The notes below the pieces were generated by a model. That model was not told the DNA's origin, searched no databases, and was given only the letters and a program-made list of their open reading frames with translations. Shown here in pieces: positions 1-64,000 of a DNA stretch of 64,000 bases (position 1 is its first letter; each line of letters starts with the position of its first letter). The position numbers and the translations under genes were made by a program. Where the stretch lies: the NCBI GenBank assembly GCA_029582265.1, contig CM055816.1, positions 27,200,366 through 27,264,365 of the forward strand. The letters are read 5' to 3'. Source of the stretch: Zoroaster sp. YZ-2022 (lineage: Eukaryota > Echinodermata > Asteroidea > Forcipulatida > Zoroasteridae).

Positions 1-3000
1 TCCCTTTAAATATCCACGATGTGTGGATATTTGTCCATGAGCCAGCTAATTTTTCGGTAACATCTGGAGGGACTAATTCATATGTTTTCTTGTTACGAAA
101 ATATACGAAAATTCCAAACAAATATGATAGACTTTTGCTGTAAAAATTAAATGCTAAGCCTCGTCCAATAAAACACTGTTACGACTGTTTGAAGATTGCT
201 GCCAGACGTAGCCTCAAAAGATCCAAAGCTAAACAGCAACATAAAACAACCGTTGTACATGTTTTGTCAATACAATACACCAACGAAATCCGAATTGCCG
301 CAGAAAATACATCTTTGGGAAGCAAACTCCAAAGTTTCACCTCTCTTCCAAAAATATTTGTTTTGATTTTGTGTTTTGGAACTTAAAGCTAATATTTAGG
401 GTCAGTTTTCTTTGAGTTTATCGCATTACATTGACATCTAAACTCAGTGGCGTACCGGGGGCACGGGGCAAACGGGGGATGGGGCCACGTGCCTTCCCCC
501 CAGCCGTGGTCTGTTCCCCCAGGTGCCCCCATTCAAAAGTTTGAAAATAGACACTCGTCACACATTTTAAAAAGTCGTTAAATTACATATTATGATGATT
601 ATAAACTGCCCCTGGACCCCGCCCCCTTCCCGATCCGCCAATGGTTCGAGACGCAATTGCAATCGCGTGTTGAATTTCAATAACATTAATTTACTGAATT
701 TCAATAACAATCAATTACTAAATTAAACGTCAAGGCCTTTGGACTTGAACTGGCTCATTAAGTGGAAACACCCGCAGTCGGCTTGTAAATAATATATGAG
801 AGGTTTCAGCTCTTACTGAGAACAGACTAGTGAATTTTAAGCGGTTTTTGTTCGGTATTGTTGTCCTTGTAACGGTAATTATCTCAAACAAAATGACAAT
901 AAAACTACCGAATATTACATCAATCATTTGTCAACGAGAGATATGAAATCAATAAATTCGAAGCCTTGATGACAGGACAATTTAGTGTTTCATTACGTTT
1001 TTCCGCACGCTGTCGGCTCGTATCATATGAGAGGTTTCAGCTCTTACTGAGAACAAACTATTGAATTTTAAGCGGTTTTTGTTCGGTATTGTTGTGCTTG
1101 TAACGGTTATTATCTCACACAAAATGACAATAAAACTACCGAATATTAATATAAATCATTTGTCACCGATAGATATGATATTAATAATTTTGAGTTTTGT
1201 TTACTTGGCAGACTATAATATTATCTTTAACAGTCCAAACAGTACATCCCAGTGGGCACACGACGTCTTTAAGACGTCTTTTGGACTTAAATTACTGACG
1301 TCTTATAAATGTCTTATTTTGGTCGTAGGCCTATATGCAAAATAAAACGACGTCTTTTTTCTGATCTGACGACTGAAAGACGTCTTTTAGTCGTCGGCAC
1401 TGTAAACAAATTCCTGGTACCCTAGCTGCCAGGTAGAGCACCATACATTTTACGGTGGAAGTTTTACAAATTGTGCCGTACATTTAACGGGATTTTTGTA
1501 TGGATGGAACGCTGCATCTGCTATGGGATGGATCTGCAGATGCTGGAATGAATCAATGCACCTGCTTATTGTACACAATGTCTTTCACTTACCTACACGT
1601 CACCTGTATCCTTTATATATACTGTCTTTTCGAAACTCTTTTTAGTCATGGTGGCATGCAATTATAATCTATATTTCAATATTAAAAATGTTGAATGTAC
1701 TTTTTACATAAACGTGGAAGAGAACATCAAAATCGTACTTTTTTAATCATAAAATTAACACTAAATAAATTATTTGAAAATGACCTTAAATCACACATTT
1801 TGACATATTTAAACATTGGAAATGATTTGCGCGCAAAGCTATGTCAAAGTAAGGTCAGATCATTTACATACCTTTTATAAGCAGGGATGGATCCAGGGTA
1901 GCTGAAATGAAAATGAGACATCGTACAGCAAAAAAGGGTGAAACTGCCTAAAAGAGGTCCACATATATAAAGTATAGGGTACATTTATTGCAAGGTGATG
2001 AATGGGGTCCTCTTTGCCTGCCTCCTTTATCCGCTAATCTTCCCCCTGGTTCACCTGATCTGCCAATGATACTTAGTATTAGTTTTCATGAAGCCATAAG
2101 CAAATGCATTTGTGCCTTTACGTGGTGTCTGATGAGGGGGTAAGGTTTAAAAGTGGCGATGATTTCTAGAGACGACGAGAGGGATGGTATAAGTAGGACC
2201 CCTAGCTAACCTAGTACCCCTACACGACTCTGGACCTCTCCCGACTCCCCCGGAACCCCTAGATGCCCAGACTGACATTCCCAATTGATGTATGTAGGAT
2301 TTTTAATTTGTTAATTTTTTCGTTGTTATTCTGTCTACGTACACAAATGTACTGCCCACTTTTTCTTTATAGGATTAGAATAAATCGTTAAGTGTTATAC
2401 TTGCACGTGATGTATGTTTTGTAAAAGAATAGAAATATACCAATGGCTACCATGTCAGCGATACAATCCTTTTGAAATCATGGAAAACAGTTCAGTCTTT
2501 GTAATAACACATTGAATTATTATTGCCTTGGAGTCACAAGTTGAAAACAAATGTGTGTGCTTTCAATACGCGCGCGTATGACACATATAAGTTTTGAAAA
2601 GGATAAATCCATCTATCTTCTTCATAAGTTATATAATTATATGCATTTGTGTATGTAGGCAGTGATTAAAGAAATTTCGAGAAATTTAAGAAGAACATTT
2701 TCAAAGTTTTATATTTGAGTAGTTGCTTAGTTGTTAGTTGCAATTTCTTTTTCTTTCATTGAAAATGGCTAAATTGTTGTTATACCGTATTATAACATCG
2801 TAGCAATGAGGCAGGTGTTGCGGGATTCAATGTTAAAAATAAACATGACAAGATTATTATATCCAATGGACAATTCACCACATCACAGGGTTAAGAGATG
2901 AATGTTGTGCTAGCTGAAAATAAGAAGACAACATCTGCAAACTATTGCGAAATGTCAACCTGTCAGTTCCGGTCCATTGCAAACTCTTACTGGTATGGAT

Positions 3001-3480
3001 AACAACAAGATTCAATTTACGCTATTAAAAGGGAAAGCAGTTAGACTAATTAATGGCTTACTATTAATGTTTCCCCTGCGGATGGATTGTAAATAATATA
3101 TTATGAGATTTTACGCTCTTATAAATTCACTGCGATCACGATCAATAAAAAAAAATTAATAAATAAAATTAAAAAAACATGTGATATTGATAAAAACGAT
3201 TAACTTTACTCACATGTTTAAAGCTACAATTATTACTAACAACAATCCAATGTAAAGTGAATAAAACAATAATTTCAACAATAATAACATTTGTCCTGTA
3301 GGCCCTACTCCATTTTAAATTTAAACATGGGTTTGATATTAATTGAAAAAAATGTGACAGAATTACATGAGATGAAACACGTGCACGTGTAAACATGTTA
3401 AAACCTACCAATTGAAAAGCAAGAAATATTTTTATGTCTAAAAAAATATGGTTTTGTGTTATAAATTATATACAATATGC
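1..3480. repeat. Composite repeat unit, copy A
   Basis: This copy of a several-kilobase repeat recurs in whole or part at 8,331-11,930, 34,620-36,560, 39,250-41,716, 41,717-44,360, 45,114-47,684 and 47,685-51,880. It has no gene. Landmarks shared between copies include an internal direct repeat (about 760-960 and 1,020-1,200, both with GAGAGGTTTCAGCTCTTACT), the palindrome ATACGCGCGCGTAT at 2,566-2,579 and a double E-box CACGTGCACGTG at 3,378-3,389. A variable A/T-rich junction lies near 3,145-3,180. A minus-strand reading frame of about 80 residues near 3,169-3,411 is kept in most copies, but I do not regard it as a proven gene. The family could be a long non-autonomous transposon or a low-copy satellite; no terminal repeats could be defined. 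Confidence 0.85.
1246..1868. repeat. Insertion rich in GACGTC motifs (copy A)
   Basis: Copies at 34.9, 39.26 and 45.12 kb pass almost directly from CAGTCCAAACAGTAC to TTTTATAAGCAG. Copies A and B carry about 600 bp between these points. The insert opens with CCCAGTGGGCAC and has several GACGTC palindromes, plus an inverted repeat near 1,367-1,400 (GACGACTGAAAGACGTC, then TTTTAGTCGTC). It is probably a MITE that predates the A/B duplication. Exact ends and a target duplication are not resolved. Confidence 0.55.
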
Positions 3481-3785
3481 CCATAAATAGCCTCAGATTG
3501 CACCAGAGAGCATCTAGAACCTAAACAAAAAAATTAGGGGGTGGGAATATGCAACGAGTGACACGGCAGCTTTAGAGTTGTATGCCTTAATCTCGTACTT
3601 AGTTATTACATTATCAACCATTCAAAGACTTAATATCTCTTTAATTCGAAATATATGTGAATATGTACACAATCCTCTCTAGACACAAGTCGGTATCCAT
3701 ATCGACATTTCTTATCTTCAGTCTAAACTGTTTCCGATAGTGACACCATGTGAAACTCTCAATTGACTTGTAACGGTCCTGGAGG

Positions 3786-3975
3786 GGGTATCGATGGAGA
3801 GGGTGTTAATGGAGGGGGGTGTCGATGGAGGGGGTGTCGATAGAGGGGTGTCATTGGAGGGGATGTCGATGGAGAGGGTGTCAATGGAGAGGGTGTCAAT
3901 GGAGAGGGTGTCGATGGATAGGGTGTTATTGGAGAAGGGTGTCAGTGGAGAGGGTGTCAATGGAGAGGATGGGAG
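3786..3975. repeat. 15-bp minisatellite GGTGTCGATGGAGRG
   Basis: Tandem imperfect 15-bp units fill this stretch. The same minisatellite occurs at 12,222-12,420 and 52,446-52,740 with different copy numbers. Because 15 is a multiple of three, all frames stay open, which explains the short SIDTL-like repeat reading frames here; they are not genes. Confidence 0.9.
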
Positions 3976-4135
3976 TGTAAAAATTATTGTGTATCGCCTT
4001 TTCTCTTCCTTTTAACGCCCCCAAGCCACGGCCATCATTAGTGGTATCAATGGAGAGGGATGTAAAGTGTTTGAAGTTTGCCTTCCAACCCTTAGCCACC
4101 CTGGCTATCTGCCTGTTTCAGGATGGTTACCACAA

Positions 4136-4700
4136 ATTGCTCAATCGACATTCATACAAAATATCCAATCAGAGTGATTATTACACATCACATGTGATTG
4201 ACAATCAGCAAGAGGGGGAGGGGTCAAACTGACCAATTGACATTCATACACGTCATGCGATCAGAGTCATTACATAAAATCACATGTGATTGGCAATCGG
4301 CAAAGAGGGGGAGGGGTTTATCACAAATTGACCAATTGACATTCATACACTACATCCAATCAGAGTGATTATTACACATCACATGTGATTGACAATCAGC
4401 AAGAGGGGGAGGGGTCAAACTGACCAATTGACATTCATGCACGACATGCGATCAGAGTCATTACATAAAATCACGTGGTTGGCAATCGGCAAAGAGGGGG
4501 AGGGGTTTATCACAAATTGACCAACTGACATTCATACACTACGTGCGATCGGAGTCATTACATAAAATCACATGTGATTGGCAATCGGCAAAGAGGGGGA
4601 GGGGTTTATCACAAATTGACCAATTGACATTCATACACTACATCCAATCAGAGTGATTATTACACACACATGATTGCAATCGTTTACAATAGGCCCATCG
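4136..4700. repeat. 92-99-bp tandem array (first copy)
   Basis: About six units, each with CAATTGACATTCATACAC, ATCAGAGT, TCACATGTGATTG and an AGAGGGGGAGGGG tract. Measured spacings between GTGATTG motifs are 92 and 99 bp. Homologous arrays lie at 12,490-13,235 and 52,905-53,168. Short open frames through the array are repeat artefacts. Confidence 0.9.
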
Positions 4701-4739
4701 CATGAAATATGCTAATTACATTCACGCATGCGCCCTAGC

Positions 4740-5271
4740 ACCACTGGTTGTGAAACTCAAAAGCGGGAACGTTCACTGAATTTAGCGTGCGCTAAATTGT
4801 AGCCGCAACCGTCTTTTCTTAGGATGGCAATGGACTTTTCATACCTGTTCAAAATGAAATGTTTTGATATGTGAATATTAATCCTTTTTGCTAGCTTTGA
4901 TTGCTATTAGTCTAATTTGCTAAAAATACGTTTGTCTGAAACCAATTTCTGCAGTGTTTGTGACGTCATTGATGACCTGTGCTATTAATGAATGTCCAAT
5001 TGCCATCTTACAACAACAGAATGTGTTGAGCTGGACACACAAGGCTACAATGAAAGCAATAGACACAGTATCATATCCCTTGTGACTTTTATTGGTTCAA
5101 CATTGTCAATCATTGTTCATTTACCATGACAAGAGTCAATCAACAATCCATGTTATCAATACCCATCAAGAAATCATCCAATGTTAATAACATAAGCAAA
5201 TACCTTTCCATAATAACCTTGTATTTAAAAAGGGAAACATTCTGTAGTTCCTCTTTAGGAGATTAGATTTA
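4740..5271. other. Gene-free paralogous segment
   Basis: This stretch matches 53,330-53,800 closely and 13,640-13,900 in part. No gene, RNA or transposon end was recognised in it. Confidence 0.7.
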
Positions 5272-5352
5272 CAGGGTAGACCAACACCAGACAAATAATG
5301 CAGTCATAACAGTGTGATATCGGTGTGATATTCCCCTTTAGTAGACTTAGAT

Positions 5353-5868
<516 letters not shown>

Positions 5869-5871
5869 ATA

Positions 5872-6765
5872 CAGGGTAGACCAACACCAGACAAATAATG
5901 CAGTCATAACAGTATGATATCGGGGTGATATTCCCCTTTAGGAGACTAGATTTACAGGGTAGACCAACACCAGACAAATAATGCAGTCATAACAGTGTGA
6001 TATCGGTGTGATATTCCCCTTTAGTAGACTAGATTTACAGGGTAGACCAACACCAGACAAATAATGCAGTCATAACAGTGTGATATCGGTGTGATATTCC
6101 CCTTTAGTAGACTAGATTTACAGGGTAGACCAACACCAGACAAATAATGCAGTCCTAACAGTGTGATATCGGTGTGATATTCCCCTTTAGTAGACTAGAT
6201 TTACAGGGTAGACCAACACCAGACAAAATGCAGTCATAACAGTGTGATATCGGTGTGATATTCCCCTTTAGTAGACTAGATTTACAGGGTAGACCAACAC
6301 CAGACAAATAATGCAGTCATAACAGTGTGATATCGGTGTGATATTCCACTTTTAGTAGACTAGATTTACAGGGTAGACCAACACCAGACAAAATGCAGTC
6401 ATAACAGTGTGATATCGGTGTGATATTCCCCTTTAGTAGACTAAATTTACAGGGTAGACCAACACCAGACAAATAATGCAGTCATAACAGTGTGATATCA
6501 GTGTGATATTCCCCTTTAGTAGACTTAGATTTACATGGTAGACCAACACCAGACAAATAATGCAGTCATAACAGTATGATATCGGTGTGATATTCCCCTT
6601 TAGTAGACTAGATTTACAGGGTAGTAACACCAGACAAATAATGCAGTCATATTAAACAGTATAATATCGGTGCGATATTCCCCTTTAGTAGACTAGATTT
6701 ACAGGGTAGACCAACACCAGACAAGTCATGCAGTCATAACAGTGTGATATCGGTGTAATATTTCC
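5872..6765. repeat. 83-bp tandem array, 11 units
   Basis: Units start with CAGGGTAGACCAACACC at 5,872, 5,955, 6,038, 6,121, 6,204, 6,285, 6,369, 6,450, 6,534, 6,617 and 6,702, so the period is 81-85 and mostly 83. One more unit lies at 5,272 on the far side of the SINE. The paralogous site near 53,785-53,865 has a single unit, so the expansion is specific to this copy. Confidence 0.95.
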
Positions 6766-8330
6766 AAGACTCTTACAAATATTTAATCATTTTTTAGGAC
6801 TCTGCATGATGGTACTATAACAGGGCTAACAAGGTTGATGTCAACTATACTATCCTGATTGAGATATATACTTATTCTGATTGAAACCCTATACAATGTT
6901 TTCCCAATCAGGATACAATAAGGGACCAATTGAGAAACCCTTGGATGACAGCTAGGCCTGCTAAAATAGGGCTGCCACGCCTTACCTTGGTGGGCTATCC
7001 TGGTGGGGTCCAGTAATATCTTCATTGGGAGAACAGGATCCTAATCAGGGTAGTATAGTTACCGATGACCATATGAACATTAGTCAAAGGCTTCCTGAGG
7101 TGCAGTACTATCCCGATTGGGAGATTAGGGTCCTAATCAGGGTACAAGTATCTCCCAATTGGGGTAGTACGGTTGGCGATAACCCCCTAGACTTAATGTG
7201 ATTACAGGGTAGCATGTTTCTGACCTTTGACCTTTGACTTCCATAATCAACAATGTTGTAACACAACATTATATAATGGCAATGAAATATGTGAAATTTA
7301 AATCCCAATCAATGCCTTATAAGCTTATTTGTTTTATAATTCAACCAGTATACAGTGGCCAGGCTAAGAACATGTGGCCTCATGGGCAGGTTTTCATAGG
7401 ATTTGGCATTTTGAGGATGCCATAGACTGGCCAGACTGAGCAGGTGGCATGTTTACCATGTGTCCACTATAAGAGGTTTAACTGTATGGTAATAAGCAGC
7501 TAATATTTTGCTTACTCAATGGTTTTACATTTGTAATTTCATAGCACTACTGACTGTAAAGTAAACGAAAAAGGTACACTAACTTTGCCTGATGATTGTT
7601 GCTAGCAAGTGAGTGATCCAATACACGTACACAGTGAAGGTATGAAGGTGCACACACACAGTGCCTAAATTTCCTGTTAACTGATGAAATATGCTTATGT
7701 CTAGTAGATGATTTCTGCTTTTGTTAGCATAAAATATCTACTTACCAGTAAGTAGCGCTATGAAATTGGCCTCCACAAATTACTGTGCTTGGAATAGTTA
7801 TTTGGTTATTGCTATGTTTTCATTTATCTCATATTTCCTGGGCTCTTTTCATTCAATTCTTTTTTCCAAACCATTTCACACCAAATACAACTCTTCCATG
7901 AAACACAAGTTATAATTAAACAGCATTGAATCAAATTTTAGTTCCCTTAGATGCACCCCTCTCCAACCCCTTTCCTCTCCAACCCCTTTCCTCTCCAACC
8001 CCTTCCTCCCATCCCTTCCTCCCACCCCACCCCCCGACCGGAAAAAAAAATTTAAATCTCAAAAAATAATAATAAAAAGTACCTGAAAATTTCTTCCAAT
8101 AAGAAAAATAAGGTGACTTAAGCATACTGCTTCAGTATTTAATATAATAACAAAATCCTGACTTTAAGGATGGCACGCCTAAAGCATTTCTCTATCATAC
8201 CCATTCAAATCGGTAGAGAAATATGAAGAAAAACACAGAATGGACTAGTACTTGGGGCGTCGCCTCAGTCGCGTGCAAGGACACCGATTCCAAGCCCTGT
8301 TGAAATTCTGTTCAGATCGTGACGATATTG
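6766..8330. other. Gene-free paralogous segment
   Basis: It is collinear with 53,867-55,140; its last 200 bp also match 13,900-14,105. It contains spaced copies of CCTGATTGGGAGA/TCTCCCAATCAGG-type motifs (about 6,840-7,180) and a T/C-rich tract (7,965-8,040). No protein or RNA gene was recognised. Confidence 0.7.
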
Positions 8331-11300
8331 TCCCTTTAAATATCCACGATGTGTGGATATTTGTCTATGAGCCAGCTAATTTTTCGCTACCATCTGGAGG
8401 GACTAATTGATATGTTTTCTTGTTACGAAAATATACGAAAATTCCAAACAAATATGATAGACTTAGTGAAACGGTAGCTTAGTACTCGTTTTTAAGCAAT
8501 TTTTGCTGTAAAAAATTAAATGCTAAGCCTCGTCCAATAAAACACTGTTACGACTGTTTGACGATTGCTGCCAGACGTAGCCTCAAAAGATCCAAAGCTA
8601 AACAGCGACATAAAACAACCGTTGTACATGTTTTGTCAATAAAATACACCAACGAAATCAGAATTGCCGCAGAAAATATATCTTTGGGAAGCAAACTCCA
8701 AAGTTTCACCTCTCTTCAAAAAATATTTGTTTTGATTTTGTATTTTGGAACTTAAAGCTAATATTTAGGGTCAGTTTTCTTTGAGTTTATCGCATTACAT
8801 TGACATCTAAACTCAGTGGCGTACCGGGGGGCACGGGGGGAACGGGGCTGGGGCCACGTGCCTTCCCCCCAGCCGTGGTCTGTTCCCCCAGGTGCCCCCA
8901 TTGAAAAGTTTGAAAATAGACACTCGTCACGCATTTTAAAAAGTCGTTAAATTACATATTATGATGATTATAAACTGCCCCCCTTGACCCCGCCCCCTTC
9001 CCGATCCGCCAATGGTTCGAGACGCAATTGCAATCGCGTGTTGAATTTCAATAACATTAATTTACTGAATTTCAATAACAATCAATTACTAAATTAAACG
9101 TCAAGGCCTTTGGACTTGAACTGGCTCATTAAGTGGAAACACCCGCAGTCGGCTTGGAAATAATATATGAGAGGTTTCAGCTCTTACTGAGAACAGACTA
9201 GTGAATTTTAAGCGGTTTTTGTTCGGTATTGTTGTCCTTGTAACGGTAATTATCTCAAACAAAATGACAATAAAACTACCGAATATTACATCAATCATTT
9301 GTCAACGAGAGATATGAAATCAATAAATTCGAAGCCTTGATGACAGCACAACTTAGTGTTTCATTACGTTTTTCCGCACGCTGTCGGCTCGTATTATATG
9401 AGAGGTTTCAGCTCTTACTGAGAACAGACTATTGAATTTGAAGCGGTTTTTGTTCGGTATTGTTGTGCTTGTAACGGTTATTATCTCACACAAAATGACA
9501 ATAAAACTACCGAATATTAATATAAATCATTTGTCACCGATAGATATGAAATTAATAATTTTGAGTTTTTTTACTTGGCAGACTATAATATTATCTTTAA
9601 CAGTCCAAACAGTACATCCCTCTTTTAGACGTAAATTACTGACGTCTTATAAATGTCTTATTTTGGTCGTAGGCCTATATGCAAAACAAAACGACGTCTA
9701 TTCCCAACAACTAGACGACGTCTTTTTCTAACGATTAAACGACGTCTGTTTCTGACGACTAAAAGACGTCTTTTAGTCGTCGGCACTGTATACAAATTCC
9801 TGGTACCCTATAGCTGCCAGGTAGAGCACAGTAAATTTTACGGTGGAAGTTTTACAAATTGTGCCGTACATTTAGCGGGATTTTTGTATGGAAGGAACGC
9901 TACATTTGCTATGGGATGGATCTGCAGATGCTGGAATTAAACAATGCACCTGCTTATTGTACACAATGTCTTTCACTTACCTACACGTACACATGTATCC
10001 TTTATATATACTGTCTTTTCAAAACTCTTTTTAGTCATGGTGGCATGCAATTATAATCTATATTTCAATATTTAAAATTTTTAATGTACTTTTTTACATA
10101 AACATAGAAGAGAACATCAAAATCTTACCTTTTTAATCATAAAATTTACACTAAATAAATTATTTGAAAATGACCTTAAATCACACATTTTTACATATTT
10201 AAACATTGGAAATGATTCGCGCGCAAAGCTATGTCAAAGTAAGGTCAGATCATTTACATACCTTTTATAAGCAGGGATGGATCCAGGGTAGCTGAAATGA
10301 AAATGAGACATCGTACAGCAAAAAGGGGTGAAACTGCCTAAAAGAGGTCCACATATATAAAGTACAGGGTACATTTATTGCAAGGTGATGAATGGACACT
10401 TGTCCTCTTTGCCTGCCTCATTTATCCGCTAATCTTCCCCCTGGTTCACCTGATCTGCCAATGACACTTAGTATTAGTTTTCATGAAGCCATAAGCAAAT
10501 GCATTTGTGCCTTTACGTGGTGTCTGATGAGGGGGTAAGGTTTAAAAGTGGCGATGATTTCTAGAGACGACGAGAGGGATGGTATAAGTAGGACCCCTAG
10601 CTAAACTAGTACCCCTACACGACTCTGGATCTCTCCCGACTCCCCCGAAACTCCTAGATGCCCAGACTGACATTCCCAATTGATGTATGTAGGATTTTTA
10701 ATTTGTTTATTTTCTCGTTGTTATTCTGTCTACGTACACAAATGTACTGCCCACTTTTTCTTTATAGGATTAGAATAAATCGTTAAGTGTTATACTTGCA
10801 CGTGATGTATGTTTTGTAAAAGAATAGAAATATACCAATGGCTACCATGTCAGCGGTACAATCCTTTTGAAATCATGGAAAACAGTTCAGTCTTTGTAAT
10901 AACACATTGAATTATTTGGAGTCACAAGTTGAAAATAAAGTGTGCGTGCTTTCAATACACGCGCGTATTACGCATATAAGTTTGGAAAAGGATAAATCCA
11001 TCTATCTTCTTCATAAGTTATATAATTATATGCATTTGTGTACGTAGGCAGTGATTAATGAAATTTCGAGAAATTTAAGAAGAAAATGTTAAAGTTTTAT
11101 ATTTGATTAATTGCTTAGTTGTTAGTTGCTATTTCTTTTTCTTTCATTGAAAATGGCTAAATTGTTGTTATAACGTATTATAACATCGTAGCAATGAGGC
11201 AGGTGTTGCGGGATTCAAGGTTAAAAATAAACATGACAAGATTATTATGTCCAATGGACAATTCACCACATCACAGGGTTATAAGAGATGAATATGTTGT

Positions 11301-11930
11301 GCTAGCTGAAAATAAGAAGACAAAATCTGCGAACTATTGCGAAATGTCAACCTGTCAGTTCCGGTCCATTGCAAACTCTTACTGCTATGGATAACAACAA
11401 GATTCAATTTACGCTATTAAAAGGGAAAGCAGTTAGACTAATTAATGGCTTACTATTAATGTTTCCCCTGCGGATGGATTGTAAATAATATATTATGAGA
11501 TTTTACGGTCTTATAAATTCACTGCGATCACGATCAATATCACACACACAAAATAATAATTAAAAAAAAATTAAAATTAAAAATTAAAAAAAAAAACATA
11601 TTGATATTGTGATATTGATAAAAACGATTAACTTTACTCACATGTTTAAAGCTACAATTATTACTAACAACAATCCAATGTAAAGTGAATAAAACAATAA
11701 TTTCAACAATAATAACATTTGTCCTGTAGTCCCTACTCCATTTTAAATTAAAAAATGGATTTGATATTAGTTGAGAAAAATGTGACAGAATTACATGAGA
11801 TGAAACACGTGCACGTGTAAACATGTTAAAACCTACCAATTGAAAAGCAAGAAATATTTTTGTGTATAAAAAAATATGGTTTTGTGTTATAAGTTATATA
11901 CAATATGCCCCTAAATAGCCTCAGATTGCA
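8331..11930. repeat. Composite repeat unit, copy B
   Basis: A near-collinear copy of 1-3,480, starting at the same TCCCTTTAAATATCCACG. Small indels separate the two, for example an extra AGTGAAACGGTAGC stretch near 8,464 and a longer A-rich junction near 11,560-11,600. As in copy A, no functional gene is seen. Confidence 0.85.
9612..10258. repeat. Insertion rich in GACGTC motifs (copy B)
   Basis: Counterpart of 1,246-1,868. This copy has lost the CAGTGGGCACACG beginning but has more GACGTC sites (about seven between 9,640 and 9,780), some as AAAGACGTCTTTTAGTCG inverted repeats. Confidence 0.55.
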
Positions 11931-12221
11931 CCAGAGAGGATAGGGGAGTGGGAATATGCAACGACGGCAGCTTTAGAGTTGTATGCCTTAATCTCGTACT
12001 CAGTTATTACATTATCAACCATTCAAAGACTTAATGTCTCTTTAATTCGAAATATATGTGAATGTGATTTCCTTTATTTATGCTACAATCTCGTCTCAAA
12101 CAAGTACACAATCCTCTCTAGACACAAGTCGGTATCCATATCGACATTTCTTATCTTCAGTCTAAACTGTTTCCGATAGTGACACCATGTGAAACTCTCA
12201 ATTGACGTGTAACGGTCCTGG

Positions 12222-12420
12222 AGGGGGTATCGATGGAGAGGGTGTTAATGGTGGGGGGGGGGGGGGGGTGTCGATGGAGGGGGTGTCGATAGAGGGGTGT
12301 CATTGGAGGGGGTGTCGATGGAGAGGGTGTCAATGGAGAGGGTGTCGACGGAGGGGTCGATGGAGAGGTGTGTTTGGAGAAGGGTGTCAGTGGAGAGGAT
12401 ATCAATGGAGAAGGATGTAA
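12222..12420. repeat. 15-bp minisatellite (second copy)
   Basis: Homologue of 3,786-3,975, including a G run near 12,252-12,267. Unit composition is GGTGTCRATGGAGRG. Reading frames through it are repeat artefacts. Confidence 0.88.
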
Positions 12421-12489
12421 AGTGTTTGAAGTTTGCCTTCCAACCCTTAGCCACCCTGGCTATCTGCCCCTGTTCCAGGAAGGTTACCA

Positions 12490-13235
12490 CAAATTGCTCA
12501 ATCGACATTCATACAAAATATCCAATCAGAGTGATTATTACACATCACATGTGATTGACAATCAGCAAGAGGGGGAGGGGTCAAACTGACCAATTGACAT
12601 TCATACACGACATGCGATCAGAGTCATTACATAAAATCACATGTGATTGGCAATCGGCAAAGAGGGGGAGGTGTTTATCACAAATTGACCAATTGACATT
12701 CATACACTACGTGCGATCAGAGTCATTACATAAAATCACATATGATTGGCAATCGTCAAAGAGGGGGAGGGGTTTATCACAAATTGACCAATTGACATTC
12801 ATACACTACATCCAATCAGAGTGATTATTACACATCACATGTGATTGACAATCAGCAAGAGGGGGAGGGGTCAAACTGACCAATTGACATTCATACACGA
12901 CATGCGATCAGAGTCATTACATAAAATCACATGTGATTGGCAATCGGCAAAGAGGGGGAGGTGTTTATCACAAATTGACCAATTGACATTCATACACTAC
13001 GTGCGATCAGAGTCATTACATAAAATCACATATGATTGGCAATCGTCAAAGAGGGGGAGGGGTTTATCACAAATTGACCAACTGACATTCATACACTACG
13101 TGCGATCAGAGTCATTACATAAAATCACATGTGATTGGCAATCGGCAAAGAGGAGGGGTTTATCACAAATTTACCAATTGACATTCATACACTACATCCA
13201 ATCACATTGATTACACACATATGATTGGCAATCGT
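12490..13235. repeat. 92-99-bp tandem array (second copy)
   Basis: About eight units of the type described at 4,136. A higher-order repetition of three or four units is visible: about 12,530-12,710 is repeated almost exactly at 12,830-13,010. Continuous frames of 89 and 121 residues result from this regularity. Confidence 0.9.
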
Positions 13236-13237
<2 letters not shown>

Positions 13238-13274
<37 letters not shown>

Positions 13275-13614
13275 TCGGGCATTTTAAAGCGCTTTTAAAC
13301 AAGGTATCAAAGCGCTGTACATTATTACCCCTGCTCATCAGGCGCATAAATCATTCCAGAAACCATCTCAGCTCCCTGGGGAGTATACAGCTCAATTGCT
13401 GCCATTTCGGCGCATATGGGCTAATCAAACACAAGAACCAACTCTGCCCTCACAGGTACCCATTTACTCCTGGGTGGAGAGAAGCATTTATGGTAAAGTG
13501 TCTTGCTCAAGGACACAAGTACCACGGTCGCAGCCAGGATTCGAACCCACATTCTGACGACTCAGCCATCAGAACACAAATCCGATGCACTAAACCGCTC
13601 GACCATGGCACTCC
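13238..13614 (-). mobile_element. tRNA-derived SINE, second copy
   Basis: A minus-strand SINE with head GGAGTGCC at 13,614, a degraded A box (GGTCGAGCGG) and a B box GGTTCGAATCC near 13,540-13,550. The body is shared with 5,540-5,800 (GAGCTGTATACTCCCCAGGG). The 3' part is TACAGCGCTTTGATACC followed by a tail of about 12 ATT units (13,238-13,273). It sits at the end of the 92-99-bp array, where the first copy has none, so it is an independent insertion. Confidence 0.85.
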
Positions 13615-16526
13615 ATTCTAATGAAATATGCTAATTACATTCACGCATGCACTCAAGCACCACTAGTTGGGAAACTCAAAAGCGAGATCGTCACGCAACG
13701 CCTAGCGGGGGTTATAGCTTGCACTTAGCCATTGGTCTCCATTATAGTCACTGAATTTACCGTGCGCTAAATTGTAGTCGCAACCGTCTTTTCTTTTGAA
13801 ATTGTTTGATATATGAATATTAATCCTTTTTGCTAGCTTTGATTGCTATCAATCTAATTTGCTAAAAATACGTTTGTCTGAAACCAATTTCTGCAGTGTT
13901 TCCTCTCCAACCCCTTCCTCCCATCCCTTCCTCCCACCCCCTTCCAGCCCCCCCCCCACCACCACCAGAATTTTGTTTAATAAAACTTTTAAAAAATAAT
14001 AAAAAGTACCTGAAAATTTCTTCCAATAAGGTGACTTAATTTAAGCATACTGCTTCAGTATTTAATATAATAACAAAATCCTGACTTTAAGGATGGCACG
14101 CCTAAAGATTTAAAAACACCGTAAAATGTTCCTTTCATTTTGTTTTTGGAGATTACCATAACAGAATAATGCGCGGTTATTTTAGGAACGATAACTCAAG
14201 TTTTGAGACATAGAATGTCTTTGATTCACAACTCTTGATATTTCATCACAGCTGTCACATCTTCATGTCTTTATGTACTCGAGTACGTCTACGTAATTAT
14301 ATTTGTATGATCAAGGCATTAATATTTCAGAGTATTTTTGTACTTTTAGGCATGCCATCCTTATGTCAAATGAGTCTTACTGCTACAGGGCTACACGAGT
14401 CATAACCACTGCTACACAATACTAGAATTATGCAGACTATCCAGACATTATAGATTGTCAAGTACACTGAATGAGTAAAATGGGTGTCAATAACCATGAT
14501 GCTGTAAACATCAGTATTCTCCAGTCATAATCACTGCTACACAGTACTAGAATTCTGCAGACTCTCCAGACATTATAGATTGTCAAGTACACTGAATGAG
14601 TACTTATTGTACTGAGTAAAATGGGTGACGATAACCATGATGCTGTGAATATTTTATAATGACAATTTAGTTATTTCAAAATGACAGTACTTTTTGTATT
14701 GACATGAACATTTTGTTATGACTTTACAAACATGAAAATAAGATTCATAACTTTTCCAAGCATTGAAATCAGCTTTTAAATCTTTTCCAGGAATTAAACA
14801 ACCTTTTGTAACGTTTCTTTGACTTTCCTAGATTTCTATGTGCCTTGTCCCAAGTCCCTTACAATGACTTGCATTACTGTTAATTCCACACTGCCCTGAT
14901 TTATAAACGCAATTTAAGACATCTGTAAATTAAATAATTTTTTGGAAAATACATTCATACAATCCAGTTATTTTATGCTAAGCAACTCTAAGAAATAAGG
15001 AACAGTAATGAAAACATGAAACATTTTAAGCTTCAAAAAATTACATTCCAAAGAATTTTAAGAAACTAACATCAGCCCTTAAAAAACTAAAAACTGCTTA
15101 CTTTTTAAAGTTTCATGTTTCTCATTACAAAGATCTATTTCAAAGGCTAATTTCAAGGAAAAGGACAACAGGTTGAACAAATAAAAACAAAAATATATCA
15201 AATCTGAAAGCAAATTCAAGCAGTAAACCAGTCTGCTTAGTGGCCGTTTCAAATGTGACGGCCCTTCATGCACATTCATAATTATATTAATTTAGTATTA
15301 AATATTTCATACGTGTATGATCTCTTGTCAACCGAATCCTTCCATCCTATAGGTGTGATAGACCTTTAATTAATAAACCGCAGCCATCTTTGCTTTCCTG
15401 TACACAAGTCTATGAGAATCAGAATGAGGCATATGTACAACTGAACCAGTAGACAGGTTCCTTACAATGTGATGGCTTCAATCATAACGGTACCGCCTGT
15501 AGATAGGGAACGTGACTATGGTAGACGTGTGTGAGGAACACACAATACACAATGGGTATACTTATTATTCCATTGGGGCAAAACGATAATATAATACAGG
15601 GGTGAATCCTGGGTGTCGATAAAGGGGCGGAATTACATTGCCAAACAAGGGGCAAACAAGTAACGTATGATAAATTGATGTACAAACAGTGCAATTCACC
15701 ATTTTCATTGTCATGGAAGTAAATTTATACGCTAATTACGTGTTATCTTTATTCCCACCCTGAATCCACCTCTGTTATCGAATGAATAAAACTGATGAAA
15801 CAATAACAGCAATGAAGAGTGGGCTGTATACCTGTCCGAGTCATCGTATGTTGTCAGTGGGATAGTATAGGTTTTCCCGGCCAATTTAAGAAGCGCCGTT
15901 TTAATGATCCAATCAACTAGTGTTTCTTTTTTCTCTGCTGTGTTAAAATTTGTAAGCAATCATTATTTCATTCATATTATACTCAAATGCGTTTATTTAG
16001 TTCTATTTCGTTTTTTGGCATTCATGACTTCAATTGTGTCATCCTGAAATTTGATGTTTGGAATCTTTTGCGATTGATGCAATCAAATTAACAGTTATCT
16101 ATGCGCAAAGGATTTTGTGAAAATTTATTATCGCTTTCGTTGAATGGCCAATCAATTTCATCTTAAGGGTATTCAAACCTGACCTTGGCAAATTTCAGTG
16201 AGTTTTCCGATGATTTCTTCAGATGTGAGTTATGAAAGTCATTAAGGTCTATCTTTTTCGAAACTTCTTCTTCTGTGTCGCTACCCAATTTCTTGTAACA
16301 AAATCAACTGGTACTAAACAAACATCAGAGTATCCCTATGGGGTCATCTTGCATAACATAATTATTTGTTCCACTTTATTTCCACGTCAATCTCCCGTTC
16401 CCCGAAGTTTAACTTTCTTTCCTTTATTTTCCCCTTTCTTTTCTTTTCTTTTGCGTGTAATCTACTGTCGAGCTAGTAAGAATCTACTGTAAGAATCTGT
16501 CGTAAAATCTCATACCCCGGCCGTAT
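13615..16526. other. Gene-free block paralogous to about 55.1-58.87 kb
   Basis: From about 14,106 the sequence is collinear with 55,150 onward. The earlier part joins a fragment like 4,695-4,960 directly to one like 7,965-8,175, so about 3 kb found in block A is missing here. No convincing gene was found. Confidence 0.7.
14396..14640. repeat. 141-bp repeat, two units
   Basis: Two direct copies beginning AGTCATAACCACTGC or AGTCATAATCACTGC, the first shortened by about 16 bp. The paralogous site at 55,435-55,858 has three units. Confidence 0.85.
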
Positions 16527-16860
16527 AATTAATAATAATAATAAATAATAACTGGATTTATAGAGCGCCAAATTACTACAGGATACAAGGCGCTATAACA
16601 AGGAAAGGAAAAGGAACTAAGACAAAAGAAAGAAAGACAACCAGCTACGATTTGGTGAAAAGGTAGGTCTTCAGAGCCTTTTTGAAGGACAGAACACTGT
16701 TCGAATTTCTGATGGGGATGGGTAGGCTATTCCTTAAACGCGGGGGGGGGGAGGGGGGAGGGAGGGCGGCAATGGAAAAGGCCCTAGCCTGTTTACGTGA
16801 TTTGTGCAGTTTCACGATCAGAAGAACGAATGGAGTATGAATACTTCTTGGTTATGAGCA
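16527..16860 (-). mobile_element. LINE 3' end (L2/CR1-like), truncated
   Basis: On the minus strand, fragments such as AFSIAA, LWNSLPIPIRN and SFKKALKTYLF are seen with indels. These are typical of the C-terminal end of L2/CR1-type reverse transcriptase proteins. A 3' UTR with GCGCTCTATAAATCC and an (ATT)n-like tail at 16,527-16,545 follows. It is 5'-truncated and frameshifted, so inactive. Its paralogue is at 58,876-59,200, so the insertion predates the block duplication. Confidence 0.75.
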
Positions 16861-17236
16861 GCCGAAAATATACAAATAGGAATTAAAATATTAAATATCA
16901 AAAAACAAAAATGCATATCTATATAAACTTCTTTTCTTTGTATTAAATATTAAATGAAATACAACACCAAAAATAGACGAAATGACGGAATTCAATAAAC
17001 TTAGTGACACTTTCAATTGGAACGTACTTGTTTTTGCAATGGGTTGCTCAACTATGAATTTGAAGTTAATGATGATGGGAAATTTTCAGGTATTTAAAAT
17101 GAATGAAAAAGGGTTGAAATTGGCGGGAAAACTTCTATTATACTCCGCTGCTGGAGGAAGGGGAAAAAGTGCCTCTATTTTGTCCGCCATGTCCGAATTT
17201 TGCTAAGAATTGTTTTAAAGAAGCAATATAAAGTAA

Positions 17237-17489
17237 GTAAAACTTGTAGCTTTGCATGGTGAGGAGGATAAGTAAGACTGATTGCGGTGACACCATGTGA
17301 AATTCTCTATTGAGTAGTAATTAGTTCTGAACTTGAACCTCCAGTTGTTTTATAGAACTAATTACTACTCAATAGAGAATTTCACATGGTGTCACCGCAA
17401 TCAGTCTTATTTATCCTCCTCACCATGCAAAGCTACAAGTTTTACCTACTCAATAGAGAATTTCACATGGTGTCACCGCAATCAGTCTT
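17237..17489. mobile_element. Foldback (MITE-like) element
   Basis: An inverted repeat with arms of about 90 bp: GTAAAACTTGTAGCTTTGC at 17,237 and its complement ending at 17,445, with a loop of about 30 bp near 17,335-17,360. An extra right-arm segment follows to 17,489. The arms contain GGTGACACCATGTGAAATTC, a motif also found at 3,740, 12,180, 49,566, 52,318 and 59,529-60,357. That makes it a dispersed foldback family. No transposase is present. Confidence 0.8.
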
Positions 17490-19950
17490 ACTTAATATAA
17501 AGCAGGCTACCAGTTAGGTACACACATTTTGTATGAAAGGTTGGTTGGTAACCAAAGAAGGCTGCTAAGCAAATGTTTCAGGTAAGCAATAAGAAGAATA
17601 AGCATAAGAATTCTAACCCTTTGTTGTTTATCAGCATGATTGAGTCCAGTCAATATGAAGAATTCCCATAAGGAACATCATGTAGGCATTTATAGGCAAG
17701 GGGTAGGAAATTCATCACAGTACAAATAATTATTGTGTGTCACCCGCCTTCGCAGACAAAAAACAATTCAATGTTCAAAATGGTTTTTGTTCAAAACTTA
17801 AAACTAACAATATCTCTTGGTTTGTTTCAATACTGTCAGCAGTTTTAAACTTCCATTGGTAATATGCAGTTGAATAAGCCGAAGTAACTAACTCATACAA
17901 TAAATGTATACTCAAATAAAGACCTGTACAAAGAACATTGGGACAAAAACCTTGTTATACATGTACGTCATCCCCTTAAATGACATCTGAACTGAAGAGG
18001 GCGCTCTTACATAAAGGCAGAATATCATCTGAGTAACTGTCTTATCACTGTCCTATCAACTGGAGTCATTGACACCAACCACAGTCTGGGCTGTGTGTGC
18101 TCTGTATATAGCTGGCAAACATAAGCAATTATATAAATGAAATACAAACAATTAAAAAGTGTTAAGGGCAGCCCCTGTTTATAACAGGAAATTAATATCT
18201 AATTAATCACCGATTGCTAGCTGTCTATAGCTGGTATAGTTTCCCGGCATAGTGACAGAGATGTGCACCTTGGTCCAAGATCGATTTGGAGGATGATTTT
18301 GTTTCATTGTTTGTGGAGGGTTTTTTCTTCACTTTGTTATTATAAAAGTAAGTCAGAGTTAATACTGGTTGGAGTAACAGTAATAATAAAAATCTGTTTT
18401 GCATAACTTATAGGCGATTGTATCTGGTCTGGAAAACAAATCTCAAACAGGTACCACACTGGGGTGGGGGAACCATCTTGTCATCACCATCAAAATAAAT
18501 ATGTGCGTTATTACGTGTACCATTTTCACAGAGTGTCCCCCCATGTTTACTGAGGCTACGCCTACCCCTTGTTTGCCTCCCTACCTGGATCCGGGTACTG
18601 TTTTACAGAGAGAGATAGTGATAACTGATGAAACAATGACGACGATAGAGGGCGGGCTTTCTCCTGGATCACCGTCATCTCGTCTCAACCTATTCTCGGG
18701 GCAAATATTTGTTAAAACGTAACTTACAAGGAGTGTGGACGAAGTAGGCGGAGTTCCATTGCATTGTACATTTATATTTTGAGGAATATGCAAATCTAGG
18801 TATTTGTTGAGCACTAGACAAATGTTTTTTTTTTTTTTTTTTTTTTTGGGGGGTGGGGGGGTGGGGGGGTGGGGGCTATCCCCTCCGATAAATCGCAGGG
18901 CCTGCATAGGACCATAATTATGCTCGCCACCCCGCAAGCGTTTATGGGGTCCAACACTAGTTTTAACACTGCTGGTTCCAAATTGGGGCACGAAAGATAT
19001 AATGATCAGACCATGTAGAAACACATTGAAACCATAGGAAGGCGCTTTTAGAATGAGTAAGTGTAAAAGAGATCACCCACTCTAAACAGCGCCCTCTATT
19101 GGTGTCAGTCATCGTCAATTATGGGGCGAGTTGTCTTTGTTATCTCGGAATGCACAGATGCGGAGGAGGGGAGGGGAGGGTGTAACCCTTGGATATTTAT
19201 TGGGTTATTGGCATTTGATCCCCTCCCCGCCCCACCCCGCCCCGCCCCGCCCCGCCCCGCCCCGCCCCGCCCCGCCCCTTATCTAACTCTACCCCTTCCC
19301 ACCCCTCCACCTCACCCCTTATCCTACTCCCCTTTCCCCTCCCTTCCTCCCCCACCCATATCCAACGCCTCTCCCTCTCCAACATCAAGTGGAACATTTA
19401 GTGCAAAATTATTCTGGTGCACTAAATTTTCAGCTTAAAACTGGAAATGAAAAGGATTCTATAAAAAACAGTGTCCCTTTGTAATGTTATGTTAGATGTC
19501 CCTTCAATAATGTCAGAGAGAGGTTTAGTTATCTACAGTCGATCTGTAAACCCTCTGTCGCCGTTTGTCCTCATCTGTCAGGTCACGTGGTCAAGTTTAG
19601 AAGACTTCGTTTATACACAAATTCAGAAATGAAAGAAAACATTTGTATTCGGTTCCTATCACTCAGTTTATTGCACTTGATTGAACCAGGTTTTTCAACA
19701 GTATTACTGATTTTAATTGAGGCTATCCAATATTTTCGACATTTGAGTACTCGCTCAGTGTACCCCTAAATGATGCGTTGATTGTTGTTCAAGATTTTCA
19801 AGAAAACACTAAATATATATTCCCCATTCTCCTTTGAAAATGTCTTAAATTGAGGATGGCCTCTTACAGCTAATTAATAACATCAATGCGTTATGTACAG
19901 GCAATTTTCTTTTAATTACAACAATCGTTCTCAAAGATTGATATTCCATG
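17490..19950. other. Gene-free block paralogous to about 60.36-64 kb
   Basis: Collinear with the right end of the window apart from insertions in the other copy (60,643-60,907; 61,051-61,358; 62,347-63,291). It contains a poly-T and G-rich stretch (18,826-18,874). Reading frames here are either low complexity or not conserved between paralogues. Confidence 0.7.
19226..19277. repeat. CCCGC/CCCCG tandem tract
   Basis: About nine CCCCG units, followed by a C/T-rich tract to about 19,380. The paralogue near 63,513-63,540 has only a few units. The proline/arginine-rich reading frames across it are artefacts. Confidence 0.9.
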
Positions 19951-20571
19951 CTCAAACTGATTTTACCTGGAAAATATATTTCAATTTTGAATTGCTGTTT
20001 TAGTTAGGTAATCAAAATAAGGAATTAAAAAATAGCTATATAAAACTAAAATGAATTTATAACATTACGTCATCAATTCATAATTATTTATAATAGTTTC
20101 TCATTTAAAATGACATTTTTAACTTCAGTGACCAACACCGCTTGAGCCTGGAATATATTGATATATTTAATTACTTTAATTATAAAATTAAGTAAATTGT
20201 AAACAAATCAAATCCATTGTCAACAAGGACAGCTTAAATTCTGCAGACTACTTATGTTTTGTTTCCCCGTATGTACACTCACGTGAATCAGAGAACAAAA
20301 GAGATGTCGAAAACACATCAATTGACGGGTGCTTCGCCAAGGATATTTCAAAGTCCGCAGAATTCAACAGATTGTAATTGTTGACAAGAGACTAGGGTAT
20401 ATGTATATTCTACAAATACATTCAAATATTCATTTAAAAGATTTCAATAAAGATTTCTAAGAAAGAGATATGCTTAAACAGTTTCACAACATTTTGCCCG
20501 AGTCACTGGCTAACAATTACTGGCTAATGGAATGTAAATGAATTTTTGTTATTACTATTATTTTGTTTTTG

Positions 20572-20649
<78 letters not shown>

Positions 20650-22900
20650 GTACTTTTGGATTTTTTTTTTTTTTTTTTTTAATATTTTTTTTAGTATTTA
20701 TTATTATTAATTGTTAATAAGACCATGTAATAAATAATAAACTAGTGATAGTCCTTTCAAATCGAAAAATCAGGTCGGGTTGATTAATTGTATTTATATA
20801 TTTATTTTCACCACATACAGCTACAACGCTGCTGCTTTCATTGTAATCTCGTTTGGGGAAAGATTACCGGCTGAACTGGGATTATTTTACCGTTCATGTC
20901 CATTGTGAATATATGCAGGGAGGGAGATGTGATTGGAACTACCGTAACCATATTTATTTCATTATTTAACTAATCATTGGATATAAATAAGTAAAACCCA
21001 CTAAACAAAGCTAAACACACCATTCATAATGATTTAGACCCGTAGACTAGTTTGAAAATAACGGATGGGATGGCATTATAGAGATTGTGTACAACACTAT
21101 TGGTAATATGTCTATAAATGCATCCATACTTTATAGGAATGAAGAGATATTTATACAATAAAATAAATGTGAACGTTTCAGTTTATTCTCGTCGTTAACG
21201 AGAAAATAGTGAATATGTTATCCGATTTATTTGCATGTATTCAAATGTAGAAAATGGATCCATTCTAAATTTGTAATACATTTCTCACGTTTTACAGAAT
21301 CTCAGAGGAATAATTTCTCTAGATGTTTGGTACGAGCAAATAACTTCATATTATAAAGTAAGTTTTTAGATTATAATTTAGTAATCGTGTAATCGGGTGA
21401 TATCAAAGGTGTACACTAACATTGCACATTTTTTTTCCAAATGGAACCCACTACACATTTGACGCAACTACACAATGATGTTACCAAGTATCCTTAGGTT
21501 AAACACCAGAGCAAGTGCAACATGTCTGGGACGGGAGGGGGTCATTCTCAAATACAGATCCCTAGTCTACTGGCCAGTGTTTACGATACTAATATGATTA
21601 CCGTTTTATATTGTGTCATTTTCAGTGCAGTGCATACATTTATAATTACAATTACATTCAACCAAACTTTAAACACCAAATATATTTTTCTATCTGACCA
21701 AACAAAAATTTGCACAACTTTTCCAGCGGCCAAGAAAAGCCAGTGTGAAATTTTACGAAAAACAAAAGGAATTCTTTTGTAATCGCTGAAAGGTCGAAGC
21801 CTTTTTCATGATTCCTAGCTTTGAAAACTTCATTAAGTAAACTAACAAGACAAATATCTCAAGTTCATTCAGTGTTATGTATTTCTGATGATATAATGTA
21901 CCGTGGCAAACATAAAATGCTTTCAATTCAGTCAAGATAACTTCATATTTAAACTTCTATCTTAATGTCCAAAGTGATGAGAACATTAGTAATTTTTTTA
22001 AATATACATGTTCCAAATGATTCGGTATTTTACCGGCAAGTCTGTTCAGTTATATTTTCCTATTTAGTAAGAAATGTATCAACCTTATTGTTAGTGACAT
22101 TGTAAAACCACTGACATTGTAAAAAGCACTGTTAAACAGTCTATCGTAGATGTCATTATTTTGAAGAGCAATGAATCCAGCTGCATCATCAATGCATTCA
22201 TTCACTTAATTTCTCGTTATCCATATCCACTCTTTATCAATTATATAGCGTTGACCAAGGCTGTTATCGTACGGTATCTCCATCCCGTACCGATTTCTGG
22301 CCAGAGAAATTCAGCATACACTGTGCATTTCATTTCCATATTATGTACATAACACACATACATTGTACAGGACACGTACATGTACATCTATCCAACGAGT
22401 GGTCATTGTCTGTATTTACATAATTATACATGTACATACAGTGTGTATACATATGGATTCATGCACTGTGGGGCAAAATTACGCGACCAAACCGTTCAGA
22501 TGCGACTTGGTCAAGGCTATCAATTATATTGTTAATCTCAAGAGATTTAATTTTCCGAAATGGTGAAACAGTTTGTTGAGTCGTTATTTTTTGGTTAAAT
22601 ATTAAAAATAAATAAATAAACTGAGCTAGCTTTCAATATGAGGTTTTCAAAACTAAGACCAAAATATTAAGTGTTTCCATTTATAATTATAAAAAGTAAG
22701 GTGGGTATAAATGGATACCCTTTTCAGCTCCTGTTATTATTATTATTATTTATAATCAAATAATTAGGGCAAAAAAAACACCTTTTTTTGCCTAAACACA
22801 AAATATAAGGCCTATAATAACATATGTTTTATTTATTTATAATTATTTATAAATAAATGATAAAGGTATAGGCGTGATGTGTTTGGTAATTGCGGGTAAA
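19951..22900. other. AT-rich unique region without recognisable gene
   Basis: No gene, RNA or transposon was recognised. It holds a (TA)n run at about 20,576-20,641 followed by poly-T, and a TACATGTACA-rich stretch near 22,375-22,440. Minus-strand AATAAA signals at 22,828-22,837 could serve the gene at 22,998-24,068. Confidence 0.6.
20576..20641. repeat. (TA)n microsatellite
   Basis: About 33 TA units followed by T-rich sequence. Confidence 0.95.
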
Positions 22901-22997
22901 CGGGAAACACATATATTTATGTTTTTGACTGCCAAATAAAGCTACTATTTTATATTCTGTTTTTCCAGTATGTTTCCAGTAGTGTTAATTGGTGTAC

Positions 22998-24068
22998 TTA
23001 CATGTCTGTTTCACGCATTTTCATGCTGGATGTTTTGCGAGGATTCCAGTTGTTATTCCAGTTAAACCACACAATGCCTTTGGTACTCTGATACTGCCCA
23101 TCTGGGTAATAACGACCATTTAAGTGACAGAGGTGACAGCTATTAAACCACCAGGCTCCTTCATATTTTTGTGCACAATTCTCCCCTGACGCATCATTGT
23201 CATTATCCTTTGTTGTGAAGTGCCTTCCCTTGTGCCGCCCAAGAGCGTCACCAGCAGTGCTGCTCACATCGTATTCGCCATAATTCAGTGTGTAATTTTC
23301 ACCAGTGATTTGGAAATCCGTGTATTTCGCGAATGCCGTATCGTCAATCCAATCTGTTTGATCTATGCGGAGGTCCCATGTCCCGTGTGATTTATCATAT
23401 GTCAGACTCACCAAGTTATCATTCCCTAACCAATGCTCCCCGCTTAGATCACCGAAGCCAGATTTATGCTCACTCCAGTTACGATAAAAGTCAATTTTGC
23501 CGTCCTGTCTGCGCTGAAACACAATCCATCCGCCGCCATCAATGTCCATGTCACAATATACTTGGAGACCACGGCAGAATCCGTCTGGGTAGATCTTGTA
23601 GACACCACTTGTGCGGTAACCTGCCTCCATTAGCCCTTTACAACTTCTGAAGCGATCAATCCCAGGCAATGAGAAGAGAGGTGTATTTTCATTTTCATCG
23701 AAGTACACACTCTCTTGATCTTCAACAAATGATTCAGGATACTCAGCCCTTGTGGAGTTGTTTAACTCACACAGTTTATTGCATTTATAGAAGTTAAATG
23801 ACTTACAGTTCTTATCCATGTTACAGTCTCGTCCGCATATGACGTAATAGGGTACAGTTTTCTTGGCATACGTAAAGTTTTTGAGTGCTTGGTTATCTGC
23901 AGGGAGATGTTCGTTTGCAAGCCCACCACATTGACTTCCCAAGCTTACCGATTGTGATATCAGTGGTATTATAAACACGAACATCATTTTGAAATGGAGT
24001 ACGCACATCAAGAGTACTTGCTGCGTCATCTTCAATGTATTGTTTGTATATGGGTGAAAACGTTTCAA
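22998..24068 (-). CDS. Secreted PAN/apple plus fibrinogen-like domain protein
   Basis: A 356-residue protein in a single exon, the only convincing intact gene here. The N-terminus is a signal peptide: the hydrophobic core is about residues 18-40 and cleavage is likely near SLG-SQC, residues 43-47. Residues 47-124 form a PAN/apple-like module (C47, C78, C82, C88, C96, C100; CKSFNF; YFD). Residues 139-352 are a fibrinogen C-terminal domain: SGVYKIYPDG, CDMDIDGGGWIVFQRR, YRNWSEHKSGFG, the Ca2+-site residues D288, D290 and D292, and CHLCHLNGRYY. C143/C172 and C298/C311 match the two conserved disulfides. N-glycosylation sequons occur at N64, N104, N197 and N258. Such proteins are typically secreted, calcium-dependent lectins (ficolin/FREP-like) of innate recognition; the ligand here is unknown. 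Met1 or Met14 may be the start, and Met14 gives the tighter signal peptide. The stop lies inside GTAAGTAC (22,994-23,001), a donor-like sequence, but the domain is already complete. Confidence 0.9.
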   Translation of the reverse strand: MKRFHPYTNNTLKMTQQVLLMCVLHFKMMFVFIIPLISQSVSLGSQCGGLANEHLPADNQALKNFTYAKKTVPYYVICGRDCNMDKNCKSFNFYKCNKLCELNNSTRAEYPESFVEDQESVYFDENENTPLFSLPGIDRFRSCKGLMEAGYRTSGVYKIYPDGFCRGLQVYCDMDIDGGGWIVFQRRQDGKIDFYRNWSEHKSGFGDLSGEHWLGNDNLVSLTYDKSHGTWDLRIDQTDWIDDTAFAKYTDFQITGENYTLNYGEYDVSSTAGDALGRHKGRHFTTKDNDNDASGENCAQKYEGAWWFNSCHLCHLNGRYYPDGQYQSTKGIVWFNWNNNWNPRKTSSMKMRETDM

Positions 24069-24214
24069 TGTAAATCCAATTAAATAAGTAGAACTATCAG
24101 TTTTTATTCAATCAAGTATTTCGGTATCATCGGTCGACCAACTGTTTGATTGAAACACGACTATACTGCACACGGCGCAATGTAGAAATGTAACACAGCA
24201 TCGACCGATGAGTG

Positions 24215-24267
24215 TTTATATTGCATGTTTGTGATCCAAAGGATTGCATGCGTAAAGCACTGATTGG
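24215..24267 (-). promoter_or_regulatory. Probable core promoter of the fibrinogen-like gene
   Basis: On the minus strand a CCAAT box (24,267-24,263) lies about 43 bp upstream of TATAAA (24,220-24,215). Transcription would begin near 24,190, giving a 5' UTR of about 120 nt before the ATG at 24,068. This is inferred from motif spacing only. Confidence 0.5.
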
Positions 24268-25074
24268 TCAAAGTGAAGTCACTGATGAAAGTTGATTTAC
24301 ATGTATCACCTGATTGGTTGACAGAAACTTGATAAGGCTCAGCTTTATCTGTTTTTTGGTTTCCTCAAAAAGATAAAATTATTCACTAATAGACAGTCCC
24401 AACCTGAATTGTTTTAATGTTTCGAGGAAACAAAATACAAATTTTGTCTTTATGAATTAATGCCTATATATATGAATTTGTTTAGCACATAAAATGTTTG
24501 GATGAGTGATTTTACCGAAATATTTATGAAATAAATTAAATGGCCTAGTCCCGGCCTCCCCACTGCAGCTAACACAATTCAACAACAGTATCAGTCTATC
24601 GCCTAATTTGCATATCCAATATTTTTGTGTATTGAAACCGTCCCCTCCCAAGGGCGAGAGACCAGTGAGTACGAGGTATACATAAACTACAGGAACATCT
24701 TGGGGACGATGTTGTCGTTCATCATACTGAACACTATTCAGCTCAACTTTCACGTACGTGGCCAATTCAAAACTTAATATTTACTATGACATTATTTATG
24801 TGTTCGAGCTACGGCGCGAACACCTCTTGATATTGTTCGTTTTTTTTTTTAGGTGTTTGGGTTGGTGCCCAAACACCTCTTGATATTGTTCGGGTTTTTT
24901 TCTTCTTCTTCTTCTTCTTCTTCTTAATAAGAATTATCCAGAGACAAAAACATAGTTGCAGAGTTCACAGAACCTTAAAACTTCACACATATTTAGACCT
25001 TAACATGTCTTTTTATGTCAAATTGTGACGTCATAGTGAGATCATCAGATATCGAATTACACTAAATCAAACTT

Positions 25075-25375
25075 TAATATTTTCAAAAAATCATATCTCA
25101 TGAACCACAAACGATATTTCACAGTCTTTGCACCATGTTATAGATCTTTAATTATGTGATTTTTCGTACACAGACGTGACCCCAATCCGACCTCTCCTTC
25201 CGGTCGAAACCGGAAGTTGAAAATTTATAAAGATTTCAAAAAATCATATCTCATGAACCACAGAAAATATTTTCACAATCTTTGCATCATCTTAAAGACG
25301 TTGAACTATGTCACATTCCTTACACAGACATGACCCCGATTTGACCTCTCACTTCCGGTCGAAAACAGAAGTTTA
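25075..25375. repeat. Tandem pair of about 150-bp repeats
   Basis: Two diverged direct copies, each with TTTCAAAAAATCATATCTCA, then ACACAGACRTGACCCC and ACTTCCGGTCGAAA-type sequence. Related phrases (AACCAGAAGTTAATGTATTC, CATATCTCCTGAAGTAACTC) recur at 30,030-30,240, near the other end of the candidate element. Confidence 0.75.
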
Positions 25376-25505
25376 AACGAACAACTATTCAGAAGCACAG
25401 CCATACTGACGTTCTCTTACACACAGACATATCGGCCTATAGTGTGTGTATATGCATTATATAATTAGAATAGAATAGTTCGAGTTTACGAAGACCGCGC
25501 AGGTC

Positions 25506-28500
25506 ATGACCTGCCATGCATGCACGCGCACAGTACCATGCAGCAGCAAAAACAATGGCTTCCCTGAGTGTCGGGCCCGTCTGCAGAAAATGCATCGCAG
25601 AAAATGTACTATTAATAATAATTTGTCTAGCATGGAATCCAAATTTTTATCATTTTTGGAAATGAGTTGGACAACGTTTCTTTCATGTGCAAGTGGATGG
25701 AAGCAATAGACGGTATGGTTGAGTGTGATATTGCCAATGTCCATGTCTAACCATCGAGCAAGGAATGGTCTAATTACGTTAGGGCTGTTGGAGCTAACGT
25801 ACATAACATACGTCGCTGGTAATGAACGATCACAGAATCTCTGTTACAGCTAACGTTACAGGTAATGTAGGAATTAATTTTAAAAGAATTTGAAAAATAT
25901 CTGGACCTAATCAGACTACATATTTTTTGTAAAATAGTTGGACTTAGGCCTATATGAAAAATATCCTTGACAATTTAACTTATGTCGTCAGACTTTTAAT
26001 ATCTCATTGTGGTCTGTCCCTCAGTATCGTGTCTGTTGTTGTTGACATTATTATCATACTTTTTTAGTGACAATTTCAAAAAAAGATCATTCCTGGTGAT
26101 TATTTTCAATAGTTACCATGTTAATACCTTGACCAACAAAATAAACTATAACCCTAACCACCCCAAATCCATCAAAATCCTGAAAGGGGCACTTTTTTGG
26201 GAAAACATCAGCACTGTTGAAAAATGGGATCTTTATAATGGAGTTTTATCAGATACTTAAAAGTAATACTAGTTGCACAAACATAACTTTGTACATGAGC
26301 TAAGAATATTCAACTCTTGGCGGTGTGAATATTTATGGAAATGAATTTTAAGCTGAATTAAAGTTTTGGGTTATTTTTTCATAGTGTATATAATGAAGAT
26401 GGATGCTGACTTAATTATTTATTATCTGACATGTATGGATGAATAGCCGACATTCCTAAAATTAATTACCATTTGATTAACAGATTTATGGGTACCACTC
26501 TGAGTGGTACAAATGCTTCCATGCCATTTGCAGGGCTGAGAGGAAGAAATAAGAAGAAACAGAAACATCAAGGTATGCAAATATTGAAAAATTCGGGTAG
26601 AATGTCGTATCCGTCCGCCACTTTTTCTCATTCAATATAACCAATAAAGTAATCTTACCTACCTCGTAAGGTGAAGAACATATGGATGATGATGGACATA
26701 TACTTCAAATTATTCCAGGATATTTATTTCATGAAAAATCAGCCATTTTGGTATACGATGAATTCCTCAGTCATGTCAGTCTGATGTAAACTCCACAATT
26801 AGTGACCAACACAGTCATTGTACATGTGCAGTGGCAACTATAATATGATCCTTCTATTTTTTAGAAGGGAAATAAAGTCCGAAAACCATCATAAAAGTGG
26901 ATTTTAAAGATAGTTTCACTTTCTGTACCACCAAAAATTGATAGAATAATTTTTAACTGGTTAGTGGTTGCAAAAAAATTCCAAAAAAACCCTTAAAAAG
27001 TGGCGGTTGGATACGACATTCTTTCCAAAAATTCAATCAAGTTTCAAGTATGCAGTAAACTTGGGCGATAACGATTTTTTTTTATCCATGATATATCGGC
27101 AAACATATATTGCAATTTTCAATAATATCGCAATTCTTTTTTTGCATTCATGCATGATTGCTTTAGAGCCAATAACCACAGGTACATGTATGTACCCCTC
27201 TACAAGTGTCACAATAAATTGCAAATTCATTTGCAGAGCGTGTATGTACTTCTGAAGTAGTTTGCTTTTGTTTCTCATTTCTAAAAGCTCAAAAGACTAA
27301 TGATTTTATTTCCATGGAATTTCTGACTTGACTCACAATGTCGATTTATATTTTATCGTGATATATTTGTATTCGCGATTCGCCGATATGCCGATAACGT
27401 AAATATTTTCTCGATATTGTAATCGAATAAAAAAGTTATCGCAATATTCGATATCGTGTTTATCGCCCAAGCTTAGTTTGCAGTAAAATTGTTTCTAGTT
27501 ATATGTTGCTTTTTCGTTTCTTTCTATCTGTTTACCTTGTCTTGTGTGTTTACTTTTGTTAATTTTCACTCTCTTTTTGTCTACAATGCCCATTCTCCTT
27601 ACTCACTTATTCCTCTATTTCTATTAAATATTTATCATTCTTTCTTCATACATATTCAGGTCAACATGAGGTCGAGCGTTAAGAATGCAGCACTGAACCC
27701 CAGAGAAGAAAACTGTGGTCTTCATCAGAGTTACTCCCTGACAAACCGAGAAAAATTGAGAAAAAACTGATAAGTATTCACAGTGCCAAACCTTGATTGC
27801 ATGCCAACTGTTTGAAGCAGCCCAACGGAAAGATGAGAGGTTACTTTTGCAAATCGAAGATAAAGATCTTGTGGGTTTAGAAGTTTGCTATCATTGTCTT
27901 TGCTATAATGAGTATGTACCCAATTCTTGACAAGGCCAGATCCATCAGATAAAATACCTATTTGGTACAATGATGCATAAATAAAATTCTGTGAAGAAGT
28001 CATCCAGAAGAGAATAATAAAAACAATGAAATTCTTTTCACAAAGTCATTACATCGTAAGTTCATCAAGTATGTACAAGAAGTGGAGGGAGTTGACTGGA
28101 GTTGACCCACAATCTGAAAACACGTCTGAAAAGTACATTTCCTACACTGGTAATTCATAGATCATTTACTAAGAATACAATTGACTTGGTGTACAGCCAA
28201 TCTCTCGCTGCAAAAGAACTGGTAGAGACTGCAGTTGGCTCAGATACATTATGTACTGATACTGATATACACTCACTGGCCATAAGTATGGCAACACACA
28301 CCAAAGTGCAGTTTGAAGAACTGTGTTACAATATTTTATTTTATTTTATTTACACTACTTAAGACTTCTTGAAAGTGCCTGTGTTTTGAAGTCAATGTTC
28401 TTTTTTACTGTTCTTGCTCGGAAATTATGTAATACACGATCGATGAAATCAGATTAAATGATCATCTCACCTGTTACTGTAAAGTGCTATTTTGAGCATG

Positions 28501-28740
28501 TTGCAATACTTTTGGCCAGTGAGTGTAGACAGCAGTGAAGGTGCTGGAGAAGCAGAGAGATTTTCACATGAAAGTGCCTATTTTCACACACTCTTCAATG
28601 CATCAGCTGTACTATATAATACACTTATAATGAAGAAATCACATGGCATTACAGCTACCCTGGCCATCAACTTCAGATGACTCATCCTTGCAGACTGCTT
28701 AACAAATGAGCCAGTAATTTTCAATCACCCGCTTTGTTCA
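25506..28740 (+). pseudogene. Decayed multi-exon gene with YHxxCY-type motifs
   Basis: Fragments lie in order on the plus strand, with frameshifts and stops. They are: SKFLSFLEMSWTTFLSCA and then DGMVECDIANVHV (about 25,630-25,758); YGYHSEWYKCFHAI (26,480-26,530, after an AG acceptor at 26,475-26,476, GTATGC donor near 26,579); MRSSVKNAALNPREE (27,666-27,710, after TATTCAG); FEAAQRKDERLLLQIEDKDL and VCYHCLCYNEYV (27,781-27,930, stop at 27,928); EILFTKSLHRKFIKYVQEVE (about 28,030-28,090); LKTRLKSTFPTLVIHRSF and DLVYSQSLAAKELVETAV (28,105-28,230); and possibly LFNASAVLYNTLI (about 28,590-28,630). Order and motifs resemble a large, multicopy, uncharacterised metazoan protein family (cnidarians, fish, echinoderms) with repeated YHxxCYxxF/Y modules, perhaps metal-binding. 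This is my recognition; no search was made. The function is unknown. It lies inside the candidate element and its intron carries a hAT-like MITE. Confidence 0.6.
27059..27478. mobile_element. hAT-like MITE
   Basis: A 420-bp element flanked by an 8-bp target duplication TGCAGTAA (27,051-27,058 and 27,479-27,486). The ends carry CTTGGGCGATAACG on the left and TTATCGCCCAAG on the right as inverted repeats, and the interior is rich in ATATCG/CGATAT. The duplication length matches the hAT superfamily. No coding sequence is present. It sits between two fragments of the decayed gene. Confidence 0.8.
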
Positions 28741-30280
28741 TCTTACACTAGGACACTCATTCCATGACCCATTGAAAGTCTAATCTGATTGAGATGATAT
28801 TGCCCCTTTAACCATTATCTTTAATTGAAAAATTCTGTTGACTTTCTTTTCATGCACCAGTAAAAGTTTTGTTTTTTTAAGTGTGCTAAAGGTTCAACAA
28901 TACTAGCCAAAACCAATTAATGCCAGGGACTACAGGTTCACTTGTTCGAATATTTAGTCCTTCAGAAAAAAAAATTATTTTCATTGCAAATTAGACCTTG
29001 AAGTTTGGATAACCTTTATCCTGTATGAAATGGATTATTATTGATGGGTGCAAAAATGGATGGAAAAGGAGTATCATGACCATGACAAAATAAAGCAGAA
29101 GTGTCATACAAAAGATAAATTTGTTTTGCATTTCCTTTATTTAAATAACTTATTAATTGTGTGTATTAACGAAGAATGTGTTTTATCAATTTAAATATTT
29201 ACACAAAACATTGACAATTAATAACCAATACTGAACTTTTTAAAGATGATAAAAGATTTACAAATTGGTCTCTGATGTAGGCAGGGTTAGAATCAGGGTT
29301 GCCCAAAGCGGGTGGGGCTCAAGGCAAGGAGATGGGGATGAAACGAAACCCCAAAATATTGAGATGTATGGTCAATTTAGATTGTTTTCACATGATCAAT
29401 TAAATTGGAATACTACCCCACGACACCATGGATCTTACCCTGGGAGTAAGGGGTAGAGGACTGGGGGATCAGACGAGTTCAGACCTTTTATTCAAGGCAA
29501 TTTTTTTTAAACTGGTTCATTTTTTACAATGACAAATATTCCCCAAATATGGAATCCCCTTTCCAAACTCTTCCAAACATAAAAAACATAGCCCATGTGA
29601 ACTATTCAAATTATACAAAATTGAAATGTACATTAAAATGTACAGTTTTCTAAAAATGGCCGAAAGAGGGCGCTATTTTCATGTCATTCAAATGCAAATA
29701 TCTGCCAAACGGGCAAGATTCGTGATTGTGGATTTATATATTAGCAATTTACATGTAATGATCTACTGTTTCCACGCTCATGCCTGATATGTGTCACAAA
29801 ACACAATTTCTGAACACACTTTCATTGCACACCCCCTAGTAAGTAGTCTAGTAGTCTGAAGTCAAATTACACGCCGAACTTATCTCTCGTAGCCATAGTC
29901 TCTTGTCAAGTCGCACTTGACACCACTGATGCGAGTTTTGTCGTGAAACCTTTCTGAAGAGAAAACCATATTTACCAAGTTCAGACTTAATTTGGTTGGA
30001 GGAATTTAAAATTATATGGGATGACTGAACCGGAAGTTAATGTATTCAGCACATGTTATTTTCATTATATATCATAAAAACACATATCTCCTGAAGTAAC
30101 TCATATTATGAGGAACAATTTTGTGAAGTATGAATGACGTCAGATAATTGAACCAGAAGTTAATGTATTCAGTATAACACAATATGTGGTATTTCATATA
30201 TATTACATATTATGAAAACTCATATCTCCTGAAGTAACTCTTGTCTTTTAATAACTTTAGGTGATGATGTCATATTAGGC
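28741..30280. other. Right part of the candidate element, no gene seen
   Basis: Noncoding AT-rich DNA with short diverged repeats shared with 25,075-25,375. Nothing else was recognised. Confidence 0.5.
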
Positions 30281-30327
30281 GCACTCGAACACCTTGAGTT
30301 TGTTTTTAACAAACTCTATACCTCTAG

Positions 30328-30597
30328 TTCGTTTTGTTTTCATTTAAGATTATTACTTGGTGACCCCCAAAAATAGCAATTCTAATTTATTTCTCTTTAG
30401 AATGCCAGGAGTGTTCAATGATTGTAATGGTGTATTAGCTGAAGACAGTGTGAATCCAAGCTGTAGGGTAAATGAAAGGGGAAACACGGTACAATCTGAT
30501 AACTTGCCCGCTGGCTACACCGATCTGCCAACTAATGCACGACATGAATCCACGAATAAACGCACTAATTGTGCCTTTAAAGAGGATCTGATGATAT

Positions 30598-30644
<47 letters not shown>

Positions 30645-31040
30645 TTTTTTGCCAACCAGTGAAATACATGTATGCGGTTATTGGAACCAGACCACATTTC
30701 CCATAATATACGTTCATACTCATACTCTTAATGTGAAAAAAGTCGTTTAACACATCACGGCACATTTTTTTGTTAACCTGTTAAGCTTTTACGTCAAACA
30801 GTTCCACACAATAATTTCTGAGACTGATGTAACTAAAAGGATAGTTCTTCAGAAATGTATAGCTCAAGCTTCTTTGACAATCATCATCTTTTGACTATTA
30901 ATATTTTACATCAAGCTTTATATAAAACTCTAATCAAACTTGTCTTTTCATTTAAGATTACCAATAGTGTACAATAGATTTCATGGGTAAATGAAAGGGG
31001 GTGAATACGGCAAAGGAAGGGTACACTGCAAGAAACGGGG
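30328..31040. other. Repeat-derived spacer with (ATTT)n tract
   Basis: 30,418-30,480 (GATTGTAATGGTGTATTAGC) resembles 36,770 and 44,630 in the composite-unit chain. A run of about 13 ATTT units lies at 30,597-30,650. 30,960-31,040 introduces the following minisatellite. No gene was recognised. Confidence 0.6.
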
Positions 31041-31043
31041 GGA

Positions 31044-32250
31044 CGCCTAAATAATGAATGGTAAAATAACATGTATGATGATATAAAGGGACACGCCCCC
31101 CCCCCGCCATCCACCAATGGTTTGAGACTCAAGAAACGGGATGGACGCCTAAATAATGAATGGTAAAATAACATGTATGATGATATAAAGGGACACGTCC
31201 CCCCCCCCCCCGCCATCCACCAATGGTTTGAGACTCAAGAAACGGGGCAGGGGGGAGGACGCCTAAAGAATGAATGGTAAAATAACATATATGATGATAT
31301 AAAGGAACACATCCCCTCGGCCCCCTCGCCATCCACCAATGGTTTGAGACTCAAGAAACGGGGGGGGGGGGGACGCCTAAATAATGAATCGTAAATTAAC
31401 ATGTGTGATGATATAAAGGGACACGCCCCCTCCCCCTCCTGCCATCTAACAATGGTTTGAGACTCAAGAAATGGGAGGGACGCCTAAATAATGAATGGTA
31501 AAATAACATGTATGATGATATAAAGGGACCGTCCCCCCCCCCCACCATCCACCAATGGTTTGAGACTCAAGAAACGGGGGGACGCCTAAATAATGAATGG
31601 TAAAATAACATGTATGATGATATAAAGGGACCGTCCCCCCCCCTCCCCCCGCCATCCACCAATGGTTTGAGACTCAAGGAACGGTTGGGGGACGCCTAAA
31701 TAATGAATGGTAAAATAACATGTATGATGATATAAAGGGACACGCCCCCCAGCCATCCACCAATGGTTTGAGTATCAAGAAACGGGAGGGACGATAAAAT
31801 AATGAATGGTAAAATAACATTTATGATGATATAAAGGAACACGTTCCCCCCCCCCCCCCCCCCCCCCGCCATCCACCAATGGTTTGAGACTCAAGAACGG
31901 GAGGGACGCCTAAATAATGAATGGTAAAATAACATGTATGATGATATAAAGGGACACGCCCCCCAGCCATCCACCAATGGTTTGAGACTCAAGAAATAGT
32001 TGGGGAGTACGCCTAAATAATGAAAGGTAAAATAACATGTATGATGATATAAAGGGACACGCCCCCCCCCCCCCCCCGCCATCCACCAATGGTTTGAGAC
32101 TCAAGAAACGGGAGGGACGCCTAAATAATGAATGGTAAAATAACATGTATGATGATATAAAGGAACACATCCCCCTCCCCGCCATCCACCAATGGTTTGA
32201 GACTCAAGAAACGGGAGGGACGCCTAAATAATGAATGGTAAAATAACAAA
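31044..32250. repeat. About 100-115-bp minisatellite with C and G tracts, 12 units
   Basis: GCCTAAATAATGAATGG or a variant recurs near 31,046, 31,147, 31,260, 31,374, 31,480, 31,585, 31,692, 31,795, 31,908, 32,009, 32,118 and 32,221. Every unit holds GATGATATAAAGG, CCATCCACCAATGGTTTGAG, a C run of variable length (about 22 at 31,846-31,867) and usually a G run after AAGAAAC. Single relatives of the unit occur at 575-655 and 36,860-36,950. Several overlapping short minus-strand reading frames are artefacts. Confidence 0.93.
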
Positions 32251-33040
32251 AGATCAGAAATAATTAAATAAATCCTGTGAAGCGGCAACCTGGGGATCAC
32301 TAGAAGAGGATGCGATATTTGTTATGATACAATTTCACAAAATTTTCAGTAGAAAAGCAGAATATGTACAGGTATAAATATGTATAAATACCTGTACATA
32401 TTATGTTGGTGTCTGTATTGTACATACAGGCAATATCGAATATCAAAGAGTAGTCTTGGCTCAAGCGTCAATATCCTACTCTCTGTAATGCCACTGGTGG
32501 AGGTGCAAGGGATTAATGCTATCAACATAATTATTCTATTAAAGACTAGTCTTGGTTCAAGTCTGGATTGTTTTGTTCATATTATAACATTCAGATTAGA
32601 CTTAATTAAACCTGACTTGTAAACTTTGTCTGTATTGTTCAGAATAGTCTCACTTCTGAAACTGACACATTTCGTTATTTCAACATTATGTGTTATTTAT
32701 CAATACTAACAACGTCCGATCGCGACGAGACTTAAGAAGTACCGGTATGAAATACGAATATTTGTAGGGCTAATTCTGAAGTTACATAATTATTACGTCA
32801 TAAGGTGCCAAATTACATATTTATAACATTTTACTTAAAAACCCTTACGTTTCACGTTTTTGATGTGTTAATGAACATGTCATTTACACTCATACCTCTA
32901 AAAAAATGTTGTCAAGAAAACTCAGAACAGCTCTGAGGTCTGTTCCAAAAGAAAACATTGTCGAGTTTTATGTGTTACCTTGTCCACAATAAAAGAAAAA
33001 TAAACACCTTTATAATTATACAAATACATGTGCATACACA
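32251..33040. other. No gene recognised; contains a 15-bp-arm hairpin
   Basis: Perfect inverted repeat AATATGTACAGGTAT (32,361-32,375) and its complement (32,388-32,402) with a 12-nt loop. Two GTCTTGGYTCAAG motifs lie at about 32,454 and 32,550. Nothing else was identified. Confidence 0.55.
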
Positions 33041-33045
33041 TCTGA

Positions 33046-33490
33046 GTATATTCGAGCGAGGTCTTCAGGGTTTTCGTCCCAGTGTCTGGACTGGCTATTG
33101 CTGCGCTGGCAGGGTGAGAAAAGGCTGGTGTTCAATTTGAAATAAAGAACATTTTTGTTAACTATATGCATGCTAGCCATCAGCACCAGATCAAGAAATA
33201 AATTTGCAGAAAAGCGTATTTCTAATGACATGAGGTCAACGTATAATTCAACAAGAAATTAATTAACATTTAATTTATTAATGCAACAACAAAATTATTA
33301 AGAGAATATCAAAATCAACAAATTTAATACATTTTTCACAGAGGGTAGTTTCACAGACTGTAGCCGGTGTACGTAAACGGCTTCGGTGAAGCCGAGCGAG
33401 GTCTCCGGGGTTCCTCGGTGCCCAGACTGACGGATGCCGCGCTGACAGGGTGAGAAAACACCGATGTTCAATTTGAAACGATATGTAACC
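33046..33490. repeat. Two diverged copies of a roughly 120-165-bp repeat
   Basis: 33,046-33,210 and 33,385-33,500 share GAGCGAGGTCT, GCGCTGRCAGGGTGAGAAAA and GTTCAATTTGAAA, then CATCAGYACCAGATCA. The family is unknown; it may be a short retroposon. Confidence 0.6.
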
Positions 33491-33859
33491 ATCAGTACCA
33501 GATCATCAGCAGAAAAAAATGATTATTTAGAAACATTTATTTCATGCCAACTTCATAAAGAAATAATTTACATTATTTGTTCCAATTCATATATTAAGAC
33601 AGATGCAACAAAACTATAAGCTGTAAATTAATTAACACAAAATAAACAAAATAAACAACTAAACAAAACAAATTAAATAATGATAACATGTAAGGAAAAT
33701 GAGGAAGCAAAGCTTTTGTACTCTTCCCAAACACAAACAAAACACAATTAACAGGAGATATATACAAGACAAAGACAAGTCAAGCAAAAACAGGAGTAAG
33801 ACTGGATGTAGCTTTATACTGGATGTAAAATCAGGTTATCTACATATATGATTCTAAAA

Positions 33860-34265
33860 TACTACTTTTATGTTTTTGGCCAAAAGATGTCGGGTAAACA
33901 GCTTGCCTTAAGTCTGTACAAAACACGACTCTGTAATAGGCTATTGTTTGAGTGAGTTGTCTTAGTAAAATTAACGTAAATATTACCATTTGTTGAACTA
34001 CGAGTCTCATAGGAGTGAACAGAAGCAATTAATGTAAACCAAGAGTGAAAACTAACAGGCAGTAAGTTATGAATATATTTAAACCTAAATTTCCCTAAAT
34101 TAAAATAATAGATGTTTCTCAGTTTTAAAAGTTTGAGATTTTCAAATAAAGGATTTTCAAAATAAAAGATCACGGAACCCAACCTTGTTTACAATGCGAA
34201 TTGCTCGTTTCTGTAGAAACCCTAACAAAATGCACTGTTTTCGCCAAAAAGAGTTTCAATCGTGT
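33860..34265 (-). mobile_element. Non-LTR retrotransposon remnant (RT C-terminal part)
   Basis: On the minus strand GFLQKRAIRIVNKVGFRD (about 34,190-34,245) is followed, after a frame change, by ENPLFENLKLLKLRNIYYFN and SVHSYETRS (34,182-33,960). This pattern, LQKRAIRI then L..L.L.DIY, then HSYNTR-like, is characteristic of the C-terminal end of LINE proteins with a CR1/RTE-like organisation. It is 5'-truncated and frameshifted. The 3' end is not delimited. Confidence 0.65.
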
Positions 34266-34299
34266 CATAATAAAAACATTTAAAACAAAATCTTACTAG

Positions 34300-34440
34300 A
34301 CAGTATTAACATTGATTTAATTTTGCCCTGCACCGACGTGTAGACACTGCATACTCAGTGCCTGTAAAACATAGGCGACTCGGTGGGAATCGAACCCACG
34401 ACCTCATGCTGACTATTGCAGACGTCTTAAAAAATTTTAA
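34300..34440 (-). mobile_element. tRNA-like SINE fragment
   Basis: The minus strand has GTGGGTTCGATTCCCACC (34,404-34,385), a good B box with TΨC-arm pairing. There is no matching A box or full cloverleaf. A truncated tRNA-derived SINE is more likely than a tRNA gene. Confidence 0.45.
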
Positions 34441-34619
34441 TTGAAACATAAACTAAAGACTCAATTACTGAGGAAGTATTTATAATATGAATAACATCAC
34501 TGGCTCATTTATGCAGCAGCAATGATAATATGACTTTATTATGTGGTGTATTATTTTCGGTCACTGATGAGTTAATCTAAACTAGCATGCACTCCGATTC
34601 CATGCCCTGTTTGATCGTG

Positions 34620-36560
34620 ATGATATTGTCTCTTTAATATGGATATAATTGTCTTTTTGATGACAGGACAATTTAGTGTTTCATTACGTTTTTCCGCCCG
34701 CTGTTGGTTCGTATTATAATGAGAGGTTTCAGCTCTTACTGAGAACAGACTATTGAATTTTAATCGTTTTTTGTTCGGTAATATTAATTGTTGTGCTTGT
34801 AACGGTTATTGGCTCGAACAAAATGACAATAAAACTACCGAATATTATATAAATCATTTGTCAACGAGAGATATGAAAATCAATAAATTTGTTTTTGATG
34901 ACAAACTAATATTATCTTTAACAGTCCAAACAGTACAGACACCTTTAATAATCAGGGGTGGATTCAGGGCAGCTGAAATGAAAATGAGACATCGTACAGC
35001 AAAAAGGGGTGAAACTGCCTCAAAGGGGTCCACGTTTATAAAGTAAAGGGTAAATTTATTGCAAGGTGATGAATGGACACTTGTCCTCTTTGCCTGGCTC
35101 CTTTATCCGCTAATCTTCCCTCTGGTTCACCCGATCTGCCAATGATAGTTGGTATTAGTTTTCATGAAGCAACAAGCAAATGCATTTGTGCCTTTACGTG
35201 GTGTCTGATGAGGAGGTAATGTTAACCTAGTACCTCTACACGACTCTGGACCTCTCGCGACTCCTCCGGAACCACTAGATGCCCAGACTGACATTCCCAA
35301 TTGAAATATGTAGGATTTTTAATTTGTTTATTTTCTCGTTGTTATTCTGTCTACGTACACAAATGTACTGCCCACTTTTTCTTTATAGAATTCTAGAATA
35401 AATCGTTAAGTGTTATACTTGGACGTGATGTATGTTTTGTAAAAGAATAGAAATACACCAATGGCTACCATGTCAGCGATACAATCCTTTTGAAATTATG
35501 GAAAACAGTTCAGTCTTTGTAATAACACATTAAATTATTATTACCTTGGAGTCACAAGTTGAAAATAAAGTGTGCGTGATTTCAATACGCGCGCGTATGA
35601 CGCATTATAAGTTTTGAAAGGATAAATCCAGTGGTAAGATCATACATCTCGCTCTAATCTTCATAAGTTATATATGCATTTGTGTACGTAGGCAGTGATT
35701 AATGAAATTTCGAGACATTTAAGAAGAAAATTTCAATGTTTTATATTTGATTAATTGCTTAGTTGTTAGTTGCTATTTCTTTTTCTTTCATTGAAAATGC
35801 CTAAGTTGTTGTTATAACGTATTATAACATCATAGCAATGAGGCAGGTGTTGCGGGATTCAAGGTTAAAAATAAACAGGACAAGATTATTATATCCAATG
35901 GACAATTCGCCACATCACAGGGTTAAGAGATGAATATGTTGTGCTAGCTGAAAATAAGAAGACAAAATCTGCAAACTATTGCGAAATGTCAACCTGTCAG
36001 TTCCGGTCCATTGCAAATTCCTACTGGTATACATAACAACAAGATTCAATTTACACTATTAAAAGGAAAAGCCATTAGACTAATTAATGGCTTACTATTA
36101 GCGTTTCCCCTGCGAATGGATTGTAAATAATATATTATGAGATTTTTACGCTCATAAATTCACTGCGATCACGATCAATATCACACAAAAACTTGTAAAA
36201 AGCCAACATGTGATATTGATAAAAACGATTAACTTTACTCACATGTTTAAAGCTACAATTATTACTAACAACAATCCAATGTAAAGTGAATAAAACAATC
36301 ATTTCAGCAATAATAACATCTGTCCTGTAGGCCCTACTCCATTTTAAATAAAAAAATGGGTTTGATATTAGTTGAAAAAAATGTGACAGAATTACATGAG
36401 ATGAAACACGTGCACGTGTAAACATGTTAAAACCTACCAATTGAAAAGCAAGAAATATTTTTATGTCGAAAAAAATTTGGTTTTGTGTTATAAATTATAT
36501 GCAATATGCCTCTAAATAGCCTCAGATTGCACCAGAGGGCATCTACAACCTAAATATTTC
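34620..36560. repeat. Composite repeat unit, copy C
   Basis: Collinear with about 965-3,480, but it lacks the GACGTC insertion and part of the 5' region. It carries the inverted repeat ATCAATATCACA/TGTGATATTGAT (36,176-36,222), which other copies have as a variable A/T-rich junction. The CACGTGCACGTG motif is retained. Confidence 0.85.
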
Positions 36561-37231
36561 CCGGGGCCCTTAAATGGGCCCCGGACCCCACGCCGTAGTG
36601 GCTTCGCGCTACGCGCTCGCAGATTCGTCTCATACAAATGCTCCTACCCTATAATTTCATCATGGCTAGAACACTGGTCTTCAGACAAGAAGATTTCAAA
36701 AGATTTGTTGACCTCGTTTTATACAAGACTTTGTTCAAACTCTTCAAAATGTCAATTATAGTCTACGATGATTGTAATGTTGTATTAGCTGAAGGCGAAT
36801 CCAGGCAGCTCAGCAGAGCCCAATGAAAGGGGGTAAACAACACACTGACAAAACGGTGGACACGCATAGAACATGTATGGTAGAAGAACTCCGTCTCCCC
36901 AATCACCACCTTATCAATACACCAAATGGTTTAAGTCAAGGTATTTGGACTTGAAATGGCTCATTAAGTGTTTCCACACGTAGTCGGCTTGTAAATAATA
37001 TACGAGAGTATTCAGCTCTTACTGAGAACAGACTATTGAATTTTAATGGTAATGGCGTGCTGGTAACATTATTATTTCATACGTATAATAAATTATAGTA
37101 ATAACATTTGTCAAATTTGAAGTCGTTTTGATGACAGGCCAATTTAGTGTTTCATTAAGTGTTTCCACCTGCAGTCGGCTTGTAAATTATTTATGGAGAG
37201 GTACAGATTCAGCTAGATTTTTATGACAGAC
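36561..37231. repeat. Linker segment duplicated at about 44.45-45.11 kb
   Basis: It begins with a perfect hairpin CCGGGGCCC-TTAAAT-GGGCCCCGG (36,561-36,584). It then runs collinear with 44,453-45,113, including the pair of AGTCGGCTTGTAAAT phrases. No gene was recognised. Confidence 0.8.
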
Positions 37232-39244
37232 TGTTACGGCCCAAAAATTCCGAAAACGCTAGAGGCCTAAAAATAACCCACGCACTGGAAAATTAGGGTA
37301 ACAAAATAGTCAAACAGACATGCAAAAATACAAACAGCAATTATGTTCGATCAAATTTAATATTAAATAATTACGAAACAAAAATCCATTGACCAGTTGT
37401 GTTATAGCATAAAGATTAAATAGAAAAATTAAGGTTGGATATGGGGCGAGCAGCCCAGGCAAAATTACTAATTAGGGTCGAAGACCACAAAAGTCGAAAC
37501 AAAAGTCAATGTTTATGATTGGTCACCGTAGATTGTTGATCTCCTCAAAAGCACGCGAAATGTGGTGGGAAAATGGTGGAATGCAACAGGTACAGTTCTC
37601 GGTAGGCAGCGGTTGTTCCTCTCCCTCGTACCGTCGTCGCTTCACGCGACCGGTACAAACGAAAAAGATCAGTCGACCCCAGCTCTGGTGAATTCACACA
37701 GTGCCCAAGGCACGAGCCACTGTGTGCGACGCCCCTCTGAAGCCTCAGCTTCGCCTCGTCGGCGAGCAAACTCCCAGAAGAAGACAACCACTGGCGCTGG
37801 TAAGTAACAGCTTACTGCATGGTTTCTGCGGCGACGAATTTTACTGGAGGTTTCACGAATTAATTCGTGCAAGAACGGCGTACAAAAAACTCAAAGTTCA
37901 GCAAATAAAACAGCATGCCGTTCCCCAACGTGGGCACACAGTGAAACTTCTCCGCCCACGCTGCTACTCTGCAGACCTCCGCCCCGAAAGTCAGGAAGTA
38001 AAAAAAAATGAGGGGCGAGAATTTTGGCAATTCTCACATATATAGCGAATCCTGAATTCTCGGCATCCATAGACTCTGCGAATTCCAATGTCCAGTTGTT
38101 AGTACTACATCAAGTGTTGGTTTGGCGTACAATGAAAGTTCCATTAATCGATTATCGATTTTTCGACAAAAGTGACTGCTCGCCCATACCTTATGCCCCT
38201 TTCCCACTTACATGATTTTTGCTACGGTAGAGCACGATTTTTCAATTATTTACAATCGCAACGGCGTCGTGGCCATGTTCGTGGTCAATCGTGGTCCACC
38301 GTAGCGCACCGTAGTAGATCTTGATGGCACAGTGGAGTAGCACGATTTTTTTGGAATGTTCAACAAAATCTTGCTCTACCGTAGCGGTGGAAAAAATCGT
38401 GGTCCACCGCAGCAGCATCGTATTAGAGTCGTAACGTTGTCTTTACGTTGTCGTGGTATGTCGTGACGGCGTCTTGTTCATTCGTATTCATTCGTGGTGG
38501 CCGCAACACCTACGGTAGGCCAAGACTTCGCTACGATGCTGATACGATGCCGCTACGATGGTGCTGCGACCTAGCAAGACTTAAACAAGACGCCAACAAG
38601 ATGCCAGCAAGAACATGATTTTTTTATCACGTGTCTCTGCTGATAGTGTGTGTTTTTTATCACATGTCTCTTGTCTCTTGTTTAAAAGATTATGACGACA
38701 ACGACAACATCCAAATAATTATAAATTCACCAATTGCGCCTTTTCCGTCATGTGATTAATTAAATCGTACAGGCGTCTTGTGAAATCATACTGGCGTCGC
38801 ACTGGCGTCTTGTGAAATCGTACTGACGCCGTAGTGACGTCGTAGTACAATCTTGGCATTTCTTGGTACGCCGTGACAAATCTTGACGATGTCGTAACTC
38901 TACCGTAACACTGTCATGGCACTATCGCACTACTGCCGTACCACATCTTGACGGCGTCTTGATAGCGTCTTGACAAGACGTAGAATTCGATAGACCTTGA
39001 ACTTTTTGAGTGTGAATTGCTACGGTACAGCACGACTGAGCACGATTTTTCAACTTTGAAAAATCGTGCTCTACAGTAGCAAAAATCGTGTAAGTGGGAA
39101 AGGGGCTTAATGGATGTGTGCTCACCCCAGTTAAGTTTAAAATAAAGGTACACTAGGGAATTTAAATAGGAACATTATTACATTATTAATTATTATTAAC
39201 AAAATTTACAAAACAGAGATTTCTTTAACCTCTGAATCAAGACA
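37232..39244 (+). mobile_element. Solo LTR (probable Gypsy-type), interrupted by a MITE
   Basis: The insert begins TGTTACGGCCC and ends AAGACA (TG...CA) and is flanked by a 5-bp duplication CAGAC (37,227-37,231; 39,245-39,249). The paralogous chain at 45,100-45,125 preserves the empty site. Subtracting the nested MITE leaves an LTR of about 1.1 kb. AATAAA at 39,139-39,144 fits a plus-strand polyadenylation signal, and an ATTGG box at about 37,518 lies in the promoter half. A G/C-richer stretch (37,560-37,800) contains overlapping short frames and a GGTAAGT donor-like site at 37,799; these are probably LTR leader sequence. No gag or pol sequence is present. Confidence 0.75.
38194..39106. mobile_element. 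Harbinger-like MITE with 51-bp inverted termini
   Basis: Terminal inverted repeats start GCCCCTTTCCCACTTACA (38,195) and end TAAGTGGGAAAGGGGC (39,106), extending about 51 bp to ACGATTTTTCAA. It is flanked by TTA on both sides (38,191-38,193; 39,107-39,109), consistent with the TWA target of PIF/Harbinger elements. The interior is unusual: many CGTCTTG, ACGGCGTC and TCGTGGTCCACCG-type subrepeats on both strands. No transposase is present. Confidence 0.85.
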
Positions 39245-39249
39245 CAGAC

Positions 39250-41716
39250 TAATATTATCCATAACAGTCCAAGCAGTACTGACGCTTTTTATAAGCAGGG
39301 GTGGATCCAGGGTAGCTGAAATGAAAATGAGACATCAAAAAGGGGTGAAACTGCCTAAAAGAGGTCCACATATATAAAGTAAAGGGTAAATTAATTGCAA
39401 GGTGATGAATGGACACTTGTCCTCTTTGCCTGCCTCCTTTATCCGCTAATCTTCCTCCTGGTTCACCCGATCTGTCAATGATACTTGGTATTAGTTTTCA
39501 TGAAGCAACAAGCAAATGCATTTGTGCCTTTACGTGGTGTCTGATGAGGAGGTAATGTTAAAAAGTGGCAGTGATTTCTAGAGACAGCGAGGGGGATGGT
39601 ATAAGTAGGCACCCTAGCTAACCTAGTACCCCTACACGACACTGGACCTCTCCCGATCCCCCGGAACCCCTAGATGCCCAGACTGACATTCCCAATTGAA
39701 ATATGTAGGATTTTTAATTTGTTTATTTTCTCGTTGTTATTCTGTTTACGTACACAAATGTACTGCCCACTTTTTCTTAAAAGAATTCTAGAATAAATCG
39801 TAAAGTGTTATACTTGGACGTGATGTATGCTTTGTAAAAGAATAGAAATATACCAACGGCTACAATTGCTACCACTGCTACTCACAGTTGACCATGAATG
39901 GATTATTGTAATAGCTTATTGTATGGTCTACCGAAAAGTCAATTAGCCAAATTACAACGAGTCCAGAATGCTGCGGCCAGACTTGTGTTCAACACACCTA
40001 GGTTTCAGCATATAACACCAATTCTTCGCGAATTACATTGGCTACATGTTTCGTTTAGGATTAATTTTAAAATTATTTTGTTAACTTTCAAGGCACTCCA
40101 TGGTTTATCTCCAGTGTACCTAAAAAATCTCATTAGTATTAACAAAGGTTCCCGTTATAATCTCAGGTCAAGTAGTAATGGTCTTGTTTTAGTGCACCCT
40201 AAGGGCAAGATGCTTGCTACGCTGGGTGCTAGAGCATTTTCATTGGCAGCCCCAGTGCTCTGGAATGCACTCCCGCGCCACATTCGCAATGAACAGACAC
40301 TTGATTCTTTTAAACGTAATATTAAAACATACCTTTTTAATGAAGCTTTTAAATTAATTTCCTTAATTACACTTTTGATGAGAACCAAGCTAGTTAGGCT
40401 ATATTCCTTTAATTAGTATAGGTAGGTTAAAGGCGTCTGTCTCCGGGAAAGATCGAGACATCACCGATGCCAGTGGGGGTATATTGACATAGATCCTCCT
40501 CTGGCGGGACAGACGTAAACCCATACTGAGGTTTGGGCGCTGGCTTGGCAACCTCATCTGTTCTTCTGATTAAAAAATAAATAAATAAAAACATAAACAA
40601 ATAGGGGTTTGTTTGTATTTATTTATGTTTATTCAATGGTGTGTTTATTTTAATTTGTTATGCGCTTTTGATCATTTTAAATGGAAACAGCGCAATAGAA
40701 ATTTTTAATTTATTATTGTATTATTATTACCATGTCAGCGATACAATCCTTTTGAAATCATGGAAAACAGTTCAGTCTTTGTAACAACACATTGAATTAT
40801 TATTGCCTTGGAGTCACAAGTTGAAAATAAAGTGTGCGAGCTTTCAATACGCGCGCGTATGACGCACATAAGGATAAATCCAGTGGTACGATCATACCTC
40901 TCGCTCTATCTTCTTCATAAGTTATATATGCATTTGTGTACGTAGACAGTGATTAATGAAATTTCGAGAAATTTAAGAAGAAAATTTCAAAGTTTTATAT
41001 TTGATTAATTGCTTAGTTGTTAGTTGCTATTTCTTTTTCTTTCATTGAAAATGGCAAAATTGTTGTTATAACGTATTATAACATCATAGCAATGAGGCAT
41101 GTGTTGCGGTATGCAAGGCTAAAAATAAACAAGATGATTATGTCCAATGGCCAATTCACCACATCACAGGGTTAAGAGATGAATATGTTGTGCTAGCTGA
41201 AAATAAGAAGAAAAATTCTGCAAACTGTTGCGAAATGTCAACCTGTCAGTTCCGGTCCATTGCAAACTCCTACTTGTATGAATAACTACAAGATTCAATT
41301 TACGCTATTAAAAGGAAAAGCCATTAGACTAATTAATGGCTAACTATTAGCGTTTCCCCTGCAAATGGATTGTAAATAATATATTATGAGATTTTACGCT
41401 CTTATAAATTCACTGCGATCACGATCAATATCACACACACACACAAAACATGTGATATTGATAAAAACGATTAACTTTACTCACATGTTTAAAGCTACAA
41501 TTAAGTATATTACTAACAACAATCCAATCAATATAAAGTGAATAAAACAATAATTTCAACAATAATAACATTTGTCCTGTAGGCCCTACTCCATTTTAAA
41601 TAAAAAAATGGGTTTGATATTAGTTGAGAAAAATGTGACAGAATTACATGAGATGAAACACGTGCACGTGTAAACATGTTAAAACCTACCAATTGAAAAG
41701 CAAGAAATATTTTTAT
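39250..41716. repeat. Composite repeat unit, copy D (LINE-interrupted)
   Basis: Collinear with 1,870-3,420. It is split by the LINE tail at 39,867-40,727 and truncated on the right at AGAAATATTTTTAT, where the next unit begins with TAGGTTTAAAAGTGGC. The minus-strand reading frame seen in sister copies is frameshifted here by small insertions near 41,503 and 41,529. Confidence 0.85.
39867..40727 (+). mobile_element. 5'-truncated L2/CR1-type LINE, 3' end
   Basis: It contains a 172-codon open segment (39,898-40,416) with DYCNSLLYGLPKSQLAKLQR, VQNAAARLVF, LHWLHVSFRI, GLSPVYL, APVLWNALPRHIRN and FKRNIKTYLF, the classic C-terminal end of L2/CR1-type ORF2 proteins after the reverse transcriptase core. 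A 3' UTR ends in ATTATTATT. Flanks TACAAT (39,861) and TACCAT (40,728) are the degraded target duplication of TACCAT. Relative to 45,728-46,692 it has lost 121 bp bounded by GAAT. It has no RT catalytic motif and is inactive. Confidence 0.85.
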
Positions 41717-43038
41717 TAGGTTTAAAAGTGGCAGTGATTTCTAGAGACAACGAGAGGGATGGTATAAGTAGGACCCCTAGCTAACCTAGTACCCCTACAC
41801 GACTCTGGATCTCTCCCGACTCCCCCGGAACCACTAGACGCCCAGACTGACATTCCCAATTGAAATATGTAGGATTTTTAATTTGTTTATTTTCTCGTTG
41901 TTATTCTGTCTACGTACACAAATGTACTGCCCACTTTTTCTTTATAGAATTCTAGAAGAAATCGTTAAGTGTTATACTTGGACGTGATGTATGTTTTGTA
42001 ACAAAAATAGAAATACACCAATGGCTACCATGTCAGCGATACAATCGTTTTGAAATCATGGGAAACAGTTCAGTCTTTGTAATAACACATTGAATTATTA
42101 TTGCCTTGGAGTCCAGGTTGAAAACAAGTGTGCGTGTTTTCAATACGCGCGCGTATGATGCATATAAGTTATGAAGAGGATAGATCCAGTCGTAAGATCA
42201 TACCTCTCGCTCTGTCTTCTTCATAAGTTATATGCATTTGTGTACATAGGCAGAATTATACTTGCACAATAATTATTAAAAGTGATTAATGAAATTTCGA
42301 GAAATTTAAGAAGAAAATTTAAAAGTTTTATATTTGATTAATTGCTTAGTTGTAGTTGCTATTTCTTTTTCTTTAATTGAAAATGGCTAAATTGTTGTTA
42401 TAACGTATTATAACATCGTAGCAATGAGGCAGGTGTTGCGGGATGCAAGGTTCAAAATAAACAGGACAAGATGATTATGTCCAATTGCCAATTCACCACA
42501 TCACAGGGTTAAGAGATGAATATGTTGTGCGAGCTGAAAATAAGAAGACAAAATCTGCGAACTATTGCGAAATGTCAACCTGTCAGTTCCGGTCCATGGC
42601 AAACTCCTACTGGTATGGATAACTACAAGATTCAATTTACGCTATTAAAAGGAAAAGCAATTAGACTAATTAATGGCTTACTGTTAGCGTTTCCCCTGCG
42701 AATGGATTGTAAATAATATATTATGAGATTTTACGCTCTTATACATTCACTGCGATCACTGCGAAAAATAAAAATAAAAACATGTGATATTGATAAAAAC
42801 GATTAAGTTTACTCACATGTTTAAAGCTACAATTATTACTAACAACAATCCAATGTAAAGTTAATAAAACAATAATTTCAACAATAATAACATTTGTCCT
42901 GTAGGCCCTACTCCATTTTAAATTAAAAAATGGGTTTGATATTAGTTGAGAAAAATGTGACAGAATTACATGAGATGAAACACGTGCACGTGTAAACATG
43001 TTAAAACCTACCAATTGAAAAGCAAGAAATATTTTTAT
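41717..43038. repeat. 1,322-bp tandem unit, first copy
   Basis: The unit starts TAGGTTTAAAAGTGGCAGTG and ends AGAAATATTTTTAT. It is followed directly by a copy offset by exactly 1,322 bp. Only a few differences are visible, e.g. CAGTCGTAAG here versus CAGTGGTAAG in the second. It is a truncated composite unit with the usual landmarks. Confidence 0.95.
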
Positions 43039-44360
43039 TAGGTTTAAAAGTGGCAGTGATTTCTAGAGACAACGAGAGGGATGGTATAAGTAGGACCCCT
43101 AGCTAACCTAGTACCCCTACACGACTCTGGATCTCTCCCGACTCCCCCGGAACCACTAGACGCCCAGACTGACATTCCCAATTGAAATATGTAGGATTTT
43201 TAATTTGTTTATTTTCTCGTTGTTATTCTGTCTACGTACACAAATGTACTGCCCACTTTTTCTTTATAGAATTCTAGAAGAAATCGTTAAGTGTTATACT
43301 TGGACGTGATGTATGTTTTGTAACAAAAATAGAAATACACCAATGGCTACCATGTCAGCGATACAATCGTTTTGAAATCATGGGAAACAGTTCAGTCTTT
43401 GTAATAACACATTGAATTATTATTGCCTTGGAGTCCAGGTTGAAAACAAGTGTGCGTGTTTTCAATACGCGCGCGTATGATGCATATAAGTTATGAAGAG
43501 GATAGATCCAGTGGTAAGATCATACCTCTCGCTCTGTCTTCTTCATAAGTTATATGCATTTGTGTACATAGGCAGAATTATACTTGCACAATAATTATTA
43601 AAAGTGATTAATGAAATTTCGAGAAATTTAAGAAGAAAATTTAAAAGTTTTATATTTGATTAATTGCTTAGTTGTAGTTGCTATTTCTTTTTCTTTAATT
43701 GAAAATGGCTAAATTGTTGTTATAACGTATTATAACATCGTAGCAATGAGGCAGGTGTTGCGGGATGCAAGGTTCAAAATAAACAGGACAAGATGATTAT
43801 GTCCAATTGCCAATTCACCACATCACAGGGTTAAGAGATGAATATGTTGTGCGAGCTGAAAATAAGAAGACAAAATCTGCGAACTATTGCGAAATGTCAA
43901 CCTGTCAGTTCCGGTCCATGGCAAACTCCTACTGGTATGGATAACTACAAGATTCAATTTACGCTATTAAAAGGAAAAGCAATTAGACTAATTAATGGCT
44001 TACTGTTAGCGTTTCCCCTGCGAATGGATTGTAAATAATATATTATGAGATTTTACGCTCTTATACATTCACTGCGATCACTGCGAAAAATAAAAATAAA
44101 AACATGTGATATTGATAAAAACGATTAAGTTTACTCACATGTTTAAAGCTACAATTATTACTAACAACAATCCAATGTAAAGTTAATAAAACAATAATTT
44201 CAACAATAATAACATTTGTCCTGTAGGCCCTACTCCATTTTAAATTAAAAAATGGGTTTGATATTAGTTGAGAAAAATGTGACAGAATTACATCAGATGA
44301 AACACGTGCACGTGTAAACATGTTAAAACCTACCAATTGAAAAGCAAGAAATATTTGTAT
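43039..44360. repeat. 1,322-bp tandem unit, second copy
   Basis: Almost identical to the preceding unit. Differences seen include ACATCAGATG at 44,291 versus ACATGAGATG at 42,969. At its right edge it continues into ATTTGTATGTCTAAAAAAATA, as intact composite units do, instead of into another tandem junction. Confidence 0.95.
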
Positions 44361-45113
44361 GTCTAAAAAAATATGGTTTTGTGTTATAAATTATATACAA
44401 TATGCCCCTAAATAGCCTCAGATTGCTCCAGAGAGCATCTAGAAACTAAAAATTTCCCAGGGTCCTTAAACGGGCCCCGGACCCCACGCCGTATTGTAGT
44501 GGCTACCCTATAATGTCATCATGGCTAGAACACTGGTCTTCAGACAAGAAGATTTCAAAAGTTTTGTTGACCTCGTTTTATACAAGACATTGTTCAAACT
44601 CTTCAAAATGTCAATTATAGTGTACAATGATTGTAATGTTGTATTAGCTGAAGGCGAATCCAGGCAGTAGAGCCCAATGAAAGGGGGTAAAACAATACAC
44701 TGACAAAACGGTGGACACGCATAGAACATGTATGGTAGAAGATATCCCTCCCCCCAATCACCACCTTATCAATGCACCAAATGGTTTAAGATTATAACAA
44801 TTAAGGAATTACAAGTCAAGGTATTTGGACTTGAAATGGCTCATTAAGTGTTTCCACACGTAGTCGGCTTGTAAATAATATATGAGAGTATTCAGCTCTT
44901 ACTGAGAACAGACTATTGAATTTTAATGGTAATGGCGTGCTGGTAACATTATTATTTCATACGTATAATAAATTACAGTAATAACATTTGTCAAATTTGA
45001 AGTCGTTTTGATGACAGGCCAATTTAGTGTTTCATTAAGTGTTTCCACCTGCAGTCGGCTTGTAAATTATTTATGGAGAGGTACAGATTCAGCTAGATTT
45101 TTATGACAGACTA
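44361..45113. repeat. Linker segment, second copy
   Basis: Collinear with 36,480-37,231 (CATCATGGCTAGAACACTGG, then AGTCGGCTTGTAAAT repeats). It runs on uninterrupted where the other copy has the solo LTR. Confidence 0.8.
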
Positions 45114-47684
45114 ATATTATCTATAACAGTCCAAACAGTACTGACGCTTTTTATAAGCAGGGTGGATCCAGGGTAGCTGAAATGAAAATGAGACATCAAA
45201 AAGGGGTGAAACTGCCTAAAAGAGGTCCACATATATAAAGTGTAGGGTAAATTTATTGCAAGGTGATGAATGGACACTTGTCCTCTTTGCCTACCTCCTT
45301 TATCCGCTAATCTTCCCCCTGGCTCCCTCGATCTGCCAATGATACTTAGTATTAGTTTTCATATAGCAACAAGCAAATGCATTTGTGCCTTTACGTGGTG
45401 TCTGATGGGGAGGTGATGTTAAAAAGTGGCAGTGATTTCTAGAGACAGCGAGAGGGATGGTATAAGTAGGACCCCTAGCTAACCTAGTACCCCTACACGA
45501 CTCTGGATCTCTCCCGATCCCCCGGAACCCCTAGATGCCCAGACTGACATTCCCAATTGAAATATGTAGGATTTTTAATTTGTTTATTTTCTCGTTGTTA
45601 TTCTGTCTACGTACACAAATGTACTATCCACTTTATCTTAAAAGAATTCTAGATGAAATCGTAAAGTGTTATACTTGGACGTGATGTATGTTTTGTAAAA
45701 GAATAGAAATATACCAATGGCTACCATTGCTACCACTGCTACTCAAAGTTGACCATGAATATTCATATATCTAAGGCTTGTTCGGCTGCTTTTTCCATCT
45801 GCATAACATTAGAAGTATTAGTAAGTTTTTATCTCGTGAGTCTCTATTGACCTTAGTCCATGCTTTTGTTACCAGTCGAATGGATTATTGTAACAGCTTA
45901 TTGTACGGTCTACCGAAAAGTCAATTAGCCAAACTACAACCAGAATGCTTCGGCCAGACTTGTGTTCAACCCACCTAGGTTTCAGCATATAACACCAATT
46001 CTTCGCAAATTACATTGGCTACCTGTTTCGTTTAGGATTAATTTAATTTTTTTTGTGTTAACTTTCAAGGCACTCCATGGTTTATCTCCAGTGTACATAA
46101 AAAGTTTCATTAGTAATTAACAAAGGTTCCCGTTATAATCTCCGGTCAAGTAGTAATGGTCTTATTTTAGAGTACTCTAAGGGCAAGATGCTTGCTACGC
46201 TGGGTGCTAGAGCATTTTCATTGGCAGCGCCAGTGCTCTGGAATGTACTCCCGCACCACATTCGCAATGAACAGACACTTGATTCTTTTAAACGTAAGAT
46301 TAAAACATACCTTTTTAATGAAGCTATTAAATTTGTAAATTAATTTCCTTAATTACACTTTTGATGAGAACCAAGCTAGTTAGGCTATATTCCTTTAATT
46401 AGTATAGGTAGGTTAAAGGCTTCTGTCTCCGGGAAAGATCGAGACATCACCGATGCCAGTGGGGGTACATTGACATAGATCCTCCTCTGGCGGGACAGAC
46501 GTAAACCCATACTGAGGTTTGGGCGCTGGCTTGGCAACCTCATTTGTTCTTCTGATTAAAAAAAAGGGGGAGTTTGTTTGTATTTATTTCTGTTTATTCA
46601 ATGGTGTCTTTATTTTAATTTGTTATGCGCTTTTGATCATTTTAAATGGAAACAGCGCAATAGAAATGTTTAATTTATTATTATATTATTATTACCATGT
46701 CAGCGATACAATCCTTTTGAAATCATGGAAAACAGTTCAGTCTTTGTAACAACACATTGAATTATTATTGCCTTGGAGTCACAAGTTGAAAACAAAGTGT
46801 GCGTGCTTTCAATACGCGCGCGTATGACGCATATAAGTTTTGAAACTGATAAATCCAGTGGTAAGATCATACCTCTCGCTCTATCTTCTTCATAAGTTAT
46901 ATATGCATTTGTGTACGTAGGCAGTGATTAATGAAATTTCGAGAAATTTAAGAAGAAAATTTCAAAGTTTTATATTTGATTAATTGCTTAGTTGTTAGTT
47001 GCTATTTCTTTTTCTTTCATTGAAAATGGCTAAATTGTTGTTATAACGTATTATAACATCATAGCAATGAGGCAGGTGTTGCGGGATTCAAGGTTCAAAA
47101 TAAACAGGACAAGATGATTACGTCCAATGGACAATTCACCACATCACAGGGTTAAGAGATGAATATGTTGTGCTAGCTGAAAATAAGAAGACAAAATCTG
47201 CAAACTATTGCGAAATGTCAACCTGTCAGTTCCGGTCCATTGCAAACTCCTACTGGTATGGATAACAAAAAGATTCAATTTACGCTATTAAAAGGGAAAG
47301 CCATTTAGACTAATTAATGGCTAACAATTAGCGTTTCCCTTGCGGATGGATTGTAAATAATATATTATGAGATTTTACGCTCTTATAAATTCACTGCGAT
47401 GACGACCAATATCACACCCAAAAAAATGTGATATTGATAAAAACGATTAACTTTACTCACATGTTTAAAGCTACAATTATTACTAACAACAATCCAATGT
47501 AAAGTGAATAAAACAATAATTTCAACAATAATAACATTAATTGTCCTATAGGCCCTACTCCATTTTAAATTAAAAAATGGGATTGATATTAGTTGAGAAA
47601 AATGTGACAGAATTACATGAGATGAAACACGTGCACGTGTCAACATGTTAAAACCTACCAATTGAAAAGCAAGAAATATTTTTA
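45114..47684. repeat. Composite repeat unit, copy E (LINE-interrupted)
   Basis: The closest relative of copy D, with the same LINE at the same base. The right end joins the next unit at TTTTTATAAGGTTTAAAAG, the same kind of junction as at 41,716 and 43,038. Confidence 0.85.
45728..46692 (+). mobile_element. 5'-truncated L2/CR1-type LINE, second copy
   Basis: Flanked by a perfect TACCAT duplication (45,722-45,727 and 46,693-46,698). It keeps a longer 5' part than the copy at 39,867: FHLHNIRSISKFLSRESL, LVHAFVTSRMDYCNSLLYG. It carries several frameshifts, for example after SQLAKLQ near 45,937. The same 3' UTR and (ATT)n end follow. It is non-functional. Confidence 0.85.
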
Positions 47685-48257
47685 TAAGGTTTAAAAGTGG
47701 CAGTGATTTCTAGAGACGACGAGAGGGATGGTATAAGTAGGACCCCTAGCTAACCTAGTTCCCCTACACGACTCTGGATCTCTCCCGACTCCCCCGGAAC
47801 CCCTAGATTCCCAAACTGACATTCCCAATTGAGATATGTAGGATTTTTAATTTGTTTATTTTCTCGTTGTTATTCTGTCTACGTACACAAATGTATACTA
47901 CCCACTTTTTCTTTATAGAATTCTAGAAGAAATCGTTAAGTGTTATACTTGGACGTGATGTATGTTTTGTAAAAGAATAGAAATACACCAATGGCTACCA
48001 TGTCAGCGATATAATCGTTTTGAAATCATGGAAAACAGTTCAGTCTTTGTAATAACACATTTAATTATTATTGCCTTGGAGTCACAAGTTGAAAACAAAT
48101 GTGCGTGCTTTCAATACGCGCGCGTATGACGCATATAAGTTTTGAAAAGGATAGATCCAGTGGTAAGATCATACCTCTCGCTCTGTCTTCTTCATAAGTT
48201 ATATGCATTTGTGTACGTACACTCTTAAAACTCCCGGGTCAGATTTGACCCAAACTT

Positions 48258-48480
48258 CGGGTTGGATATGACCCGACACTTTACGGGTCAGAATGACCCG
48301 GAAAGTTGGGTCAAAATATTTGACCCGGAAAAGGGTCATATCAGCTGACCCTATTCCGGGTCAAAAATTGTTTCTGACCCGGAATAGGGTCAGCTGATAT
48401 GACCCTATTCCGGGTCAAATTTTTTGACCCAACTTTCCGGGTCATTCTGACCCGTAAAGTGTCGGGTCATATCCAACCCG
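48258..48480. repeat. 223-bp near-perfect hairpin of GGGTCA/TGACCC motifs
   Basis: Arms of about 105 bp run from CGGGTTGGATATGACCCGAC to its complement ending TCATATCCAACCCG. The loop is about 11 nt, AAAATTGTTTC, near 48,365-48,375. It is the enlarged left terminus of the transposon. Confidence 0.9.
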
Positions 48481-49565
48481 GGCTCCAGGGTCAAATTTAT
48501 TTTAACCCGAGTTCCGGGTCAGAAAAGATAAGCATGATTTCCATGTATTGAGAAGCCTTATCTATGGCAAGCAATACTAAGATTTTAAAATAAAACAAAT
48601 TTCAGGTTTATAAACCCTTACAAAAGGTTTCTCAAATAGTAAATTGCCATAAATAAGGGCATCTGTATGTAAGGAAAACATGCTTACCTTGTATGTCAGG
48701 ATGGCCAAACTTAAAGGGAAGATAACAATCAAATTTGAAGGATAGCTCTAAAATGAAAAGAAACAAACAATAAATTACCTGCTATTGGTCACATGTATTT
48801 ATTTCTCTTTGGCAAAGGAAAACATGTATGTGTATAAAGTATATAAAGTCATTTTAAATTGATTATTAACTGAATAGAACCTGACTGAATTATTACCTTA
48901 ACGTTTTTTACTCTAGTATATGATTCCAAACATTTTGTTCGACATGCTGTGACACTGTCAAACGTTACATGTACATATATGTAGAAAATTCAAATCGGAA
49001 ATGGATATCAGCTGATGTTCCTTTTCACATTAGAATGAATACAAACATTGATAAACATTTACTTAACTGTACAATAACTGTGTGATCTTGCAAATTATAG
49101 TTCAAATACATGTACAAAGATATGAACAAGTGTGATTTATTTTTCCCGAAACAAGATGAAACTTGAATGTAGTAGTTTTGTTTTGACAGAAAACAAATGA
49201 AGTTCAATGTCTCAAAGGGTTCTCATACAAGATTAAAAAAATACATGTGTTTAGGTTACTGTTACACACAGTTGAGGTAAGCACAATAATTAATATATTT
49301 TATATAAAAAAATAAGCTTTTTAAGAGAGCCCAAATTTCCTCGGCCCTTGTAGCATGTGAATATACATCCCCTGAAACTCTCTGACCATAACGTAAAAAC
49401 TTCAATGTCAATGCAGTTAATGCACAATACAAAAACTTCAGGTAAAACAAATAACAAGCATATCTCAAACAATATAAAAAAGTGGCATTAGCAAAACAAA
49501 ACAAATCTAGGCTAGGCTGTTTGTCAAGTAATTCTTATATTAAAACTAAGTAAAGCTTATTTGTG

Positions 49566-49760
49566 GTGCCACCATGAAGAAATTTTCTTTTGAACAGTAA
49601 GAATCGATTGGTTACAACTAAACTTTTTCTATCAGTATGCTCCGAGCTCTAGTTGTAACCAACCGTTTTTTTTTTCAGAACTATTTACTACTCAAAAGAG
49701 AATTTCTACATGGTGTCACCACAAACATTCTTCACCTATCCTTTTTCACCATGGAAAGCT
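49566..49760. mobile_element. Diverged foldback element nested in the transposon
   Basis: Starts GGTGCCACCATGAAG and ends with TACATGGTGTCACCAC then CACCATGGAAAGCTAC. Central inverted phrases are GGTTACAACTA and TAGTTGTAACC. It belongs to the GGTGACACCATG family described at 17,237. Confidence 0.65.
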
Positions 49761-49825
49761 ACTAGTCTTGAAACTAAAACTATTGATCAGCATTGAGGGT
49801 AATTTTTTTTTCAATGTACTTTAAG

Positions 49826-50828
49826 TTAGATAGATGCTTGTTTTGAATTTAGATAAGCTCTTAGTGACCTTACACAGCCCGATGTTTGTGGTTTCCCCTT
49901 TCCCTCCCCTAGTAGAAAAATCCCCTTCTGAATAAATTCCCATGTGGTGGCACACTGCCAGGGATAAGACATGTCAATAATATAAAACAATTTAAAACAT
50001 ACATCCAGTCCTTTGAGCAGGGAGTTAACCTCCACTGCTCGATGTTCAATGATGACAAACACCTGCTCTGGCTCCAACATCTCACCCAGCAATAATATGA
50101 AGTGTTCTTGCTTGACTCTCTCCAGGTATGAGGGTATGTTGGTACCAACCTGGATTAAAAAGAGAAAGGGAAAAAACATTTTTAAAATTAAATGAATAAA
50201 AGCGTCCATAAACTATTTAAGTGACCTATTGGCTGATCATTGTTCTGTGGCCAATTTCAATGGGAAAAATAAATAAAATTACAGTGTAAATTTAAATGTG
50301 TGTATTTTGGCATAAAGTTCAGTTATTTATTAGAGGGTGTGTAATGTTGGTCACAACCTTCCCTGCATCCGCCACTGCATATGAAGACATAACGAGGGAA
50401 TGTGTTTAACAACTCACCTTGAACAATAAGCCTTATATTCCTTTGGAACTACTATAACTGTACTCATTCAAACATAACCACTCTCTCAGCCATGTCAGCG
50501 TAGGACTTAACCGTCATTAGTAACACTAGTTTACCTTTTTGGTAAAATAATTGAACACAATCATCTTTATTTACGAGTTGACCACAATGAGTACGAGTTG
50601 GCTTGTACACCGTTACTAAGCGTTAGGCCTACTTAGGCTATCGAGATCGGACCCCTCTCGACATCAATCCACGACGGCCACCAACATAAAAATCCATAAC
50701 GTTAACGTTACATTTGTACAATATACAATGTATTACTAGCACCAATGTAAGTTGAACATACCTTCAAATGCAGTCAGATACGGAGAAAGCTCCCATTTCT
50801 GTAATGTTTCTTGAACAAATTTATCCAT
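49826..50828 (-). pseudogene. SAMD3-like gene remnant inside transposon
   Basis: The first exon (50,828-50,762, minus) encodes MDKFVQETLQKWELSPYLTA, the start of a SAM-type domain, and ends at a good donor AAG|GTATGT in phase 1. A final exon (50,149-49,826) follows the acceptor TTTTTAATCCAG. It encodes about 107 residues, with EHFILLLGEMLEPEQVFVII, LLKGLDVCFKLFYIIDMSYP and CATTWEFIQKGIF, then a stop. This matches the C-terminal module I recognise from multicopy 'SAM domain-containing protein 3-like' proteins of fish and invertebrates. The exons differ in phase, so at least one internal exon with the rest of the SAM domain is missing or unrecognised. Hence I call it a remnant. CCGCCATCTT (50,914-50,905), a YY1-type element, lies about 77 nt before the ATG. 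Confidence 0.6.
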
Positions 50829-50899
50829 GATAGTTGATACTGAAGGACTAGTTTTAACGTTACTTGCTCACTGCGTACACGTACACGACAATTAGCATT

Positions 50900-50920
50900 T
50901 AGAAAAGATGGCGGACACAG
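50900..50920 (-). promoter_or_regulatory. YY1-like element near the SAMD3-like start
   Basis: Minus-strand CCGCCATCTT, plus strand AAGATGGCGG. Such sites are often found at transcription starts of TATA-less promoters. Its position upstream of the first exon suggests the transposon carries its own promoter. Confidence 0.45.
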
Positions 50921-51880
50921 TACCTTCGAAAACGTAACTTGAGCCGCGCATACAGCACGTCATATACCACGTGCCAGTTTTTGTCCAATCAAAACATTGC
51001 ATGACGTCAACCATCTATAAAATTGACCCAGAAAAGGGTCAATTTATTTTGACCCGGAAAAAGGGTCAACATTTTGACCCGGGAGTTTTTAGAGTGTAGG
51101 CAGAATTATACTTGCTCAATAATTATTAAAAGTGATTAATGAAATTTCGAGAAATTTAAGAAGAAAATTTCAAAGTTTTATATTTGATTAATTGCTTAGT
51201 TGTTAGTTGCTATTTCTTTTCTTTCATTGAAAATGGCTAAATTGTTGTTACAACGTATTATAACATCATAGCAATGAGGCAGGTGTTGCGGGATTCAAGG
51301 TTCAAAATAAACAGGACAAGATTATTATATCCAATGGACAATTCACCACATCACAGGGTTAAGAGATGAATATGTTGTGCTAGCTGAAAATAAGAAGACA
51401 AAATCTGCGAACTATTGCGAAATGTCAACCTGTCAGTTCCGGTCCATTGCAAACTCCTACTGGTATGAATAACTACACGATTCAATTTACGCTATTAAAA
51501 GGAAAAGCCATTTAGACTAATGGCTTACTATTAGTGTTTCCCCTGCGGATGGATTGTAAATAATATATTATGAGATTTTACGCTCTTATAAATTCACTGC
51601 GATCACGATCAACATCGCACAAAAATAAATTAAAAACTTGTGATATTGATAAAAACGATTAACTTTACTCACATGTAAAGTGAATAAAACAATAATTTCA
51701 ACAATAATAACATGAGTCATGAAGGCCGTACTCCATTTTAAATTTAAAAATGGGTTTGATATTAGTTGAGAAAAATGTGACAGAATTACATCAGATGAAA
51801 CACGTAGACGTGTAAACATGTTAAAACCTACCAATTGAAAAGCAAGAAATATTTTTATGTCCAAAAAAATATGGTTTTGT

Positions 51881-52445
51881 GTTATAAATTATATACAATA
51901 TGCCTCTAAATAGCCTCAGATTGCACCAGTGGCTTCGCGCTACGCGCTCGCAGATTCGTCTCATACAAATGCCCCTACCCTATAATTTCATCATGGCTAG
52001 TTTTTGTTTTCCTTTTGGGTGGGGGGGGGGGGGGGGTGGGAGCATGCAACGAGTAACACGACGAGTAACACAGAGTTGTATGCCTTAATCTCGTACTTAG
52101 TTATTACATTATCAACCATTCAAAGACATAATGTCTCTTTAATTCGAAATATATGTGAAGGTGATTTCCTTTATTTATACTACAATCTCGTCTCAAAACA
52201 AGTACACAATCCTCTCTGGACTTAAGGGCCTGTGAAATAGCCATTTTCTAACTTGAAAACATCACAAGTCGATATCCATACTGACATTTCTTATCTTCAG
52301 TCTAAACTGTTTACGGTGGTGACACCATGTGAAACTCTCAATTGACTTGTAATGGTCCTGTAAAGGACTGGAGGTTACAACTCGACGTTTTGATCATTTC
52401 AACAACGAGTTGCAGCTACCATCATTACAGGAGCATTTGCGATTA
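51881..52445. other. Linker with foldback-family fragment, no gene
   Basis: Matches 3,440-3,785 and 11,890-12,220. It includes GTGGCTTCGCGCTACGCGCT, a G run (52,021-52,036) and the GGTGACACCATGTGAAACTC motif at 52,318. Confidence 0.65.
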
Positions 52446-52740
52446 GGGGTGTCATTGGAGGGGGTGTCGACAGAGGGGGTGTCGACGGAGGGGTGTCGAC
52501 GGAGGGGTGTCGATGAAGGTGTCGTTGGAGGGGGTGTCGATGGAGGGGATGTCTATGGAGGGGTGTCGATGGAAGAGGTGTTATTGGAGGGGATGTCGAT
52601 GGAGGGTGTGTCGATGGTGAGGGGGTCTCTATGGAGGGGATGTCTATGGAGGGGTGTCGATGGAGGGGGTGTCGATGGAGGAGGTGTTATTGGAGGGGAT
52701 GTCGATCGACGAAGAGGGTGTCAATGGAGAGGGTGGGAGT
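52446..52740. repeat. 15-bp minisatellite (third copy)
   Basis: The longest of the three GGTGTCGATGGAGGG arrays in the window, with imperfect units and some 12-15-bp length variation. Confidence 0.88.
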
Positions 52741-52904
52741 GTAAAAATTATTGTGTATATCCCCTTTTCTGTCCCTTTTAACGCCCCCAAGCCACGGCCA
52801 TCATTAGTGGTATCAATGAAGAGGGATGTAAAAGTGTTTGAAGTTTGCCTTCCAACCCTTAGCCACACTGGCTATCTGCCCCTGTTTCAGGATGGTTACC
52901 ACAA

Positions 52905-53168
52905 CTTGCTCAATCGACATTCATACAAAATATCCAATCAGAGTGATTATTACACATCACATGTGATTGGCAATCAGCAAGAGGGGGAGGGGTCAAACTG
53001 ACCAATTGACATTCATACACGACATGCGATCAGAGTCATTACATAAAATCACATATGATTGGCAATCATCAAAGAGGGGGAGGGGTTTATCACAAATTTA
53101 CCAATTGACATCCATACACTACATCCAATCAGATTGATTATTACACACACGTGATTGGCAATCGTTTA
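52905..53168. repeat. 92-99-bp tandem array (third copy)
   Basis: About three units, fewer than at 4,136 and 12,490. Confidence 0.88.
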
Positions 53169-53184
53169 CAATAGGCCCCTGTGT

Positions 53185-53259
53185 TAATTGTTGCGCCTCG
53201 GAATAGGAATACCTAGATAGACGGCGCATTATAAATGCATTATTATTATTATTATTATT

Positions 53260-53304
<45 letters not shown>

Positions 53305-53305
53305 G
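53185..53305 (+). mobile_element. Retroposon 3' tail followed by (ATT)n(GTT)n
   Basis: GCGCCTCGGAATAGG and GGCGCATTATAAATGC resemble SINE/L2-type 3' ends. They are followed by about seven ATT and about 15 GTT units. Only the tail is present. Confidence 0.55.
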
Positions 53306-55140
53306 CATTGGTCTCCATTATAGGCACTGATTTTACCGTGCGCTAAATTGTAGCCGTAACCGTCTTTTATTTTCATAGGATGGCAATGGAACTTTTCATA
53401 CCTGTTCAAAATAAAAAAAATTGACATGTGAATATTAATCCTTTTTGCTAGCTTTGATTGCTATCAGTCTAATCTGCTAAAAATACGTTTGTCTGAAACC
53501 AATTTCTGCAGTGTTTTGTGACGTCATTGACGACCTGTGCTATTAATGAATGTGTCGAGCTGGACACACAAGGCTACAATGAAAGCAATAGACACAGTAT
53601 CATATCCCTTGTGACTTTTATTGGTTCAACATTGTCAATCATTGTTCATTTACCATGACAAGAGTCAACCAACAATCCAAGTTATCAATACCCATCAAGA
53701 AATCATCCAATGTTAATAACATAAGCAAATACCTTTCCATAACAACCATGTATTTAAAAAGTGAAACATTCTGTAGTTCCCCTTTAGTAGACTAGATTTA
53801 CAGGGTAGACCAACACCAGACAAATAATGCAGTCATAACAGTGTGATATCGGTGTGATATTTCCAAGACTTACAAATATTTAATCATTTTTCAGGACTCT
53901 GCATGATGGTACTATAACAGGGCTGACAAGGTTGATGTAAACTGTACTATCCTGATTGAGATATATACTACCCTGATTGAGATATATACTTATTCTGATT
54001 GAAACCCTATACAATGTTTTCCCAATCAGGATACAATAAGGGACCAACTGAGAAACCCTTGGATGACAGCTAGGCCTGCTAAAATAGGGCTGCCACGCCT
54101 TACCTTGGTGGGCTATCCTGGTGAGGTCCAGTAATATCCTCATTGGGAGAATAGGGTCCTAATCAGGGTAGTATGGTTACCGATGACCATATGAACATTA
54201 GTCAAAGGCTTCCTGATTGAGGTGCAGTACTATCCTGATTGGGAGAATAGGGTCCTAATCAGGGTACAAGTATCTCCCAATCAGGGTACAAGTATCTCCC
54301 AATCAGGGTACAAGTATCTCCCAATCAGGGTACAAGTATCTCCCAATCAGGGTAGTACGGTTGCCAATGACCCCTGAGACTTTTAATGTGATTACAGGAT
54401 AGCATGTTTCTATATACCTGAACTTTGACTTCCATAATCAACAATGTTGTCCAATCAATATCTTATAAGGTTATTTGTTTTATAATTCAACCTGTGTACA
54501 GTGGCCAGGCTAAGAACATGTGGCCTCATGGGCAGGTTTTCATAGGATTTGGCATTTGAAGATACCATAGACTGGCCACACTGAGCAGGTGGCATTTTTA
54601 CCATGTGTCCACTATAAGAGGTTTAAATGTATGGTAATAAGCAGCTAATTTTTTGCTTACTCGATGTTTTTACATTTGTAATTTCATAGCACTACTGACT
54701 GTATAGTACAGGAAAAAGGCACACTACCATTGCCTGAGTAGTAGCGCTATGAAATTGGCCTCCACAAATTACTGTGCTTGGAATGGTTATTTGGTTATTG
54801 CTATGTTTTCATTTATCTCATATTTCTTGGGCTCTTTTCATTCAGTTCTTTTTCCAAACCATTTCTCACCAAATACAACCCTTCTATGAAAAACAAGTTA
54901 TAACCAAACAGCTTTGAATCAAATTTCCCTTAGACACAACCCTACGCAACCTCGACCTCAACCCCTTCCTCCCACTCCCTTCCAGCCCCCCCCCCCTCCC
55001 GACCGGAAAAATAAATAAATAAAATTTAAAAAATAATAATAAAAAGTACCTGAAAATCTCTTCCAATAAGAAAAATAAGGTGACTTAAGCATACTGCTTC
55101 AGTATTTATAATAACAAAATCCTGACTTTAAGTATGGCAT
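53306..55140. other. Gene-free paralogue of 4.7-8.2 kb
   Basis: Collinear with block A but with a single 83-bp unit (about 53,785-53,865) and no SINE. No gene was recognised. Confidence 0.7.
54260..54355. repeat. 22-bp tandem repeat
   Basis: CAGGGTACAAGTATCTCCCA starts at 54,260, 54,282, 54,304 and 54,326, and a partial unit at 54,348. The paralogous position near 7,138 has one unit. Confidence 0.93.
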
Positions 55141-58100
55141 GCCCAAAGGATTAAAAACACCATAAAATGTTACTTTCATTTTGTTCTTGGAGATTACCAT
55201 AACAGAATAATGTGCGGTTATTTTAGGAACGATAACTCAAGTTTGGAGACATAGAACGTCTTTGATTCACAACTCTTGATATTTCATCACAGCTGTCACA
55301 TCTTCATATGTCTTTATGTACTCGAGTATGTCTACATATATTTGTATGATCAAGGCAGTAATATTTCAGAGTATTTTTGTACTTTTAGGCATGCCATCCT
55401 TATGTCAAATGAGTCTGACTACAACAGGGCTACACCAGTCATAACCACTGCTACACAATACTAGAATTTTGCAGACTCTCCAGACATTATAAATAGTCAA
55501 GTACACTGAATGAGTACTTACTGTACTGAGTAAAATGGGTGTCAATAACCATGATGCTGTAAACTTAAGTATTATCCAGTCATAATCACTGGTACACAGT
55601 ACTAGAATTCTGCAGACTATCCCGACATTATAGATTATCAAGTACACTGAATGAGTACTTATTGTACTGAGTAAAATGGGTGTCAATAACCATGATGCTG
55701 TAAACATCAGTATTCTCCAGTCATAATCACTGCTACACAGTACTAGAATTCTGCAGACTCTCCAGACATTATAGATTGTCAAGTACACTGAATGAGTACT
55801 TATTGTACTGAGTAAAGTGGGTGTCAATAACCATGATGCTGTAAACATAAGTACAATGTATTCTCTTTTATCTTCACTCTTACATGAACAAATGCCAAGG
55901 AGAATAATTACAGACATCAGACACCTCTAGTCTGCAGACTGTAGTTAATATTTTGTGTGGTCACCAGCCATCTTGTTTTTCTTCCATTCAAATCAATGTA
56001 ACCAAACCAAGGCTGGAAGGAAAATAGTCTGGCACCATTTGATTCAATCAGAATTAGAACTGTATGTCATTATGTATGCAGGGAATCTGACCAAGATGGC
56101 CCCAGTGTGAAAAAAGGGTCTATAGAAGTATTACAATGTACCTTCAAATCATGACTGGTGTGACCCACTTTAACTTCTATCTTATCACATCAACACATCC
56201 CTCATTCTCAAGGATATCATAAACAACTCTGCATAAAATAAAGATCTCCTTAAAAACACGACAACCAAAGCCAATTCCATAGAGTTGATGGCTGAAATAG
56301 CTGCTTAGTAGAAATAATTGCTTAGTTTGATTTCATGGTAACCAGCCAAAGTGGAACAGGATGCATATTCCATTTGGCTGGTAGCCAGTTTCATGTTACT
56401 TACAGAATGTATTCGGTAAGCAAAATTTCCTGTGTAGTAATTCTATGAAATTGGCAGTAAATCCATTGCTGTAGTGTGTCAGATACTCTTTCAAGAAACC
56501 TCTGTACGTTTTGTACTAAAGCAGGAAATATGTGTAATACTATGGGGAAAGCTTTCCACAAATGACAATCAGGGAATACAACGGCCATTTCAGATCTTGT
56601 TGTCATTGTTAAAATAACCCAAATATCTACAACTATTCCCTGCTGTAGATATATTTGATGTCATACTACAGCAATGAATTAGACTCTACAAAGCAGTGTG
56701 TAAATGATAAATAATAGACAGAGTCATGGGATGGTCAAAGCACATATACACTAGGCAGTATCAAGACTAATTGGGTATAAACAAGGATCATGTATCCACC
56801 TGCTAATTCATTAACATTGGATTCCAAACATTTCTGGGCGAAAATTCCATGACCTCTCCAGAATAAATATGATAACTCATAGTTAACAGGTTAAAATGTT
56901 CATCTTTTGTTGTGAATATTTTATAAGGACAATTTAGTTATTTCAAAATGACAGTACTTTTTATATTGACATATGGTAATTTTGCTATGACTTTACAAAC
57001 ATGAAAATAAGATGTATAATTTTTCCAAGCATTGAAATCAGATTTTATAACTTTTCCAGGAATTAAACAACTTTTTGTAAACTTTTTCATGGATGGAAAC
57101 ATTTGTCATAGTTATTCCATACCTAATCATTACATTTCTTTGACCTTCCTAGATTTCTATGTGCAATGACTTGCATTACTGTTAATTCCACACTGCCCTG
57201 ATTTTTAAACGCAACTTAAGACATCTGTAAATTAAATCATTTTTTGGAAAATACATTCATACAATCCAGTTATTTTATGCTAAGCAACTCTAAGAAATAA
57301 GGAACAGTAACGAAAACATGAAACATTTTAAGCTTCAAAAAATTACATTCCAAAGAATTTTAAGAAACTAACATCAGCCCTTAAAAAACTAAAAACTGCT
57401 TACTTTTTTAAAGTTTCATGTTTCTCATTACAAAGATCTATTTCAAAGGCTAATTTCAAGGAAAAGGACAACAGGTTGAAGAAATAAAAACAAAAATATA
57501 TCAAATCTGAAAGAAAATTCAAGCAGTAAACCAGTCTGCTTAGGGGCCGTTTCATATGTGACCGGCCCTTCATGCACATTCATAATTATATTAATTTAAT
57601 ATTAAATATTTCATACGTGCATGATCTCTTGTCAACCGAATCCTTCCATCCTATAGGTGTGATAGACTTTTAATTAATAAACCGCAGCCATTTTTGCTTT
57701 CCTGTACACAAGTCTATGAGAATCAGAATGAGGCACATGTACAACTGAACAAGTAGACAGGTTCCTTACAATGTGATGGATCCAATCATAACGATATCTC
57801 TACTGCCGGTAGATAGGGAACATGACTATGGTAGACGTGTGTGAGGAACAAACAATACACAATGGTAATTATTATTCCACTGGGGGTAAAACGATAATAT
57901 AATACAGGTGTGAATCCTGGGTGTCGATAAAGGGGCGGGGTTACATTGCCAAACAAGGGGGGAAACAAGTAACGTATGATAAATTGATGTACAAAGAGTG
58001 CAATTCACCATTTTCATTGTCATGGAAGTAAATTATACGCTAATTACATGTTCTCTTTATTCCCTCCCTGAATCCACCTCTGTTATCGAATGAATAAAAC

Positions 58101-58875
58101 TGATGAAACAATAACAGCAATAAAGAGTAGTCTGTATACCTGTTCGAGTCATCGTATTTTGTCAGTGAGATAGTATAGGTTTTCCTGGCCAATTTAAGAA
58201 GCGCCGTTTTAATGATCCAATCAACTAGTGTTTCTTTTTTCTCTGTTGTTGCGTTAAAACTAGGGTTCTCTGTTGTCAAATTAATTTGTAAGCAATCATT
58301 ATTTCATTCATATTATACTCAACTGCGTTTATTTAGTTCTATTTCGTTTTTTGGCATTCATGACTTCAATTGTGTCATCCTGAAAAGTGATGTTTGGAAT
58401 CTTTTGCGATTGATGCAATCAAATTAACAGTTATCTATGCGCAAAGGATTTTGTGAAAATTTATTATCGCTTTCGTTGAATGGCCAATCAATTTCATCTT
58501 AAGGGTATTCAAACCTGAACTTGGCAAATTTCAGTGAGTTTTCCGATGATTTCTTCAGATGTGAGTTATGAAAGTCATTAAAGTCTATCATTTTCGAAAC
58601 TTCTTCTTCTGTGATACTATCCAATTTATTGATTGTTATTCCAATGTAAAAAAAAATCAACTGGTACTAAACAAACATCAGAGTATCCTTATGGGGTCAT
58701 GTTGCATAACATAATTATTCCACTTTATTTCCACGTCAATCTCCCGTTCCCGAAGTTTAACTTTCTTTCCTTTATTTTCCCCTTTCTTTTCCTTTCTTTT
58801 GCCTGTAATCTACTGTCGAGCTAGTAGGAATCTACTGTTAGAATCTGTCGTAAAATCTCATACCCAGGCCGTGTA
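55141..58875. other. Gene-free block paralogous to 14.1-16.5 kb
   Basis: Collinear with 14,106-16,526 except that 55,860-56,905 has no counterpart there. No convincing gene was found. Confidence 0.7.
55435..55858. repeat. 141-bp tandem repeat, three units
   Basis: Units begin CCAGTCATAATCACTGSTAC or a variant at 55,435, 55,576 and 55,717, exactly 141 bp apart. Since 141 is divisible by three, a 170-codon minus-strand frame stays open across it. It is absent from the two-unit paralogue and I do not call it a gene. Confidence 0.93.
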
Positions 58876-59200
58876 ATTAATAATAATAATAAATAATAAC
58901 TGGATTTATAGAGCGCCAAATTACCACAGGATACAAGGCGCTATAACAAGGAAAGGAAATGGATAAGACAAAAGAAAGAAAGACAACCAGCTACGATTTG
59001 GGGAAAAATATGTCTTCAGAGCCTTTTTGAAGGACAGAACACTGTTCAAATTTCTGATGGGGATGGGTAGGCTATTCCATAAACGGGGGCGGCAATGGAA
59101 AAGGCCCTGTCACAAGCCTGTTTACATGATTTGTGCACAACAAGGGTTTCACCATCAGAAGAACGAAGGGAGTATGAATACTTCTTGGTTATGAGCAGCC
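58876..59200 (-). mobile_element. LINE 3' end (L2/CR1-like), second copy
   Basis: Paralogue of 16,527-16,860, with the same LWNSLPIPIRN-type coding remnant and GCGCTCTATAAATCC tail. It differs by indels around the AFSIAA motif. Confidence 0.75.
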
Positions 59201-59528
59201 AAAAATATACAAATAGGAATTAAAATATTAAATATCAAAAAAAAAAAATGCATACCTATATAAACTTCTTTTCTTTGTATTAAATATTAAATGAAATACA
59301 ACACCAAAAATAGACGAAATGACGGAATTCAATGAACTTAGTGACACTTTCAATTGGAACGTACTTGTCTTTGCAATGAGTTGCTCAACTAATGAATTTG
59401 AAGTTAATGATGATGGGAAACTTTCAAATCAAATAGAATAAGTCAGGTATTTAAAATTAATGAAAAAAGGATTGAAATTGTGTCCGCGAATTTTGCTGAG
59501 AATTTTTTTTTAAGAAGCAATATAAAGC

Positions 59529-60357
59529 AGTTAAACTTGTAGCTTTGCATGGTGAGGAGGATAAGTAAGACTGATTGCGGGTGACACCATGTGAAATTCT
59601 CTATTGAGTAGGTAAAACTTGTAGCTTTGCATGGTGAGGAGGATAAGTAAGACTAATTGCGGTGACACCATGTGAAATTCTCTATTGAGTAGGTAAGACT
59701 TGTAGCTTTGCATGGTGAGGAGGATAAGTAAGACTGATTGCGGTGACACCATGTGAAATTCTCTATTGAGTACGTCAAACTTGTAGCTTTGCATGGTGAG
59801 GAGGATAAGTAAGACTGATTGCGGTGACACCATGTGAAATTCTCAATTGAGTAGGTAAAACTTGTAGCTTTGCACGGTGAGGAGGATAAGTAAGACTGAT
59901 TGCGGTGACACCATGTGAAATTCTCAATTGAGTAGGTAAAACTTGTTGCTTTGCACGGTGAGGGGGATAAGTAAGACTGATTGCGGTGACACCATGTGAA
60001 ATTCTCTATTGAGTAGGTCAAACTTGTAGCTTTGCATGGTGAGGAGGATAAGTAAGACTGATTGCGGTGACACCATGTGAAATTCTCTATTGAGTAGGTA
60101 AGACTTGTAGCTTTGCATGGTGAGGAGGATAAGTAAGACTGATTGCGGTGACACCATGTGAAATTCTCTATTGAGTAGGTAAAACTTGTAGCTTTGCATG
60201 GTGAGGAGGGATAAGTAAGACTGATTACGGTGACACCATGTGAAATTCTCTATTGAGTGATAATTAGTTCTGAAAAGAACTGGAGGTACAAGTTGTACCT
60301 CCAGTTCTTTTCAGAACTAATTGAGAATTTCACATGGTGTCACCGCAATTAGTCTTA
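59529..60357. repeat. 81-bp tandem array grown from a foldback arm, nine units
   Basis: GTGACACCATGTGAAATTC recurs at 59,581, 59,662, 59,743, 59,824, 59,905, 59,986, 60,067, 60,148 and 60,230, a strikingly constant period of 81. After the last unit a hairpin (CTGGAGGTACAAG/TTGTACCTCCAG, about 60,279-60,307) and a partial inverted arm follow. The paralogue at 17,237 has a single left arm. Minus-strand frames repeating FHMVSPQ are artefacts of a period divisible by three. Confidence 0.95.
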
Positions 60358-60642
60358 CTTAATATAAAGCAGGCTACCAGTTAAGTACACACATTTTGTA
60401 TGAAAGGTTGGTTGGTAACCAAAGAAGACTGCTAAGCAAATGTTTCAGGTAAGCAATAAGAAGAATAAGCATAAGAATTCTAACCCTTTGTTGTTTATCA
60501 GCATGATTGAGTCCAGTCAATATGACGAATTCCCATAAGGAACATCATGTAGGCATTTATAGGCAAGGGGTAGGATATTCATGACGGTACAAATGTTGTG
60601 TGTCACCCGTCTTCACAGACAAAACACAATTCAATGTTCAAA

Positions 60643-60907
60643 ATAAAACTTGATCGGAAAAAACCGGAATCACCTTATAGCAGATAAATCTGCTTAGTTT
60701 TTTTAATCACTTTATACATTTTATACAGAGATGATTATAGCATAATTATAAATCTGCTTAGCATGTTTGTAAAGCAAGATCTAATGGTTTCCAATTATCA
60801 TTTTAGTGATGATCAATACCTCTCATGTCAATATTATAAATCAATAATACAAAAACACTAAATGGTTCGCCCCAGTTGAAACTATTCAGCTTACAGAACC
60901 ATTGAAG
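60643..60907. other. Sequence present only in this paralogue
   Basis: 17,775-17,800 passes from ATGTTCAAAATGG to TTTTTGTTCAAAAC directly, while here about 260 bp intervenes. ATAAATCTGCTTAG occurs twice inside. No terminal repeats or duplication are evident. Confidence 0.55.
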
Positions 60908-61050
60908 GTTTTTGTTCAAAACTTAAAACTAGCAATGTCTCTTGGTTTTTTTCAATACTGTCAGCAGTTTTAAACTTTCATTGGTAATTATGAAGTTCAA
61001 ATATTTATTTTCTTGAATAAGCCGAAACTAACTAACGTCGAGTGCGGCTA

Positions 61051-61358
61051 TAAGCCAGGCATTTCGTGTCTGACGTCACTGCGTTTGATCTGGTATTGCG
61101 CGGCGCCCAGTTGAGAACCCATTTGCAAACATAATGCACACGTGTGCGTGCTTATATCGAGTCACAGTGTTTGCAGTATTTCACTCATAATTGTAAACAG
61201 GTAGATATAAAACATCAGTTAGCAACAAAAAATGCCTGTTTATTGTTTGAATTTTATTAACCTCTCCGTAAGATTCTGCTGTAGAAATGGGTTCTCAACT
61301 GGGCGCCGCGCAATACCAGATCAAACACAGTGACGTCAGACACGAAGTGCCTGGCTTA
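61051..61358. mobile_element. MITE with about 70-bp inverted repeats containing CRE sites
   Basis: The left end is TAAGCCAGGCATTTCGTGTC and the right end is its near-exact complement (GACACGAAGTGCCTGGCTTA). The arms include TGACGTCA and GCGCGGCGCCCAGTTGAG. It is absent from the paralogue near 17,890-17,965, where a different 70-80 bp is present. A target duplication could not be defined. No coding sequence is present. Confidence 0.75.
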
Positions 61359-62346
61359 GTACGTCATCCCCTTAAATGACATCTGAACTAAAGAGGGCGC
61401 TCTTACTTAAAGGCAGGATATCATCTGAGTAACTGTCCTATCACTGTGCTATCAACTGGAATCATTGACACCAACCACAGTCTGGGCTGTGTGTGCTCTG
61501 TAGCTGGCAAACATAAGCAATTATATAAATGAAATACAAACAATTAAAAAGTGTTATGGACAGCCCCTGTTTATAACAGGGAATTAATATCTAATTAATC
61601 ACCGATTGCTGGCTGTCTATAGCTTGTATAGTTTCCCGGCATAGTGACAGAGATGTTCACCTTGGTCCAAGATCGATTTGGAGGATGATTTTGTTTCATT
61701 GTTTGTGGAGGTTTTTTTTCTTCACTTTGTTATTATAAAAGTAAGTCAGAGTTAATACTGGTTGGAGTAACAGTAATAATAAAAATCTGTTTTGGATAAT
61801 TTATAGGAGATTGTATCTGGTCTGGAAAACAAATCTCAAACAGGTACTACACTGGGGAGGGGGAACCACCTTGTCATCACCATCAAAATAAATCTATGCG
61901 GTATTACGTGTACCATTTCTACATTGTTGTACCCCATGTTTTACTGAGGCCACGCCTACCCCTTGTTTGCCTCCCTACCTGGATACGGGTACTGTTTTAC
62001 AGAGAGAGATACTGATAACTGATGAAACGATGGCGACGATAGAGGGCGGGCTTTCTCCTGGTTCACAGTCGTCTCGTCTAACCTATTCTCGGGGCAAATA
62101 TTAATTGTTAAAACGTAACTTACAAGGAGTGTGGACAAGGTAGGCGGAGTTCCATTGCATTGTACATTTATATTTTGAGGAATATGCAAATCTAGGTATT
62201 TGTTCAGCCCTAGACAAATGTTTAGGGGGGGGCTATCCCCCTCCGATAAATCGCAGGGCCTGCATAGGAGCAGGTTTATGGGGTCCAACACTAGTTGTAA
62301 CACTGCTGGTTCCAATCTGGGGCACGAAGGATATAATGATCAGACC

Positions 62347-63291
62347 CATAATGAAAAGTTATGGACACTTGCGCATCACCACTGTGCACGTCACATACAA
62401 AGCACGTCTAAGCATTACATTTTAAAAGCAGTTGCTCCTTAAAATCTGTCATAGCACTGAAATGGACAAGCCTGTAAACTCGGGGTGATCAGAATATGAA
62501 ATAAAAATTCAAGGCCTTTCTAATGATATTAATGTTTTACATTATTACCATGAAAATGATTACCCCAATATAATTTACAAAACTTGATTCATACCACGAC
62601 TTGGCAGAAAAGCCTATTCAATAAAGCACGAAACGCAAACAGAAACTATTTTTTTAATCTCATGGCCTTGTTCAACGTCTGGTAACCAAAACAAGAAGTA
62701 TGTTTGTTCTTTGGGGTGACGTCATTATTTAAGCCCATGAAATTCCCTTCACAGTGATACAACAGCTGTGTCTATTGGACAATATTTTCCAACGACCATT
62801 TTTAATTAACAAACTTATACCCAATCAGATCTACGGTTATGTTGGGATATTACAGGGCACATACCATTTACAGAACAATGTATAACACATGTACTGTGAG
62901 TCTAGGTACCAATCTGCTCTTCGAATGCCGTCTCTTGCGTTTGTGATAAACCAAACGAAGATGAGTAAATTTCATGTAAATTTAATGTTATATTTCTGTC
63001 GAAAAACATAGACAAAGCTAAGAAAATGCTCCTGGGAAATACAAAGCATCATTTGTGACATGTTTGGGGGAATGGGAGGTAGGATTTAGTCCTCATTAGG
63101 TTGATTTAATATGCCAGTTTTCAGTAGTTGACGTTGACGATTCTTTGGTCAAAAAGTTTTGTGTGGAGTGCAGTGGCGCGCAGCGCCTGTGTGTCTGTGT
63201 GTACGTAATTTTGTACACGTTTAATAGGGCGCGCGTGTTCAGTTCACACAAGGGGCTTTTGTCCTATTTTGTATACATACTTTTCATTATG
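62347..63291. mobile_element. 945-bp insertion with CATAATGAAAAGT inverted ends
   Basis: The paralogue at 19,010-19,020 reads GATCAGACC-ATGTAGAAAC. Here 945 bp lie exactly between those halves. The insert begins CATAATGAAAAGT and ends ACTTTTCATTATG, a perfect 13-bp inverted repeat. No target duplication is visible. The terminal sequence is vaguely like that of P-type elements (CATGATGAAA), which is only suggestive. No gene is seen inside. Confidence 0.65.
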
Positions 63292-64000
63292 ATGTAGAAA
63301 CACATTGAAACCACAGGAAGGCGCTTTTAGAATGAGTAAGTGTAAAAGAGATCACCCACTCTAAACAGCGCCCTCTATTGGTGTCAGTCATCGTCAATTA
63401 TGGGGCGAGTTGTCTTTGTTATCTCGGAATGCACAGATGTGGAGGAGCTGGGGAGGGGAGGGAGGTGTAGAACAACCCTTGGATATTTATTGGGTTATTG
63501 GCATTTGATCCCCTCCCCGCCCCACCCCGCCCCGCCCCACATCTAACTCCACCCCTTCCAACCCTCCACCTCACCCCTTCTCCTACTCCCCTTTCCCCCT
63601 TCCTCCCCACCCATATCCAACGCCTCTCCTCTCCAGCATCAAGTGGAAGATTTAATGCAAAATTATTCTGGTGCACTAAATTTTCAACTTAAAACTGGAA
63701 AGGAAAAGGATTCTTTAAAAAACAGTGTCCCTGTAATGTTATGTTAGATGTCCCTTCAATAATGTCAGAGAGAGGTTTAGTTATCTATAGTCTCTGTAAA
63801 CCTCATGTCGCCGTTTGTCCTGATCTGTCAGGTCACGTGGTCAAGTTTAGAAGACTTCGTTAATACACAAACTCAGAAATGAAAGAAAACATTTGTATTC
63901 GGTTCCTATCACTCAGTTTATTGCACTTGATTCGAACCAGGTTTTTCAACAGTATTACTGAATTTAATTATTTTTATAGGCTATCCAGCATTGTTGACAT
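63292..64000. other. End of the second paralogous block
   Basis: Collinear with 19,012-19,740, with a shorter CCCGC tract near 63,513-63,540. No gene was recognised; the block continues past the window edge. Confidence 0.7.

Follow-up and report, generated by a model that had tools for sequence, protein, structure and literature searches.

The locus described here raises two questions, namely what a compact transposon does with parts of a SAM-domain gene, and whether that gene was taken from a host or belongs to the transposon. It lies in a 64,000-nucleotide stretch of the genome of Zoroaster sp. YZ-2022, hereafter the window, to which all positions refer unless a contig is named. A first-pass annotation, made from the letters of the window, had described a TA-flanked transposon with its own promoter and SAMD3-like exons, and had offered gene capture and an original element gene as alternative origins.

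The Element and Its Insertion Site

The element spans positions 48220-51096, a length of 2,877 bp, and the coordinates given in the first-pass annotation for its 2.88-kb element with empty sites in sister repeats are exact. The inverted termini and the TA duplication described there are equally real. The element, its ends, and its subterminal regions are as follows.

48218-48219, no strand: TA target-site duplication, left copy (one TA in empty sister sites)
48220-51096, minus (gene strand): 2,877-bp non-autonomous transposon copy, internal deletion derivative (copy comparison and empty sites)
48220-48241, plus: terminal inverted repeat on the gene's 3' side, CACTCTTAAAACTCCCGGGTCA (terminus match and alignment)
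48236-48521, no strand: 3' subterminal repeat array with 20 of the 25 GGGTCA/TGACCC hexamers (hexamer count)
48258-48480, no strand: long palindrome inside the 3' array, two 110-nt arms, 97% complementary, 3-nt gap, 223 nt in all (sequence and fold)
51024-51080, no strand: 5' subterminal repeat array with 5 of the 25 hexamers (hexamer count)
51075-51096, minus: terminal inverted repeat on the gene's 5' side, CACTCTAAAAACTCCCGGGTCA, read 51096-51075 (terminus match and alignment)
51097-51098, no strand: TA target-site duplication, right copy (one TA in empty sister sites)

The terminal inverted repeats are 22 bp each and identical at 21 of 22 positions, and the outermost letters of the element are CACTCT..AGAGTG. 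The terminus is matched twice in the window, and none of 100 shuffled sequences contained two matches. TA stands on both sides of the element and only once in the uninterrupted sister repeats: those at 43451-43688 and 42129-42366 match the joined flanks in 231 and 230 of 239 columns, respectively, each with one TA at the insertion point. A third sister repeat at 46890-46975 is also without the element and has a 29-nt deletion immediately beside the insertion point. The window copy has 25 GGGTCA/TGACCC hexamers, every one of them in the two end arrays and none between, and 18 occur elsewhere in the window (61 kb outside the element). The palindrome of the 3' array gives a z of -24.8 when folded as single-strand DNA.

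Gene Content of the Window Copy

A SAM-domain first exon with a donor site and a C-terminal exon had been assigned to the element, and both exons are present on the minus strand.

49823-50149, minus: last exon of the SAM gene, C-terminal domain, stop included, acceptor ending at 50150; contains VFVIIEHRAVEVNSLLKG
50454-50456, no strand: deletion junction, seen as an alignment break (query 2235/2237); longer relatives have at least 2.3 kb extra
50762-50828, minus: exon 1 of the SAM gene, 22 codons and 1 nt, donor at 50761; MDKFVQETLQKWELSPYLTAFE, donor G/GTATGT
50905-50914, plus: AAGATGGCGG motif upstream of exon 1 (motif search in copies)

The description of the first exon holds for the exon itself and in part for the domain, in that exon 1 encodes just the initial third of the SAM domain, and the window copy has lost exon 2, with the rest of the domain, by deletion. 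Judged against a 10.4-kb copy described below, the sequence missing at 50454-50456 comprises exons 2-9 and a transposase. The phase at the end of exon 1 is 1 and that at the start of the last exon is 0, as read in the 10.4-kb copy, whose boundary sequences are identical in the window; a direct join of the two exons in the window copy would therefore be out of frame. The window copy is an internal-deletion derivative, which the first-pass annotation had neither recognised as such nor associated with a transposase. The motif AAGATGGCGG, which we take to be of the YY1 type, lies upstream of exon 1 as had been claimed, is present in the 10.4-kb copy as well, and was absent when looked for in a diverged copy, L051. 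A promoter of the element's own is putative, its basis being this one motif.

Copies and Deletion Derivatives in the Genome

The genome comprises 1.0 Gb in 616 contigs, and a DNA search of it with the element gave at least 115 matches, copy counts being lower bounds as 40 of 2,578 candidates were scored. Thirteen fetched copies of the window length class, which retains exon 1 and the last exon, the window copy being one of them, measure 2.77-2.91 kb and are 0.6-1.9% apart, a divergence that points to recent spread. Copies of 3.8 kb, 4.3-4.7 kb, and 5.1-5.3 kb carry the same exons as the window class or more, without the transposase, and L036 is the one locus among L001-L050 with a transposase match. 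Of these 50 loci, a script delimited 28, and TA is found on both sides in 27 (the exception is L035), or in 26 of 27 when counted by distinct places, L014 and L040 being one place. The pairs L014/L023, L031/L032, and L043/L046 have common flanks and thus look like duplicated places, not separate insertions.

The 10.4-kb Copy and the Diverged Copy L051

The 10.4-kb copy lies on contig C1 at about 102573548-102584003, where L036 is merged with the overlapping L015. Its ten SAM-gene exons are complete and encode 517 aa, with GT-AG introns and zero stops, and the transposase lies inside intron 2 of the SAM gene, split over two frames. The sequence of L036 has the transposase frame in an intron of an accessory gene with many exons, and L051 is consistent with this arrangement. 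At the 3' end of the 10.4-kb copy, CA stands in place of the flanking TA, and the flanks of this copy agree with those of L034 on the 5' side and differ on the 3' side, so it may be a recombinant.

In L051, a terminus, SAM exon 2, the transposase, and SAM-gene exons 4-6 follow one another on one strand, and this arrangement is retained at 67% amino-acid identity. Exons 1 and 3 were searched for in L051 and not found, and its next 4.1 kb did not yield the final exons of the SAM gene or the 3' end; L051 accordingly reads as a diverged copy that is truncated or interrupted. When the 10.4-kb copy is compared with L051, four exon pieces of the SAM gene are 70% identical in protein and 66% in DNA (125 codons, dN 0.23), and the transposase piece is 72% identical in protein and 68% in DNA (328 codons, dN 0.19). 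The dS of this pair was not computable, which probably reflects saturation, and the SAM gene and the transposase both evolved under protein-level constraint.

The SAM-Domain Protein

Protein searches found both window exons to be similar to SAM-type proteins, as the first-pass annotation had supposed. The more specific label SAMD3 was not confirmed: no protein so named is among the matches listed for the SAM protein searches, the 21 for alignment A2 included, and the names of the listed matches, so far as visible, read uncharacterized or hypothetical, with one 'uncharacterized protein gramd4a'. The fold search assigns the SAM fold to the element's protein, and its well-scoring rows span only the SAM domain, residues 43-113. 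Pfam SAM_1 scores 20.9 bits on the element's own gene model, below the cut-off of 23; the non-SAM parts of the protein match no Pfam family above the cut-off, and the protein has no match to a plant accessory family in Pfam. A sequence search against solved structures returned a VANC21 chain at E 0.74, the level of chance. Within the literature searched, which lay outside Repbase, preprints, and most subscription papers, SAMD3 was not linked with transposon and transposase, EnSpm was not linked with SAM domain and transposase, the BAH domain was not linked with transposase and CACTA, and the term 'sterile alpha motif' was absent from the papers checked, twelve of 197.

Linkage of the SAM Gene and the Transposase

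A genome search with the SAM protein gave 85 matches in 54 loci among the candidates scored, which numbered 83 of 508 and 83 of 1,102 in the searches behind the linkage count. Matches were merged into loci within 6 kb for the transposase or 8 kb for the SAM gene, with a partner window of 15 kb, and exclusion of the 33 loci of the near-identical DNA family (one with a transposase) left 21 diverged SAM-gene loci. Among the candidates scored, 11 of these 21 have a transposase partner, which in all 11 cases lies on the same strand and 1.4-4.5 kb upstream. The partners expected for 21 loci number 0.05 under uniform placement, and 2,000 contig-matched placements, for which an approximate size was used for contig C11, gave a mean of 0.2 and a maximum of 3. 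Among the diverged SAM-gene loci 10 of 21, and among the transposase loci 66 of 78, showed no partner, again within the candidates scored; L051, which does have SAM exons, is counted among the 66, a sign that diverged pairs escape the comparison.

Ten of the 160 proteins retrieved, from five phyla, match both the SAM-gene and the transposase profiles, and as gene predictions they are evidence of contig order more than of true fusion. They come from Holothuria (2), Apostichopus, Nymphon, Lineus (2), Trichonephila (2), the fish Xyrauchen, and the coral Xenia. The full order of SAM, transposase, and remainder is found in P0041 and P0159, and the spider protein P0114, in which the SAM-like part comes after the transposase, is an exception to the nesting. 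In Lytechinus pictus, the LOC numbers of the SAM-type record P0011 and the transposase record P0059 are consecutive, as would be expected of neighbouring genes.

Two other origins of the gene pair have to be weighed against these data. Transposons can carry pieces of host genes and the SAM domain is common in animals, as the fold-search matches attest, and a host SAM-domain gene captured by transduplication could travel as a passenger of the transposase. Against such capture, the SAM gene stands beside a like transposase on the same strand in 11 of the 21 diverged loci as well as in gene predictions of five phyla, both genes bear the marks of protein-level constraint, and the matches listed include no named host SAM gene. 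Because place and strand beside the transposase are kept in diverged loci and across five animal phyla, the original element gene is favoured of the two origins first offered, and we regard capture as highly improbable. It would be still more surprising if two unrelated transposons were involved, with the transposase element nested by chance in an intron of a SAM-gene repeat. Local rearrangement did happen, as the unlike 3' flanks of the 10.4-kb copy and L034 indicate, and a transposase was detected at 1 of the 33 family loci, and within L001-L050 at L036 alone, but the arrangement recurs in L051 at 67% amino-acid identity, and order and strand are constant in the 11 linked loci and recur in other phyla. 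Both origins are thus judged unlikely from L051, the 10 of 160 proteins, and the 11 of 21 loci, and the SAM protein is most likely the transposon's own, as opposed to the product of a gene taken from a host. One set of multicopy uncharacterized animal SAM-domain proteins is then most likely the second gene of a DNA transposon, and genome annotations that count such proteins as host genes would need correction.

The Transposase

The transposase is about 840 aa long, with N-terminal C2H2 fingers, a RAG1-fold DDE core, and a BAH-like C-terminus. The CMC/RAG1 signature residues D399, C419, C422, H626, H630, and E650 are found in 24 of 24 aligned homologues and D305 in 23 of 24, the identity of the first catalytic D being a probable assignment. 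The predicted catalytic fold is RAG1/Transib-like, and a homologue of the enzyme is modelled with both the RAG1-like fold and the BAH-like domain, a combination that gives a lead on chromatin-reading transposons; a Pfam BAH search of two C-terminal transposase pieces gave no match. Pfam Transposase_21 (tnp2) matches 8 of 24 homologues at E ≤ 1 (best 2e-6), and among the seven proteins scored against its 28.6-bit cut-off, P0036 (27.6), P0040 (24.4), P0041 (19.2), and P0046 (16.9) all fall below it. P0058 has no match to this family and the L051 enzyme none at E ≤ 1. The Plavaka transposase domain PF18759 matches 4 of 24 homologues at E ≤ 1 (best 5.4e-4).

Relation to Spm and a Possible Mechanism

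As described in PMC2613891 and also in PMC1636069, the transposase of maize Spm is encoded by a large frame that lies in the first intron of tnpA, a gene of several exons. The subterminal repeats are recognised by TNPA, neither protein is dispensable, and deletion derivatives can move in trans. The plant CACTA elements En/Spm, Tam1, and Tgmt* resemble the present element in their CACT-type ends and one-sided longer subterminal repeats, which number 4 on the left and 24 on the right in Tgmt*, and En/Spm and its relatives also resemble it in the intron-derived transposase frame near the 5' end of the accessory gene and in deletion derivatives mobile in trans, a mobility that we infer for the short copies here (PMC2613891). 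En/Spm differs in its 3-bp duplication and CACTA ends, whereas the animal element has TA (2 bp) and CACTC ends, a SAM-domain protein as accessory, and a transposase with C2H2 fingers and a BAH-like domain. The element lacks the CACTA core and the 3-bp duplication of CACTA/EnSpm in the narrow, plant-type sense, and it has subterminal repeats as that class does, with 25 hexamers in the end arrays only.

With a probability of about 0.8, the window element is a recent non-autonomous copy of an animal TA-duplicating cut-and-paste transposon of the CACTA/EnSpm-RAG1 (CMCT) type, whose long relatives carry a nested 517-aa SAM gene and transposase and would use an Spm-like mechanism with the SAM protein in the role of TNPA. 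A single transcription unit would be spliced two ways, as in maize Spm, and the transposase would cut the CACTCT ends. The SAM protein would gather on the GGGTCA/TGACCC repeats at both ends, oligomerise via its SAM domain, and, as the counterpart of TNPA, help to pair the ends or to control expression. Short copies such as that of the window, which retain ends and repeats, could be moved in trans. The TNPA question, that of a partner protein pairing transposon ends, becomes testable with a polymer-forming domain.

The SAM protein might instead act against silencing or on chromatin, or regulate the promoter of the element, a role we consider rather unlikely. VANC is an anti-silencing-type gene carried by DNA transposons and sets a precedent for such a role. 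The BAH-like domain on the transposase homologue suggests that the element may deal with chromatin, and the VANC21 match noted above would point the same way, at chance level. Some fungal DNA transposons carry TET/JBP genes, a second precedent (PMC12730594). Asymmetric subterminal repeats together with an intron-nested transposase are, however, the design of Spm, whose partner binds the repeats. We would tentatively picture a widespread animal lineage with a two-protein machine, in which a RAG1-fold transposase reads chromatin by its BAH domain and a SAM partner brings the ends together by polymerising along the subterminal repeats. The family of this partner would extend from cnidarians to fish and be kept by intron-nesting, either through common ancestry with plant Spm or having evolved twice. 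On this view, many SAM-type proteins of aquatic animals that are listed as uncharacterized would be encoded by transposons.

Placement among Other Transposons

The ends CACTCT..AGAGTG and the TA found on both sides in 27 of 28 rows agree with the 5'-CA..TG-3' ends and 2-5 bp target duplication of CMCT/RAG1-type elements. Transib and RAG have a 5-bp target duplication, RAG2 is a propeller protein, and ProtoRAG has a convergent gene layout. The present element differs from RAG1/RAG2, ProtoRAG, and Transib in its TA duplication, in a SAM partner in place of RAG2, and in genes that are nested, not convergent.

SmTRC1 and the animal TRC elements (DeMarco 2006; PMC1636069) are likewise animal CACTA-like elements with a Transposase_21-like transposase. 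In that paper, SmTRC1 of Schistosoma has a 2-bp duplication in 7 of 14 copies and short spliced transcripts that skip the transposase. The TRC ends are reported there to start with CCC, unlike the CACTCT of the present element, as compared by description, and its authors state that other protein parts are not detectably conserved (PMC1636069), whereas the accessory protein here belongs to a recognisable family across phyla. Animal CACTA-like elements thereby gain a conserved accessory protein where the SmTRC1 work saw none (PMC1636069). The fungal EnSpm-like ESTA elements (Kojima 2025; PMC12730594) are similar in TA duplication, CA..TG ends of the CMCT clade, C(2)C and H(3-4)H motifs, and RAG1 likeness. 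The ESTA families described come from Pucciniomycetes and carry TET/JBP genes, in contrast to the SAM gene of the present element, and the terms 'SAM domain' and 'SAMD3' are absent from the main text of that paper (PMC12730594). The IS3EU/GingerRoot superfamily, which according to PMC10045372 usually has a 6-bp duplication and TA..TA ends, is ruled out by that 6-bp duplication, the element having a 2-bp TA and CA..TG ends.

Genomic neighbourhood of the element and its relatives

The 2,877-bp element lies in a repeat that is present in many copies within the window, two of which show 96-97% identity, indicating local duplication.

Host repeat and satellite-like arrays (window positions)
2552-, 10941-, 35571-, 40833-, 42129-, 43451-: starts of host repeat copies
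46798-48219 and 51099-51858: host repeat stretches on either side of the element
4127-4659, 12484-13215, 52911-53163: 99/191-bp satellite-like arrays
3780-3968, 12219-12411, 52446-52735: 15-bp GGGGTGTCGATGGAG-type arrays

The two types of array are found together at three places. Within the 3' subterminal array of the element, a near-perfect palindrome with two 110-nt arms (48258-48480) has a z of -24.8 against shuffles when folded as a single strand.

Two family loci of the same genome, L034 and L036 (contig C1, about 102.546-102.584 Mb), share a common 5' flank and differ in their 3' flanks, and the elements there have therefore been shuffled by local duplication or recombination. Contig C1, which constitutes 10.7% of the genome, carries 50 of the 87 matches to the transposase, counted among scored candidates whose choice may bias the spread.
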